NCBI GenBank assembly: GCA_947073285.1
Contig: CAMTJT010000003.1
Coordinates: forward strand, 1 to 64,000
DNA length: 64,000 bases
Source: an uncultured Clostridium sp.
Lineage (GTDB): Bacteria; Bacillota; Clostridia; TANB77; CAG-508
Direction of reading: 5' to 3'
The position numbers and the translations under genes were made by a program. Positions 1-64,000 of the stretch are shown one piece after another (position 1 is the stretch's first letter; each line of letters begins with the position of its first letter). Under the pieces are notes generated by a model. It saw nothing but the letters and a program-made list of their open reading frames with translations, searched no databases and had not been told where the DNA came from.

Positions 1-44
<44 letters not shown>

Positions 45-250
45 AGTTTCAAGGCTTTTATGTCTCTTATCTGTTTTCATGTTTCTTTTCCTCCTAGTTT
101 TTCATCTTCATAATTCTCTATTTTATATTATACTTTTTTACCTATAAAGTAAATAGTTGTTACATAATTGTTATAAAACTGTAATAATTATCCATATTTT
201 TGTAACATTTTTCTTTTTTTTGAATATATATAATCATGAGGTGAAAAATA

Positions 251-409
251 ATGGGTAATTCTAATAATATGGATATGGCTAAGTTAATGTCTATGCTTTC
301 TAAAATGGACAAAAGTCAATTAGAGCAAGGTTTATCTAAGTTAAATCAAATGCTAAGTACTGAAGATAAGGAAAAAATTATAAAGGAATTTCAAAATGGA
401 AATCATTAA
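251..409 (+). CDS. small acidic/polar protein, unknown function (52 aa)
   Basis: ATG is preceded by a GAGGTG ribosome-binding site at 238-243. The product begins MGNSNNMDMAKLMSMLSKMD and is rich in Met, Asn, Ser and Lys, with a likely amphipathic helix (repeated Leu/Met spacing across residues 10-40). It has no signal peptide and no recognisable domain. It is the first of three consecutive plus-strand genes (251, 479, 948). The next gene's product has a similar Met/Ser/Asn-rich helical character, so the pair may be distant relatives (inference). Function unknown. Confidence 0.55.
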   Translation: MGNSNNMDMAKLMSMLSKMDKSQLEQGLSKLNQMLSTEDKEKIIKEFQNGNH

Positions 410-478
410 TTTTTTCTACTGTTGTAATTTTAAGGTGGAAAGGAGCAATAATCTACTAGTTAGATTATAAATGAGTTT

Positions 479-958
479 ATGAGTGAAGATATGTCTGAAA
501 TTTTTCAAAAAATGAATGATATGATAAAAAATAATCAAATACCTGATAATATTAAAAATATGATGGAAAGTTTTGCTTCTAATTCTTCTAGTCATGATGA
601 TGTATCTTCTTCTAATAATAGGACAAAGGTAAATGATACACCACATAATAGTAATTTTTTTGGTAATTCTAATCTAGAAGGTAATGATACTACTAATTTT
701 TCTAATGAGGAGAGAGCTAGTTCTTCTCCTTCTGATTTTCCAGATTTTGATATTGGCACTATGTTAAAAATGAAGTCTATTATTGATAGTATGAATAAGC
801 CTCAAAATGACCCTAGAGCTAATTTGCTAAAGTCTTTGAAGCCTTATTTGAAATCTAGTAGAAAAGATAAGGTGGATCAATATATTAAACTTTTTAGTAT
901 GGGGAAAGTTTTTGAGGCTATGAACCCATTGGGAGGAGAGAAGAAAAATGATGTATAG
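479..958 (+). CDS. Ser/Asn-rich protein of unknown function (159 aa)
   Basis: The ORF has a helical N-terminus (MSEDMSEIFQKMNDMIKNNQ), a low-complexity Ser/Asn/Asp middle (about residues 30-85) and a Lys-rich helical C-terminus containing LLKSLKPYLKSSRKDK. No membrane segment or signal peptide is visible. The AAGGAG at 439-444 is too far from ATG 479, so the start is uncertain; an ATT at 464 is the only in-frame alternative before a stop. The stop overlaps the next gene by 11 bases, which suggests translational coupling. No family recognised. Confidence 0.55.
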   Translation: MSEDMSEIFQKMNDMIKNNQIPDNIKNMMESFASNSSSHDDVSSSNNRTKVNDTPHNSNFFGNSNLEGNDTTNFSNEERASSSPSDFPDFDIGTMLKMKSIIDSMNKPQNDPRANLLKSLKPYLKSSRKDKVDQYIKLFSMGKVFEAMNPLGGEKKNDV

Positions 959-1376
959 TTATCCTTTTTACAGCTTTCCTCGTTTGAAAAGATATCCTTC
1001 TTATTATGGTTCTAATTTATCTATCCACAGGGAGCAAGCTATTTCTTCTACTATTCCTAGAGATTTTTCTAACCATGTAGGTGCTTTTCCTAAGAGTTAT
1101 CAACCAACTTTAAAACCTTCTTCACATATTAAATCTATTAACAAGGATAAAAAAAACACTAGAAAAAGTGTTCCTCAAAATATTAAAAAGGATACTTTTT
1201 GTGATACAGATAAAAATGTGAAATCTGAAAAAAATGATGATGTACTTTTCGAAATTTTTGGTTTGAAACTTTTTTATGATGATGTTTTACTGATTTGCCT
1301 TATTTTCTTTTTATATCAAGAAGGCGTGGAAGATCAATACCTGTTTATTGCACTTATTTTACTTTTGCTTAGTTAA
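948..1376 (+). CDS. Tyr-rich protein with C-terminal membrane segments, unknown function (142 aa)
   Basis: The start has a GGGAGGAGAG site just upstream, inside the preceding gene. The N-terminus is rich in Tyr, Pro and Ser (MMYSYPFYSFPRLKRYPSYY). The middle is Lys/Asn-rich and basic. The last ~35 residues are two short hydrophobic stretches around LLICLIFFLYQEG and LFIALILLLLS. The layout fits a membrane-anchored protein with a soluble basic N-terminus. The Tyr-rich start recalls spore-coat-like proteins, but no domain supports that. It overlaps the previous gene and ends at a shared terminator. Confidence 0.6.
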   Translation: MMYSYPFYSFPRLKRYPSYYGSNLSIHREQAISSTIPRDFSNHVGAFPKSYQPTLKPSSHIKSINKDKKNTRKSVPQNIKKDTFCDTDKNVKSEKNDDVLFEIFGLKLFYDDVLLICLIFFLYQEGVEDQYLFIALILLLLS

Positions 1377-1422
1377 TTTCTACCTTTATTATGCTTAATT
1401 TACATTTATTTCTTTTAGTGTT

Positions 1423-1479
1423 AAAAATAAAATACTTTATAAGATTAAGCACATATTTCTTATAAAGTATTTTATTTTT
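1423..1479. terminator. bidirectional intrinsic terminator
   Basis: Arms at 1423-1443 and 1459-1479 are a perfect 21-base inverted repeat flanked by A and T runs. It serves the convergent genes ending at 1376 (+) and 1478 (-); its distal arm overlaps the stop codon of the latter. Confidence 0.9.
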
Positions 1480-2809
1480 ATTTTATTACTTGTATTCCTA
1501 TTTCTATTGCCCATTGTTGTTCTTGGACATCTGTTCCGATATAAATTAGTTCTCCATTTTCTATTTTTAATTTATCTTTATATTTTTCAGGTAATTCTAT
1601 TTGGCTTGTTGCTTCTACTATTTCAAAAGCACAATCTTTTTCTGCTTGTTCTTCTTGTTTGCTTACTAATTCATCTTGTTTATTTGTAAGCTCTGTTATT
1701 TTATTTGAAATTATTTGTATACTAGCAGTTACTTTTTCTATGGTCTTTTCTATATCTTCATTAGTATAAACTGATAATCCTATTAATTGCAATTCTTTTA
1801 AATTTGTTTCTTCTATATAAGGAAATGTTCCAGAAAATAGCTTTTTATCACTAATCCCTGTATATAATAACTGCCTTTGTATTTCTTTTAAGGTTTGTTC
1901 TATTTCTATTTGTATTACCTGTCTACTTTTAAAGTCTGTAATGCTTATTGATCTTGTAGCTATTTCTTCTATCCTTTGTAACTTTTGATTTATATCATTA
2001 TAGGTATCTTGGATAATCTCTATTAATTTTATTGTAGTTCCCCATGATTCTGCTTTTTTAGTTGCCTCTTCTTTTGTAAAATTAGTTCCATCTCCAAAAA
2101 TTTCATTATATATTGACTGTATATTTTGTTCTAAATTAGTTGTGCTCTCTTTCATCCTTCCTACTACATTTTGTTTCGCTCCTAATTTTGATCTTTCTAT
2201 ATCTATTTTATCGATTGCTTTTTCTACTTTTTTCGTTGCTTCTTCTAAATTATTATAGTCAATTGTTTCAGAACCATAAATATTTCCCCATTTTAGATTT
2301 TCTACCCTTACAACTAATTTTCCTTGATCAAAATAACCATTGTCTAATCGAATGGTATAAGGATTATTGGTATCAATCAAAAGCTTTCCTTCATATTCTG
2401 TTTCATCACTTATTTTATTTATCTCTATTATAAGTTGGGAAATTTCAGTTTTTATAGCATCTATGTCTTTCACAGTTAAAGTATCGTTTTGCATATGTAC
2501 TAATAATTCATGCATTCTTTGTAACATTCCATACATCTCTTTTAAATTGCCTTCTATTATTTGAATTACTTCTATTCCTTTTTCTGCATTTTCTTTTCCT
2601 TTTTGTAAAGATGCTATTTGTTTTTCTAGTTCTTCTTTCAATTGTAATATATCTCTTTTTTTATAGAGTGATTGCCTTATTTCTTCCATTTCTAGTTGTT
2701 CTTGATATTGCATTACTTCTGTTTTAAAACTAACTTCTTGTGCCATGGTAATAAATCCTCCATCTGGCAAAGCTACTGTGACTGTAATGCCCGCTAATAT
2801 GAGTAGCAC
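1478..2809 (-). CDS. type IV prepilin-like segment fused to two flagellin-like modules, leader missing
   Basis: The N-terminus is a type IV pilin-like hydrophobic stretch (LLILAGITVTVALPDGG). A flagellin D1-like region follows at about residues 65-145: NAEKGIEVIQIIEG, then LQRMHELLVHMQNDT, then EGKLLID, matching the flagellin pattern NAQDGISLIQ...LQRMRELA...GKKLLD. A flagellin C-terminal-like helix around AIDKIDIERSKLGAKQN follows. A second, weaker module covers about residues 258-385 (QKLQRIEEIATRS, SDKKLFSGTF, then a long helix). The GTG at 2809 is the first usable start. In-frame hydrophobic codons extend upstream to about 2831 before a stop, so the charged leader and cleavage-site residues of a prepilin are absent and there is no ribosome-binding site. 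The family assignments are my pattern reading. The gene may be a 5'-truncated remnant. Confidence 0.6.
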   Translation of the reverse strand: MLLILAGITVTVALPDGGFITMAQEVSFKTEVMQYQEQLEMEEIRQSLYKKRDILQLKEELEKQIASLQKGKENAEKGIEVIQIIEGNLKEMYGMLQRMHELLVHMQNDTLTVKDIDAIKTEISQLIIEINKISDETEYEGKLLIDTNNPYTIRLDNGYFDQGKLVVRVENLKWGNIYGSETIDYNNLEEATKKVEKAIDKIDIERSKLGAKQNVVGRMKESTTNLEQNIQSIYNEIFGDGTNFTKEEATKKAESWGTTIKLIEIIQDTYNDINQKLQRIEEIATRSISITDFKSRQVIQIEIEQTLKEIQRQLLYTGISDKKLFSGTFPYIEETNLKELQLIGLSVYTNEDIEKTIEKVTASIQIISNKITELTNKQDELVSKQEEQAEKDCAFEIVEATSQIELPEKYKDKLKIENGELIYIGTDVQEQQWAIEIGIQVIK

Positions 2810-2838
2810 TACTATGGTTACTACTAAAGCTAGTTATA

Positions 2839-3453
2839 TTATTCTAATATGATTTCTCCTTCATCGCCAATGTAAGCACATGTTTTAATTTCTTCTTCTA
2901 TTTCATCTTTTTCTATTTCTTTTACTACATTTGCAATACGTACTTGCACAGATTCAATTGAGGCTGCTGCAATAATTGCCTCTTTATTACCTTTTGCTCC
3001 TGCATGTGCTACCCCTCTTAAAATACCTAGGATAACAATATTTTCTCCTGCTAGCACTTCTGCTCCACTATTGACATCTCCTAGCACTACTAGACTTCCT
3101 TCATATTCTATTTTTTGACCTGAACGTAAAGAGCCTCTATGGAATTTGGTTTCTGAGGTAGCTATTTCTTTACTAAAAGTTCTTTTGATACCATGTAATC
3201 CTAATATTTTTGGGCTATCGAATTTTATTTCTACTGGAAGTACTTTTTGGATGGTTTCTTGTATTTGCTCCATTTCCTTGTTTTTAAATACTTTTCCTGT
3301 GATGAAGATTGGTGTGGTATCTTCTTTATATAGTTTTTTTAGTTCTGTTACTTTTTTCTTTAATTCTTGTAAGATTTGTTTTTGTTCTGCTTGCATATCT
3401 ATTTTCATAGTAACTTTATCTTTTTTGGTTTGTATAGTAATACATTCTTTCAT
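2839..3453 (-). CDS. minC: septum site-determining protein MinC
   Basis: MinC inhibits FtsZ polymerisation and, with MinD, keeps division away from the poles. The 204-aa length fits. The N-terminal half is the FtsZ-binding domain. The C-terminal half has the right-handed beta-helix signature: RSGQKIEYEGSLVVLGDVNS, then GAEVLAGENIVILGILRGVAHAG in overlapping turns, then a Tyr-Ile-Gly-Asp-Glu-Gly end. No minD lies in the window. The ATG is directly preceded by an in-frame stop, so this start is fixed. The nearest Shine-Dalgarno (AAAGGAGAAAA) is about 30 bases upstream, separated by a short hairpin at 3464-3478. Downstream of mrdA on the same strand, as in many Clostridia. Confidence 0.92.
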   Translation of the reverse strand: MKECITIQTKKDKVTMKIDMQAEQKQILQELKKKVTELKKLYKEDTTPIFITGKVFKNKEMEQIQETIQKVLPVEIKFDSPKILGLHGIKRTFSKEIATSETKFHRGSLRSGQKIEYEGSLVVLGDVNSGAEVLAGENIVILGILRGVAHAGAKGNKEAIIAAASIESVQVRIANVVKEIEKDEIEEEIKTCAYIGDEGEIILE

Positions 3454-3592
3454 TTTTTATTTGGGTTAGTTTTTCTAACTTTTCTCCTTTTATTTCAGTT
3501 TCGTTTTTTTGGTTTTCATAAAAACTAGCGTTATTTTACCATGGATTACATAATTCGTCAAGAACAATTTTGAAAATATAGTACCCTATGGC

Positions 3593-5693
3593 TTACCTTA
3601 CACCTTGTGTACTTGGAATAGCAGTTACATCTTCTGTTACTTTATTTGCATTTGTACCAAAGTATTCTTTGATAATTTCTTTAGCAGTTGGAGCTGTATT
3701 TCCTCCTGAGCCAGCATTTTCAATTAATACTACTACTGCAATTTCTGGGTCATCATATGGTGCAAACCCTGCAAACCACCCATTTACTCTTCCCTTTTCT
3801 CCTGTTTCTGCTGAACCTGTTTTTCCTCCTATGTCCATTCCTAAGTCTGAAAAGATGTAATAAGCTGTTCCTCCATATTCACTTGTAACACCTTTCATTC
3901 CTTTTAGTATTAATTGTAAATTTTCTTCTTTTATATTTAAATCTTCTAGTTTATTGCTGTTTTCTATTCCTAATTTTTCATTTACAGTCTGTTCTATTTG
4001 CGTTTTTGGTATTTGCTTTCCATTACTGTCTGTAATTGCTTTTATTAGTGTTACGTCTACTGCTTTTCCGCCATTGGCTAATATACTAATGTAACGTGCC
4101 ATTTGAATAGGTGTATAGTTGTTATAGCTTTGCCCTATTACTGCTGATAAGGTATCTCCTAATGCCCATTCTCTATCTTCTAGTTCTTTACAATAACTTT
4201 TTACATCTACTATTCCGCTTTTCTTCTCCTGCAAGTTCTATTCCTGTTTTAATTCCTAAACCATATTTTTTTGCATATTCTATGACTGGATCTATTCCCA
4301 TTTTATACCCTATTTCATAGAAGAAGTAGTTACATGATTTTTGGATTGCTTGTGTAATATTTAAAGAGCCATGCCCATAATGGTTTTGAGTATAAATCCA
4401 ACAAGCTGGATGATGCCCTCTTGGATAAATACCTGTATCATTAACTCTTGTATTTTTTGTAATGGTATTGGTTTCTAATGCTGCTGTAGCAACTGCCATT
4501 TTAAAGATTGAACCTGGTGCATAAGCTCCTGAAATGGCTCTATTTAAGGTACTTTTATTTTTGTTGTATTCTTCTAATTTTGCTGTACTTATTCCTTTTA
4601 CATATAGTTCTGGCTCATAGTCTGGATAACTTGCTAATGCTAATATTTCTCCTGTTTTTACATTCATTACAACGGCTGCTCCTGCTTTAGCTTCATGCTT
4701 TTGCCCATAACCACCTTTTGTTATTTTTTCCATATTTGCTTTTAGTGCTTCTTCTGTTTTCTTTTGCAGGTTTGCATCTATAGTAAGTGTTACATTTGAA
4801 CCTGCTATTGCTTCTTTAGTGATATATTCTCCTGTAATGGTTCCATCTACTGCCATTTCTATTTGCTTTGTTCCGTCTTGCCCTTTTAAGTATTCTTCTA
4901 AGGTGTATTCTATTCCTGCTTTTCCTATTAAATCGTTGATATCATATTTATCTTTTTTTTGCTTATATTCTTCTTCTGAAATTGGCCCAACATATCCTAA
5001 AACGTGAGAGGCTAAACTTCCATATGGATATGTAACAATTGGTTCTTTATTAATGGCTGCTCCTGGAAATTTTGCTCCTTGTTCTTCTATTTGGTTGACA
5101 CTTAAGTTACTAATGTCTTTTGCTATGGTTACTGGTTTTATATTACTAAACCCTGCTTTTGTGATTTCATAACGTACTACCATTATTTTTCTTGCTTTTT
5201 TTACATCTTCTTCTTGAATATCATATTTGTTTTTTAATTTTTGAAATGCTTCTTGCGCTGTAGCATTTTCTTCTATTCCATTTTCTTTTTTCCATCTTTT
5301 TTGCTTTTCTTCTTCTTCATTTTTAAATTCATATGGTTCTACTGTAATAGGCAAATTATCAATATAGGTGTCTTCATTTTCTTCTAATAGTTCTATTAAT
5401 TTTAAGATGGTTTGATTAAAGGTTTGGTTATCTATTTTTGTTTTATATAGTTCTAAACTAAATCCAATTTTAGTAGTTACTAGTTTGTTTCCTGTATTAT
5501 CTAATAGGTCTCCTCTTGCTGCTCTTAGGCTTGATTCTCTAGTGAGCCTTGTATTTGAGGTTTGTCTATATTCTTCTCCATGTACTATTTGCAAGTTGAA
5601 AAGTTGGGCTAATAGTATGATACCTACTAAGTAAATGATGACTACTAAAAGGTTATACCTTACTTTTTCGTTTTTTTCTTTTTGAATTTCCAA
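3593..5693 (-). CDS. mrdA: penicillin-binding protein 2 (elongasome transpeptidase), +1 recoding at CGG
   Basis: Crosslinks peptidoglycan during side-wall elongation with MreBCD. It has an N-terminal membrane anchor (residues ~12-32), a dimerisation domain, then the transpeptidase with SxxK in PGSIFKM, SxN in KSCNYFF and KTG in GKTGSAET. The frame is continuous to GIELAGEEK, where an in-frame CGG (quadruplet 4214-4217) breaks it. Skipping one base gives EEK-G-IVDVK and a 699-aa full-length protein. Read in strict triplets, the product would stop soon after and lose the KTG motif. Essential in rods, so a true pseudogene is unlikely. First base of the second reading frame is at the Gly codon. 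Upstream mreD is 30 bases away. Confidence 0.9.
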
Positions 5694-5722
5694 CTTCTCA
5701 CCTCTTTCTTGTATGGCTTTAT

Positions 5723-6256
5723 TTAAAAATACCTAGTTTTAACCATTTTGCTTTTGAATAAATTTTCTATTTGTGTTCCTATTTTTTGAATGAGTGGATA
5801 TAAAATAATTGTTAAGATGACATTATACAAAACTTCTATACTTAATATTTTTAAAAATGATATTATTTCTACACTAGTTTCCCATTTAAATATTTGGAAT
5901 AGGTAAATTCCTATTTCATAAACTACTGTTGATAATGCTACAATTACCATAATAGTAAGCCTACTATCTTTTGAAAAGTTTTTATCTATGTACCCTGCAA
6001 TTAACCCTATCACTGCTAACATAATTCCTGATATGCCGATAGATTTTCCTACCATTAAGTCTAAATAAATGCCAAATAAAAGACCTAAGGCAAACCCTAT
6101 TTTTTTGCCGATAAATAGCCCTATAAATAGAACTAATATTACAAATAAGTTTGGCATAACTCCACTAATTGTAAACCATGTAAAGAAGTTTGCTTGCAAA
6201 AAATAGAGTATAAAAAATGCTATGATGATACCTACAATGGCAAAAAATTTCTTCAA
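5723..6256 (-). CDS. mreD: rod shape-determining protein MreD
   Basis: A 177-aa integral membrane protein with about five or six hydrophobic helices and short loops, the normal size and topology for MreD. It is the membrane partner of MreC and MreB in the elongasome. Family features are the GVMPNLFVILVLFIGLF helix and the glycine-rich LLFGIYLDLMVGKSIGISG region. It sits between mreC and mrdA in the conventional order. Start ATG 6256 has AGGAGG at 6266-6271. Two ATC-GGC junctions here contain CGG out of phase with no frame effect. Confidence 0.9.
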   Translation of the reverse strand: MKKFFAIVGIIIAFFILYFLQANFFTWFTISGVMPNLFVILVLFIGLFIGKKIGFALGLLFGIYLDLMVGKSIGISGIMLAVIGLIAGYIDKNFSKDSRLTIMVIVALSTVVYEIGIYLFQIFKWETSVEIISFLKILSIEVLYNVILTIILYPLIQKIGTQIENLFKSKMVKTRYF

Positions 6257-6429
6257 GAGTTTAAGCCTCCTTTATTTATGTTGATTTTACGTTACTTTAT
6301 GTGACTTTATTTATGTGTTTTCTTTTTTATTTTATACTCTTTTGAGTATGTTTATTTCTACCTTTTTCTTTTTGATTTCACACTGCTTTATGCAAATTTT
6401 TTAAGTACTTTTTATTTTGTTTTACTATT

Positions 6430-7254
6430 TTAATTGTTTTTGTTGGTAATAACTAATACTGTTTCTAGTTTTTCAAAGTCTACTGCTGTTTCTATTTGAG
6501 CATAACGGTCTATGCTATTTTTTGTGTTTACAATTTGTTTGATAATACCTATATGAATTCCTTTTGGATAAATGCCTCCTAACCCTGAGGTTTCTACTTT
6601 ATCGTTTTCTAGTATTGTTGCTGAAGTTGGAATATAGTTTGCTTTTAATGTGTTATTATTTTCTAATGTTCCTGTTACTACAATTGCCTCTCTAGTGGTA
6701 CTTATAATACTGCTAACAGAAGATGCTGTATCTATAATTGTTTGTATTTTGGCTGTGGTTTCAGTTGTTGAAATGACATGCCCTACTAATCCTTTATCTG
6801 CTATTACTGTCATTTCTGGCTTTATTCCATCTTTTTCTCCTACGTTAATAACAATGGTTTTGGTATAGTTACTAATATCTCTATTAATAATATAGGCTGG
6901 TATTGTTTGGTATTCTGGATATTTATCTTTTAAATTAACGTATTCTTTTAGTGTTTCATTTTCTGATTTCATGATTTCTAATTCTCTTAAAGATTGTTCT
7001 AGCTTGCTATTTTTTTCTTTTAATTCTTCGTTTTCTGCTTTTAGGTTTTCTAAGTCTGTAAAAAAGTTTTCGTTTCCTGCCATTTTGTTTTTTAAGTAGG
7101 TAAGACCATTTTGTATTGGCATTACTATTTTTCCAAAGATATTTTCTGCATAAGATATTTCTTTTATGTCTATATTGGATAGGATAACTAATAATATTAG
7201 TATGACTATTGTGATAATAATTCCAATTAAGCCTGTTTTTTTATTTTGATACAT
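6430..7254 (-). CDS. mreC: rod shape-determining protein MreC
   Basis: Links cytoplasmic MreB to periplasm-side wall synthases. The 274-aa protein has one N-terminal membrane helix (about residues 8-27), then a coiled coil (about 65-100, ENLKAENEELKEKNSKLEQS), then the beta-rich MreC domain with NVGEKDGIKPEMTVIADKG and a second beta domain to the end. Length and domain order match the family. Lies between mreB and mreD. A 173-base gap separates it from mreD and holds no obvious terminator, so the cluster is probably one operon. Confidence 0.93.
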   Translation of the reverse strand: MYQNKKTGLIGIIITIVILILLVILSNIDIKEISYAENIFGKIVMPIQNGLTYLKNKMAGNENFFTDLENLKAENEELKEKNSKLEQSLRELEIMKSENETLKEYVNLKDKYPEYQTIPAYIINRDISNYTKTIVINVGEKDGIKPEMTVIADKGLVGHVISTTETTAKIQTIIDTASSVSSIISTTREAIVVTGTLENNNTLKANYIPTSATILENDKVETSGLGGIYPKGIHIGIIKQIVNTKNSIDRYAQIETAVDFEKLETVLVITNKNN

Positions 7255-7349
7255 TTTCTTTACCTACTACCTTTCTCATATAATAGATGTAAATTTCACA
7301 ACAAAATCTTACATATAATTTGGAAAAGAATTGTTATTTTTCAAATTTG

Positions 7350-8379
7350 TTAGTTTTTTCTGGAGTTTGTTAATACTACTCTTAACTTTTCTAAGTCTTC
7401 TAAGGTTTTTTCTGCTCCTCTTGCTACACATTCTAATGGATTTTCTGCTATATATACTGGTATTTGTGTTCTTTGTGCTAGTAGCTTATCTAAGTTTTGG
7501 ATTAATGCTCCTCCCCCTGTTAATACAATTCCTTTTTCCATAATGTCTGATGCTAGCTCTGGTGGTGTTTTTTCTAGTGTTTGTTTAATTACATCTATGA
7601 TTTTTTCAATGGATTCTTGCATTGCTTGTTGTATTTGCGTAGAAGTTATTGTTACTGTTTGTGGCAAGCCTGTTCCTAAATTTCTTCCTCTTATTTCCAT
7701 AGTTTCTTCTGCCATTAGTGGTTTTGCACATCCTATTTTTAGTTTGATTTGTTCTGCAGTTGTTTCTCCTATGGCTAGGTTCATTTCCCTTTTTACATAG
7801 TTAATAATATCATCATTTAGCTCGTCTCCTGCTATTCTTAGTGAGTTACTAACCACAATTCCTCCTAGGGAAATAATTGCTACCTCTGTTGTGCCTCCTC
7901 CGTATATCTACTACTATACTTCCTGTTGGCTCTGCTACTTCTAAGCCTGCTCCTATTGCTGCTGCCATTGGTTCTTCTATTAGATATACTTCTTTTGCAC
8001 CTGCTTGTAATACTGATTCTTCTACTGCTCTTTCTTCTACTTCTGTAATGCCTGAAGGTACTCCTACTACTACTCTTGGTTTTCCTGCACTATATCTTTG
8101 GCACACTTTTTGTAGCATATTCTTTAGCATTAACCCTGTTGCTGTATAGTCTGCAATAACACCATCATGCATTGGCCTTATGGCTAATATTTCTGCTGGT
8201 GTTCTTCCTAACATTTCTTTTGCTTCATTTCCTGTTGCTAGTATATTGGCTGTGTTTTTTTCTACTGCAACTACTGATGGCTCATCTAATACAATTCCCT
8301 TTCCTTTTATGGTTATAATAATATTGGCTGTTCCTAAGTCTACTCCAATATCTTTTGAGTTCCATTTAAATATACTCAT
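7350..8379 (-). CDS. mreB: actin-like rod shape protein MreB, +1 recoding at CGG
   Basis: Bacterial actin that guides cell-wall elongation. It has phosphate-1 ([11 protein letters not shown]), the connect region, the adenosine site and a normal C-terminus. Frame 1 runs to GSIVVDI, then an in-frame CGG (quadruplet 7899-7902) breaks it. Skipping one base gives [13 protein letters not shown], exactly the phosphate-2 motif, and a 342-aa protein of standard length. In triplets the protein would end at residue 176 after RRRHNRG. The ATGA overlap with radC (8376-8379) indicates translational coupling. An essential gene broken precisely inside its ATP-binding motif argues for recoding or sequence error rather than loss. 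Confidence 0.93.
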
Positions 8380-9101
8380 TGGTTTTGATTCTTCCTTTCT
8401 TGTATTAATAAGTATGCTCTCATACTAGTATATTTTGCATCTCCTATAATAATGTGGTCTAAAAATTGTATGCCTAGCATTTGAGAGATTTCTTGTATTT
8501 TATTGGTAAAAGCAATATCTTGTGTGCTCGGTGTTGGATCTCCACTTGGGTGGTTATGAATTAGTGCAATGGTTGGCACTCCTTTTTTGATTGCTTCTTT
8601 TAGAACGTCTTTTGGTTCAATATAGGCAAAATTTGCCCCTCCTATTGAGATAGTTTGTATTTGAATAATGAGATTTTTAGAGTTTAACATGACTACTTTC
8701 ACTATTTCTCTTGTTTCTGCTTTTAGTTCGTCCATTACAATATTTGCAAGTTCTTGTGGACTTTTTATTTTTACTTTTATGGTTTCCATTGGTTTTGCAA
8801 TACGTTTTGCAAGTTCACATACTGCTTTTAGTTGTATTGCTTTTACCCTTCCTATTCCATGAATTTGTGTTAATTCTTCGATAGATAGTTCTTGTAAAAA
8901 TTTCAAGTTGTCTTCTTTACAGTTTTTCTCTTTGCCTAGCGAAAGTATTTTTTGTGCTAAGGTGACTGAGCTTTCTTCTTTGGTTCCTGTTTTTATGATA
9001 ATTGCTATTAGCTCTGCACTAGATAAGCTATGTTCTCCATACATTTCTAGTTTTTCATATGGTTTTTCTGAATTTGGGAGTTCTTTCATTTTAACTGCCA
9101 T
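8376..9101 (-). CDS. radC: RadC family (JAB/MPN domain) protein
   Basis: A 241-aa protein with a helix-hairpin-helix-like N-terminal region ([20 protein letters not shown]) and a C-terminal JAMM metalloprotease-like domain with [14 protein letters not shown] (the HxHPSG...D signature). The true molecular role of RadC is unsettled; the historic link to recombinational repair is weak. It is adjacent to mreBCD in many Firmicutes, as here. Its stop overlaps the mreB start by four bases. The start is either MAVKMKEL or internal MKEL; a GGAAGAAC site supports the first. Confidence 0.93.
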
Positions 9102-9202
9102 TTGTTCTTCCTTTCTGCCCCCATTTAAATATAATTGAATTAAACTTATTTTTAAGATTTAATTAAAGTTTTCCCCTTTTTTTCTTTTCTACTCTTTTTT
9201 TC

Positions 9203-9454
9203 TTAAACTTTTTTATAAATAAATATTGCTAAAACAATGCCTATGATACTTGCTATATTAATTTTAAAAATAAGCCCAAAGGTTAGTTTGATAACACTTA
9301 AGTCTAATTCTATTGGTGATGTTAACCCAAATTCTTGCCCATAAGCTAACCATGATAAAAATTCTACCTGTCTTGCAAGTTCACCAAGTAAGCCCCCTAC
9401 TACAATTCCACATAATATAAATAAAATTAATATCCATATATTTTTATTTTTCAT
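9203..9454 (-). CDS. DUF4321 family membrane protein
   Basis: An 83-aa protein with two hydrophobic helices (WILILFILCGIVVGGLLGEL and a C-terminal IASIIGIVLAIFIYKK). The glycine-rich first helix and the FGLIFKINIASIIG end fit DUF4321, a small membrane family commonly next to radC/mreB in Clostridia. Function unknown; the context suggests a link to envelope growth (inference). Confidence 0.8.
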   Translation of the reverse strand: MKNKNIWILILFILCGIVVGGLLGELARQVEFLSWLAYGQEFGLTSPIELDLSVIKLTFGLIFKINIASIIGIVLAIFIYKKV

Positions 9455-9712
9455 CGCTCTTTTTTTTGCTACTGTTAGTGTTTTAAGCTAACAGCTCTCC
9501 CTTCTTTTGTTTCCTTTTTTCTTTTTGTATTATATATGCTATTCCTATTTTTTTCAAGTTTATTCTAAGATTTTCCTTGAAAAGTGTTTCTTTTTCCTCT
9601 TTATTATGTTATAGTATGTTAAATGAGAATTTTTCCATATTTTGTTGGTTTCATTTATGGATGAATCATAGTATAATATTATTAATAGGATTTATATATT
9701 TGGAGGCTGCTA

Positions 9713-10345
9713 ATGAAATTTGAAAAGTTGAATGATAACAAAATTAAAATTACTTTATCTATTCAGGATTTAACTGATAAGCACATCGATTTTCATTCTT
9801 TTATGGCTAATACTTTAGAATCACAAGATATTTTACTTGATATGTTAGAGGAGGCTAAAAAGGAAACTGGTTTTGATCCAGAGGATTCTAATCTTAAAAT
9901 TGAGGCTTTAGCTATGGCTGATTCTGATTTTATTTTTACAATTACTAAGGTTCATTCTGATACAGAAAAATTACCTAAGAAAAAATTTACTATTAAGAGA
10001 AGGTCTGTAACCCCTTGTAATACTACACAAGCTATTTACGAGTTTCACTCTTTTGAAGATTTTTGTAGCTTATTACAATTTTTGAATAAAAGTAATTTGA
10101 TTTCTTTTGTAAATGATATTGCTACTTGTGTTTCTTTATATCAATATAAAGGATGTTACTATTTATTGATGACTCAAATTAATTCTGATTTGGCAAATAA
10201 ACTTAAGTTTTTTACTGCTATTACTGAGTTTGCTAAGTACATAACAAATTCTAAAGTTTTTGCGAGTAAGCTTCGTGAATGTGGCAATTTAGTTATGAAA
10301 GATCATGCTTTTGAAATTGCATCTAAACATTTTATTTGTAAATAA
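9713..10345 (+). CDS. mecA: MecA-type adaptor protein
   Basis: MecA homologues deliver substrates to ClpC and negatively regulate competence and other pathways. The 210-aa protein begins MKFEKLNDNKIKITLSIQDL, the typical N-terminal recognition domain, followed by an acidic linker and a C-terminal domain with EFHSFEDFCSLLQFL, matching the family pattern of 'fxslEdvi.la'. GGAGG at 9701-9705 fixes the start, and a TATAAT at 9670-9675 is a plausible -10 box. Transcribed alone and ends at a terminator near 10366. Confidence 0.85.
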   Translation: MKFEKLNDNKIKITLSIQDLTDKHIDFHSFMANTLESQDILLDMLEEAKKETGFDPEDSNLKIEALAMADSDFIFTITKVHSDTEKLPKKKFTIKRRSVTPCNTTQAIYEFHSFEDFCSLLQFLNKSNLISFVNDIATCVSLYQYKGCYYLLMTQINSDLANKLKFFTAITEFAKYITNSKVFASKLRECGNLVMKDHAFEIASKHFICK

Positions 10346-10365
10346 GTTTTTATTTTAATTATATA

Positions 10366-10418
10366 TAAAAAAGAGGGGATACATTTCATTTATTTAATCC
10401 ATGTCCCTTCTTTTTTTA
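10366..10418 (+). terminator. intrinsic terminator of mecA
   Basis: An imperfect stem pairs AAAAGAGGGGATACAT with ATGTCCCTTCTTTT, has an AT-rich loop, and is followed by a T tract. It is 20 bases after the mecA stop. Confidence 0.75.
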
Positions 10419-10474
10419 TATTTTATTTTTTTCTTAACTAGATATTCCTAAATGCAATAATTCATCTATAATTT

Positions 10475-11995
10475 TTATATATTGTATATATCTTTCTTAC
10501 TAAATATAAAGGTTGATATTCCAAGCATAACAATAAAATAGAAAATATATATTATAACTGAAAAATTAAAGCTTAATCCCTCTATAGCAGGTATTGATCC
10601 AAATAAGTATTGACTAAAATCCCAGTTACTTATTATAAGAAACTTTGAAATCCAATTTACATCAGTTATTGTAGACATTGCTTCTAATATATTTGGAATT
10701 ATATAACTTAGTAATATGTATATTACCATTGATAATATAAATGTAATTGGTATATTTTCATTGATTATACTCATAAAAATCCCCAATAAAATAAGTATCA
10801 AATATATTGGAATTTTAGTAATTGCCATTAATAATATATAATTTAATAAATTTATTGTAAATACTTCCTTAGTTTGTGTATTGTATCCTATATAATCTAG
10901 TTGATAGCTATCAAAACCAAAAGTAAGCCCTCCAATTATATATTGTAAAAGTATTATTCCTATTATAACAATTATAGTTGTTATAATGCAACCTATTATT
11001 TTTGAAAATAGCACACTTCTTCTTTTATGTGGTTTTGTTAACAGGCTTTTTATTGTTCCTTTGCTCTTTTCTTCTATTAAAGTGCTACATGCTATATATA
11101 TTGCTATTATTTCTATAATTACACTAAAATGCTTGAATACTCTTATCAAAGAAATTCTAGCATCTATTTTGTTGTTTAACATAATGTTATAGTCTTCTGG
11201 TGAGATATCTTGTACAATATGATTTTCTATTGCGTATTTACATAGATTAACTATTTCTTCTTGCCTTTCAAGATTTTGCTTTTGCATTGGAGTATTTTCT
11301 TTTATATCTTTATAATATTCGATACTATAAGAATTTTCACGATATGTTTCAAGATAATCATTTAATATATCTTTTTTAAATTCTATATTGTTATCAATTC
11401 TAAGTTGATAAATTTCTATGTCTAAGTCTATTATCCTATTTTCTATTGATGAACTATCTATTAATTCCTTTTTAGCTTTTAATTCTTGAATTTTTAAATT
11501 AAGAAAAGATTTCCAATCGTTTGAGTCTAAAGCTTGTACATATTTTTCATAATAATCTTTAGCTATTTGATACTCGTTTTTCTTTATATTAGATGTTTTA
11601 TTAAATTCATAGTTGTTAATCGTATTTAAGCACTGCATTATAGTATGATAAAATGTTGTTGTTACGTTGGAGTAGCTATGTTTAACTGTTTCCTCCTCTA
11701 AAGCTAAACTTTGCCACGAATCTTCTTCATAATTGTTATATAATTTTGCAAAGTCTAACTCTATTTTACACTGAACATATTCTCTACTTCCTATATTCAT
11801 TTTGTTTAATCTTTTTTCTATACTTTCTATTTTATAATTAATAGGACTAAATAGCTCTATTTGTTTTTGATCTAAATCAGCATAGTTATGAAATAGTATA
11901 CTAACAAGTGCAATAATGAATAATATATATATACTTTTCTTTTTAAAGATTTTAATTAGCTCATTTTGTATTAGTTTAATCAATTGTATTTTCAC
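10475..11995 (-). CDS. ABC-2 type exporter permease (large extracytoplasmic domain)
   Basis: A 506-aa protein with one N-terminal membrane helix (residues ~20-37), a long hydrophilic helical domain (~40-280), then about five membrane helices to the C-terminus. The motif EEKSKGTIKSLLTKPHKRR after the second helix is the cytoplasmic coupling segment of ABC-2 permeases. Its start overlaps the end of the ATPase gene by 20 bases. The shorter permease at 14326-15315 is a paralogue (same ETIKxLLxPHKR segment and GFDSY loop). Likely exports a peptide or confers peptide resistance; substrate not visible. Confidence 0.85.
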   Translation of the reverse strand: MKIQLIKLIQNELIKIFKKKSIYILFIIALVSILFHNYADLDQKQIELFSPINYKIESIEKRLNKMNIGSREYVQCKIELDFAKLYNNYEEDSWQSLALEEETVKHSYSNVTTTFYHTIMQCLNTINNYEFNKTSNIKKNEYQIAKDYYEKYVQALDSNDWKSFLNLKIQELKAKKELIDSSSIENRIIDLDIEIYQLRIDNNIEFKKDILNDYLETYRENSYSIEYYKDIKENTPMQKQNLERQEEIVNLCKYAIENHIVQDISPEDYNIMLNNKIDARISLIRVFKHFSVIIEIIAIYIACSTLIEEKSKGTIKSLLTKPHKRRSVLFSKIIGCIITTIIVIIGIILLQYIIGGLTFGFDSYQLDYIGYNTQTKEVFTINLLNYILLMAITKIPIYLILILLGIFMSIINENIPITFILSMVIYILLSYIIPNILEAMSTITDVNWISKFLIISNWDFSQYLFGSIPAIEGLSFNFSVIIYIFYFIVMLGISTFIFSKKDIYNI

Positions 11996-12713
11996 CTACC
12001 TTTTTTAGAAAGGCTTCTTCTAAATCTATAGTATTATTAGCTATACCAGTCTTAAAATTTTCTATAGTATCATTTACTACTATCTTTCCATGTTTAATCG
12101 CTATAATTTTGTTACATAATTTATCAATTTCATTTAAGTTATGGCTTGATATTAAAATTGCAATTCCTTGCATTGCTAAGGTTTTAATTAAACTTCTAAT
12201 TTCAATAATTCCTTCTATATCTAAACCATTAGTTGGTTCATCTAATATTAATAAATTAGGTTTATTGATTATTGCTTGTGCAATTCCTAGCCTTTGTTTC
12301 ATACCAAGTGAATATGTTGAAACTTTATCTTTTATTCTTTTTTCTAATCCTACTATTTTTACTACTTCATTTATTCTTTTCTTTGTAATCTTTTTATAAC
12401 TGTTTGCTACTATTTTTAAGTTATCATATCCTGATAAATATGTATATAAATCTGGTGTTTCAACAATTGCTCCTACTTTCTCTATTGCCTTTACAAAATC
12501 TTTTTCTATGTTATATCCATTAATATATACATTCCCTTCTGTCATTTTTATTAGACCTAATATTAATTTTATAATCGTAGTCTTTCCCGCACCATTAGAG
12601 CCTATTAAGCCTATAATATCTCCATTGTCTACTGTAAATGAAATTCTTTCTACAATTATTCTTCCTTTTATTCTTTTTTTTAAATTATTACATTTTAATA
12701 CTTCCATATTCAA
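11976..12713 (-). CDS. ABC transporter ATP-binding protein
   Basis: A 245-aa ATPase with Walker A GSNGAGKTT, signature YSLGMKQR, Walker B LLILDEPTNGLD and the H-loop in ILISSHNLNEID. It belongs to the group that pairs with ABC-2 permeases for lantibiotic/bacitracin-type export or immunity. It overlaps the permease gene at 11976-11995. The second permease (14326-15315) is upstream on the same strand but is now separated by an IS110-family element, so its co-transcription may be broken. Confidence 0.93.
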   Translation of the reverse strand: MNMEVLKCNNLKKRIKGRIIVERISFTVDNGDIIGLIGSNGAGKTTIIKLILGLIKMTEGNVYINGYNIEKDFVKAIEKVGAIVETPDLYTYLSGYDNLKIVANSYKKITKKRINEVVKIVGLEKRIKDKVSTYSLGMKQRLGIAQAIINKPNLLILDEPTNGLDIEGIIEIRSLIKTLAMQGIAILISSHNLNEIDKLCNKIIAIKHGKIVVNDTIENFKTGIANNTIDLEEAFLKKVGENTID

Positions 12714-12788
12714 TCACATTCCTCGTATTATATATTTATAGTATTTAAAGTCTACTATATAAGACTTATGATATACTTATCTTAGATA

Positions 12789-12961
12789 CTGTGGATTGTT
12801 TTCACTCTCCTACCACTCGATGGTTTCGGAAAGGCTACAACCACAGCTCTTTGTATATTTGTTAATCAGTTAGATACCGCATGACGGTTTATTTAGAACG
12901 AGGTTACAATCGCAAAGTGTTTAGTGGTCTAAAAAACAGTATCAATATTTTTTTAAGGATG
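12789..12961 (+). ncRNA. candidate bridge RNA region of the IS110 element
   Basis: IS110-group elements are known to encode a structured bridge RNA in the non-coding end upstream of the transposase. Here that region holds a stem CTGTGG (12789-12794) with CCACAG (12841-12846) enclosing smaller stems, then further paired segments around 12873-12900. Position and structure fit. The target- and donor-binding loops are not assigned. Confidence 0.45.
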
Positions 12962-12968
12962 TGTTTTT

Positions 12969-14144
12969 ATGATTTTTGTTGGTATTGATGTTGCTAAAGA
13001 TAAGCACGATTGTTTTATTACTAATTCTGATGGTGAAATACTTTTTGATTCTTTTACAATACAAAACAATATAGAAGGTTTTGAGAACTTATTTCAAAAG
13101 ATACAATCTGTTTCAAATGATTTAACTAAAGTAAAAGTAGGTCTTGAAGCTACTGGACACTATAGTTACAATATTTTAGGATTCATTCTTAACAAAAACC
13201 TTACTGTATACGTAATTAACCCTTTACATACTAGTCTTTACAGAAAAAGTCTAAGCCTTAGAAAGACTAAAACAGATAAGGTCGATTCCAAAACTATCGC
13301 AACTATGCTTATGTCCGATGTAGACTTAAAGCCCTACTCAAATGAATTATATCACAATGAAGAATTAAAGTCACTATCTCGTTATCGTTTCGATAAAGTT
13401 CAAGAACGTGCAAAACTAAAATCGTCTATTGCTCGACTTGTTAATATTCTTTTTCCAGAATTAGAAAAATTATTTTGCACTATACACTTATCAACTGTTT
13501 ACCAACTTCTTAGTAAATATCCTGGTGCTTCTCATATTGCAAATGCCAATTTAAATGAGCTTTCAGTTCTTCTTTCTTCTTCATCAAAAGGAAGGTTTGA
13601 TTATTCAAAAGCAGAATTAATTCACACTGTTTCAAAAAAATCTATTGGCTCTATTATGCCTGCCAAGTCTCTTGAATTAAAGCATACTATTAAACTTATT
13701 AAAGAACTCGATTCAGAAATTGATGAGATAGAAAAGGAAATCAAAATTATCATGGATAAAATCAATTCTCCTATTTTAACAATACCAGGTATTAGCTATC
13801 GCATGGGAGCAATAATTTTATCTGAAATTGGTAGTTTTTCTAAATTTGATTCACCAGATAAAATACTAGCTTTTGCTGGACTTTCTCCTTCTACATATCA
13901 ATCTGGAAAGCTTGATTCTCCTCATTCTCATATGGAAAAAAGAGGCTCGAGATATCTACGTTATGCCTTATTTAATGCCACAAAATTTGTTTGTAATTGG
14001 GATCCAGTTTTTAATGCTTATCTTTTAAAGAAACGTTCTGAAGGCAAACACTACAATGTTGCAATTTCTCATGCTACTAAAAAGTTAGTTCGAGTCATTT
14101 TTCAATTAGAGAAAACAGGACAAGCATTTCAAAGAGTTGCTTAG
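12969..14144 (+). CDS. IS110-family transposase (DEDD recombinase)
   Basis: A 391-aa protein. The N-terminal RuvC-like DEDD domain starts FVGIDVAKDKHDCFI and continues with GLEATGHYS and the KTDKVDSKTIA segment. The C-terminal Transposase_20 domain has TIPGISYRMGAIILSEIGS, then the AFAGLSPSTYQSG serine motif. Length is normal for the family. GATGTG just before the ATG is a weak ribosome-binding site. All parts are intact, so the copy may be active. No in-frame CGG is present. Confidence 0.95.
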   Translation: MIFVGIDVAKDKHDCFITNSDGEILFDSFTIQNNIEGFENLFQKIQSVSNDLTKVKVGLEATGHYSYNILGFILNKNLTVYVINPLHTSLYRKSLSLRKTKTDKVDSKTIATMLMSDVDLKPYSNELYHNEELKSLSRYRFDKVQERAKLKSSIARLVNILFPELEKLFCTIHLSTVYQLLSKYPGASHIANANLNELSVLLSSSSKGRFDYSKAELIHTVSKKSIGSIMPAKSLELKHTIKLIKELDSEIDEIEKEIKIIMDKINSPILTIPGISYRMGAIILSEIGSFSKFDSPDKILAFAGLSPSTYQSGKLDSPHSHMEKRGSRYLRYALFNATKFVCNWDPVFNAYLLKKRSEGKHYNVAISHATKKLVRVIFQLEKTGQAFQRVA

Positions 14145-14325
14145 TCTTTCTAATATTCTAAATTTTTGAGTGCCTATATGACACTCTATTTGTCATGCAA
14201 TTTTCAATGTTCATAATTTTTTTTAATTTTTTTCGAAAAACTATTGACTTTTAATAGTTAGTCTTTCCAAAAGCACAAATTAGTTGAAAAAAATTAAATT
14301 ATCGTGATTATTTTTGGTGCTTAAC

Positions 14326-15315
14326 CTATTGGTTTACTATATCTTTATTTTTAAACATTTTGGCTACCAATTCTAGAAGAATAATAATAGCAGTTATTGC
14401 TACTATTAAAGGCTGTACTATACCTACAGCAAATATTTCATGCATCCCTCCAAATAAAAATTTACTTAAATCCCCATTATATATTACTAAATGTTTTAGA
14501 AAATTATTAGTTCCAATTTCTAAATTTGATACTAGATATATTCCTAAAGAAATCAATATATTAACTGGCATATTCCCTATTATTATACTTAATAAGAAAC
14601 TAATTAGCATTAATAGAATATACATTGGCATTTTAGCAATAAATATTAAAAATATATAATATATTAAATTCATATTTTCTATTTCCTGTGTAATATGATT
14701 ATATCTTATTGCTCCTAAGTTGTAACTATCAAAACCAAATATTATGCCTCCTATTATGTATTGAAAAATAATAATAATAAATATACTCAAAATTACTATT
14801 ATTAAATTTGTTAATAATTTGGAAAATAAAATTTTACTTCTTTTATGTGGTCTTATTAGCAATGTCTTTACAGTTCCTTTGCTTAATTCTTCTAATAAAG
14901 TGGAGGTTGATAGATATATAATAATTACAATAATTATTATGTCAAAATTATTAAAGGTTTTCATAAATAGAATTAAAGCATTTGATGGTAATTTTATACC
15001 TTCATTTTCAGAATTTAAAATAATGTTATATTCTATATTATTATTTATAGCGTGCTTTTCTAATTGCACTCTTTCTAAAATATCTATATACTCCTCTTTA
15101 GATGTCAAACTATCATAATATTTTAGAGACAAATTGTCTTGTTTATATACTTTTTCATATTCTAATTTTATATTATCTACTTTTTTAGTAATGTATTTCT
15201 GTGAATTGTTATAGCCTAATATTATAGTAATTGATAATAACAATAATAAATATATATTCTTTCTTTTCAGTATTTTTATTAGTTCATTTTTTATAAGTTT
15301 AAACATATTTTCCAT
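14326..15315 (-). CDS. ABC-2 type exporter permease (paralogue)
   Basis: A 329-aa paralogue of the permease at 10475-11995: same N-terminal NELIKILKRKNIYLL helix, the coupling segment LEELSKGTVKTLLIRPHKR and the FGFDSYNLGAIRYNH loop, but a shorter extracytoplasmic domain (~40-115). Four or five membrane helices follow. It probably formed one exporter with the ATPase at 11976 and the other permease before the IS110 insertion. Its stop codon is retained right at the insertion boundary. Confidence 0.85.
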   Translation of the reverse strand: MENMFKLIKNELIKILKRKNIYLLLLLSITIILGYNNSQKYITKKVDNIKLEYEKVYKQDNLSLKYYDSLTSKEEYIDILERVQLEKHAINNNIEYNIILNSENEGIKLPSNALILFMKTFNNFDIIIIVIIIYLSTSTLLEELSKGTVKTLLIRPHKRSKILFSKLLTNLIIVILSIFIIIIFQYIIGGIIFGFDSYNLGAIRYNHITQEIENMNLIYYIFLIFIAKMPMYILLMLISFLLSIIIGNMPVNILISLGIYLVSNLEIGTNNFLKHLVIYNGDLSKFLFGGMHEIFAVGIVQPLIVAITAIIILLELVAKMFKNKDIVNQ

Positions 15316-15332
15316 CCATTAATTTTTTTAAA

Positions 15333-15360
15333 ATGGGAGTATATAGTTTTATACTCCCAT
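15333..15360 (-). terminator. intrinsic terminator
   Basis: Perfect 11-base arms (15333-15343 and 15350-15360, ATGGGAGTATA) with a short loop and TTTT on the minus-strand side. It lies between the M23 peptidase gene and the permease gene. Confidence 0.75.
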
Positions 15361-15422
15361 TACAGAAAACTTTTGAAATTTAAGATAAGCAACAATTGAT
15401 TTTTTTACTTTTCAGCATTTTT

Positions 15423-16430
15423 TTAATATACATAATTTTGTGGGTTATATAATACCCCATTTACTCTAATTTCTAAGTGTAAGTGTGGACCTGTTGATCT
15501 ACCTGTTGAGCCAACTTTTCCAATTACTTGACCTTGTGATACGCTTTGCCCTTTTGATACATTTAATTGACTACAGTGTGCATATACTGTTTCTACACCA
15601 TTTCCATGTGAAATTTTAATCATGTAACCATAGGTACCACTATACCCTGAAGTAGTAACTGTACCTGCTGCCGCTGCTTTGATTGGTGTTCCTTTTGGTG
15701 CTGCTATATCAAGCCCTCTATGACCACTTGTACGTATGCTTTCTCTACTGCCAAATCTAGATGTTATGGTATAACCACTTGAAACTGGCTTAATTAAGCT
15801 AACACCAAGATTGATTTTTTTGCTAGAACTTCCTGATACACTACCTGATGATACTGATGCCACATAAGTAGTTTTTGGCTTTGGAACTTCTTCATATAGT
15901 TTTGAAACACATTTTTCTACTGAGGTAAAGTCTTTTGTTTCTGTATCGTATTTTTCAACAATCCCTATATCATTTTTGTTGTTACTGTTTTTGCTTTTTA
16001 GCTCTTCTACTACTTTTTCTGCTTCACTAAAGCTTGATACATATACTTTTTCTTCTTTATCATCTGTAATTGCATAATATTTATAGTATTGTGTTCCACT
16101 TTCTGTTACTTTATTATATATTTCTTCATCATTTGGAACAATGTCTTTTTTTAGTAAGCATAAGGTGTATTCTGGTACTGAGTCTATTTGTCTAAAGGCT
16201 ATGCCTTCTTCTGACTCTCCTTCCATATACAAGTTAATACTATTTTGTAATTCGGTTTTGCTTTCTGTATAGCCTATCAATTCGCCATTTAAACTAACTG
16301 CATATGTTGGTTTATAGAAGGCTGCTACTGCACCTATTATTAAAAATATTGATATGATTGTTAATACAACTATTTTGATAGATGCTCTAAAGAGCATTGC
16401 TATTTTTTTAACCGTACTAATTATAAACAA
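15423..16430 (-). CDS. membrane-anchored M23 family endopeptidase
   Basis: A 335-aa protein with one N-terminal membrane helix (residues ~18-42), a middle region of about 150 residues with repeated beta/alpha pattern, a Ser/Gly linker, then a C-terminal LytM/M23 domain with SRFGSRES, HRGLDIA (zinc His and Asp) and HLHLEIRVNG (HxH). This class cleaves peptide crosslinks or activates other hydrolases, and includes SpoIIQ- and DipM-like proteins. With all zinc ligands present it is probably catalytic. It sits outside the membrane. The promoter region upstream carries copy 1 of the structured repeat. Confidence 0.9.
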   Translation of the reverse strand: MFIISTVKKIAMLFRASIKIVVLTIISIFLIIGAVAAFYKPTYAVSLNGELIGYTESKTELQNSINLYMEGESEEGIAFRQIDSVPEYTLCLLKKDIVPNDEEIYNKVTESGTQYYKYYAITDDKEEKVYVSSFSEAEKVVEELKSKNSNNKNDIGIVEKYDTETKDFTSVEKCVSKLYEEVPKPKTTYVASVSSGSVSGSSSKKINLGVSLIKPVSSGYTITSRFGSRESIRTSGHRGLDIAAPKGTPIKAAAAGTVTTSGYSGTYGYMIKISHGNGVETVYAHCSQLNVSKGQSVSQGQVIGKVGSTGRSTGPHLHLEIRVNGVLYNPQNYVY

Positions 16431-16590
16431 CTCCTAACTTTTTTTATTTCTTCCTTATTCTATATCAATTTTTGAAATTTTTCAAGACATTTTTACATTT
16501 TATTTTTGCCTTTTTAGCTATTTCCGTAGGCTCTAGAGTTTCGTAAGATATTTTTTTATTGTAGTATTGTTGTTTTAATATGTAAGAAAA

Positions 16591-16718
16591 GTGTGCGTTA
16601 ACGGAAGCAAAGCTTCCGACGTACACTTGTGCAAGTTGCTTCGCAACTGCACAGTCTAAGGAAACCTACACTTGTTGTACAGCAAAAATCTGCGATTTTT
16701 CCTATACAATAAAAAAAA
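16591..16718 (-). repeat. structured dispersed repeat, copy 1 of 3
   Basis: A 128-base unit with at least three hairpins: GTGTGCGT pairing with ACGTACAC around GGAAGC/GCTTCC; TGTGCA-GTTGC pairing with GCAAC-TGCACA; and a long stem pairing TTGTACAG with CTATACAA around AAAAATC/GATTTTT. Copies 2 (26855-26982) and 3 (63790-63916) keep the same order and sizes. On the minus strand it starts right after the T-tract of the terminator at 16719-16796. Confidence 0.9.
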
Positions 16719-16796
16719 CGATGATGATTAAACTCTAACCATAATCAAATATTTTTGATTATGGTTTTATCACTTTAAGTTTAATCATTATCGCTT
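16719..16796 (-). terminator. strong intrinsic terminator after coat gene
   Basis: A nested hairpin: outer arms near GATGATTAAACT and AGTTTAATCATTATC, inner arms CCATAATCAAA and TTTGATTATGG. On the minus strand it is followed by eight Ts (complement of 16711-16718), which merge into the structured repeat. Confidence 0.85.
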
Positions 16797-16828
16797 TTTG
16801 TTAGGGAGACCCTATTTTTAAGTATTTT

Positions 16829-17074
16829 TTATTGTTGTAACTGATCTTTTACTGTTTGTATTTCTGTGATGCTAGCTTTTTGTGCTGGTTGATAGTATCC
16901 TTTTGTTTGTGCTACTTTAAATAATTCATATTGAAAGCTTTCATCATTATTTCTAATTTGTTGTAATGTTTGTCTTAATTGCATATTTTCTGCTTCAGAA
17001 ATAGCTGTTTGATAAGCTGTTAGGTCTGCTTTTACACTTCCTAATATGTCATTTACCATTGTTTTTTCGTCCAT
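16829..17074 (-). CDS. CotF-like spore coat protein
   Basis: An 81-aa helical protein matching the Coat F domain (MVNDILGSVKADLTAYQTAI, then a QLRQTLQQIRNNDESFQYEL segment ending in a Tyr-Tyr-Pro-rich tail GYYQPAQ). Such proteins are small helical bundles in the spore coat or cytoplasm of sporulating cells. GGAGG lies 9 bases before the ATG. It is downstream of a related small gene (17102-17290) on the same strand, probably one operon. Confidence 0.8.
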   Translation of the reverse strand: MDEKTMVNDILGSVKADLTAYQTAISEAENMQLRQTLQQIRNNDESFQYELFKVAQTKGYYQPAQKASITEIQTVKDQLQQ

Positions 17075-17101
17075 AGTTTTTGTTCCTCCTTTTTATTTTA
17101 A

Positions 17102-17290
17102 TTAATCATTTAAAAATGATAATAGTTTTTGTTTTGTGTTTAGAGCATCTTGTGCAGATTTTGAAAATATTTGCTTAATTTGTGGGTCTACTGCTTGTGA
17201 TGAAAATGTATTTAGCTTTTGATATGCAGTTTCATGTGCTCCTATTAAATGTCTTAAATGTTGTAGTTCAATTTGATTTAAGTTTGGCAT
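17102..17290 (-). CDS. small coat-associated helical protein (CotF-like partner)
   Basis: A 62-aa protein starting MPNLNQIELQHLRHLIGAHE. The ATG at 17290 is chosen because GGAAGGA precedes it; an upstream in-frame start at 17335 lacks a site. The pattern HLRHLIGAHETAYQKL...DPQIKQIF is typical of short partners encoded with CotF-type proteins in Clostridia. Predicted helical, cytoplasmic or coat. Confidence 0.75.
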   Translation of the reverse strand: MPNLNQIELQHLRHLIGAHETAYQKLNTFSSQAVDPQIKQIFSKSAQDALNTKQKLLSFLND

Positions 17291-17477
17291 CTTTATCCTT
17301 CCTTTCGTTACATAATTTAAGTTTAGTATGTACATTTTACTTTTTTTTATTCAAAATCATTTGAAAATCTTTATTAGTTTGCTTGTTTTTTATTAAAATG
17401 ATAAGTTGTTTTTTTATGAGTAGAACAGAGTGTTGCTACTATTACCTTATTGATGGCATTTATTATTACAATGAAAA

Positions 17478-17515
17478 ATGAACCCTCCATGTTTTGTCTA
17501 ACATTTTGGGTTCAT
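17478..17515 (-). terminator. terminator of pcrA
   Basis: ATGAACCC (17478-17485) pairs with GGGTTCAT (17508-17515); on the minus strand it is followed by TTTTT. Further imperfect copies of TTTTGGGTTCAT occur at about 17525, 17540 and 17565, so the region between the two genes is locally repetitive. Confidence 0.75.
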
Positions 17516-17609
17516 ATCACTTTTGGGGTTCAGTACACATTTGGGTTTCATGTTACTTTTTATCTAACTTTTCGGGTTCATTTCTGGTTATTAGAGCTGT
17601 ATTTTTCAT

Positions 17610-19908
17610 TTAATCCATTATTTCTAGTCCTGCAAATTTTGCCATTAATCTTTTATGTCCTGATTTATTAAATTGTATGTCTAGTTTATAATCGTCTCCT
17701 TCTGCCTCTATTGTTTGAATAACTCCTTCTCCAAATTTTTTGTGATAAATATGTTGCCCTTCTTTATATTTTGTAATGTCTACTTGTGTTTGTGCTTGTT
17801 TTTGTCCAAGCGAATTTAGAAAACTTTCTGCTGTTCTAAATTGGTAGCTTGGTGTATTTTTTGGCATTGCAGTTACTTTTTCTGTTACTGTATCTATGGT
17901 ATAGGTTTTTACTTTTCCTGCTAATGGTTTTCCATATTCCCAATTGTAGCTTGAGTCTTTGAAGGTTTCTTCTTTGCTTTCTTCAATTGCACCTTCTAGT
18001 AGGTCATCTGGTATTTCTTTGATAAATCTTGAGATGGCATTATAGCTTGTAGAACCAAATATGGTTCTATGTTTTGCACAAGTTAAGTGTAAAAATTGTT
18101 TTGCTCTTGTAATTCCTACATAGAATAAACGTCTTTCTTCTTCTAGTTCTCGTGGTTCTCCTATTGATTTATAGCCTGGGAATATGCCTTCTTCCATTCC
18201 TACTAAAAATACAACTGGATATTCTAGCCCTTTGGCACTATGCAAGGTCATTAGTGTAACACTGTTGTCTTCGTCTTGCATTTCATCTAAGTCACTAGAT
18301 AGTGTTATACTTTCTAAAAATTCTGCTAAGCTATTATCTGCTGATTCTTCTTCAAATTCGATGGCTACTGTTAAGAATTCTTCTAAGTTTTGTATTCTTG
18401 TTTCTGCTTCTATGGTATTTTCATTTTCTAGTGCTTTACTATACCCTGATTTGTTTAGTACTTCTTTTAACAATTCTGATATGCTAAGTTCTTGTCTTTT
18501 TATTCTTAGTTCTTCTATTAGGTTAATAAATTCCTCGCTGTTTGCTTTTATTCTATTTAATCCATGTTCGTCTGCATGTTTGATAATTTCATACATGGAT
18601 GTTCCTGTTTGTTCTGATATAATAGCTATATTGTCTAAACTTGTTTTTCCAATTCCTCTTTTTGGCTCATTAATTACTCTTTTTAGTGATATGTTGTCTG
18701 CTGGATTTTGAATGATTCTTAAGTAGGCAATAGCATCTTTAATTTCTTTTCTTTCATAGAATTTAACGCCTCCTACTACTTTATAGGCAATATCTTCTCT
18801 TCTTAAAATATCTTCTATTGATCTTGATTGGGCATTCATACGATATAATATGGCAAAGTCTTTTGGTTTTAGATATTCTTGTGTTTTTAGGTGCATGATT
18901 TGTTCTACTACATATCTTGCTTCATCATATTCGTCTTCTGCTTGATATAAACAAGGAAGACTTCCTTCTTCGTTCTGTGTCCATAGCTTTTTTTCATATT
19001 TATTTTCATTATGTTTTATAACTGCATTGGCTGCTTTTAATATGTTTCCTGTACAACGATAGTTTTGCTCTAGTTTGATTATTTTAGTACCTGGAAAGTC
19101 TTGTTCAAAGTTTAAAATATTTGTAATATCTGCTCCTCTAAAACTATAGATACCTTGGTCATTATCTCCTACAACTGTAATGTTTCCATAGCGTGATGCT
19201 AAAATAGATACTAAGGTGAATTGTGCTTTATTGGTATCTTGATATTCGTCTACTAATACGTATTTAAATTTTTCTGTATAATATTCTAATGCATCTGGAT
19301 TTTCACTTAATATTTCAATGGTATCATTGATAATATCATCAAAGTCTATGGCGTTATTTTCTTTTAGTCTTTTTTGATATAGTTCATAGACTTGTCCTAT
19401 TTTTTCTTTGCGGTAATCTCCTGCATATTTGGTTTGATATGCTTTTGGTGTTAGCATTTCGTTTTTGGCATTGCTAATTTCTGCTAAAACACTTCTATCT
19501 GTAAACATTTTATCATCTATTTTAAGAGCTTTTAAGCATTCTTTTACTACTGTTCTTTGATCTGAACTGTCAAATATTAAAAAGGATGTATCAAATCCTA
19601 GTCTATCTATGTATCTTCTTAATATACGCACACAAACTGAATGGAATGTTCCCATCCACATTTCTCCTGCTGCATCTCCGTATGATTGCTTCTACTCTTT
19701 GTTTCATTTCGCTTGCTGCTTTATTGGTAAATGTAATTGCTAATATGTTCCATGGTTTGATGTTTTTTTCTGATATTAAGTAGGCTATTTTATGTGTTAA
19801 TACTTTTGTTTTTCCACTTCCTGCTCCTGCTATTACTAAACATGGCCCTTCTGTAGCTAGTACTGCTTCTTTTTGTTTGTCATTTAATCCTTCTATTAAT
19901 TCTTGCAT
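17610..19908 (-). CDS. pcrA: UvrD/PcrA-type superfamily 1 DNA helicase, +1 recoding at CGG
   Basis: A 3'-5' helicase for repair and replication. Walker A is AGAGSGKTK; motif Ia is [15 protein letters not shown]; motif II is LVDEYQDTN; motifs III-VI include [34 protein letters not shown] and [14 protein letters not shown]. The C-terminal Tudor-like tail has [14 protein letters not shown]. Frame 1 ends within a few residues after RVEAII because of an in-frame CGG (19677-19680). Skipping one base gives [17 protein letters not shown], the correct sequence leading into motif Ib, and a 765-aa full-length protein. Essential in related bacteria, so loss is unlikely. Confidence 0.95.
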
Positions 19909-19992
19909 TGTTTCTATTTCTCTCTTTCTTTTTTGAATAATTCTTATCTCATTATTTATAGCTTATTTGATTATTAATTTTTGTAAAGTAGC

Positions 19993-20451
19993 TTATCTTA
20001 TTTTTTTAACAATTTCTTTTAAACAGTTTTCTATTTCTGTTGCACATTTTCTATAGGTTACAATACTGCATCCCCAAGGATCTGCGATATCATATCCTTT
20101 TCCTTCTTTAACAAATCCTGCATATTCTTTTATAGTATATACTTTTTCTTTTAATTCTGGATAGTCTTGTAATATTACTGTTTTATGTGATAATGTGGCA
20201 CATAAAATTAAATCCATTGTTTCTATTGGTGATTCTTTTGTGTTTGTTGCTCTATGTTCTTTTAAGTTTATATTATATTCTTGCATTGTTTCTATGGCAT
20301 CTACAGTTGATACATCTCCTGTCTCTGCATAAATTCCACTAGAGCATACTTCTACATTTGAAATTTTTTCTTGCTCAATTATTTTTTTTAGCATTGCTTC
20401 TGCCATAGCACTCCTACAAATGTTTCCTGTACAAATAAACATGATTTTCAT
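19993..20451 (-). CDS. low-molecular-weight protein-tyrosine phosphatase family protein
   Basis: A 152-aa protein with the P-loop CTGNICRSAMAEA (C-x5-R-S) at the N-terminus and the Asp general acid in DPWGCS near residue 125. Length is typical. May act on phosphotyrosine or phosphoarginine proteins, or be arsenate reductase-like; the DPWG motif favours phosphatase. Lies just upstream of pcrA on the same strand with about 80 bases between them. Cytosolic. Confidence 0.88.
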   Translation of the reverse strand: MKIMFICTGNICRSAMAEAMLKKIIEQEKISNVEVCSSGIYAETGDVSTVDAIETMQEYNINLKEHRATNTKESPIETMDLILCATLSHKTVILQDYPELKEKVYTIKEYAGFVKEGKGYDIADPWGCSIVTYRKCATEIENCLKEIVKKIR

Positions 20452-20574
20452 TTTTTCAACTTTGCTCCTCTTTTTTAGCTAATATATTGTAATCTATTTT
20501 TACTACTTTTTTATTTTATCATAGGTCTTTCTATTCTACAATGTAATTTTAAAAATTGATTGATTTTTAATGCT

Positions 20575-21343
20575 TTATATTGACATTGCTAATATTCCTA
20601 ACAGTAGTCCTGCAATATTTCCTATTGCTGTCATTCGACCTGAATATAATTGGTTAGATTCTGGTATTAATTCTCCTGATACAATATATATCATGGCTCC
20701 TGCTGCAAATGACAAACAAATTGCTATAATACTTTGTGATATTCCGCCAATGATTGCTCCAAAAAATGCTCCTATCCCAGTAGTAATACCTGATAAAATA
20801 ACATAGAAAATAACTTTTGAGCTTTTCATTCCACCATTTTTCATTGGTACTGCCATAGATATTCCTTCTGGTATATCATGTATACAAATAGCTATTGCTA
20901 ATGATAAGCCTAGTTTTAGTGATGCTCCAAATCCAGAACCGAATTGCTAATCCCTCTGGAAAGTTATGAAGTACTAAACCAATACTAATAATTATTCCTG
21001 TTTTTAGCAGAGTATTTTGGCTCATTTTACTAAGACTTGTTCTTTTTCTATTTTCTTTTGGCTTACTGTTAAATTTTTTATCTACTATTAAATCACAAAA
21101 CATCATTGTGCCAATTCCTAAAATGATTCCTAAAAATACTGTTGATAATCTGGTAAGTCCAAATGCTTCTGGTAATAAGTCAAAGCAGACAATAGCTATC
21201 ATAAGCCCTGAGGCAAAAGCTAAAATAAAACTTAAAAATTTTTGTGATGGATTTTTAAATTTAATGCCTATTATGCCTCCTAAAGTTGTTCCAAAGGTTC
21301 CAAAAAACAGACCGATAAGCGTTGTTTTTATAATTTCACTCAA
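20575..21343 (-). CDS. ZIP family metal transporter, +1 recoding at CGG
   Basis: A polytopic membrane protein moving divalent metal (zinc class) across the membrane. The first frame has the family helices ASGLMIAIVCFDLLPEAF and LHNFPEGLAI (metal-binding HNxPEG). An in-frame CGG (20938-20941) then breaks it. Skipping one base gives LAI-GSGFGASLKLG and continues into the second metal helix AICIHDIPEG and the C-terminal AAGAMIYIVSGELIPES helix. The total of 255 aa is standard for the family. Read in triplets, the protein would lack helix V onward. Confidence 0.92.
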
Positions 21344-21869
21344 AGTTTGTACTCCTTTATTTTTTGATTATTTCTACTTTATTTTATTTAAGATTTATTT
21401 TTTTATTCTTGTTTTAAATAATTGCTATCTTTTTTATGATTGTTGAAATATTATTTAGTATCTTATTTGAAAATGGGTAAAAGTAACAGAGCTGATTCCT
21501 TATTTGGAATTGGCTCTTTCCCTCAATCATACCTTTGATGCAATATCTCAAATAACTGTTTTATTCTTCAGGATGATTTACAATATCTTTATTTTTATCC
21601 TTTATCATTTGTTAAAACTCTTTATAATATATTTTTTCTACTTTCCAAACTTATTCTTAACTTTATTTGAAATATTCTTTCTAGTATATCATAATTAGTA
21701 GTTTATATTTTTTAACAAGTTTTAATATAATTTGCAAAATGATAGTTTTTATGTTGCAAATTTATATAATATATTTTAAAATACAATTAGTTGCTAAAAA
21801 GCTTTTTTGAAAAAATTTGTATATTATTTTGCAATTAAACATCCAAAATTTTGGAAAGGAGCATTCTTA

Positions 21870-22073
21870 ATGAATAGTAGATTAAAGCCTTTTAGAGAAG
21901 AACCAATTCCACGGCATACCACAAAATTTATAGAACCTGATCGAATTCCTGGAACTACAAAAATACGCACATATACTGCAAATGCTTCTTTATATTCCAA
22001 AGAAAGTAGCTTGGATAAATTAATAAGAAGAGCTCAATTGTGCAGTGACAACAACAAGGAAAAACAAATATAA
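21870..22073 (+). CDS. small basic protein, unknown function (67 aa)
   Basis: GGAAAGGAG at 21853-21861 gives a good ribosome-binding site for ATG 21870, so the longer ORF start at 21807 is rejected. The product starts MNSRLKPFREEPIPRHTTKF and has two Pro-Gly rich repeats (EEPIP, DRIPGT) and a basic C-terminus. No known domain. Codon 15 is an in-frame CGG (21912-21914) read as Arg in this frame; a +1 shift there would give a stop after six codons. It is therefore a possible exception to the recoding rule. Ends at the terminator at 22117. Confidence 0.55.
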   Translation: MNSRLKPFREEPIPRHTTKFIEPDRIPGTTKIRTYTANASLYSKESSLDKLIRRAQLCSDNNKEKQI

Positions 22074-22116
22074 AAATATCTGCTTCATAATTAAACTTGC
22101 AAGATTTTGGTGTACA

Positions 22117-22150
22117 AAATGGAAGAATTCTAATTTGAATTCTTCCATTT
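22117..22150. terminator. bidirectional terminator
   Basis: Perfect 14-base arms (22117-22130 and 22137-22150), AAATGGAAGAATTC, serving the small plus-strand gene and the minus-strand prfA gene. Confidence 0.9.
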
Positions 22151-22163
22151 CTAAATTATTTAT

Positions 22164-23228
22164 TTAATTTTCTTCATTGCCTTTTAACTTTTCTGCTGTA
22201 TCTGCTGTAATTAAGTTGTCTATCATTTCATCTATATCTCCATTTAAAAAGTTTTCCATTTGATATATAGATAACCCTATTCTATGGTCTGTAATACGTC
22301 CTTGTGGATAATTATAGGTTCTTATTTTTTCACTTCTGTCTCCGCTTCCTACTTGGCTTTTTCTGGCATTTGCTACTTCGCTATCTTGTTTTTCTTTTTC
22401 TTGTTCATATAATTTTGAACGTAGTAATTTCATTGCATAGTCTCTATTTTGAAATTGTGATCTTTCTGTTTGGCATTCTGCTACCATTCCTGTTGGTACA
22501 TGGATTAGACGTACTGCTGAAGATGTTTTGTTGACATGTTGACCTCCTGCCCCTGATGCTCTAAATACTTCCATTTTAATATCTGCTGGATTAATGTCTA
22601 TTTCTACATCTTCTACTTCTGGTAATACTACTACTGTTGCAGTTGATGTATGAATTCTACCACTTGCTTCTGTATCTGGTACTCTTTGTACACGATGTAC
22701 TCCACTTTCAAATTTTAGTCTACTATAAGCTCCTTTTCCTGTAATCATGAAAGATACTTCTTTAAACCCTCCAAGCCCTGTTTCGTTTTCATTTAGTATT
22801 TCTAGTTTCCAATGTTTTTTTTCTGCATACATAGAGTACATTCTAAATAGTGTTCCTGCAAATAGAGCAGCTTCTTCTCCTCCTGCTCCTCCACGAATTT
22901 CACATATGACGTTTTTGTCGTCATTTGGGTCTTTTGGTATTAATAGAATTTTAATTTCTTCTTCTATTTTGGGTAGCTTTTCTTTGTTTTCTAACATTTC
23001 CATTTCTGCTAGTTCTTTCATTTCTGGGTCATTTAACATTTCTTTTGCATCTATAATTGCTTGATTTACTTTTTTATATTCTCTATATTTTAGTACTACT
23101 GGTTCTATTTCTGCATGTTCTTTCATAAAGTTTTGCCATTCTGTTTGCCTACTAATTACTTCTGGGTCACTTATTTTTTTTGTAATTTCTTCGTAACGCT
23201 TTTCTACCTCTTCTAATTTTTGAAACAT
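22164..23228 (-). CDS. prfA: peptide chain release factor 1
   Basis: Terminates translation at UAA and UAG. The 354-aa protein carries the catalytic GGQ motif in [15 protein letters not shown], and the family segment [24 protein letters not shown] directly before it (in overlapping parts). The N-terminal helical domain is normal, and the PxT-type codon recognition loop region is intact. Starts [15 protein letters not shown] with AAAAGAATG context. The gene is complete in one frame; its only CGG trinucleotide is out of phase (AGC-GGA). Confidence 0.97.
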
Positions 23229-23358
23229 TCTTTTTTCTCCTTGCCTTTTATTTTACTTTTCTATTATACTCGAAAAATACTTTATTTTCAAGATATTATC
23301 ATAAAATAAACGTAACACTATTTTAATATAGATTAAAATTAATGATTCTATTTTGTTG

Positions 23359-25401
23359 TTATAATTCTATTAAATTATATGCTAAGCCTAATTGTTCTAA
23401 TATTTCTTTTTCTCTACTAGTACAGGTGAATAATATTATTTGGTGTTCTTTTGCTTTTTCTGCTAAAAATAGCAGTATGTTTTTTAGCCTTTCTTCATCA
23501 AAGTAGGCAAATGTTTCGTCTAATATGATAGGCATTTTTTCTTCTGATATTTCGTCTAACATAGATAGACGAAGGGATAAGTATAATTGGTCTATGGTTC
23601 CTGTACTTAAAAGGTGCGCTGGAATATATTGCCCATTTTCTAGTTCTACTACTAACCCTTTTTCTTCATGGATGGATACTCTTTTATATTTTCCACTTGA
23701 TATATTTTTTACGATATTAGATAAATTTTGTGTGAATTTAGGTGTAACATTATTTTTCATTTTTTCATAGGCTGTTTCTAATAGTTCTTTTGTTTTTTGA
23801 AAGCATACATTTTTTTCTTCTAATAAGTTTAATTGTTCTTGTAATTGTTGTTGTTCTTCTTTTAATAAGACTATTTTTTCAAGTTGCTCTGTTATTGTGT
23901 TTTCTTCAAATTGGATACTATTTAATTGTATTTGATAATTCATAATTTTTTCGTCTGATTTTTTTAAGAGTTGTTCTATTTGATTTTTTTCTTGTATTAA
24001 AAATAATTCTTCGCTCTGTATATTAGGATATTGTTCTTTTATTTTTTGTTTTTCTTCTTTTATTTTTATATTTATTTGTTCTTGCTCGTTTTGTATTTCT
24101 TTTTCCTGTTTTTCTATTTCTTCTTTTAATAACTGTATTTGACTGTCTAATAAATTAATTTGTTCTTGTCTTTTTTGATTTTCTTGTTTTTCTATTTCTA
24201 ATTTTTTTTCTATTATTTTTATTTTTTTATTATTTTTTAAATAATTTATAATAAATAGGATTATTTCTATTGGTACTAGTGTTAGTATGAAATAATTTAT
24301 TATTTTATTTGGAATAAATATAAAATTAATTATATTTATTATAATTAATAAAATAAATATAATAGAAAATAATATTTTATTTGTTTTCATTTTTTTATTT
24401 AATTGTTTTTTTATTTGTTCATTTGTTTTTTCTTCTATATAATTTATTGTATTATTTTCTTGTTTGTTTTTATTTTCTATTTTATTTATACTTTTTTTGC
24501 TTTTTTCTTTTAATTCTATTTTTTCTATTTCATTTTTTTGAATTATTTCTTGTTTTTGTTCTATTATTTTTTTTAATTTTTCTTGATTTTCATTTTTTAT
24601 TTTATTTTTTATATTAATTTGTTCTTTTGCTATTTGGTTGCTTGACGTTAACATATTTAATTTACTAATTAGATTATTGGCTTCTTTTTCTTGTTTTATT
24701 TCTTGCAAAATTTTGTTTCTTTTTTCTTGTAAATCTTCTTTGCTTTCGAGATGACTATTACTATCCTTTAAGACAACATCTACCTGTTTCAACCTATTCT
24801 GCACCAAATTGATGGGTCTATCTTGTGTTCTTGTTGTTCCTACCTCTTCTACCCATCTTCTATTTAGCCTATCTAGTACCTTTTTAAAGGATAGTTCTTC
24901 TTGCCCTGTTCCCCCAAGGTTTGCTATTCTTTGTACTAATATGTTTTGTGACTGTTTATCTAAGATTACTTCTTGTTGGGCAGACATTATTGTGGAACTA
25001 TAGGTCTGTTCACTAATTCCTGTTTGCTCTATGAAGAATTGACTACCATCCTTTTTGTCAATTTTATACTCTTGTGTAATTTCTTCTAATTTATCGTTAA
25101 ATATCTTTGGATTTTTCTTAGTGAAGTCTCTGTAAATTTCGTAACTATTTTGGTCTTGTAATTCATATTCTATTTTGCCTGAAAATTCTTCTCCACTCCA
25201 TGGAAGGTATTTTTCATAGTCTGATATTTCTTTTCCATTTTTATTTTTGGAAATTCCATAAAAAATGTTTTTTATGAAATTTAATAGTGTTGATTTTCCA
25301 CTTTCATTTTTTCCATAAATTATATTTATATTATTTTTTAAATTTATTTCTTTTGTTTTTAAGGTTCCATATGCATTTATTTTTATTTTTTTTATTTTCA
25401 A
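23359..25401 (-). CDS. YhaN/SbcC-like AAA ATPase with coiled coil and membrane helices
   Basis: A 680-aa protein. Walker A is IYGKNESGKSTLLNF at residue ~30, the signature helix includes LLSTGTIDQLYLSLRL, and Walker B is MPIILDETFAYFDEERL near the end. Between them are long coiled coils interrupted at about residues 345-395 by two hydrophobic helices, the layout of YhaN rather than cytosolic SbcC. It works with the phosphoesterase encoded upstream (25568-26647) as a Rad50/Mre11-like DNA end-processing pair; membrane attachment is inferred from the helices. Very A-rich and low complexity in the coiled-coil part. Confidence 0.85.
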   Translation of the reverse strand: MKIKKIKINAYGTLKTKEINLKNNINIIYGKNESGKSTLLNFIKNIFYGISKNKNGKEISDYEKYLPWSGEEFSGKIEYELQDQNSYEIYRDFTKKNPKIFNDKLEEITQEYKIDKKDGSQFFIEQTGISEQTYSSTIMSAQQEVILDKQSQNILVQRIANLGGTGQEELSFKKVLDRLNRRWVEEVGTTRTQDRPINLVQNRLKQVDVVLKDSNSHLESKEDLQEKRNKILQEIKQEKEANNLISKLNMLTSSNQIAKEQINIKNKIKNENQEKLKKIIEQKQEIIQKNEIEKIELKEKSKKSINKIENKNKQENNTINYIEEKTNEQIKKQLNKKMKTNKILFSIIFILLIIINIINFIFIPNKIINYFILTLVPIEIILFIINYLKNNKKIKIIEKKLEIEKQENQKRQEQINLLDSQIQLLKEEIEKQEKEIQNEQEQINIKIKEEKQKIKEQYPNIQSEELFLIQEKNQIEQLLKKSDEKIMNYQIQLNSIQFEENTITEQLEKIVLLKEEQQQLQEQLNLLEEKNVCFQKTKELLETAYEKMKNNVTPKFTQNLSNIVKNISSGKYKRVSIHEEKGLVVELENGQYIPAHLLSTGTIDQLYLSLRLSMLDEISEEKMPIILDETFAYFDEERLKNILLFLAEKAKEHQIILFTCTSREKEILEQLGLAYNLIEL

Positions 25402-25567
25402 GTGTTTTTCTCCTTATTTATTTTGTTTTTTATTATTTATATTTTTAGTTAGCTTTTATTTTGTGTATATTTTAATTTGAATGATTGCCTTTTACTTTTA
25501 CTTTTATTTTTATTTATATTTTTATTTATATTTTTATTTTCATGGTTATTTATTTTTTATTACTGTT

Positions 25568-26647
25568 TTATTTATCTAATACTGATAATCCTATTTCTAA
25601 TATTTGGTTTATTTGTTCTTGGGTATAATTTTGTTTTTTTATTTCTTCTAATATTTCTTGTATAAATATTCCTTTTAATGTGTAATTATTTTGCATTTCT
25701 TCTAAGGTATAATTTGGTTTTGTTTTATTTTTTATTTTTATAATATTTATTTTTTTAATAAATTTATAAATTGCTAAAATATCTATTTCAAAGTTTCGCT
25801 TTCCTGTTAATATTATTTTATATAAGTTTTGTTCTTCTAGTGGCTCATTGTTTATTTTTTCAATTAATTCATCTATATCATTGATATTAGTTATTTCTAT
25901 TTCTTGTTCTTTAAATTCTTTATTATCTATTGGTACAAAGTTTAATTGTATTTTTCCTTTTTCTAGTGTTCCTTCTATAAATCCATGGTTTCCTAGTTCA
26001 TCAAACCCCATTGCTATAGTAGAACCTGGATATACGATGTTTTGATTTTCTTCTTCTTTATAATTTGGTTTATGAATATGCCCTAGTGCGATATAGTCAA
26101 ATCCTTTTTCTTTTAGGCTGTTCTTAGCTATTGGGTTATATGGCATTTCTGTTTTATTACTTGCATTTAAGTCTCCATGTGTGATTAAGATATTAATTTT
26201 ATTTTTGTTTTCTATTTGAATATTTTCTATTCCTAAACTTTCACAAGTAAAGCTAGAAAAACCTACTCCATAAATATCTATTTCTGGCTCTTCTACTTTT
26301 TCTATTTGTGAATGAAATATTTTTACATTTTCATTCCAATGAAATGTTTCATACATAGAGTTTTTAATGTATGGGTCATGGTTTCCTGGTGTTATATATA
26401 TTTTTGTTTCTGGTATGGTTTTAAATAGTTCATTTACATATTCTATTGTGCTTTTTCGAATGAATTCATGTTCATAGAAATCCCCTGCTATAAATAAATA
26501 GGGAATTTTATTTGTTTTAATGTATTCTATTATTTTCTGAAAGATTTCTCTTTGGTCTTGTCTTCTTATTTTTCCTAAGTCACCTTTTGTGTTTAATGTT
26601 GTAAATGGTGCATCTAAGTGCATATCTGCCATATGTATAAATTTCAT
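25568..26647 (-). CDS. YhaO/SbcD-like DNA-repair phosphoesterase
   Basis: A 359-aa calcineurin-like phosphoesterase. Metal ligands lie in HMADMHLDAPF, AGDFYEHEF, GNHDPY, ITHGD and GHIHKPN. The C-terminal part resembles the capping domain of YhaO/SbcD. Its partner ATPase is immediately downstream. The pair would process DNA ends or hairpins. The ATG has GGAGAACC just upstream. The gap to the ATPase gene (25402-25567) is extremely T-rich on the plus strand, with short TTTATATTTTTA repeats. Confidence 0.88.
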   Translation of the reverse strand: MKFIHMADMHLDAPFTTLNTKGDLGKIRRQDQREIFQKIIEYIKTNKIPYLFIAGDFYEHEFIRKSTIEYVNELFKTIPETKIYITPGNHDPYIKNSMYETFHWNENVKIFHSQIEKVEEPEIDIYGVGFSSFTCESLGIENIQIENKNKINILITHGDLNASNKTEMPYNPIAKNSLKEKGFDYIALGHIHKPNYKEEENQNIVYPGSTIAMGFDELGNHGFIEGTLEKGKIQLNFVPIDNKEFKEQEIEITNINDIDELIEKINNEPLEEQNLYKIILTGKRNFEIDILAIYKFIKKINIIKIKNKTKPNYTLEEMQNNYTLKGIFIQEILEEIKKQNYTQEQINQILEIGLSVLDK

Positions 26648-26854
26648 TTGGTTCTCCTTTTCTTTTTATGTTTGTTATTTTATACTATTTTAAATGTTTC
26701 GTCAATATTTTATAGAACATTCGTTTATTTTTGTTGCTATTTTATAGTTTTTTATTGCAATTATTACTAAATATTTTGTATAACTAACCTATAACAAAAC
26801 TATCTTCTTCAACTACGAGCTTTGCTACGTTTACAGGTTCTTCTTATAATAAAT

Positions 26855-26982
26855 GTGTGCGTTAATAAAAGCAAAGCCTTCGACGCACGACTTGTGCAAG
26901 TTGCTTCGCAACTGCACAGACTAAGGAAACCTAACCTTGTTGTATAGCAAAAATCTGCGATTTTTCCTATACAATAAAAAAA
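26855..26982 (-). repeat. structured dispersed repeat, copy 2 of 3
   Basis: 128 bases, same hairpin order as copies 1 and 3. The first stem has changed bases yet still pairs at its base (GTGCGT with ACGCAC). The second (TGTGCA-GTTGC / GCAAC-TGCACA) and last (TTGTATAG / CTATACAA) stems are perfect. On the minus strand it follows the seven-T tract of the terminator at 26983-27003. Confidence 0.9.
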
Positions 26983-27003
26983 CTGCACCCAAAATGAGTG
27001 CAG
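26983..27003 (-). terminator. terminator of the 27030 gene
   Basis: CTGCAC (26983-26988) pairs with GTGCAG (26998-27003); on the minus strand T7 follows, and the structured repeat begins there. Confidence 0.85.
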
Positions 27004-27029
27004 AAAACAATTCGTTTTTTTGGTATGGC

Positions 27030-27446
27030 TTAGATACAGCTGTTGAGATCCCATACCCAAACATCAATGCCATAAATAGCATCAGCAATGATAACAATGA
27101 AGTTACTTCCTGGATATGCAATCAACTGCGGATTGGTTACCTCAGCCAAGGTCTTCTGGATGTCAGAGGTGCACTGCATATTGCAAGCGCCATTGTGAAG
27201 CTGATGTACCAGAATTTTATCAGCATTCACATTCTTTTTAACAATTGCGGAAAGCACATTGTAAGCGATAGGATCGGTGCTGAAAATCTTGTTGCAAGTA
27301 GTGGTGTCAGGAGTGCATTTTACTGCATCTTCCTTTTCATACACTACGCTAGAGCCAATCAAGCTCCACAGACCCACCAAGCGAGTATCGCTAGAAAGGT
27401 CAACCCACTGACATGGACAGTAGCCTTCGTTTTCGTATTTTGCCAT
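27030..27446 (-). CDS. cysteine-containing hypothetical protein, imported composition (138 aa)
   Basis: The gene has an AAGGAGGAAA site before ATG 27446 and ends 27 bases before a strong terminator. The product starts MAKYENEGYCPCQWVDLSSD and has Cys residues near 10, 12, 64, 72, 106 and 110, and a C-terminal Trp-rich end (DVWVWDLNSC). No signal peptide, no membrane helix and no family I can name. Codon usage is clearly richer in G and C than the neighbours, a sign of transfer. Transcribed alone. Confidence 0.65.
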   Translation of the reverse strand: MAKYENEGYCPCQWVDLSSDTRLVGLWSLIGSSVVYEKEDAVKCTPDTTTCNKIFSTDPIAYNVLSAIVKKNVNADKILVHQLHNGACNMQCTSDIQKTLAEVTNPQLIAYPGSNFIVIIADAIYGIDVWVWDLNSCI

Positions 27447-27767
27447 AATTTTTTCCTCCTTGCGTAATAACGCGTTCTATGTGGTTTATTTCCTACTGAT
27501 GAAACGGAGTAAAAACTGTTCATCATTTATAGTACACCACATTTTACATAATATTGCAACTTACCAACGCTCTGCATTTGAATTTTCTTTTCTAACTTAT
27601 ACTATTAAATAAATACAATGCAACTTTGTTCTAATCAGTTGTTTCCATTTCCATAAGTTTAGCCATTGCAAACATTACAAGTTTATACTTTCCAAAGTTT
27701 ATATATGATAGAAAAACAAACGCCAAATCTTTTCAGATTTGACGTTTGTTTTTTACTATTACCAACA
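27447..27767. other. intergenic stretch, promoter side of 27030 gene
   Basis: About 320 bases without a convincing gene. It contains the ribosome-binding site of the 27030 gene, a short ATGTGGT/ACCACAT inverted repeat around 27478-27545, and the terminator at 27712-27754. Nothing else recognised. Confidence 0.5.
27712..27754 (-). terminator. strong intrinsic terminator
   Basis: AAACAAACGCCAAATC pairs with GATTTGACGTTTGTTT (one mismatch), with a TTTTCA loop and a T tract on the minus strand. It follows the ORF ending at 27768. Confidence 0.85.
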
Positions 27768-28037
27768 TTATCTTGTCGGCAATTCTTCCCACCATTTGCA
27801 GTTTTCTTCAGGTACAGAAGTGTAACCCCAAAAATCTCCGTCTTCATCAGGGAAAGCTGGTATCATCGAAGTTCTTTCAGATGAGTATGCGGTTGAAACG
27901 TCTGATATATTGACCATAAGTTGATCGGTCATAGGAATCATCATCATTCCCTTAGGAACAAGTGGCGTAGATTTATGGAGCAACTTTTTTAGTGAGTGAC
28001 GGACGAACGTTAATAAAAAGTTGAACCAGTAAATCAA
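27768..28037 (-). pseudogene. probable 3' remnant of an unidentified gene
   Basis: An open frame ends 14 bases before a strong terminator, and its composition is G+C-richer than the surroundings. It has no ATG start or ribosome-binding site; the frame extends upstream through a Trp/Leu/Phe-rich stretch to a stop near 28085. The C-terminal end is acidic and Trp-rich (DGDFWGYTSVPEENCKWWEE). I cannot assign a family. Best read as the tail of an imported gene whose 5' end is lost. Confidence 0.4.
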
Positions 28038-28129
28038 GCCACGCAGATATAAAACGACGTTATTTTTTACATTGATAAAAAATGCTTACAAATACTTGGT
28101 ATATCTCTAATCTTTAAAATTGATTATAT

Positions 28130-28158
28130 TTGACAAATTAGTTAAAAAAGTGTATAAT
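28130..28158 (+). promoter_or_regulatory. consensus sigma-A promoter
   Basis: TTGACA (28130-28135), 17-base spacer, TATAAT (28153-28158): a perfect match. It drives the small gene at 28205. Confidence 0.9.
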
Positions 28159-28204
28159 AAAATGTAATCTAGTAATATCTATTAGGTTGAAAGGAGTGAT
28201 AATT

Positions 28205-28387
28205 ATGAATAGATTAAGTAAAATATTCTTAGCTATTATCTTTATATTAATTATTGCTTTAGGAATAGCTATCCATTCATGTATTAGATATAAAACTGAT
28301 GCTGAAAATAATTTACATTTATTTTTAAATACTACTGAAGAATTTTGGAATTATAGAATTACTCATGAAAATTGCTATACAGATTAA
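28205..28387 (+). CDS. small single-pass membrane protein (60 aa)
   Basis: AAAGGAG at 28190-28196 fixes ATG 28205. The product MNRLSKIFLAIIFILIIALG has one membrane helix (residues 6-26), then a short hydrophilic domain with Cys at about 30 and near the end. It has its own perfect promoter and a strong terminator 10 bases after the stop, so it is an independent unit. No family recognised; the size and layout would suit a small membrane peptide such as a toxin, holin-like or regulatory protein (inference). Confidence 0.65.
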   Translation: MNRLSKIFLAIIFILIIALGIAIHSCIRYKTDAENNLHLFLNTTEEFWNYRITHENCYTD

Positions 28388-28396
28388 TTACATATT

Positions 28397-28427
28397 AATA
28401 GGAGGAGTAACATACTCCTCCTATTTT
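28397..28427 (+). terminator. intrinsic terminator
   Basis: AATAGGAGGAGTA (28397-28409) pairs with TACTCCTCCTATT (28413-28425), then TTT. It abuts the left inverted repeat of the adjacent cassette. Confidence 0.9.
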
Positions 28428-29041
28428 GGCACAGAGAGTTATAATTTGTTTAACCGCTAAAGGTGTATAATTCTCTTACCAGTCAACTACCAGAGCCAGC
28501 ACATCACTCTTGTTCCATAATGTGCAGAATAATGATATGTTGAATAATCAATTACAATCGATTTAGCGTTGTTTTTGAACGAAAAATTAACTTCGTTTCC
28601 TGCTTTTATTCGCCCATTAAAGAGAATTGTTGTACCACCATACATAATTATTTGTATTTCTGGAACATCATCTTCACTTTGAATTCGTATTGTGCATCCC
28701 GTTTCGTTAATAAGTGTATGGGGATTTTTTACGGAGAAACTTCCTCTTTTAGGTCGATTTGCATCAATCCACACACTGCCATACTCCATTGCCCTTGCAG
28801 ATGCCAGAGCAACATCAGAAGTATTACTTGGTGTTTCGTAAACAACGCCATCTTCACCTTGGTAAAGAATAATGGCATCTTCGTGAAAATCATAGTTCAT
28901 ATAGTCTATGCTTTCCTCTTGGGCTCCTTCCATTGCAAAAGCAGTGGTCGGGAAAAGACACATGCACAGTGCCAAAATCAATGCTAAAAACCGTTTCATA
29001 AAGTTTTGTACCTCACTTTCATAGTTAAAACTCTCTGTGCC
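28428..29041. mobile_element. 614-bp cassette with 17-bp terminal inverted repeats
   Basis: GGCACAGAGAGTTATAA at 28428-28444 is repeated inverted at 29025-29041 (16 of 17 matching). The enclosed DNA holds one G+C-richer gene for a secreted protein and no transposase. The layout is that of a non-autonomous transposable cassette. No clear target duplication seen. Confidence 0.55.
28487..28999 (-). CDS. secreted protein of unknown function (170 aa)
   Basis: ATG 28999 begins a classic signal peptide (MKRFLALILALCMCLFPTTA, cleavage after AFA). A GAGGT site precedes it; a longer in-frame start at 29083 is rejected because it would bury the signal. The mature part has an acidic region, a beta-rich C-terminal domain and a Cys-Trp end. 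No known domain. The third codon is CGG (28991-28993), apparently Arg; a +1 shift there would terminate at once. With its foreign composition and flanking inverted repeats, it looks recently acquired. Confidence 0.7.
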   Translation of the reverse strand: MKRFLALILALCMCLFPTTAFAMEGAQEESIDYMNYDFHEDAIILYQGEDGVVYETPSNTSDVALASARAMEYGSVWIDANRPKRGSFSVKNPHTLINETGCTIRIQSEDDVPEIQIIMYGGTTILFNGRIKAGNEVNFSFKNNAKSIVIDYSTYHYSAHYGTRVMCWLW

Positions 29042-29270
29042 TATGTATAAATGAAGTATAATTATATTTATGACTTCATTCATACCACTTATCTTATATA
29101 GTTATATTTACCATACCATTGCATTGTACTCCCTATTTTTCTAAAAGTCAAGTATTTTTTCATTCTTTTTTATTTTATATTTATTTATTAATTTCATCTC
29201 ATAATTGTAGATTTTTAGCACTATAATGCTAAATATAACACAAGATTTTTTCTCTACTTTTTTCGTTTTT

Positions 29271-30086
29271 TTATCTTATTAATAATATATTTTTTTGTTT
29301 TCTTATTCCTCTAATCAAAAAATCTCTCATATATTCTTCTATCTGCTTATCTGTCAAACTTTTAAAATCTCCATTTTTATAATCATCTCCTACCACAAAA
29401 CAATTTCCTGCTATATAGTCATATTCAAAAATTAAGTTAGCCCCCATATTTAATAACTTTCCTTCTTCATTACATACAATTAAAGCATCTTTATATGGTA
29501 TTACTTCAATAAGCCCTCCTACTAACTTTTGTTTTTCTTTTAAAGTATTCCTTATCTTCATAACTTTTGGCATTTCTCCCACTTCTTTGTACAAAATTCT
29601 CAAAAATTCCTCGCTTTTTCCAGCATGGCTATATTGTGTACTTTCTTCTCCTACTCGTATTGTTTTGCTATGTGTAGCTTCCTCAAATATTCCTTTTCCT
29701 TCTATCTTTTTACTTATAAATTCTGGTTTATTATACATACATAATTCTCCATTTATTTCATAGTAAAAAACTGTATCTTTAAAAATTCCTTTTTCAATTA
29801 ATTTAGTACTTCTAATAAAGGTATTCTTATCATTTGTTGCTAAGAAAATATTTGAACCGCCATTTTCTCTACTAATATTTTGAAAATACCCTCTTAATTG
29901 TTCATCTTGCATATTTAAAAATTTATTTGGTATATCTAATACCATACGTGGAACTGCTCCCATATCTGTTACAATTGCTACTGAATATTCTTTGCTATTT
30001 TTAACATTATTCATTAAATGAATAATATCTTTTCTATTCTTGATACAAATATTATATATACCATTTTGCTCTACTTTCTTCTGCAT
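29271..30086 (-). CDS. protein with C-terminal DUF3846-like domain
   Basis: A 271-aa protein. The last ~70 residues (VGGLIEVIPYKDALIVCNEE, then GNCFVVGDD) fit DUF3846, a domain common on mobile elements and phages. The N-terminal 190 residues have no recognised family but include GDyG-like strands and an MPK-type segment. It is divergent from the integrase gene at 30153 with only 66 bases between. Likely part of the same mobile element. Cytosolic, function unknown. Confidence 0.6.
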   Translation of the reverse strand: MQKKVEQNGIYNICIKNRKDIIHLMNNVKNSKEYSVAIVTDMGAVPRMVLDIPNKFLNMQDEQLRGYFQNISRENGGSNIFLATNDKNTFIRSTKLIEKGIFKDTVFYYEINGELCMYNKPEFISKKIEGKGIFEEATHSKTIRVGEESTQYSHAGKSEEFLRILYKEVGEMPKVMKIRNTLKEKQKLVGGLIEVIPYKDALIVCNEEGKLLNMGANLIFEYDYIAGNCFVVGDDYKNGDFKSLTDKQIEEYMRDFLIRGIRKQKNILLIR

Positions 30087-30152
30087 AATACTACTATTTC
30101 CCTTTAATACAATAAAAATTCATACATAGAAAATAAAAAAACTGCTGAAGAA

Positions 30153-31529
30153 TTGTTGAGTTATGAAAATGAAATTCTAAAACCACTTAATGAAAATATT
30201 AGTACGCAAACTTCTCAAATTACATTAAATAAAAATAAACTAACTAGCGAGGAAGAATTAATTATTACGAAATGCCTTTCTTCTTGGTATGACATTCCAA
30301 AGGAACAAATGATTAATTCTCTAATGAATATCGTTACTCAAAACCCTAATATCAGCTTAATAAAAACAATTATTACCGAGTTAGTGAATAAACTTTCTAC
30401 TGACCCACGAGAACTAAGACTTCAAAAAATGGGTTCTTATAGAGATATGCTTTTTAGTGATTATATAAAAGAATGGTTAGAAACTGTAAAAAATAAAGTT
30501 AGTGCTAGTACTTATAAAGGTTATTACGATTATGCTCACGGACGTATTATTCCTTATTTTGAAAATGAAGAAATATTTTTAAGGGATATTACATTAGCAG
30601 ATATTTATAATTACATTGAATACCTTTATAGTGAAGGCTTAAAAGCAAATACTATTAAACATCAAAGGTCTATTCTCTCTTGTGTTTTCAATAGAGCAGT
30701 TGAACAAGAATTGTTTGAATATAATTTTATGAATAAGTTGAAACCTATAAAATCAGACTACTATATTGCAAGTTTTTATAAGCATGACGAATTGTTGCAT
30801 TTATTTGATATTGTTAGAACAACAGCTATTCGACTACCTGTTATTATTGCTGCAGTATATGGTTTAAGGCGTGAAGAAGTACTAGGTTTAAAATGGGATG
30901 CTATTGATTTTAAAAGAAAAACCATTACAATAAGACATACTGTACAAAGATTTAAAATTAACGGTATCACACAATTTGTTTTTAAAGACAAAACTAAATC
31001 TCAGTCTTCTTATAGAACTTTACCTTTGTTCGACTTTATTACAGATTTATTAAAAGAATATCAAAAAATCTATGAGGAATATAAAAAAATATTTGGTGTT
31101 CTATATTGTACCAAATATGAAGAATATATATGTTTAATGCCAAATGGTGAACTCATGAAACCTGGATATCTAAGTCATACATTCTCTAAAGTACTAGAAG
31201 ATAACAATTTAAAGAGTATACGTTTACACGATTTAAGACATTCTTGTGCTACATTATTGGTTCAAAATAAAGTGCCAATTAAAGATATTCAATTATGGTT
31301 AGGTCATTCTAATATACAAACTACTATGATTTATACTCACATGGATAAAACTAATAAGGAAATATCTGCACAAGTATTAATAGAAAAATTTCAAGATATA
31401 TTGAATAATAAAAAAAATGAAATTTATAAAATACCAAGTGATACACTAGACTCTCTTTATGAACAAGGATTAGAAAATTTAAATAATCTGTTAAATAAAG
31501 AAAAAGTTGTTGTAACCCACCAAGTTTGA
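30153..31529 (+). CDS. tyrosine-type integrase
   Basis: A 458-aa site-specific recombinase. The core-binding domain is near residues 105-190 (SDYIKEWLETVKNKVSASTY). The catalytic domain has Arg I in AVYGLRREEVLGLKW, then HDLRHSCATLL (H-x-x-R), LGHSNIQTT and the nucleophile in MIYTHMD. It has an unusual ~100-residue N-terminal extension. The start is TTG 30153 or 30156 with only a weak GAAG site; the frame is open upstream to a stop at 30105 without ATG, so the 5' end may be altered. It likely moved the accessory genes here; no clear attachment repeat was found. Confidence 0.9.
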   Translation: MLSYENEILKPLNENISTQTSQITLNKNKLTSEEELIITKCLSSWYDIPKEQMINSLMNIVTQNPNISLIKTIITELVNKLSTDPRELRLQKMGSYRDMLFSDYIKEWLETVKNKVSASTYKGYYDYAHGRIIPYFENEEIFLRDITLADIYNYIEYLYSEGLKANTIKHQRSILSCVFNRAVEQELFEYNFMNKLKPIKSDYYIASFYKHDELLHLFDIVRTTAIRLPVIIAAVYGLRREEVLGLKWDAIDFKRKTITIRHTVQRFKINGITQFVFKDKTKSQSSYRTLPLFDFITDLLKEYQKIYEEYKKIFGVLYCTKYEEYICLMPNGELMKPGYLSHTFSKVLEDNNLKSIRLHDLRHSCATLLVQNKVPIKDIQLWLGHSNIQTTMIYTHMDKTNKEISAQVLIEKFQDILNNKKNEIYKIPSDTLDSLYEQGLENLNNLLNKEKVVVTHQV

Positions 31530-31842
31530 CAACAACTCCTTTCAAAAGTGTTAGAAAATTTAATTAAATTTGTTAGAAAAATAATTACATTTTCTAAATA
31601 CTTATCTGTTCACAAGGTTTAAAAACCTTATATGGTGCCTTAGCAAAGGACGTATGCGAAAAATACCTTGCACAAAAGCACCTTATTATCCGTTTCAAAA
31701 TTAGTTATAGCAATAGTTTCAAAGACATATATACCCACATTGATGTTTTTTTATCTATTACTATGTTTTTAATTTAACATAATTTTTTATATTTGGCAAT
31801 ACTTTTTAGAAAAATTTTACTCAACCTTAAATTTAAGTGCTT
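31530..31842. other. intergenic stretch after integrase
   Basis: About 310 bases with no convincing gene, RNA or strong hairpin. The short paired segment AAGGTTTAAAAACCTT lies at about 31614. An attachment site would be expected near here but I could not identify one. Confidence 0.4.
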
Positions 31843-32565
31843 TTAAAACTTTATTAATGTTAATAATTGATCAATTGCATTAAACATTTGTAAATTTTCT
31901 CTTTTTCCAATTTGATTTAAAAACCTACCATGCATAATTGGTTGTCTGTTAAAACTTTTTATGCTATCTTCATTATCAAAATTTACACCTGTATGAAAAA
32001 CATTATCTATAAATGATTTCATTGCCTCTTTATCTTGGCATGTTAAAAATGCTGTTCTATTATTATATTTTTTATTTAAATACTTTTTTGTAGAATTTTG
32101 TACATTCGTATCACTTTTTTTATCAAATGCATATTCTGCACAAATTCCTTCAAATATAGCTATTAATATCATTACTGATGATAAATACATTCTTTTATTA
32201 TATGCTTTAATAGATTGTCTATATGGCTTATAGTATTTTTCTAGCTTTTTTCTATTCAAAAAATTATTTTTAATTACTTTTAAGTTCTTTTCATTGTTTT
32301 TTATCAAATGAGTGATAAAGAAGTTATCTAATTTATTTCTACTACAATCATTTTCATATAGTTTATATAATTCTTGACATTCATTAGAATCCAAAGTGCA
32401 TGGAATAGTCCAATAATTTGTACCACAATACTTTCCTATCATTTTGTTATCTTTATATAATTCTTCTTTCACTTCTTCTGATTCAAACATTTTTAAATTG
32501 TCTTTTATTATATTCATTAACCCTCTTAATTGCTCAAAATATTTATAATAGTTAATATCATTCAA
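31843..32565 (-). CDS. HEPN-like protein with RX4H motif
   Basis: A 240-aa helical protein of unknown specificity. Its C-terminal segment FNRQPIMHGRFL carries R-x4-H in the form typical of HEPN ribonucleases and HEPN-like defence or toxin proteins. The middle helix SSVMILIAIFEGICAEYAF resembles the hydrophobic first helix of that fold. Located in the accessory island between an integrase and a disrupted dinD gene, which suits a defence role (inference). No partner antitoxin is adjacent. Ordinary low G+C codon usage. Confidence 0.5.
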   Translation of the reverse strand: MNDINYYKYFEQLRGLMNIIKDNLKMFESEEVKEELYKDNKMIGKYCGTNYWTIPCTLDSNECQELYKLYENDCSRNKLDNFFITHLIKNNEKNLKVIKNNFLNRKKLEKYYKPYRQSIKAYNKRMYLSSVMILIAIFEGICAEYAFDKKSDTNVQNSTKKYLNKKYNNRTAFLTCQDKEAMKSFIDNVFHTGVNFDNEDSIKSFNRQPIMHGRFLNQIGKRENLQMFNAIDQLLTLIKF

Positions 32566-32634
32566 AATTAATTTCCTCTTTACTTATATATTTCTTTTAT
32601 TTATCAGTTTCGCAATGTAAAACCACTATATCAA

Positions 32635-32947
32635 TTATTTTTCTGTTCTCTTTAAACTTTTCTTGCTTTCTTTTTCTAGCTGTTTTAAACTTTTTTTAGG
32701 TGTAGGTAATTCCTCTGGCATAGTTCCGTCCTGCTTGTCTAATTGCTTTTCTAACTATTTTTCCAATTCTATTATGAGTATCACAAGCTTTCTTTTCAGT
32801 ATCAACTTTATCTCTTTTTAATCTTGATTCTGTCTGTGTTATACGAAATAAATTAGCTGCAAGTTCTTCACTTCCCATATTGTCTAAAATATCTTCTCTA
32901 TATCTTAATCCTTTTCTTTTAGCAATGTCATCAGCTGTTTCTCCATT
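32635..32947 (-). pseudogene. dinD: dinD C-terminal fragment (interrupted gene), +1 recoding at CGG
   Basis: The frame starts at the element junction with NGETADDIAKRKGLRYRED, then MGSEELAANLFRITQTE, the DinD C-terminal pattern. An in-frame CGG (32725-32728) breaks it after RQAG. Skipping one base gives AG-GTMPEELPTPKKSLKQLE, the expected DinD ending, to a stop at 32635. The matching N-terminal half lies at 41261-41788, so an 8.3-kb element split the gene. DinD is a damage-inducible protein of unknown mechanism. The two halves would give about 279 residues, the usual size. Confidence 0.85.
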
Positions 32948-33079
32948 GGGAGAATTCCAATAAGGACAAAATTTTTCTTATGGATTTCTTCAATAATTTT
33001 GTTGTGTTAGATAGCCTAAGAAAGATATAAATTATTTAGTCTAATTTGTAGTGAAAATCAATTTATGGAGGTTTTTATT

Positions 33080-33442
33080 ATGGTAGAGATAACTTATCAC
33101 AAAGAAGGAGATTTTTTTGTTCCTGACTTATATTTGGAAAAGGAGAATTACGAAAATGATTATATTATTGGAAAATATGGTCATTTAAGATTAGAATATT
33201 TGAAAAATCACAAGAAAGCAGAATATATAATAATGTTCATGAACAAAACTTTAAGGAAACATATTGTAGAAGCTGATAAACAAGCTAAAAGAAGATTTGA
33301 AATACTTATGAAGCAAATGCTAGAAAAGAATCCTATTGATGAAAATTTGAAAAATACTGATCCTTTAGAATGGACAGGGCTTATGAACAATTATAAAAAT
33401 TCGGTTGAAGAAATTATTTTCAAAGAACTTATATATTGTTAA
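33080..33442 (+). CDS. tnpV: TnpV family transposon-encoded protein
   Basis: A 120-aa protein matching TnpV of Tn4451-type elements: EITYHKEGDFFVPDLYLEKE, GKYGHLRLEYLKNHKKAEY, a central LRKHI...A helix and the end EEIIFKELIY. Start ATG 33080 is chosen because ATGGAGG at 33065-33071 is its ribosome-binding site rather than a start. Function not established; possibly regulatory. A second TnpV lies at 45285-45674. Confidence 0.85.
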   Translation: MVEITYHKEGDFFVPDLYLEKENYENDYIIGKYGHLRLEYLKNHKKAEYIIMFMNKTLRKHIVEADKQAKRRFEILMKQMLEKNPIDENLKNTDPLEWTGLMNNYKNSVEEIIFKELIYC

Positions 33443-33505
33443 AATATAAAGTAAAGACATATTGAACAATCATCTTATCTTTTCAATATGTCTTTACAAA
33501 TTATC

Positions 33506-33934
33506 TTAATCTAATCTCCATAATTGATATTTTCCTGTTATTTCATTAACATCTTCTGTATTACCATAAATAATAGCACCTAGATATTCTAATTTATCAT
33601 TTTCTTTTGAATTTATAGATGTAACTAATTCATCATCTGTTCTTGTGTCTAACATATCTTTTGGATAGTCAGCTACTAATAAATTAGGATTTTGTTTTGC
33701 TAAATCTATAGCATTTTTTAATTTTCCTTGTTTTACTTTTGTTATTATAAATGGGAATTGACTAATTCCTAAATGGTTTACACCTGATTTATCAACAATA
33801 GTTGGTTGTCCCATAATTTCGTCATTTGAATATTTGCCAATAGATATAGCAAGATGACCTATAACATTAAGGGCAATTGATGGCTCAACATTTGATGCGA
33901 TAACTCCTACAATTTTTTTATCTTCATAATTCAT
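33506..33934 (-). CDS. DUF2000 family protein
   Basis: A 142-aa protein with the DUF2000 pattern: IVGVIASNVEPSIALNVIGH near the N-terminus, a Gly-Gln-Pro segment and SQFPFIITKVKQGKL. The family has a peptidyl-tRNA hydrolase II-like fold and unknown activity. Cargo of the Tn4451-like element. Cytosolic. Confidence 0.7.
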   Translation of the reverse strand: MNYEDKKIVGVIASNVEPSIALNVIGHLAISIGKYSNDEIMGQPTIVDKSGVNHLGISQFPFIITKVKQGKLKNAIDLAKQNPNLLVADYPKDMLDTRTDDELVTSINSKENDKLEYLGAIIYGNTEDVNEITGKYQLWRLD

Positions 33935-33981
33935 ATTTTCTTACTCCTTTATTAATTAAATTTAATTGTTAATAAAGGAGA

Positions 33982-34053
33982 TTAAACATTTTCAAGCACT
34001 TCTATTTTTGCCCATAATTCTCCTCCATGCATTTTTCTTGAATATTTAGGCAT
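33982..34053 (-). CDS. possible micropeptide (23 aa)
   Basis: MPKYSRKMHGGELWAKIEVL and three more residues, preceded by AATGGAGGAAG, a strong ribosome-binding site 5 bases before the ATG. It sits alone between two element genes. Could be a genuine small gene or the start of a decayed one. Confidence 0.35.
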   Translation of the reverse strand: MPKYSRKMHGGELWAKIEVLENV

Positions 34054-34086
34054 TATACTTCCTCCATTCTAATAATTCTTATTATA

Positions 34087-35182
34087 CTAATCTAATTTTT
34101 CGTTTTTTTCTTGTTGTTGTATTTCAAAAATCGCTTTTTGACTTTCAATTTCAGCTTTTAGTTCTTCTTCTGTTGGCAAATATGTTTTATATTTTGTTGC
34201 AAATAGTTGTTCATTTCCTTGTAAAACTGAATATCTTGCTACATCTGCATCTGTATCAGAACAAAGTAAAATACCTATTGTTGGATTATCATCTTTAGAC
34301 TTTTTTAGTTCGTCATACATTCTTACATACATGTCCATTTGACCTATGTCTTGATGTGTTACTTGAGTAGTTTTTAAATCTATCAATACAAAACATTTTA
34401 AAATATAGTTGTAGAACACTAAATCAATAAAATAGTCTCCCTTTTCTGTACGAATATGTTGTTGTCTTTCAACAAAAGCATAACCTTTTCCGAAGTTCCA
34501 TTAAAAATTTTTGTAAATTATTTATTATGCTTGTTTCCAATTCTGTTTCTGTATAATTATCTTCTAATGAAAATCCTAAAAATTCTGCTATTACTGGATT
34601 CTTTATAAATTCTAGTTTGTTCATTAAATAATGTTCTTTATTTTTCTGTTTCATTTCTTGTATTACAGACTCTTTAGCTTGAGATTTTAATAATCTATAA
34701 TAATATTGAGATGAAACATTTCTTTGCAATGTTCTTACATTCCAAGTTTGCTCTAATGTTTCTTTTTCATACCATTCTCTTGCTTTTTCATCTTCTACTT
34801 GTAATAAAGTCCTATAATGACTCCACGAAAGTAATATATTAGATTTTGCACACACTGTGTTCAAAATGTTTGGAAACATTTTGTAAAATTTCAAACAATA
34901 ATATAAGTTTCTAGCATCAAAACCTTTTCCATATTCTTCCTTTAATTCTTTAGATAATTTCTTTATTATTTCTGTACCATAATTTGCTCTATTTTCGCCT
35001 TTTAATTCTTCTTCTGCTATTCTATAACCAATAAACCAGTTTCTTTCTACTAATGCGATATTTACTGATTGATACGCATAATCTCTCGCTGATTCAATAA
35101 TAGAGCATACATCTTTTAATACATTATCTGTATTTTGATATTTAATAATCATGGAATTATTATCTTTCTTTTCTAAATCCAT
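34087..35182 (-). CDS. YhcG/DUF1016-type PDDEXK nuclease, +1 recoding at CGG
   Basis: The N-terminal DUF1016 region has RNWFIGYRIAEEE, GFDARNLYYCLKFYKMFP and LSWSHYRTLLQVED. The C-terminal PDDEXK nuclease core has GDYFIDLVFYN, then FVLIDLK (D...xLK). Frame 1 runs to FLMEL; an in-frame CGG (34489-34492) then breaks it. Skipping one base gives MEL-GKGYAFVERQQHI and joins into the nuclease core, giving 364 aa, the usual length. Family members are associated with restriction and genome defence. Cargo of the mobilizable element. Both halves have the same codon style, so this is one gene. Confidence 0.9.
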
Positions 35183-35209
35183 TATTTTCCTACTTTCTTA
35201 CTTTAAATT

Positions 35210-35779
35210 TTAACTAACAAATAATACATCTATTATTTGTTTATATCTATCTTCTAATATTTTTCTAGTTTTTTCACTTAGTTTATTATAATCTCTTTCT
35301 AATTTTTTCCTAACATATTCTTTGCCATCTGATATAGATAAATTCATTTCTTTATAAACTAAAGAAAATAATGAGGGTATGCAATCAAAATGTGCTATTA
35401 CATCTGCATCTGCAACACATTGTTCTTCTATTGTATTTCGTGGTCTATCTTTACTTCCTCTATGATTTAATACACAGTTCTTAACTTGCTCTGTTCTTTC
35501 TTTAGGATAATTTAATTCTGTTAATAATTGTTCTGCAATTTCTGCTCCATAAATATGATGTTGTTCTCTTTCTCCATACTCTGATGGCATTGCTATATCA
35601 TGTAATAATGCTCCTAGTTCTACTATTTCAACATCTGCTCCATATTCTTTTGCTAATTTTACTGCATTTTCAACTACATATTTGATATGTTCATTCCAAA
35701 AATCATATCCATCCTTTTCTTTTGATTTTTCACATCTAACTAATAGTTCTTGTTTTATTTTTTCAGTGATTTCACTCAT
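35210..35779 (-). CDS. HD-domain phosphohydrolase-like protein
   Basis: A 189-aa protein with HD-superfamily metal ligands: H in WNEHIKYV, HD in GALLHDIAMPSEYG, and distal His/Asp (NHRGSKD, CVADADVIAH). It likely hydrolyses a nucleotide or other phosphate ester; the substrate is not predictable. Immediately upstream of the YhcG-type gene within the element, with about 30 bases between. Normal single frame. Confidence 0.8.
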   Translation of the reverse strand: MSEITEKIKQELLVRCEKSKEKDGYDFWNEHIKYVVENAVKLAKEYGADVEIVELGALLHDIAMPSEYGEREQHHIYGAEIAEQLLTELNYPKERTEQVKNCVLNHRGSKDRPRNTIEEQCVADADVIAHFDCIPSLFSLVYKEMNLSISDGKEYVRKKLERDYNKLSEKTRKILEDRYKQIIDVLFVS

Positions 35780-35806
35780 GATCTCTCCTCCTAACTATAT
35801 CTTATT

Positions 35807-37129
35807 TTAAAATGGCTCATCTACTTCAATTTCAATTGGCTCCTGCTCTAATAATTCCAATTGTTCTTTAGATAAATATTTTTTCTCTATAATTACATTT
35901 AAAACAAATTCATTGAAAAAGTTATCATTCATTATATAATAGCCATTTTCTTTTTCTTTATCTCCATAGCTATCTTCTACTTTCCATCTTATAGGTTTAT
36001 TTTCTACTAAATGTACTCCACAAAATGTCATTGCATGGTGCATTTCAATATCATGTAAATCTAGTGATTCTTTTTTAGTCAAAGGTTTAAAATTTAATGT
36101 TTCTTTATAATTATATAATCTTATATCTAATACTCCAGATTTTTTATCTCGCAATTTTAGGATATGAGCTCCCATCCAAACTGGAATACCATCTTTCAAT
36201 TGTTTAATAGTTAATTCTTTTAAGTCTTCAATTGGTAGATTTAAAAAATTTGCATAACTGCTTTTATATATATTTCCTAAATACTTCTTAGAATATACTT
36301 TGTAATATTCCTTGTTATACATTGGAAAATTTCCTATTGATACAAAATTGTTCAAATTTAATGTTAAAAATCTATTTCTAAAATCAATTGGTGTCATATT
36401 CTTATATATCATATAATTATTGTCTTTATCTTTATACTCATAATCAAATTTAAATAATGGTTCTCCAAGTATTTTCGATAACAAATTATAGTTTTCTTGC
36501 AAAAATCGTTCTTTTTCTTCTCTTAATTTTTCTATACTTTCATTTTTATTTTTTAATTCTAATAAGTAATTAATATCTTTTTTTACTTTTTCAGCAAGTA
36601 TTTCACTTACTTTTTGATAATTAGTACTTTCAACAGCATCTGACATAAAAGGCATTGGTACAATTCCATATTTGTTAATAATAGCAACAAACCATTGCCA
36701 ATAACCACCTTCTGCCACGCAAAATTTTATTATTCTTTCTTTATGTATATAATCTAAACTTGTATTTTCTAGTTCTATTATATTTTCATAGGCATTATTA
36801 GATTTTTCTAGCTTATCGAAAAAAGCAATATAATTGTTTGATAATTCTAACTTCATTATATCTATATCTAAATTTTTTGATATATCATGTTTGATAACAT
36901 TAATACCTGCATATATCCAACACTTATAGCTATCTTTTTGGTCATATCTCTTACATTCTGGTAACTCAATATTAAAAACAGGTTGATTTTCCATTATAAT
37001 CTGTCTATCTATGCAAGTATTTTCTAATCCATTTTTTGTAATTGAATTTTCTATGATCTTATTATTCCTATTTTTATTATATTCTTCATTAAATTTACTA
37101 ATTTGTTCAATGCTAATTTGTTCTTTCAT
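35807..37129 (-). CDS. peptidase C1-like family (PepC/bleomycin hydrolase type)
   Basis: A ~440-aa cysteine aminopeptidase-like protein. The nucleophile Cys is in DQKDSYKCWIYAGINV, the catalytic His in MHHAMTFCGVHL, and the last motif is WKVEDSYGD. Typical PepC has Asn in ENSWG; here Asp replaces it, so activity may be altered. ATG 37129 is chosen over 37156 because TTGGAGG sits 8 bases before it. PepC family proteins are cytosolic hexamers that trim peptides. Unusual as cargo of a mobile element. Usual family length is about 440, so it is complete. Confidence 0.75.
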   Translation of the reverse strand: MKEQISIEQISKFNEEYNKNRNNKIIENSITKNGLENTCIDRQIIMENQPVFNIELPECKRYDQKDSYKCWIYAGINVIKHDISKNLDIDIMKLELSNNYIAFFDKLEKSNNAYENIIELENTSLDYIHKERIIKFCVAEGGYWQWFVAIINKYGIVPMPFMSDAVESTNYQKVSEILAEKVKKDINYLLELKNKNESIEKLREEKERFLQENYNLLSKILGEPLFKFDYEYKDKDNNYMIYKNMTPIDFRNRFLTLNLNNFVSIGNFPMYNKEYYKVYSKKYLGNIYKSSYANFLNLPIEDLKELTIKQLKDGIPVWMGAHILKLRDKKSGVLDIRLYNYKETLNFKPLTKKESLDLHDIEMHHAMTFCGVHLVENKPIRWKVEDSYGDKEKENGYYIMNDNFFNEFVLNVIIEKKYLSKEQLELLEQEPIEIEVDEPF

Positions 37130-37603
37130 TACATATCCTCCAACTCTTTTAATCATGTGTCAATTATATCAAGAACATACATTTTTTTCAATTAAATTAG
37201 CATTATTTTGTTGATTTTTTGCAAAATTTGTGATATATATTATGTGTATTCTAATTAGGAATACAAGAATATTGATGTCTTCTTTGGAATTTTTACATTC
37301 CTCAGATGCCAGGCGAAAACGAGTCGCATATAGGATTGCGAGCTGGTTATTAGAAAGTGTGAAAAATTAAAATAATAGTAAACTTGTCCAGTATTTAGAA
37401 GTAATTAAGAAAGCCATGAGTGCAAAATTCAATATTCTATTTACATACACACTATAAAATAAGTACATATTGAAAACTCAAATTTTGTTTGAGCTTATTA
37501 AATTTGTATTTATAGTAGGTAAATAGAGTATTGGTATATCGCTTATGGTCTTTTTGTTGTGTATAAATTTCTGCCCTCTCTATTTATGCAGAAACAAAAA
37601 GAG
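37130..37603. other. long non-coding leader left of the hairpin array
   Basis: About 470 bases without a gene. One less A/T-rich patch near 37300-37350 (GCCAGGCGAAAACGAG, GGATTGCGAGCTGG) looks structured. No promoter or known RNA recognised. It belongs to the transfer-origin region of the element. Confidence 0.4.
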
Positions 37604-39432
<1,829 letters not shown>

Positions 39433-39524
39433 GAATCACTTGAAGTATAAAAAACGAATATGATATTATGTGAACACTACAAATTAAAACTTTGTAACAC
39501 TTTATATCTTATTCGGCTGTCTAA

Positions 39525-41196
<1,672 letters not shown>

Positions 41197-41209
41197 GAAG
41201 TGCTTAATT

Positions 41210-41788
41210 TTAAAGTAATGGAGCACATACCAATAATTGTCCTTGTTGGTAGTGCTCCTTATATAATCCTTTATATCCAGCATTATGAAATTTATCAAAA
41301 TTCTTAACTCCTGCATTTTTAGCAGTTTGATTAAGTGAGTAATTTCCTTTCTTAGTCAATTTTCTTTGATAAAATCTCTTTTCATCTTCTGTTAATGAAC
41401 TATATTCTTTTTCGCTAATTTCTTGTTTTCTAGTTTGAATTGCAAAATATGTTTGTGCAAGAGCAATAACTTTTTTTCTTGTATCTCCATTTTGTGCTAT
41501 TAAATAACAAGCATAACGTGTTAATTTATAATCTTTTTGTTTTCTTTCTGCTCCTGAACCTATTTGCACCATTTTGTCGACATCGACAAAATGGTCAAAA
41601 ACAGTAATATCACTATTTTTACAAGATTCTTTTGCTTTGCTTATTACATTTTCAAATTTTCGCCATTCTATATAATTTAAAACCGATTGTAATTCTCTAG
41701 CATACCAAAATTCAATTCCATTTTCGTCGATATGCTTTATATCTTCAAAAGTTTTATTATAATTTTCTTTATTATCTAGTTCATTCAT
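41210..41788 (-). pseudogene. dinD: dinD N-terminal fragment (interrupted gene)
   Basis: The first 176 codons are a normal DinD N-terminus: GIEFWYARELQSVLNYIEWR (BRO-like region), then VQIGSGAERKQKDYKLTRYA and FDKFHNAGYKGLY. After 41261 the frame runs into the mobile element and ends at 41210 with 16 foreign residues. The remaining part of the protein is at 32635-32947. DinD is a DNA-damage-inducible protein. A palindromic attachment-arm sequence (GGAGCAC...GTGCTCC) lies in the tail at 41220-41257. Confidence 0.88.
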
Positions 41789-41876
41789 TTGAAATCATCT
41801 CCATTTCTTTGATTGTTATTTTATTACAATTTCAAACGAATTGCAATATGCTTCGAAAATTTGTTTTCTTTTACTT

Positions 41877-42407
41877 CTATAATTCATAACTATAAATTTT
41901 GCAATTTTCATTAATATCTGATGAATTTCCGTTCTCTGGTATTCCATTAAAATACCAATAGATAGCTCTTGATATTCCTCCATGAGTAACCACTAGAATA
42001 TTATCATTACTATTCCTTGATTTTAGTTCATTTAAGAACTCTGATATTCTTTCATATACACTTTTCATAGTTTCTAACTCTGGATATAATTTATCTGAAT
42101 TATAATTCCAAAATTCATCCCATTTTAAATCTTCAAAAGAAACTTTTTCATATTTTCCCATACTGCGTTCTTTTATTCTATTTTCAATTATTACAGGAAT
42201 ATTTGTATTTAATTCAAATAATTTCAATGTATCTTTTGCTCTTTGTATTGGTGAACAATATACTTTATTAATATTTAATTTTCTAATTTCTTTTCCAACT
42301 TTTATAGCTTGTATTATTCCTGCTTCATTTAATGGTTCATCTTCAGTAGCTATAATGTTATTTTTACCCATATTAGTTTCTCCATGTCTAATTACATATA
42401 CATTCAT
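41877..42407 (-). CDS. histidine phosphatase family protein
   Basis: A 176-aa protein with the phosphoglycerate mutase-like RHG motif (YVIRHGETNMGKN), SPIQRAKDT and the second catalytic His in VVTHGGISRAIY. Cytosolic phosphatase of small metabolites or cofactor precursors. The ATG shares its first base with the stop of the upstream gene (42407, TAATG), so the two are translationally coupled. Both lie next to a mobilization module and may be its cargo. Confidence 0.85.
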   Translation of the reverse strand: MNVYVIRHGETNMGKNNIIATEDEPLNEAGIIQAIKVGKEIRKLNINKVYCSPIQRAKDTLKLFELNTNIPVIIENRIKERSMGKYEKVSFEDLKWDEFWNYNSDKLYPELETMKSVYERISEFLNELKSRNSNDNILVVTHGGISRAIYWYFNGIPENGNSSDINENCKIYSYEL

Positions 42408-43240
42408 TAAATTGCTCCCTTTCTTATAAATTCATTAAAAATGATGTTACTAATCTTTTTACCTTGACTATAAACATATTCATCATTTCTATAATCTTTA
42501 TCTTTAAAGTCTTTGATAAAAATTGTTAAAATATAATTTCCATATTTAGTTGATACAATACCTCCATCATTTCTAATTGATTGATATTTTCCACTTTTAG
42601 TAACTATATAATTTACAATTGGATTTTCTACTTCCTTATAAACTTTATCTATTCCATCTCCAACCATTTCATGATATTTTTGATTTTTTATTATATCTAT
42701 TATTTCTTGTGTTATTTCTTTATCAAATAGCTCATAATCATTTAATTTCTTCCATACTAAATAATAATCATAAGCAGTAGTTTCTGAAAACACTTCATTT
42801 TCTACTGATTTAAATTCACTATATAATTTTGTATCTCTGCAACCAATATTTTCTATTGTCTTATTTATTTTATCTATTCCTAAAAAGTCAATTAATATAT
42901 TAGTTGCTACATTATCACTTATGATCATCATTAAAGTTGCAATATCTAGTATAGGAAGTTTTATGCCTTTTGATAAATATCTCATTACGCCACTACCATT
43001 CACATAGTATTTATCTAAATATGTAAGTTCCATTTTTCTATTTATTGTTTCATTATTTATTTGATTAAATAATTCAATTAAAATAAATATTTTTATACAA
43101 CTTGCCGAATTACATTTTTCTTTTTCATTTATCTTTAATATATTACCATTTAAGTCATCATAATAAAGTGCTACTTTCCCATCAAAATTAATCAAACTAT
43201 CTTTTATTACTTTTTCTATATTCATATTTAAATTCTCCAA
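42407..43240 (-). CDS. class A beta-lactamase-like serine hydrolase, no signal peptide
   Basis: A 277-aa protein with the three class A landmarks: SxxK in NSASCIKIF, SDN in MIISDNVATN and a KSG (KTG-type) motif in VTKSGKYQS. There is no signal peptide or lipobox; the protein starts directly MENLNMNIEKVIKDS. So it would stay in the cytoplasm, atypical for resistance enzymes. The Glu of the omega loop is not clearly placed. It is coupled to the phosphatase downstream. Whether it confers resistance cannot be told from sequence. Confidence 0.75.
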   Translation of the reverse strand: MENLNMNIEKVIKDSLINFDGKVALYYDDLNGNILKINEKEKCNSASCIKIFILIELFNQINNETINRKMELTYLDKYYVNGSGVMRYLSKGIKLPILDIATLMMIISDNVATNILIDFLGIDKINKTIENIGCRDTKLYSEFKSVENEVFSETTAYDYYLVWKKLNDYELFDKEITQEIIDIIKNQKYHEMVGDGIDKVYKEVENPIVNYIVTKSGKYQSIRNDGGIVSTKYGNYILTIFIKDFKDKDYRNDEYVYSQGKKISNIIFNEFIRKGAI

Positions 43241-43366
43241 TCTTTAAAATATCTTTAATTTGTCTTATTTATACCATAAAATCCCTATAAAAACAATTAT
43301 TTTACAAATATTAGTACTAAAATATAGTAAGGCTGTTACTTTCATGTGTAACAACCTTTAATATCC

Positions 43367-44737
43367 TTATCTTGCATTTCTATCTTTTTTCTTTGTTTTC
43401 GTAATATCTTCCTGTTCATTTTTCATTTGCATTTCAATTTTTATAACTTCTTTAACCTTTGGTGTATCTTCCAAAATATAATTTGCTATTTTTAGGTTTT
43501 TTCTATACTTATTTAGAATTGTAGTGCATCCATTTCGCTTTTCTTTGTATTCTTGCATTAATTTATCATTTGTACAATTTCTTAACTTATTTCTATATTT
43601 TTGCCTTAAATTAGTAACACTATCAATATCTTTTTCAGTCTGTGAAATATAGCTTTTTACATCTTCTGTTGTTTTTATTTTTGCTGTTACTATAAGTCTA
43701 ATCTCATTAGAATATCGTTCCATTTTTCTTACTTCTTGTTTCATTTCTGGAGATAGTGGCTGATAGTTTTCTCGTTTTGGTAGTAATCCTAATAAATGAA
43801 ACATTAATAGGAAAAGCACATCAATTCCGTTCATTTTACTAATATCTCTAAACTTTCCTTTATACTTGTAAACTTTGTATTCCTGCTTTTTCTTTTTAGG
43901 GTGTATAAATTCCATATATCTATTTTGATAATAATAAGGGTTGTGTTCAACTTTGTTTGCAATGTTCTTTGGCAAATATTCTTCTCCTAAATGATACATT
44001 CTTACTGCTTGTTTATCATTTATTGAACGAATCGTTGGATATTTTCTATTATAATCATCATTTATAATATATCCTTTTTTAAGCATTATCTTTTTAAACT
44101 GCCCGTAATTTATACACATTTCCATTGTTGCATCAATAGCTTGTCTTATTACATTATACTTTGTTGGCTCTCCTCTCTTTTCTGCAAAATATATACTTCT
44201 TGGTGTTTTTCCTGTTGGCTTTTCAATAACTGTTAATCCATATTCTCTGCATAGATTATCTGATAACTCTCTAAAATGATAATATGCACCTTTATTACAG
44301 TTAAATTTCTTTCCTGTAAACATATTAACTGAATTTACTACAAAATGGTTATGATATGTGCCAGTATCAAGGTGTGTTGCAACTACCACTTGATATTCAT
44401 TCCACATTTTTTCTGCAAGTTCTACTCCTATTTTGTGTGCTAATTCTGCTGTTACTTCTCCTGTTTTGAAACTTTGATATGCATGATATGCAACATTTCG
44501 TGTAGTTTTATCAAATCTATTTTGTACTGCCCACATTTCTTCATAAGCTGTTTCTGCTTTACAATTTACTCCTGTTACATACATATTTTTTTCATTTTTA
44601 TCAATAGTTTTCTCATCATTTTCTGCATATTTTAATACTTGTTTTAAATCTGAAAATATTGTTTTCTCTGGATTTTTTGCATAACTTATTACTCGAGATA
44701 TACTATCTTTAATTGCCCATATTTTCATTGTTGCCAT
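43367..44737 (-). CDS. relaxase/mobilization nuclease (VirD2-like, MOBP type)
   Basis: A 456-aa relaxase. MATMKIWAIKDSISRVISYA is the typical N-terminal helix. The nucleophile Tyr lies in the N-terminal TGVNC...YEEMW region, and the HUH metal motif is in GTYHNHFVVNSV. The C-terminal ~130 residues are a coiled coil (Lys/Glu-rich). The GGAGATGAT ribosome-binding site lies within the end of mobC. It processes the second transfer origin (candidate 45140-45260). Confidence 0.85.
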   Translation of the reverse strand: MATMKIWAIKDSISRVISYAKNPEKTIFSDLKQVLKYAENDEKTIDKNEKNMYVTGVNCKAETAYEEMWAVQNRFDKTTRNVAYHAYQSFKTGEVTAELAHKIGVELAEKMWNEYQVVVATHLDTGTYHNHFVVNSVNMFTGKKFNCNKGAYYHFRELSDNLCREYGLTVIEKPTGKTPRSIYFAEKRGEPTKYNVIRQAIDATMEMCINYGQFKKIMLKKGYIINDDYNRKYPTIRSINDKQAVRMYHLGEEYLPKNIANKVEHNPYYYQNRYMEFIHPKKKKQEYKVYKYKGKFRDISKMNGIDVLFLLMFHLLGLLPKRENYQPLSPEMKQEVRKMERYSNEIRLIVTAKIKTTEDVKSYISQTEKDIDSVTNLRQKYRNKLRNCTNDKLMQEYKEKRNGCTTILNKYRKNLKIANYILEDTPKVKEVIKIEMQMKNEQEDITKTKKKDRNAR

Positions 44738-44742
44738 CTATA

Positions 44743-45030
44743 TCATCTCCGTTTTTTATAATTATAAATATCCAAAAAATCACTTTGCATTTCTGTTATT
44801 TTATCTTTTATTTTTTCATCACTCATATAAGGAAATTCATTTTTTAATTCAACAATTCCATTGTAAACTTTACGAAGTTCTTCATCTGGTATTGAATAAA
44901 TCTCTTTTTGTAATCCAGATTTTCTCAAATAAGATGACAAATTTAAGTTGCTCTTTTTAGCATTTCTTTGTAGTTTTTTCTTCTCATTTTCACTCACTCT
45001 AACATTAATTCCTATTGTTCTATTTCTCAT
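44743..45030 (-). CDS. mobC: MobC-like relaxosome accessory protein
   Basis: A 95-aa protein with a ribbon-helix-helix-like start (RNRTIGINVRVSENEKKKLQ) and the MobC helix SSYLRKSGLQKEIYS. It assists the relaxase next door. Codon 94 is an in-frame CGG (44749-44751), followed by AGA and TGA. In triplets the protein ends KKRR. A +1 shift would instead add about 14 residues inside the relaxase start. I cannot tell which is used; the CGG is also part of the next gene's ribosome-binding site. Confidence 0.8.
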   Translation of the reverse strand: MRNRTIGINVRVSENEKKKLQRNAKKSNLNLSSYLRKSGLQKEIYSIPDEELRKVYNGIVELKNEFPYMSDEKIKDKITEMQSDFLDIYNYKKRR

Positions 45031-45139
45031 AATTTTTCACTTCCTTTTTGATAAATTTTTGTTCTAATTTTTATAAAATCTTTCTTAAAAATTATTGATT
45101 TTTTATTCAATTTTACACTCAATTTCTTTTATTTTTTGT

Positions 45140-45260
45140 TTCATAAGATAAGGGGTTATAGGTGGAGTTTTTCCCCTTTCAGCGTAAGCTGTCGGTTTTG
45201 TGGCAATACAAAACCTATGCTCGCTACACTTATAGACATTAAATTTGGCAATACATTAGC
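45140..45260. other. candidate transfer origin of the second mobilization module
   Basis: Upstream of mobC and not coding. It contains CAGC-GTAA-GCTG and GGTTTTGT-ACAAAACC stems next to each other (45180-45215), preceded by GATAAGGGGTTATAGG and CCCCTTT segments. The position between mobC and the next gene suits a nic region. Confidence 0.5.
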
Positions 45261-45284
45261 TTTTGCACTCCTACTTGCTTTTTC

Positions 45285-45674
45285 TTATACATATATTAGT
45301 TCATTTAATATAATTTCTTCTGCTGTACTTTTAAAATTATTCATCATACTAATCCAATATAATTGGTCTATATTTTTCATTTCTTCTGTTAGATTATTTT
45401 GTTGTTTTAGCTGTTCGATTATAAGATTAATTCTATTGTCTGCTGTTTCTTGAATCTCTTTTAAATGTTTATTCAAAGTTCCGTTCACAAACATTATTGT
45501 ATATTCTGCTCTCTTGTTTTCTTTTAAAAATTTTAATCTCATTCTTCCATATTTATTTAATATAATTTTTTCTTTTTCTAAAACTAAATTAGGCATATAG
45601 TAATCTCCAACCTTTGTATATTCAATTCCATATTTATTTTCAATTTTGTTTTCTTTTAATTCTTTGTTTTCCAT
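45285..45674 (-). CDS. tnpV: TnpV family transposon-encoded protein (second copy)
   Basis: A 129-aa TnpV: GIEYTKVGDYYMPNLVLEKE, NKYGRMRLKFLKENKRAEYT and the end AEEIILNELIY. ATG 45674 is chosen because GGAGG precedes it; the longer start at 45689 overlaps this site. It shares obvious similarity with the TnpV at 33080 but is well diverged, so the two elements are of separate origin. Just downstream of the serine recombinase gene (14 bases). Confidence 0.82.
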   Translation of the reverse strand: MENKELKENKIENKYGIEYTKVGDYYMPNLVLEKEKIILNKYGRMRLKFLKENKRAEYTIMFVNGTLNKHLKEIQETADNRINLIIEQLKQQNNLTEEMKNIDQLYWISMMNNFKSTAEEIILNELIYV

Positions 45675-45702
45675 TTTCAATTCCTCCAATTATTTAATTT
45701 TC

Positions 45703-47544
<1,842 letters not shown>

Positions 47545-47598
47545 TTATGAATAGAAAGGCAACTAAAAAAGTGCCACATAGCATAGTTTTAGCTATTA

Positions 47599-47701
47599 GC
47601 ACTTTTAGAGTTTTTATATTTATTATTACTATCTCTTTAATTTCCTTATAAACAACACAAATAAACCAATATAGTATAATTTCTAAAAAACTCTAAAATG
47701 C
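47599..47701. repeat. inverted repeat next to serine recombinase
   Basis: TTTTAGAGTTTTT at 47602-47614 is repeated inverted at 47686-47698, each followed outward by GCA. The spacing is about 70 bases. It lies just upstream of the recombinase gene, so it may be part of an attachment site or a promoter-distal terminator. Undecided. Confidence 0.45.
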
Positions 47702-47715
47702 TTTGCCGTTCTATG

Positions 47716-48036
<321 letters not shown>

Positions 48037-48044
48037 TCAAAAAA

Positions 48045-48070
48045 AGACCGCTTCATTTTTTGAAACGGTT
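48045..48070 (-). terminator. terminator downstream of tRNA-Leu
   Basis: ACCGCTTC pairs with GAAACGGT (one G-U-type mismatch) around an AT loop; CTTTTTTT follows on the minus strand. Confidence 0.8.
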
Positions 48071-48152
48071 TAAGTTTTTGTGTTGTCAAATTCTTATAAT
48101 CTTGAAATTAAGTTATATCAAGTATTATAGAGAGTTCGACAAAAACTCGTCT

Positions 48153-48236
48153 TGGTGCGGATGAAGGGACTCGAACCCCCACGTCGTTGACACTGGTTCC
48201 TAAGACCAGCGCGTCTGCCAGTTCCGCCACATCCGC
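48153..48236 (-). tRNA. tRNA-Leu (UAG anticodon)
   Basis: On the minus strand it starts GCGGATG, which pairs with CATCCGC at the 3' end, with an encoded CCA (48153-48155). The anticodon arm is CTGGT-CTTAGGA-ACCAG, giving anticodon UAG. A long variable arm and the T-arm GGGGGTTCGAGTCCC are present. The 84-nt length with a class II variable arm fits tRNA-Leu. Its promoter lies at 48258-48287 and a terminator at 48045. The accessory island ends immediately 3' of it, which is a common integration context. Confidence 0.96.
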
Positions 48237-48257
48237 ATATTTGTGTTAACATTGATT

Positions 48258-48287
48258 ATTGTAGCATATTTAGCTTATCCATGTCAA
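48258..48287 (-). promoter_or_regulatory. promoter of tRNA-Leu
   Basis: On the minus strand TTGACA (48282-48287), 18-base spacer, TACAAT (48258-48263). Confidence 0.8.
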
Positions 48288-48458
48288 CAGATTTTATATA
48301 TTTTTTCTAATTTTACAATTTTATAACCTCTCTTATTGCTACTTAACCATACTTAACTTTATTTAATTATTCAAAACAACTATTCCTTTATCCTTTCTCA
48401 CTTTTTTTAAACTAAGGGGGAGTAAAAAACTCCCCCTATTATAGCTATCTAAAGTGAA

Positions 48459-49037
48459 TTAATCTCCAACTTTCGTTATCATATCTTGCAAATACTCGAT
48501 TGTCATTCCCATTGCAGTAGAGAGCCTTCCTGTCACCAAATGAAGAAATGGAGTATCCTTAACATTTATCCCACCACATTTTGTAAGTGGTCTTCCTTCT
48601 GCCAAATATTTTTCTATTGTTTCATCAGTTGCATATTCCATATGCATTCTTGCTATATCACAATTATTAATGCAATCTATTATCTTTTCACCATCTGCAT
48701 AAATAACTGTATTGCCTGTATAAGAATAAACATCTCTTCCCATCATTTTGACAATCAAGAATTTTGCATCTTCAACCGTTTTAGGTTTTCCATAACTCAC
48801 ACCATCAAAGATGATGTTTTGATCTGCTGCAACAATAATTCTTCTTCCTCTATCTTTTGTCATTTCTAAAACAGTTTGAGCTTTTCGCATAGAAATTTCT
48901 GCAAGTTGTTCTTCAAAAGAAAGTCCCTCTGTTGGAGTTTCGTCAGCATCACTGATAATTACCTCAAAGGGAATTTGGGCCTGCTCCATCATTTCCTTTC
49001 TAAACATAGACTGAGATGCCAAAATAATTGTTTTCAT
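48459..49037 (-). CDS. maf: Maf-like nucleotide pyrophosphatase
   Basis: A 192-aa protein of the Maf/ITPase-like fold. It has LASQSMFRKEMMEQA (the SxxR signature near the N-terminus), the central VAADQNIIFDGVSYGKP segment and a C-terminal catalytic-type stretch. Such proteins dephosphorylate non-standard nucleoside triphosphates. Codon usage is G+C-richer than neighbouring native genes. It shares a transcription unit with the deoxyribosyltransferase-like gene upstream (about 33 bases apart), suggesting a nucleotide-sanitation pair. Confidence 0.8.
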   Translation of the reverse strand: MKTIILASQSMFRKEMMEQAQIPFEVIISDADETPTEGLSFEEQLAEISMRKAQTVLEMTKDRGRRIIVAADQNIIFDGVSYGKPKTVEDAKFLIVKMMGRDVYSYTGNTVIYADGEKIIDCINNCDIARMHMEYATDETIEKYLAEGRPLTKCGGINVKDTPFLHLVTGRLSTAMGMTIEYLQDMITKVGD

Positions 49038-49069
49038 CTTTTGCTCCTTTCACTCACCAATGTTAGAAG

Positions 49070-49468
49070 TTACAGGTTCTTAAATTTTTCAGTTAATTCT
49101 TGCGGTTCATCGTAGAAAATAATTTGCGTTGCTAGACTAGCCATAGTAGTAGAAATGTCACTACCATGTTTGGCAATAACATAAATAGGTAAACCTATTG
49201 CATAGGCATATCCAGCACCAATTCCTAAACCAACACCTTTCTCTGAAAATTCTACAACAAACATATCGCATTGTTTCATAGCAGGAAATGCATAATCTGG
49301 CATAAGCTTTGTACCTTCTGGTAAAATAGCTTCTCCATATTTCTCAACATCACGAGCCATTACTACATTTTGAATGTCTGCTGCTAAAAGTGCATTGGTT
49401 AACTCATCAATTTTCTTTTTGTCCTCCTTACCATCATGAAATTTTAATGACATAAATGCTTTCTTCAC
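49070..49468 (-). CDS. nucleoside 2-deoxyribosyltransferase-like protein
   Basis: A 132-aa protein. It starts MKKAFMSLKFHDGKED and has the core CDMFVVEFSEKGVGLGIGAG and YAIGLPIYVIAKHG, matching the nucleoside deoxyribosyltransferase / DNPH1 superfamily (Asp and Glu catalytic positions). It likely splits or exchanges the base of deoxynucleotides. A perfect promoter lies at 49501-49529, and maf follows in the same unit. Confidence 0.7.
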   Translation of the reverse strand: MKKAFMSLKFHDGKEDKKKIDELTNALLAADIQNVVMARDVEKYGEAILPEGTKLMPDYAFPAMKQCDMFVVEFSEKGVGLGIGAGYAYAIGLPIYVIAKHGSDISTTMASLATQIIFYDEPQELTEKFKNL

Positions 49469-49500
49469 TTTATCCGCCCTTTCAAGTTAAAGATGATTGT

Positions 49501-49529
49501 ATTATATATTTTTATGTTAAGTCTGTCAA
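49501..49529 (-). promoter_or_regulatory. consensus promoter for the deoxyribosyltransferase/maf pair
   Basis: On the minus strand TTGACA (49524-49529), 17-base spacer, TATAAT (49501-49506). Perfect match to the housekeeping consensus. Confidence 0.9.
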
Positions 49530-49552
49530 GTTATTTCTTCTCTTTGACCAAA

Positions 49553-50941
49553 CTATTTTTTCCTTTTCTTCTTTTTCAATTTTGGTTCTTCTATTGCTTT
49601 CGTAGTTTCTTTTTCGATTTCTTTTTCGGTTACATAGCCAGGTTTTCCTAATAATTTAAACATATTTTTCTTATACTTTTCTACCCCTGGTTGATCAAAT
49701 GGATTAACGCCTAATAGTTTTCCTGAAACACTACAAGCAAGTTCAAAAAAGTAAATAAGATGTCCTAGATTGTATTCATTTAAGCTATCCATAGTAATTA
49801 AAATATTAGGAACTCCTCCTTCTACGTGTGCTGCAACAGTCCCCTCCATTGCTTTTTTATTGATATACGCCAAACCTTTTCCTACTAAATAGTTTAATTC
49901 ATCTAAATTATCTTCATCTTGATTAATATTCATATCTGTGCTAGATTCTTTAATATGAACCACTGTTTCAAATAAATTTCTTTTACCATCTTGTATATAT
50001 TGCCCTAAAGAGTGCAAATCTGTAGTAAAGTCTACTCCTGTTGGATAAATTCCTTTTCCATCTTTTCCTTCACTCTCACCAAATAATTGCTTCCACCATT
50101 CTATCATATAATGAAATTTTGGTTCATAACTTACTAAGATTTCAATTATTTTTTCCTCTTTATATAGTATATTTCTTGCTACTGCATATTTATAACAATC
50201 ATTATATTTCAAGTTTTTATCTAGATATTTTTCTGCTGCAAATCTTGCCCCTTCTAGTAATTTGTCTATATTAATTCCTGCTACTGCAATTGGAAGTAAG
50301 CCTACAGGCGTTAAAACAGAATATCTACCACCTATATTATTTGGTATCACAAATGTAGTATATTCCTCTTGTTCTGCAATTTGTTTTAATGCACCTTTTT
50401 CTTTATCTGTTGTAACATAAATTCTCTTTTTAGCATCTTTTAATCCATATTTATTTTCTAGCAATTCTCTAAAAATACGAAAGGCAATGGCAGGCTCTGT
50501 TGTAGTTCCAGATTTTGATATGACATTAATAGATAAGTCTCTATTTCCAATTAGTTCAATTAAATCATTAATATAATTAGGGCTTAAGTTATTTCCTACA
50601 TATAATATTTGAGGAGTTTTTCTTTGTTCTTGTGGTAAATAATTATGAAAAGTATGACTTAAACTTTCAATAACTGCTCTTGCTCCTAAATAAGAACCAC
50701 CTATGCCTATAACTACTAATATTTCAGAATCATTTTGAATTTTTTTGGCTACTTTCTTTATTTTTTCTATCTCTTTTTTATCATAATTATTAGGTAAATT
50801 TAGCCAACCTAAAAATGCAGTCTCATCCTCACTATTTTTATGTAATTCTTCATGTATCTTAGCAACTTCATCTGCATACTTCATAATATTTTTTTCTAAA
50901 ATTTTACTTTGTTTTAAATCTAATTTAATATTTTGCATCAT
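49553..50941 (-). CDS. pgi: glucose-6-phosphate isomerase with Lys-rich tail
   Basis: Interconverts glucose-6-P and fructose-6-P in glycolysis. The 462-aa protein has the sugar-phosphate sites [14 protein letters not shown] and [14 protein letters not shown], the catalytic Glu region ([13 protein letters not shown]) and His/Lys in the EGGVPNILI...[15 protein letters not shown] section. After the normal end it has about 20 extra residues rich in Lys and Glu ([19 protein letters not shown]), not usual for the family. GAGGAGG precedes the start. Single continuous frame. Confidence 0.95.
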
Positions 50942-51011
50942 TTTGCATATTCCTCCTCTTTTGTATTTATTCTAATTTTATACTAAGTGTGCTTTTTATT
51001 CAAGCCATTTT

Positions 51012-51040
51012 TTGACTTTTTATTTTTTATATGATATAAT
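51012..51040 (+). promoter_or_regulatory. consensus promoter of first tiny gene
   Basis: TTGACT (51012-51017), 17-base spacer, TATAAT (51035-51040). Confidence 0.9.
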
Positions 51041-51070
51041 AAATTATCTTTTATACAGGAGGACTACTTC

Positions 51071-51256
51071 ATGTCTTACGAAATCGACATCCAGTATCGG
51101 AACCTATTTAATCAGGTTTCTCGTGCAGTCAACGCACCAGCATTTCTTTCGGAGCTCTCCTCAGAAGACCTTAAGAATTTGAATCAATTGGTTTACAGAT
51201 TGTATCTTCAAATCGACTCCGAACTGAGAGGAAAGGGACGCCCCTCTAGAAAATAA
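51071..51256 (+). CDS. tiny helical protein, imported composition (61 aa)
   Basis: CAGGAGGAC precedes the ATG. The product MSYEIDIQYRNLFNQVSRAV is helical, with a C-terminal basic tail (RGKGRPSRK). It resembles the next tiny gene in spacing (LSxEDLxxL...RLYLQ versus LSLEEIQKL...RSLFI), so they are likely paralogues. Codons are G+C-rich compared with the chromosome. Codon 10 is an in-frame CGG (51098-51100) as Arg; a +1 shift would destroy the ORF. It has its own promoter and terminator. Confidence 0.65.
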   Translation: MSYEIDIQYRNLFNQVSRAVNAPAFLSELSSEDLKNLNQLVYRLYLQIDSELRGKGRPSRK

Positions 51257-51272
51257 GCTCAATTGAGTTTTA

Positions 51273-51312
51273 GAAAAATGGTACTTTAATTTTATTAAAG
51301 TACCATTTTTCT
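51273..51312 (+). terminator. intrinsic terminator
   Basis: AAAAATGGTACTTTAA pairs with TTAAAGTACCATTTTT around an ATTTTA loop. It separates the two tiny genes. Confidence 0.9.
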
Positions 51313-51341
51313 TTGCATTTTTATGTTATCTATGCTATAAT
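51313..51341 (+). promoter_or_regulatory. promoter of second tiny gene
   Basis: TTGCAT (51313-51318), 17-base spacer, TATAAT (51336-51341). Confidence 0.85.
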
Positions 51342-51374
51342 TAAATTATCTTTTTACTTGAGGAGGACTTTTCC

Positions 51375-51572
51375 ATGTCTGTATCTAACGCTATGCGTCA
51401 TCAGGAATTGATGAGACTGCTCCCTCTCGTTTCCCTGGATTCCCTAAAAGATTTATCTTTAGAAGAAATTCAAAAGCTTGAGGTTGCACTAAGTCGTTCT
51501 TTGTTCATTACTCAAAAGGCTCTTGCACTTAAAGCAGCTGGAAGTAAGAACTCTGTCATTACGTTCAACTGA
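51375..51572 (+). CDS. tiny helical protein (65 aa), paralogue of 51071
   Basis: GAGGAGGAC precedes the ATG. The product starts MSVSNAMRHQELMRLLPLVS, is helical throughout and amphipathic. It shares the LSLEEIQKLEVALSRSLFI pattern with the previous gene. No signal peptide or known domain; it is transcribed alone from its own promoter to a long terminator. The style (independent unit, imported codons) recalls phage or regulatory small proteins; role unknown. Confidence 0.62.
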   Translation: MSVSNAMRHQELMRLLPLVSLDSLKDLSLEEIQKLEVALSRSLFITQKALALKAAGSKNSVITFN

Positions 51573-51576
51573 ACAA

Positions 51577-51646
51577 AAAAGAACAATACATTTTAATAAA
51601 AGGTTTTATTTTCTAAAATACCTTATTTAAAATGTATTGTTCTTTT
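51577..51646. terminator. long-stem terminator
   Basis: AAAAGAACAATACATTTTA (51577-51595) pairs with its exact complement at 51628-51646, with a 32-base loop that itself can pair. T-rich on the plus side. Confidence 0.85.
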
Positions 51647-51727
51647 ATCTTCTATATTTCTACTTCATTTGAGGTTATATTTAAAAATTATAATTGTAAA
51701 ATTTATTTTTGTTAAAATACTCTATTA

Positions 51728-52859
51728 TTATTGCAAAGTTTCATCTAATACTTTTGCTAAATACTTCATACTCACTAAAGTTTGATCTAAAGTATTTCCC
51801 GTTGCCCCTACTTCTATAATAACAGCTCCTTTTGCCACCTGTTGATTATAGCCAGATGTACGCATAATAATAGGTTTAAACAAACCCGGATATAACTCAT
51901 TTGCTTTTTCTTGTACCTTTACTGCAAATTTTAAATTTTTTTCCCATTCTTCGTGTTTAATTGTACTTCCATTTCCACCTATTACAAACATTAACTGTGC
52001 TGCATATTCTTCTCCAATTTTTACTGTTGGTGCATAACTACTATCTCCGAATAGCATCTCTATGTAAATCTATCACTACATCTGTATTCTTATTTTCTTC
52101 TAATAATTTTGACACAGTTTTTAGTGAATTCGAATATGAACCTGAATAAGAAGGGTAATCATGTAGTTTTTCACTATGAATCACCTTATATCCATAACTA
52201 GTTAATTGATTTTTAAGTTCTTTTCCTACTCTTACTACTGAATAATTTATATCTGTTGTCCTAAAATTGCCAGTTGGTTTATATGTATACTTTTCACTTG
52301 AAGTATAGCTTTCGCAACTATGTGTATGATAAATAATAATATTTTCATTTTTTATTTCTATATCAGGCTTTAACATTTCTGTTGTAATTTTATAATCTGT
52401 TTCATTTTTTACCTTTACCCCATTATATTGCAAAGTATATTTATTAGGTACATTATTACTTTGTACTTCTGTTTTTAGACCAGTTTGTGCTTTTTCCACT
52501 TCTTGGCTTTTTTCCTTTTCCGCTTCTTCTTGCTTTTCTTCCTTATTACTAGCAATTACTGTATTGTTATCTTCTTTGCTTACAGAAGTTATCATTCCTA
52601 ACTCTATTCCTAAGGCCAATTTTAGCGGTTCTAAAGAAACATTTGCTTTTTCCTCTTCTTGATTCAAACTTGCAATTCCTGGTACTGATGTATCTAAACA
52701 AGATAAAAAAGTGTCTGTTTGAAATGTTTCTAATTTCCCTACCTTTGTTTTGGTGTTTGAAAAATATTTTATCATTCCTAACACCAATGCTACTGCTATT
52801 GTTAATTTTATTAGATATTTCATAATATCTCTTAGGCTAATTACTGCCATGTTAATCAT
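51728..52859 (-). CDS. spoIIP: stage II sporulation protein SpoIIP family, +1 recoding at CGG
   Basis: A cell-wall amidase/endopeptidase needed for engulfment. It has one N-terminal membrane helix, then an acidic Glu/Lys linker (~100-130) and the SpoIIP domain: IIYHTHSCESY, DLHRDAI, then a frame break. The in-frame CGG (52046-52049) follows DAI; skipping one base gives AI-GDSSYAPTVKIGEE and continues through MRTSGYNQQ and IIEVGATGNTLDQ. The joined length is 376 aa. Triplet reading would remove the second half, with its catalytic Glu region. Sporulation-specific by family. Confidence 0.93.
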
Positions 52860-53114
52860 ACTCTAGCTTGTTCCTTTCTTTTCTCTATATAATATATTCA
52901 TTTTTCTGCTAGAATATGTCCATTTATATAAAATTTATGTTAATTTGTTATATAGTTCTTTCCTCATAATATGCCAAATATTCTTTTAAAGCCCACTTAT
53001 ACAAAATGTATAAATGGGCTTTTTACCTGTTATTTGATAAGACTTGACTACTTATCAATAATTTATATTAAAATTTGTCTTTGATTAGCATTAACTTATT
53101 ATTCAAAATCACAC

Positions 53115-54175
53115 TTAAATTTTAAACTCTAAACAAGCATACTTTTTAGGGTTGTAATTTAAAAAAGCTTCAATATTTTCTTTGGCTCTTTCTGATACTT
53201 TATTAATTCTAATAAATTCATTTTCTTTTCTAATCAGTGGCACAATATATCTTTTTTTAGGATTGATGCTTACACAATAAGCTCCTTCTACTGGCTCATC
53301 GCTGTCTTCAATTTGTTCAGCATTTCTCCAAAATTCAAAACGTTTTGCAATATTGCCATATTCACATTTTTCAACTTTTTCTATAATTTGTTTTTCTGAT
53401 AACTCATATAAATCTTGCTTTGTTATAAAACCTTCTTGTGACATTTCTTTCATTGTATCTGCCAAAAACTGCATAGATAGCAGTGTCTTATTCCATATAT
53501 AAGATTCAGAAAGCTTACTCATAACTTCTACAAATCTTTCTGCTTTTTCTATATCTTTAAATCCTAATTCCTTTATGCCTGCTTCATTTTGTTGTATCTC
53601 TATATTTTCATAAATTTATCTTATTTCCTCTATATTCCACAATCTTTCCTGTACACCAAATCCATTTGAAAGTGTATATTCTAGCCTATCTGCTGAAAGC
53701 TTTGGCGTATCATTATCTGCAATAGGGTATATATGATAGTCAGAAACTTCTTCTAACTTTATATCATCTCTTGCTAGTAAACTCATAATTTCTTTAGAAT
53801 TTCTAATTGTTTGAACTGTCAAATCTTCTGTAGACTCTTGTTTTGCATAATCTCCATTCATAAAATCTATACAATGTTTAAAAGCTGGAGTACTAATATC
53901 ATGAAATAACCCTGCTAAAGTTTGCTTTTTATCTTTTGTAAAATGCCATATAATTAAAGCTACCCCTATACTATGTTCCAAACTAGAAAACCACAATCTC
54001 TTTCCAAAAAGTTTTGAATATATAGTACCACAAGAAACACAAATTCCATCTTGTTTTTGCATTTCTGGTGTATTAACATAGTCATATAAAAAATCTGGTA
54101 TTTCTTGTGATAAAACCTCAAAATATTGTTTTGTTCTCTCAGCTAAATTTTCAAAATAATTGCTATTTTTTCCAT
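53115..54175 (-). pseudogene. HD-superfamily hydrolase-like gene with two lesions
   Basis: The HD motif is in TLAGLFHDISTPAFKHCIDF; the rest resembles dNTPase-type proteins (SADRLEYTLSNG). The frame is interrupted by an in-frame TAA at 53616-53618 (between EEIR and IYENIE), after which it continues uninterrupted to 53115. Near the 5' end a one-base loss in an A run would be needed to join the ATG at 54175. Neither lesion is at a CGG. Repaired, it would be 353 aa. It may be a decaying gene, or it may contain sequence errors. Confidence 0.6.
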
Positions 54176-54191
54176 CTTTTCATCATCCTTT

Positions 54192-55502
54192 TTACTTTAA
54201 TTGCTTCTTAATTTCCTCTGCATCAAAATTACTTTCTATTTCACTACCATCTTCCATCTTTTTCACTTTCAGCTTACCAGATTGTATTTCATCTTCTCCT
54301 ATTACAATAACATATGGAATTTTTAATTTATCTGCATACTTCATTTTTGCTTTCATTTTTTTATCATTCAAATATATTTCTGTACAAATACCTACTTTTC
54401 TTAAACTATTTGCAAGTTGTATTGGTTTTTCTAAATCTTCTACCATTGGCACAATTAAAATATCTGCCATAGAATGTTTATCTGCCTTAATAAGTTCCAT
54501 TTCATTTAATTTATAAAATAACCTTGTTAACCCTATAGAAATTCCTACTCCTGGCAATTTTTTATCAGTATAATACTCTGCTAAATTTTCATATCTTCCA
54601 CCAGAACATACACTGCCAATTTCTTTGTAGTCATTTAAAAAAGTTTCATATACTGTTCCTGTATAATAATCTAAGCCTCTTGCAATAGTTAAATCTACTT
54701 TAAAATGAGTATCTGGCACACCAAATATTCTAATATATTTTACTACTTGTATTAACTCTTCTAACCCCTTTTGGAAAGTTTCATTTTGAATATTTAAATT
54801 TTGTAAGCTTTTCAATTTTTCATCTGTATTTCCTTCAATTGCAATAAAACTCATAATTTGATTAATATTTTTTTCTTCTATATCTAGCTTTTGTAATTCT
54901 TCTATTACAGCTTGTTTTCCAATCTTTTCTATTTTATCAATAATACGTAAAATACTAGTAGCGTTTTCCTTTTGATGAATATTTTCAAACAATCCATTTA
55001 ATATTTTTCTATTATTAATACAAATTGTAAAATCTGAAAACCCAATTTCTTGAATAAGGTTATAAATAACACTAGGAATTTCAGCATCATTTACAATGCC
55101 TAATTCTCCATCTCCAATAATATCAATATCACATTGATAAAATTCGCGAAATCTACCTTTTTGTGCTCTTTCTCCTCTATATACCTTTCCTATTTGGTAT
55201 CTTCTAAATGGAAAACTTAAATTTCCATAATTTTTAGCTACATATTTAGCAAGAGGTACTGTTAAATCAAACCTCATAGAAATATCTGTATCACCTTTTT
55301 GAAAACGATAAATTTGTTTTTCTGTTTCTCCACCTGTTTTAGTAAGTAATATTTCAGATAATTCTAAAACTGGTGTATCTAATGGTAAAAAACCAAATTT
55401 TTGATATGTTTTTTCTATTTTTTCTTTCATTTGTTCAAATAATATTTGCTCATTTGGTAATAACTCCATAAACCCTGGCAAAGTTCTTGGTTCTTTAATC
55501 AT
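54192..55502 (-). CDS. hisS: histidyl-tRNA synthetase
   Basis: A 436-aa class II enzyme. Motif 2 is in FPFRRYQIGKVYRGER and QCDIDIIG; the His-specific motifs are ARGLDYYTGTVYE and the second histidine-binding region. Motif 3 is VGISIGLTRLFY. The C-terminal anticodon domain is normal (YLNDKKMKAKMKYAD). Single intact frame. It is followed on the same strand by the HD gene. Confidence 0.96.
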   Translation of the reverse strand: MIKEPRTLPGFMELLPNEQILFEQMKEKIEKTYQKFGFLPLDTPVLELSEILLTKTGGETEKQIYRFQKGDTDISMRFDLTVPLAKYVAKNYGNLSFPFRRYQIGKVYRGERAQKGRFREFYQCDIDIIGDGELGIVNDAEIPSVIYNLIQEIGFSDFTICINNRKILNGLFENIHQKENATSILRIIDKIEKIGKQAVIEELQKLDIEEKNINQIMSFIAIEGNTDEKLKSLQNLNIQNETFQKGLEELIQVVKYIRIFGVPDTHFKVDLTIARGLDYYTGTVYETFLNDYKEIGSVCSGGRYENLAEYYTDKKLPGVGISIGLTRLFYKLNEMELIKADKHSMADILIVPMVEDLEKPIQLANSLRKVGICTEIYLNDKKMKAKMKYADKLKIPYVIVIGEDEIQSGKLKVKKMEDGSEIESNFDAEEIKKQLK

Positions 55503-55527
55503 AGTTCTTCCTCACTTTCTTTTTTGC

Positions 55528-55583
55528 CGCAAAGAGACAGGCACGTTGCGACAAAAACGTCGCGTTACGCCTGTCTCTCTGCG
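55528..55583. repeat. G+C-rich palindromic element
   Basis: CGCAAAGAGACAGGC (55528-55542) pairs with GCCTGTCTCTCTGCG (55569-55583); the loop has a further inner palindrome. It lies right after the stop of the hydrolase gene, is G+C-rich against its surroundings and has no T tract, so it is not a terminator. It recalls REP-type palindromes. Confidence 0.7.
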
Positions 55584-55587
55584 ACAT

Positions 55588-56239
55588 TTAGTCTTCTCTT
55601 GGTTTCAATTCTTGGTAGATAGGCAACTCTTCTTGTATCATGGTAGACTTTCCATGACCTGGATAACAAATTGTTTCTTTGGGTAATACTAACAATTTTT
55701 CTGAAATTGATTTCATAATATCCATAAAGTTACTAGTTGGTAAATCAGTTCTTCCCCAAGTACCATGAAACAAGGTATCTCCTGTAAAAATTAATTTTTC
55801 TTGTTCACAATATAGTGAACTTCCACCGGCAAGTATGCCCTGGTGTATGAATAACTTTAAATTCTAATTTTCCTATATGAATGGTATCTGCATCATCTAC
55901 TCTAGAATCTGCTTCTAAGTTCACATCTTCTATGCCTATATAATCTGTTAAACTAATATTTTTATCATATAAACCTTCTGCATCAAAACGATGAATTAAT
56001 ATTTTGCCACCTTTTTGGTCTTTTAGTTCTTTTAATGCACCTATATGATCTCCATGGCAATGGGTTAAATAAATATATTTTAAGTTTGCCTCTAAAATAT
56101 TTAACATTTGTATTATTTTTTCTGGCTCTCCTCCTGGGTCAATTACCATAGTTTCTTTTGTTTCTTCATCTTGTACTATATAACAATTAGTTGTATCATT
56201 TACCATTCCATTATTTACTTTTAATTGTTTTAATATCAT
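55588..56239 (-). CDS. metallo-beta-lactamase-fold (glyoxalase II-like) hydrolase, +1 recoding at CGG
   Basis: A 216-aa hydrolase. The HxHxDH zinc motif is in YLTHCHGDHIGALKE, the distal His in VIHTPGHT and later in CYPGHGKST. ATG 56239 is chosen because AGAGG precedes it; the GTG at 56275 is inside a repeat. An in-frame CGG (55825-55828) breaks the frame after HTPGHTC; skipping one base gives C-GGSSLYCEQEKLIFTGDTLF, the expected third-zinc-ligand region. Cytosolic thioesterase-like role; substrate unknown. Confidence 0.9.
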
Positions 56240-56269
56240 TGTTCTATTTACCTCTTTCTTTTGTTTTAG

Positions 56270-56398
56270 TGTCACTTAGGGGACGTACTTATTTGTGACA
56301 CTCTTGTCACTTTTTGGACACACTTTAACTAAATATATATCTATGTTTATCTCTTCTGTAACACTCTTGTCACAAATAAGTACGTCCCCTAAGTGACA
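56270..56398. repeat. 129-bp element with perfect 31-bp inverted repeats
   Basis: Arms at 56270-56300 and 56368-56398 are exact inverses (TGTCACTTAGGGGACG and 15 more bases). The interior also has ACACTCTTGTCAC as a direct repeat at 56298 and 56361. It is not followed by T tracts and lies between rel and the hydrolase gene. Compatible with a REPIN or miniature element mobilised by a REP-associated tyrosine transposase elsewhere (inference). Confidence 0.8.
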
Positions 56399-56404
56399 AA
56401 TAAA

Positions 56405-58613
56405 TTATTTCTTTCTTTTTACCTCGTAAACACTATCAATTTTTCTTAATTGTTTTTGAATTTTATTTAGCTCTTCTATATTTTCTACTTCAACTGTTAC
56501 TTCTGTAATTGCAATTTTTTCCTTATTCGCTCTTGAAGTAACTGCCAAAAGTTTACTTTTAGTGTTTTCTATTTCTCTAATAATATCTGCAAGTAAACCG
56601 CTTCTTTCATTTCCATAAATTTCAATATCTACACTATATTTTGTTTTTTCTGCCTCTGCCCAATATACATCAATCATACGAGCTTCTTCTGAAAATAAGC
56701 TTTTTACATTACCACAATCTTTTCTATGAACTGATACTCCTCTTCCTTTTGTAATATATCCTATGATTTCATCTCCTGGTAATGGATTGCAACATCTAGA
56801 TAATTTTACTAAGCAGTTATCAATTCCTTTTACAATAATACCATTTTTAGATGGTTTACTTTGAATAACTCTTTCTCTGGCTAATTCTTCTAATTTTTCT
56901 TCTAAGTTTTCACTATTATGTTCTTTTCTATATTCCTCTAGCATTCTAGCTATGATTTTACCTGATGATATTGCACCAAAACCAACACTTGCATACATAT
57001 CTTCTACACTATTATATTTATACCTATCTAAAGCTGCTTGAATATATTCGGTTTTTGCAATTTCACTATGTTTCATGCCTATTTTTTTAATTTCTTTTTC
57101 GATTAAGTCTTTACCTTTAACAATATTTTCTTCTCTATCATTTTTCTTAAACCATGCTAATATTTTGTTTTTAGCAGTAGAACTTTTAATAAATTTTAGC
57201 CAATCACGACTTGGCCCTCTAGACTGATCTGAAGTAATTACTTCTACTATATCGCCATTTTTTAATGGTGTAATAATAGGCATCATTTTACTATTAATTT
57301 TAGCACCTGTCATATGGTTTCCAATTTCAGCATGTATCATATACGCAAAATCAATTGGTGTACTTCCTTTTGGTAAAGATAATATTTTACCTTTTGGTGT
57401 AAACACATAAACTTCATCTTCAAATAGCTCTGTTTTTAAAGTATTTAAAAACTCGTCTGGTTCTTGCATTTCTTTTTGCCATTCTAAAGTTTCACGTAGC
57501 CATGATAGTTTATCTTCTTCTACCTTTACATTTGCCTTTTTGTTGCCCATAAAACTTGCTTCTTTATATGCCCAATGTGCTGCTATACCATATTCAGCAA
57601 TACGGTGCATGTCCCATGTACGTATTTGAACTTCAAATGGAGTTCCTTTTGGTCCTATTAATGTTGTATGCAAAGATTGATACATATTAGGTTTTGGTAC
57701 TGAAATATAGTCTTTAAATCTTCCTGGCATCGGGTTATATAGTTCATGTACCACACCCAAAACAGCATAGCAATCTTTTACAGAATTTACAATAACTCTT
57801 AAAGCAAATAAATCATATACTTGGTCTAGGGTAATATTATCTCTTTTCATTTTACGATAAATACTATATAAATGTTTTGCCCTTCCGAGTTACTTCTGCC
57901 TCTACATGTTGCTTTTTAACTGCTTTTTTAATATCTTCCATAATCATATCAATAAATTTTAAACGTTCTTCTCTTTTACGATTAATGCCTTCTACTAACT
58001 CACGATAATCTTCTGGATATAAATATTTAAAAGATAAATCTTCTAATTCCCATTTTAATGAATACATACCTAAACGGTTAGCAAGAGGTGCATATAGTTC
58101 CATAGTTTCATTGGCATTTGCTATTTGTCTATCTCTTGTTAAATATTTTAATGTTCTCATATTGTGAAGTCTATCTGCTAATTTTATTAAAATAACTCTA
58201 ATATCTTTTCCCATAGCAAGAAACATTTTGCGATAATTTTCTACTTGTTGTTCTTCCATACTAGCATATTGAAGTTTACTAAGTTTGGTTACTCCATCTA
58301 CCAATTCTGCAACTTCTAATCCAAATTCTTGTACTAAATCTTGTTTGCTTAAATCTGTATCTTCTATTGTGTCATGAAGTAGAGCTGCACAAATAGTGCT
58401 ATCATCTAACCCTAAAGTAGATAATATATAGGCTACTTGCACTGGATGTACAATATATGGTTCTCCTGACCTTCTTAATTGGTCACCATGATGGGCTTTA
58501 GCAAATTCATATGCTTTTTTGATTAATTTACTATCTGATTTTCGATTATTCTTTTTATTAGTACTAATAACTTCTTCTATTGACATTTCTTTTATTTCTG
58601 GCATGTTACTCAC
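56405..58613 (-). CDS. rel: (p)ppGpp synthetase/hydrolase Rel, +1 recoding at CGG
   Basis: The bifunctional stringent-response enzyme, 735 aa when joined. The N-terminal HD hydrolase domain has AALLHDTIEDTDL and RLHNMRTL. Frame 1 ends shortly after AEVT at an in-frame CGG (57884-57887). Skipping one base gives VT-GRAKHLYSIYRKM and the synthetase domain (FALRVIV, MYQSLHTTLIG), then the TGS domain (YVFTPKGKILSLPKGSTPIDFA in parts) and the C-terminal ACT domain. The break lies between the hydrolase and synthetase regions, so without the shift only a hydrolase-size piece would be made. Confidence 0.95.
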
Positions 58614-58683
58614 CCCTTTTATTTCTTACTAGTTATATCATATATTTTCTAAAATGACCTATCTATCAATAGTGTTCTTGTTT

Positions 58684-58914
58684 TTATGCAACTTTTTCTG
58701 TATAATTAATTACTGTAATTTCTGTAATTGCATTTCTTACAGAATTCACTAACTTTTCTAATTGTTTTGCAACCTCATTACTATAAGATATTTCTCCACA
58801 TTGCTTACATACTTGAGATGGCACATTTTTAATAATGATAATACAATTATCTAATTCAACCATAAAAGTTGTATTTTTATTTTCTAAATTTCCTTTACAC
58901 ATAAAACAATTCAT
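58684..58914 (-). CDS. YgiT-type zinc-finger protein, probable antitoxin
   Basis: A 76-aa protein with CxxC in MNCFMCKGN and CKQCGE around residues 37-42, the YgiT/MqsA-like zinc finger, followed by a short helical tail. Upstream, and separated by one base, lies a DUF4258 gene. This pairing is a common type II toxin-antitoxin arrangement in which the zinc-finger protein neutralises the partner. Full MqsA has a DNA-binding helix-turn-helix domain, which is absent here. Confidence 0.78.
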   Translation of the reverse strand: MNCFMCKGNLENKNTTFMVELDNCIIIIKNVPSQVCKQCGEISYSNEVAKQLEKLVNSVRNAITEITVINYTEKVA

Positions 58915-58915
58915 A

Positions 58916-59245
58916 TTATTTTATCCCCTTTCTTGTTTTCAAATCCTCTTCCCATTGTATGTTATCTGGATAATATGCTGTAATTATCCAAAGTTCTGTT
59001 TCATTTAGCCCACACACTATATGGAGAACTTCATTTTTCAAATTTATTCCATATACTAAACAACTTGGATATGGATAATCATTTTCATACTCTTCTATTA
59101 TATTTCCATTTAAAAGAGCATTTTCAACATCTTCTTGGCTTATATTTCTTTGAAGTAATCTAACTATAACATGATTAGTCCATCTAATTTTTTCATTTTT
59201 AACCATTTGTTTTATATTATATACTTTTAATTTATCCATAAGCAC
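58916..59245 (-). CDS. DUF4258 protein, probable toxin
   Basis: A 109-aa protein. It has WTNHVIVRLLQRNISQEDVE and LHIVCGLNETELWIITAYYP, the DUF4258 pattern that is structurally RelE-like (the final YYPD is typical). With the zinc-finger gene downstream it forms a probable toxin-antitoxin operon. The start may be ATG 59245 or the second Met (59239). AGGTG precedes the start. Confidence 0.75.
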   Translation of the reverse strand: MLMDKLKVYNIKQMVKNEKIRWTNHVIVRLLQRNISQEDVENALLNGNIIEEYENDYPYPSCLVYGINLKNEVLHIVCGLNETELWIITAYYPDNIQWEEDLKTRKGIK

Positions 59246-59360
59246 CTCTCTTTATTTTTAATATATATTATCATATTCTTAGTAAGAATTCTACATTTAA
59301 TAAAAATTTTCGTAAAATCTAGTTTATTACTATTCCTATGCTAATATGTATCCACAAAAA

Positions 59361-59399
59361 CCAGAAAACCTAGGAACTTTTAGTTCCTAGATTCTCTGG
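59361..59399 (-). terminator. terminator downstream of 59470 gene
   Basis: CCAGA-CTAGGAAC pairs with GTTCCTAG-TCTGG; on the minus strand TTTTTG follows. Confidence 0.85.
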
Positions 59400-59469
59400 T
59401 ACAGGTTGGCAGTTAACACCTCATTTCAAAACAAAAATTTGACTTTTGCAAGAAGGTTCACTGATGGAA

Positions 59470-60144
59470 TTACTTATTCTTCATAAACCTAATTTGCCAT
59501 GTATTTCTCATCCATTCTATGTTATCCAATCTCCTTGCTTTCATAATACTTCTAACTTCTTCATAAAACGCCATTCGCAGTCCCTCTGTTACCATTGGTA
59601 CAAGAATACGATACACTTGGTTGCTATAGGCAACAGTGTAATCTCCTTTTTTGAGCCTTGCCAATACCTCTTTGCAGTCTCTTTTTGCTACCACCAATGC
59701 CTCTGCTTTCAGCTCTTTAATCCGTTTTTTCAATGCCATCCGGTGGTGATAGAGCATCAGCTGGGCAGTTGTCTTCTTTTCGCCTTTTTTCCACATAGGA
59801 ATGGAAACAGCAAACCACCCTTCTTTGCTTACTTTGCAGTCAAAACCCAAATCTTGCGCTATTTTTGCTATTTCACTTGAAGCCAGTATATTGTCATAAA
59901 AGTGATATGCCCTTAGCCTATTTTCTCCTGTTATGTAATCCCATTCTTCCAGACAATTCAGTTTTCCATCCATATTTTCTTGTATTTTGGCAATTATTTC
60001 GGATTTTGCATTTTCGATAGCTTGTTTACGCTGTTGCTGAGCTTTTTTGCGAGCTTCTTCCTCCTGTTTTTTTGCAATTTTGAGTTCTTCTGCCTCCTGC
60101 CGTTTGGCATTTGCCAAAACCTTTGCCGCGATACTCCTACTCAT
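59470..60144 (-). CDS. coiled-coil protein of imported composition, unknown function (224 aa)
   Basis: The N-terminal ~50 residues are a charged coiled coil (Ala/Lys/Glu/Gln-rich), followed by a mixed domain with LEEWDYITGENRLRAYHF, SKEGWFAVSIPMWKKGEKK and a basic C-terminus. No family recognised. AGGAGGAAAA precedes the ATG. Codon usage is much richer in G and C than nearby native genes. Three CGG codons are in frame as Arg (59722-59724, 59740-59742, 60100-60102); each sits in a continuous, sensible frame. So this gene uses CGG normally and was probably imported from an ordinary-code host. Confidence 0.7.
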   Translation of the reverse strand: MSRSIAAKVLANAKRQEAEELKIAKKQEEEARKKAQQQRKQAIENAKSEIIAKIQENMDGKLNCLEEWDYITGENRLRAYHFYDNILASSEIAKIAQDLGFDCKVSKEGWFAVSIPMWKKGEKKTTAQLMLYHHRMALKKRIKELKAEALVVAKRDCKEVLARLKKGDYTVAYSNQVYRILVPMVTEGLRMAFYEEVRSIMKARRLDNIEWMRNTWQIRFMKNK

Positions 60145-60328
60145 AGCTCATTTTCCTCCTGTTTTTTATCGCCTATAAATTAGGTTCTTGAATGACTTAT
60201 TAGCCTCCAATTAATACATTTTTATGTTAATCTGTCAAAATGATAACTCCTTTCAAGCAACAAGCGCTTTGAGTTTAAATATATTGTACTAACCTAACAT
60301 AAAAGCATAAGAAAAAATCTCTCATTGT

Positions 60329-62017
60329 TTACACTGACATTCTTAAATCTTTCAAATTAATTTGTATTTGTTCATTTCCATTAAAGCTATTTACTTCTAA
60401 AGCCCCTACTACATCTATTTTATCTCCTATTTGGTATTTGTGTGCTAACTCTCCCATATTAAAACCAATAGCATCCACTATATAGTTATCTTGGCTTAAT
60501 TTTAGTTTTAGATGTTTTCCTTCTGATAGAGAACGAATTGCTTGTACTTTTAAATTATTTAATAAAAATATTGGCATTTTATTTGCCTCACCATATGGCT
60601 CTAATAACTGCAAATCTTTTACCATATTTAAGTCTATTTGTTTTAACTCTACTGCTTTATCAATTTTTATAATTGGCATAATATCACTAATATGACTATT
60701 TTGTGTATATTCTTCAAATTCTTTTTTAAAATCTTCAAAATTTTCTTTTTTTACTGTAATTCCTATTGCCATACTATGACCACCAAATTTTTCAATATAG
60801 GTACTACAATTCATTAATGCATCATGTAAATCAAACCCTGGTATACTTCTACCAGAACCTTTGCCTTCTTCTCCTTCAAAACAAATGAGAATACTTGGTT
60901 TAAAATAAATTTCTGTAACTTTAGATGAAACAATACCAATAACCCCATGATGCCAATCTTCTCTTCCTAGTACAATACAAGGTTTATTATTTAACCCTTG
61001 TTTTTCTATTTGTTCTACTGCTTCATTAAATATTCTCTTTTCTTCTACTTGTCTATTTACATTATGCTCATTTAATTTAGCAGTAATTTCTCTTGCTTCT
61101 TGCATATTTTGTGTTAAAAATAGCTTTAAAGCTTCTTTTTCTTCTCCCATTCTGCCACAAGCATTTATTCTAGGTGCTATTCCAAAAGATACTGATGTAC
61201 CATCTATTTGACGATACCCAATAGAACTTACTAAAGTTTTTAGTCCTATATTTTTTGTCATGGCAACTAATTTTAATCCTAACTTAGCAATTACTCTATT
61301 TTCATCTATTAATGGTACAATATCTGAAATAGTACCAACACAAACAATATCTAAATATTTTAAATATTCTTTTGCTTCTAACCCTAAACTCATAGAAATA
61401 GCTTGGATTAGCTTAAATACTACACCTACTCCTGCTAATTGATTAAATGGATACTGGTTGTCTTTTCTTTTTGCATCAATTACTGCCAAACATTTTGGCA
61501 ATTCTTCTCCTGGCTCATGATGGTCTGTTACAATCACCTCTAAGCCAAGTTCCATAGCATATTCAATTTCTTTAAGACCTGAAATACCACAATCCACAGT
61601 AATTATTAAGGTATACCCTTCTTTATAAATAGTTTGTATTGCATTGTGATTTAAACCATATCCTTCATTTAATCTATTTGGAATATAATAACCTGCTTCT
61701 AAGCCTCTTTCTGATAAGAACTTTTTTAATACTGTGATACTAGTAATTCCATCTGCGTCATAATCTCCATATATCATTACTTTTTCATTTGTTTCTATTG
61801 CTTTTTTTATTCTATCTACAGCTTTTTGCATATCTGGCATAGAAAAAGGATTATGAAAATTATCTCTAGTTGGATTTAGAAATAGCTCTGTTTCTTCTGG
61901 GGTGGTAATCCCTCTATTTACTAAAATACTACTAAGCAAAAAACTTAAATTTTTTTCTTCTACTAATTTTTGTATTTGCTCTTCGTTTGTTTCACATACT
62001 TCCCATTTTTTGTTCAT
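60329..62017 (-). CDS. recJ: single-stranded-DNA-specific exonuclease RecJ
   Basis: A 562-aa 5'-3' exonuclease of recombination and repair. Motif I is MIYGDYDADGITS, motif III is VTDHHEPGEELP; GRMGEEKEALKLFL belongs to the DHH part, and the DHHA1 domain has GREDWHHGVIGIVSSK and GSGRSIPGFDLHDAL. The C-terminal OB-like part is shorter than in E. coli. Complete single frame, with no in-frame CGG. It lies upstream of a G+C-rich orphan gene. Confidence 0.95.
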   Translation of the reverse strand: MNKKWEVCETNEEQIQKLVEEKNLSFLLSSILVNRGITTPEETELFLNPTRDNFHNPFSMPDMQKAVDRIKKAIETNEKVMIYGDYDADGITSITVLKKFLSERGLEAGYYIPNRLNEGYGLNHNAIQTIYKEGYTLIITVDCGISGLKEIEYAMELGLEVIVTDHHEPGEELPKCLAVIDAKRKDNQYPFNQLAGVGVVFKLIQAISMSLGLEAKEYLKYLDIVCVGTISDIVPLIDENRVIAKLGLKLVAMTKNIGLKTLVSSIGYRQIDGTSVSFGIAPRINACGRMGEEKEALKLFLTQNMQEAREITAKLNEHNVNRQVEEKRIFNEAVEQIEKQGLNNKPCIVLGREDWHHGVIGIVSSKVTEIYFKPSILICFEGEEGKGSGRSIPGFDLHDALMNCSTYIEKFGGHSMAIGITVKKENFEDFKKEFEEYTQNSHISDIMPIIKIDKAVELKQIDLNMVKDLQLLEPYGEANKMPIFLLNNLKVQAIRSLSEGKHLKLKLSQDNYIVDAIGFNMGELAHKYQIGDKIDVVGALEVNSFNGNEQIQINLKDLRMSV

Positions 62018-62064
62018 TTATTTCTCCTGTAATTTTACAATTTAGTTTACAAAGTTCTATCTAA

Positions 62065-62898
62065 CTAATTTTCTAAGGTGGTAATTTCTATTACCCCTAC
62101 ACCACCATCTATTTTTATTTCCTCATTTCCTGAACCATAAATACCATTATCTGTACATTTCTTTCCATTTAGTGTCATTCTTCCAAGACCTGATTGTGTT
62201 TTGATTGTATAATCTTTTTCAGAACGTAATAAATTTAAGCTAAGTCTTCCTACACCACTATCTATTTTACTGTTTCCTGTAAGGTCTGCTGAAATAACCA
62301 TTTCTCCCACACCAGAATCTAAGTCTAGTTTTTCAAATTCGCAATCTTCAACAACTGTTCTTCCTGCTCCACCATTTATTTTAGTTTTTGATAAAACAGT
62401 TACATTATTGATTTGCATAGTTCCTACACCACAATCTAAATCTAATGTTTCTACTGTAAGATCTTGAATATGATTAGTTCCAACACCTGAATCTATTTCT
62501 AATTTTGTAAGTGTTTTTCCTTCTGGAATAGTTATGATAATTTCTGATGTAACATTTTCATTAAGCCATTTTTTATTACCTTCTTCTTTTACTGTTAAAG
62601 TTGTTCCTGATACTTTAGAAGTAAATTTACTTGGCAGGTTGCTACCTTCTACTTTTAACCTAGTACCTTTTTGAATGGTTAATTTAGAAACTGCTGTTTC
62701 TACTTTAATGGTATCTACCTTGTTTTCATATATTTGAGAAAACTCTTTTGTAGTACTTTTATTAGTTCTTTGCTCACCTATCATAGTTATTTCAGCAAAT
62801 AGAGAAATACCAAAGATAACTCCACCTACTACATTAACAATAATAAATATAGCAAATATAATTGCTAATACTTTAATAACTTGTTGTCCTGTACTCAT
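62065..62898 (-). CDS. DUF4097-type beta-helical membrane protein
   Basis: A 277-aa protein with one N-terminal membrane helix (residues ~8-30), then many short beta repeats with SGVG/CGVG turns (LDIDSGVGTNHI, LDLDCGVGTMQI, LDSGVGEMVIS), the DUF4097 putative adhesin-like pattern. The family is often co-transcribed with LiaF-like or PspC-like envelope-stress proteins. Here the ATGA overlap with the gene upstream (62895-62898) shows coupling. Likely extracytoplasmic sensor or structural protein. Confidence 0.85.
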   Translation of the reverse strand: MSTGQQVIKVLAIIFAIFIIVNVVGGVIFGISLFAEITMIGEQRTNKSTTKEFSQIYENKVDTIKVETAVSKLTIQKGTRLKVEGSNLPSKFTSKVSGTTLTVKEEGNKKWLNENVTSEIIITIPEGKTLTKLEIDSGVGTNHIQDLTVETLDLDCGVGTMQINNVTVLSKTKINGGAGRTVVEDCEFEKLDLDSGVGEMVISADLTGNSKIDSGVGRLSLNLLRSEKDYTIKTQSGLGRMTLNGKKCTDNGIYGSGNEEIKIDGGVGVIEITTLEN

Positions 62899-63572
62899 TT
62901 AATATTAACACCTCCAAACATAGAAAATGCACTAACATATATAGTAGGTGCGTTTTCTGCACGATTATTTGCAATTTTATTTTCTACTCCCCCAAAAATT
63001 GGTGTGCTTTTTACTTTTACATTTACATTATTAGGAACTAAAATAGTAATTCCACCAAATATACTACTTGCATTGATTACTCTATCTTCACTAATTATTG
63101 CTTTTTGCAAGTTTAGTGTAATTCCACCAAATACTGCATCTAAATTTGCACCTTTAAATTCTTCATTTGATTTGTCTATTTTCTGCTCTGCAAAAGTTGC
63201 TGCATAGCTTTCTAAGCCATTTTTATCTACTGATTTAATTTTTTTGTTAATAGAACTAGTTATTATTCCATTAAACATAATCCCAAGTCCTGTTCCTACT
63301 AATACAATTGGAACAATTAGTTTTAAAATCACATCAAAAGAAACTAATCCTTGTGCTGCTAGTAATAAGAAAATTCCTATTAATAGTCCAATAAAACTAG
63401 CCCATTTTCCAGTTTGCTTAAATAACCCTATAAAACATGGCACTATAATAAATAGTGTCCACCAACCTCTAAAAAATAAGTTGATGTCTGTAAGCCCTAA
63501 TGCATTGGTTCCTAAGATAATACCTATTACTACAAGCACCAAGCCCCATAAAAAATTTGAAAATTTGTTCAT
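62895..63572 (-). CDS. LiaF-like membrane protein
   Basis: A 225-aa protein. It has four N-terminal membrane helices (DUF5668-type: WGLVLVVIGIILGTNALGL and RGWWTLFIIVPCFIGLF), then a C-terminal beta domain with FGGITLNL, FGGITILVPNN and FGGVENK repeats, as in LiaF. LiaF restrains the LiaRS envelope-stress system. ATG 63572 is chosen since ATGGAGG is its ribosome-binding site, not a start. Coupled to the DUF4097 gene; no LiaRS genes in this window. Confidence 0.85.
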   Translation of the reverse strand: MNKFSNFLWGLVLVVIGIILGTNALGLTDINLFFRGWWTLFIIVPCFIGLFKQTGKWASFIGLLIGIFLLLAAQGLVSFDVILKLIVPIVLVGTGLGIMFNGIITSSINKKIKSVDKNGLESYAATFAEQKIDKSNEEFKGANLDAVFGGITLNLQKAIISEDRVINASSIFGGITILVPNNVNVKVKSTPIFGGVENKIANNRAENAPTIYVSAFSMFGGVNIK

Positions 63573-63789
63573 TTGTTTTTCCTCCATTTTTTAAGTTCTA
63601 GAAAATTTAATACTTAATCTAGAAACTACTTATGATTTGTATTATACTCGTTTTGATTTTAAAAATCAAGTTTTGAACTTTTAATCGATTAACTAAAAAT
63701 TATTGTCATACTACCTATATATCTTAATTAAACATACTGTTAGAACATCTTATTAATTTTACTTTTTTTAATAAGATTCCATAAGAAAG

Positions 63790-63916
63790 GTGTGCGCTAA
63801 TGGAAGCAACGCTTCTAATGCACACTTGTGCAAGTTGCTTTGCAACTGCACAGCCTAAGGAAACCTAACCTTGTTGTATAGCAAAAATCTGCGATTTTTC
63901 CTATACAATAAAAAAA
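63790..63916 (-). repeat. structured dispersed repeat, copy 3 of 3
   Basis: 127 bases, with the same three hairpins. The first stem pairs as GTGTGC/GCACAC with GGAAGC/GCTTC, using other bases than copy 2. On the minus strand it begins right after the seven-T tract of the terminator at 63917-63938. Confidence 0.9.
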
Positions 63917-63938
63917 TTAGTGTAAAAACTTACACCAA
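63917..63938 (-). terminator. terminator of the gene at the right edge
   Basis: TTAGTGTAA pairs with TTACACCAA (one mismatch near the base), followed by seven Ts on the minus strand. Confidence 0.8.
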
Positions 63939-63946
63939 TCTCTTTT

Positions 63947-64000
63947 TTACGCAATTCCATATTTTTTCTTGAACTTATCTGCTCTACCACCAGTTGTTTC
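63947..64000 (-). CDS. C-terminal 17 codons of a gene cut by the window edge
   Basis: The frame reads ETTGGRADKFKKKYGIA and stops with TAA at 63947, nine bases before a terminator hairpin. The gene continues beyond the window, and the family cannot be told. Confidence 0.6.
   Translation of the reverse strand, partial: ETTGGRADKFKKKYGIA

Follow-up and report, generated by a model that had tools for sequence, protein, structure and literature searches.

An open frame in the window (the whole stretch of DNA analysed, 64,000 nucleotides of a contig from an uncultured Clostridium sp.) joins the N-terminal helix of a type IV pilin to tandem copies of the flagellin D1 domain, without the flagellin D0 part. 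It belongs to a family that we interpret, with rather better than even confidence, as modular type IV pilins that display flagellin D1, and the copy in the window is 5′-truncated. An earlier note on this DNA had read the frame as a pilin-type helix followed by N- and C-terminal flagellin patterns and a second, diverged flagellin-like set, with D0 replaced by the pilin-like part, and had proposed profile searches, structure prediction, a search for relatives with prepilin leaders and a survey of pilus and flagellar genes as checks. The reading as a fusion of pilin and D1 stands, and neither outcome that the note had named as refuting it, profile searches without a flagellin match or relatives showing the pilin-like start to be chance, was obtained; overlooked was the 5′ truncation of the window copy, which in its present form could not be made as a prepilin. 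The features are listed in Table 1.

Table 1. Features of the fusion gene and its surroundings in the window.
Feature	Position	Strand	Evidence
Open frame, 451 codons (stop codon 1480..1478)	2833..1481	minus	open reading frame
Pilin N-terminal module without leader: helix LALVVTIVVLLILAGITVTV, then ALPDGGFITMAQEVSFKTEVMQYQE	2660..2833	minus	common to more than 20 places in the genome; aligned to the relatives' intact leaders
Flagellin D1 N-terminal part, copy 1 (Flagellin_N positions 46–137)	2366..2641	minus	profile match; fold match, Z 17
Flagellin D1 C-terminal helix, copy 1 (AIDKIDIERSKLGAKQN)	2105..2233	minus	Flagellin_C E 0.007, below cut-off; kept in relatives; inside fold match
Diverged second flagellin D1 N-terminal part (Flagellin_N positions 68–137)	1826..2032	minus	14.9 bits, E 0.026; equivalent place in G011, G396 and G299
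C-terminal tail (..YKDKLKIENGELIYIGTDVQEQQWAIEIGIQVIK), common to four fusions	1481..1603	minus	alignment
Inverted repeat of 22 bases, A/T on either side, extending into the stop codon; resembles a terminator in each direction	1423..1479	strand-neutral	sequence
In-frame stop TAA immediately before the helix codons	2834..2836	minus	translation and upstream scan
minC, at the end of the mreBCD-pbp2-minC run	2839..3453	minus	open reading frame and gene order
First ATG with Shine-Dalgarno (GGAGG at 2757–2761, 10 bases away); 422-aa product without membrane helix	2744..2746	minus	sequence

The frame has the character of a gene. A random frame of equal dinucleotide make-up would be expected to contain about 42 stops, against none here, and the G+C content by codon position (0.44/0.25/0.14) follows a gene-like pattern. 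The translation opens with LALVVTIVVLLILAGITVTVALPDGGFITMAQEV..., with the flagellin-like part after it, and the tail at its other end is confined to the fusions among the 79 pilin-type frames scanned.

Three lines of evidence identify the part behind the helix as flagellin D1. First, the Pfam profile Flagellin_N matches residues 65–156 of the window protein over profile positions 46–137 of 139 (E 2.4e-20, 73.5 bits; cut-off 26.6 bits), and is also above cut-off in all five relatives that have leaders. Second, an NCBIfam search with the window protein returned flagellins and FlgL nearly alone, the flagellin models reaching E 5.7e-22, and a sequence search of the PDB returned flagellins only, the best being that of Roseburia hominis (9hpz, E 1.3e-19). 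Third, the predicted fold agrees. A full-length model built from two sequences (the relative L059 and the window protein) was poor (pLDDT 55), its best Foldseek matches still being flagellins, and the first D1 module was therefore folded by itself. The separate model of residues 60–250 (pLDDT 72, pTM 0.67) gave only flagellins among the Foldseek matches to the PDB that were listed (at least 50, best E 5e-7), and VIA-align placed it on flagellin residues 45–237 with a Z score of 17.0 and 2.2 Å over 176 residues. The Z score alone is a weaker argument, because the domain consists of long helices, but sequence match and predicted fold together make the assignment of residues 60–250 to a D1 domain lacking D0 a firm one.

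The remaining flagellin-like parts are fainter. Flagellin_C matches residues 201–243 below its cut-off. The second D1 copy, weak alone in the window protein, scores 18.4 bits in G011, 19.5 in G396 and 23.5 in G299. The D0 helices are missing from both ends in all members, with no match starting before Flagellin_N position 45 or extending past Flagellin_C position 48. The N-terminal D1 pattern, the C-terminal helix and the diverged second set that the earlier note described are all to be found, and the pilin helix does stand in the place of D0.

The pilin-type helix at the start of the frame is likewise genuine. Matches to the first 50–60 residues occur at more than 20 other places in the genome, mostly with 40–66% identity (E down to 4.7e-10), and there a leader followed by GITLIALVVTIVVLLILAGI precedes unrelated C-terminal parts; the other prepilins of this genome bear differing C-terminal domains. 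This recurrence, together with the presence of the helix in relatives, rules out a chance hydrophobic stretch. Against the pilin reading, the Pfam N_methyl profile finds the fusions only below cut-off (best 15.8 bits vs 21.2), and in the alignment Glu at mature position 5 is not present in the fusions, which have Ala, Ser or Val instead. Since the pilin of the genome's own type IV pilus (T4P) locus also has Ala at this position, lack of Glu5 does not set the fusions apart from the other pilins of the genome. The viral contigs searched contained the pilin start only and no fusion.

Whole-genome searches of 390 genomes sampled from the family found the fusion in at least seven, spread over six genera; because few candidates were scored per genome, these counts are lower bounds. 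Besides the window genome, the carriers are G011, G354, G396, G189, G299 and G263. Intact prepilin leaders are present in five of these, representing five other species in five genera: G011 (467 aa, leader MQEKVKVDKGITLIALVV, 42% identical to the window protein over its full length), G354 (459 aa), G396 (390 aa), G189 (359 aa) and G299 (544 aa), all five with start codon and prepilin leader. In these relatives a class III leader ending in Gly is followed by about 20 hydrophobic residues, and they supply the full-length leadered versions that the earlier note had proposed to look for. The G263 copy (454 codons) is truncated further in, where the flagellin part begins, and is missing the whole pilin part. 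The genes neighbouring the fusion vary between members. Among 385 genomes sampled from the order and 283 from the class, the candidates scored outside the family were ordinary flagellins only, in which the Flagellin_N match starts behind the pilin positions. The fusion D1 modules form a group to the exclusion of the order and class flagellins in 98% of bootstraps, which makes a single origin likely, if not proved, because the branches of the tree are very long. Several weak candidates were set aside: by eye, the proteins that hold the Flagellin_N matches in G335, G122, G243, G321 and G387 resemble a relaxase, RecN, glutamine synthetase, an SMC protein and cyclic glucan synthase, respectively, and the G300 candidate combines a prepilin start with an ordinary coiled coil.

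The window copy differs from its leadered relatives at its 5′ end. The minC stop codon (2841..2839) lies 5 bases ahead of the helix codons, and neither translation nor upstream scan found a start codon, basic leader or Gly before the helix; the helix itself is present and the class III leader is missing. A frame error concealing an upstream leader was rejected, since no in-frame or shifted start after minC yields a basic leader. The ATG at 2746 is the only start with a Shine-Dalgarno sequence and is downstream of most of the helix module. A link to minD was also discarded: minD-minE-ftsW/rodA sit apart from minC in the window genome, and as relatives also keep them away from minC, the window gene displaced nothing. 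This 5′-truncated copy behind minC is best read as a leaderless relic, a silent copy or the source of a cytosolic product. That it is a plain unexpressed pseudogene, left by a rearrangement in a family functional elsewhere, comes close to an even chance in our estimation: such a remnant would have no leader or start ahead of the helix and could well have a stop immediately upstream, and G263 provides a second truncated member, although the open 451 codons with their gene-like composition and the retained internal ATG and Shine-Dalgarno sequence sit less well with decay. This explanation applies to the window copy alone and can hold alongside modular pilins as the best explanation of the family. 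The alternative that the real gene has a leader, lost through an assembly error at the repeated pilin start, we regard as unlikely. The window genome is a draft of 59 contigs and the pilin start DNA, which is repeated, terminates many of them, but this contig continues for about 112 kb across the junction, and the adjoining end of minC and its stop are intact.

The genomes that carry the fusion have pilus genes and no detected flagellar export gate. FlhA was not found in any of the seven and was detected in the flagellated control G064, and PilB and PilT are adjacent in all seven. The window genome has one T4P locus, encoding a GITLIALVV pilin, an A24 prepilin peptidase, PilB, PilT and PilC, so that the evidence for prepilin peptidase and PilC is from this genome and that for PilB and PilT from all seven. 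Across the 390 family genomes, Flagellin_N matches above cut-off are the fusions alone. A further alternative is a decayed true flagellin whose start is merely pilin-like, to which the closeness of the D1 part to flagellin models (up to E 5.7e-22) could be credited. We consider this extremely improbable, as it is contradicted by the intact prepilin leaders of the relatives and by the lack of D0 at both ends in every member; a true flagellin or flagellar remnant is rejected on the absence of FlhA together with the lack of any conventional flagellin above cut-off in the family genomes.

On the minus strand at window positions 1–110 there is another prepilin gene start, with AGGAGG, ATG and the leader MKTDKRHKSLETV, behind which a (GA)n tract runs off the contig end; contig C2 (G000:C2, L121) begins with a (GA)n tract, then LYSKQLKKEK-GITLIALVV, in a single open frame of 1048 codons. 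These are probably two halves of one gene split at a phase-variable dinucleotide repeat, and long AG or AC tracts are also found upstream of prepilins in L055, L152 and L167. In nine of about 18 prepilin genes of the window genome (L106–L111, L115, L119 and L120) the GITLIALVV helix is not in frame with the start codon, ribosome site and basic leader, the offset being a constant +1 step, and two such genes have complete frames of 501 and 527 codons; these genes may be phase-off, use a programmed frameshift or share descent from a broken copy. Contigs C38, C28, C8, C6, C25, C31, C16, C27, C48 and C53 end 50–350 bases from a prepilin start. The assembly apparently breaks at this near-identical start DNA, which is a candidate substrate for gene conversion among pilin genes. 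Some prepilin-type proteins (in L002 and L103) end, by eye, in a formylglycine-generating/C-type-lectin-like domain (..GNVYGIYDMSGGSWEYV..), whose fold diversity-generating retroelements frequently employ.

In Neisseria, the pilS cassettes are a silent stock that recombines into the expressed pilin locus, and leaderless pilin genes such as the window copy might likewise be donors for an expressed prepilin locus. We think this improbable. The many prepilin genes with near-identical start DNA, often at contig ends, the truncated 5′ sides of two fusions (window and G263) and the out-of-frame leaders of half the prepilin genes in the window genome are what such a stock might look like; however, the D1 part is single-copy in the window genome, and leaders are nearly all in frame in G011 and G015.

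We favor modular type IV pilins as the explanation of the family. In flagella, D0 drives growth of the filament and D1 forms the outer tube of the swimming filament and is the part recognised by TLR5; in pili, the pilin helix drives assembly. The fusion may thus have exchanged the part for flagellar assembly for that for pilus assembly, flagellin D1 having been captured by a pilin gene in a lineage without flagella, probably once, and having diverged later. Judging from their leaders (..K/R-G before ITLIALVV), full-length members would be cleaved by prepilin peptidase, and the helix would insert the fusion into the membrane and then into the pilus, from which one to three D1 bundles would project, probably at or near the tip. 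By analogy with Streptococcus sanguinis PilB, the full-length fusion could be a minor pilin presenting the D1 bundles, which may serve as a binding module for mucus, glycans, other cells or each other. The window copy would be exported as a pilin only if recombination supplied a leader, and may now be silent, decaying or expressed as the cytosolic protein from the internal ATG. A broader proposal, which in our judgment is evenly balanced, is that a flagella-less lineage turned flagellin D1 into a pilus-borne module and so put the subunits of two unrelated filament machines in one protein; contacts between D1 domains might lead to filaments that are hybrid or bundled, or endow the pilus with binding and immune properties resembling those of flagellin. 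The presence of D1 on a pilin in bacteria without flagella suggests that D1 has a use of its own beyond motility. The fusion also offers a natural system for learning which D1 properties (self-association, adhesion, immune recognition) survive without D0, and broadens the range of domains displayed by type IV pili.

Compared with bacterial flagellins (FliC/Hag, e.g. Roseburia hominis 9hpz and B. subtilis 5wjw), the fusions share D1 in sequence and fold, corresponding to flagellin residues 45–237, but they lack D0 at both ends, have D1 in tandem and a prepilin leader, and occur in genomes without FlhA. The D1 model of the window protein also matches, at Z 16.6, PDB entries 2zbi, 3k8v and 3k8w, solved structures of cell-surface flagellin homologues, a case of the flagellin fold reported on the cell surface; these are not known to have been described as fused to a pilin. 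The earlier statement that no protein with this order had been described holds to the extent that no description of a prepilin–flagellin fusion was found in the open-access literature, but pilins with a grafted functional module are already familiar in general under the name 'modular pilins', from a survey whose main text makes no mention of flagellin (PMC8179133). That survey presents grafted adhesive modules as established in S. sanguinis, where PilB has a vWA module, which binds host proteins and is presumed to lie at the pilus tip, and PilC a lectin module (PMC8179133). The fusions resemble these modular pilins, as that text describes them, in having a pilin N-terminus with a bulky grafted domain, a monoderm host and a T4P locus (PMC8179133), and differ in that the graft is tandem flagellin D1, that Glu5 is absent and that the window copy has no leader. 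By this analogy, the fusion would work like a modular pilin that carries flagellin D1, and not as a flagellin.
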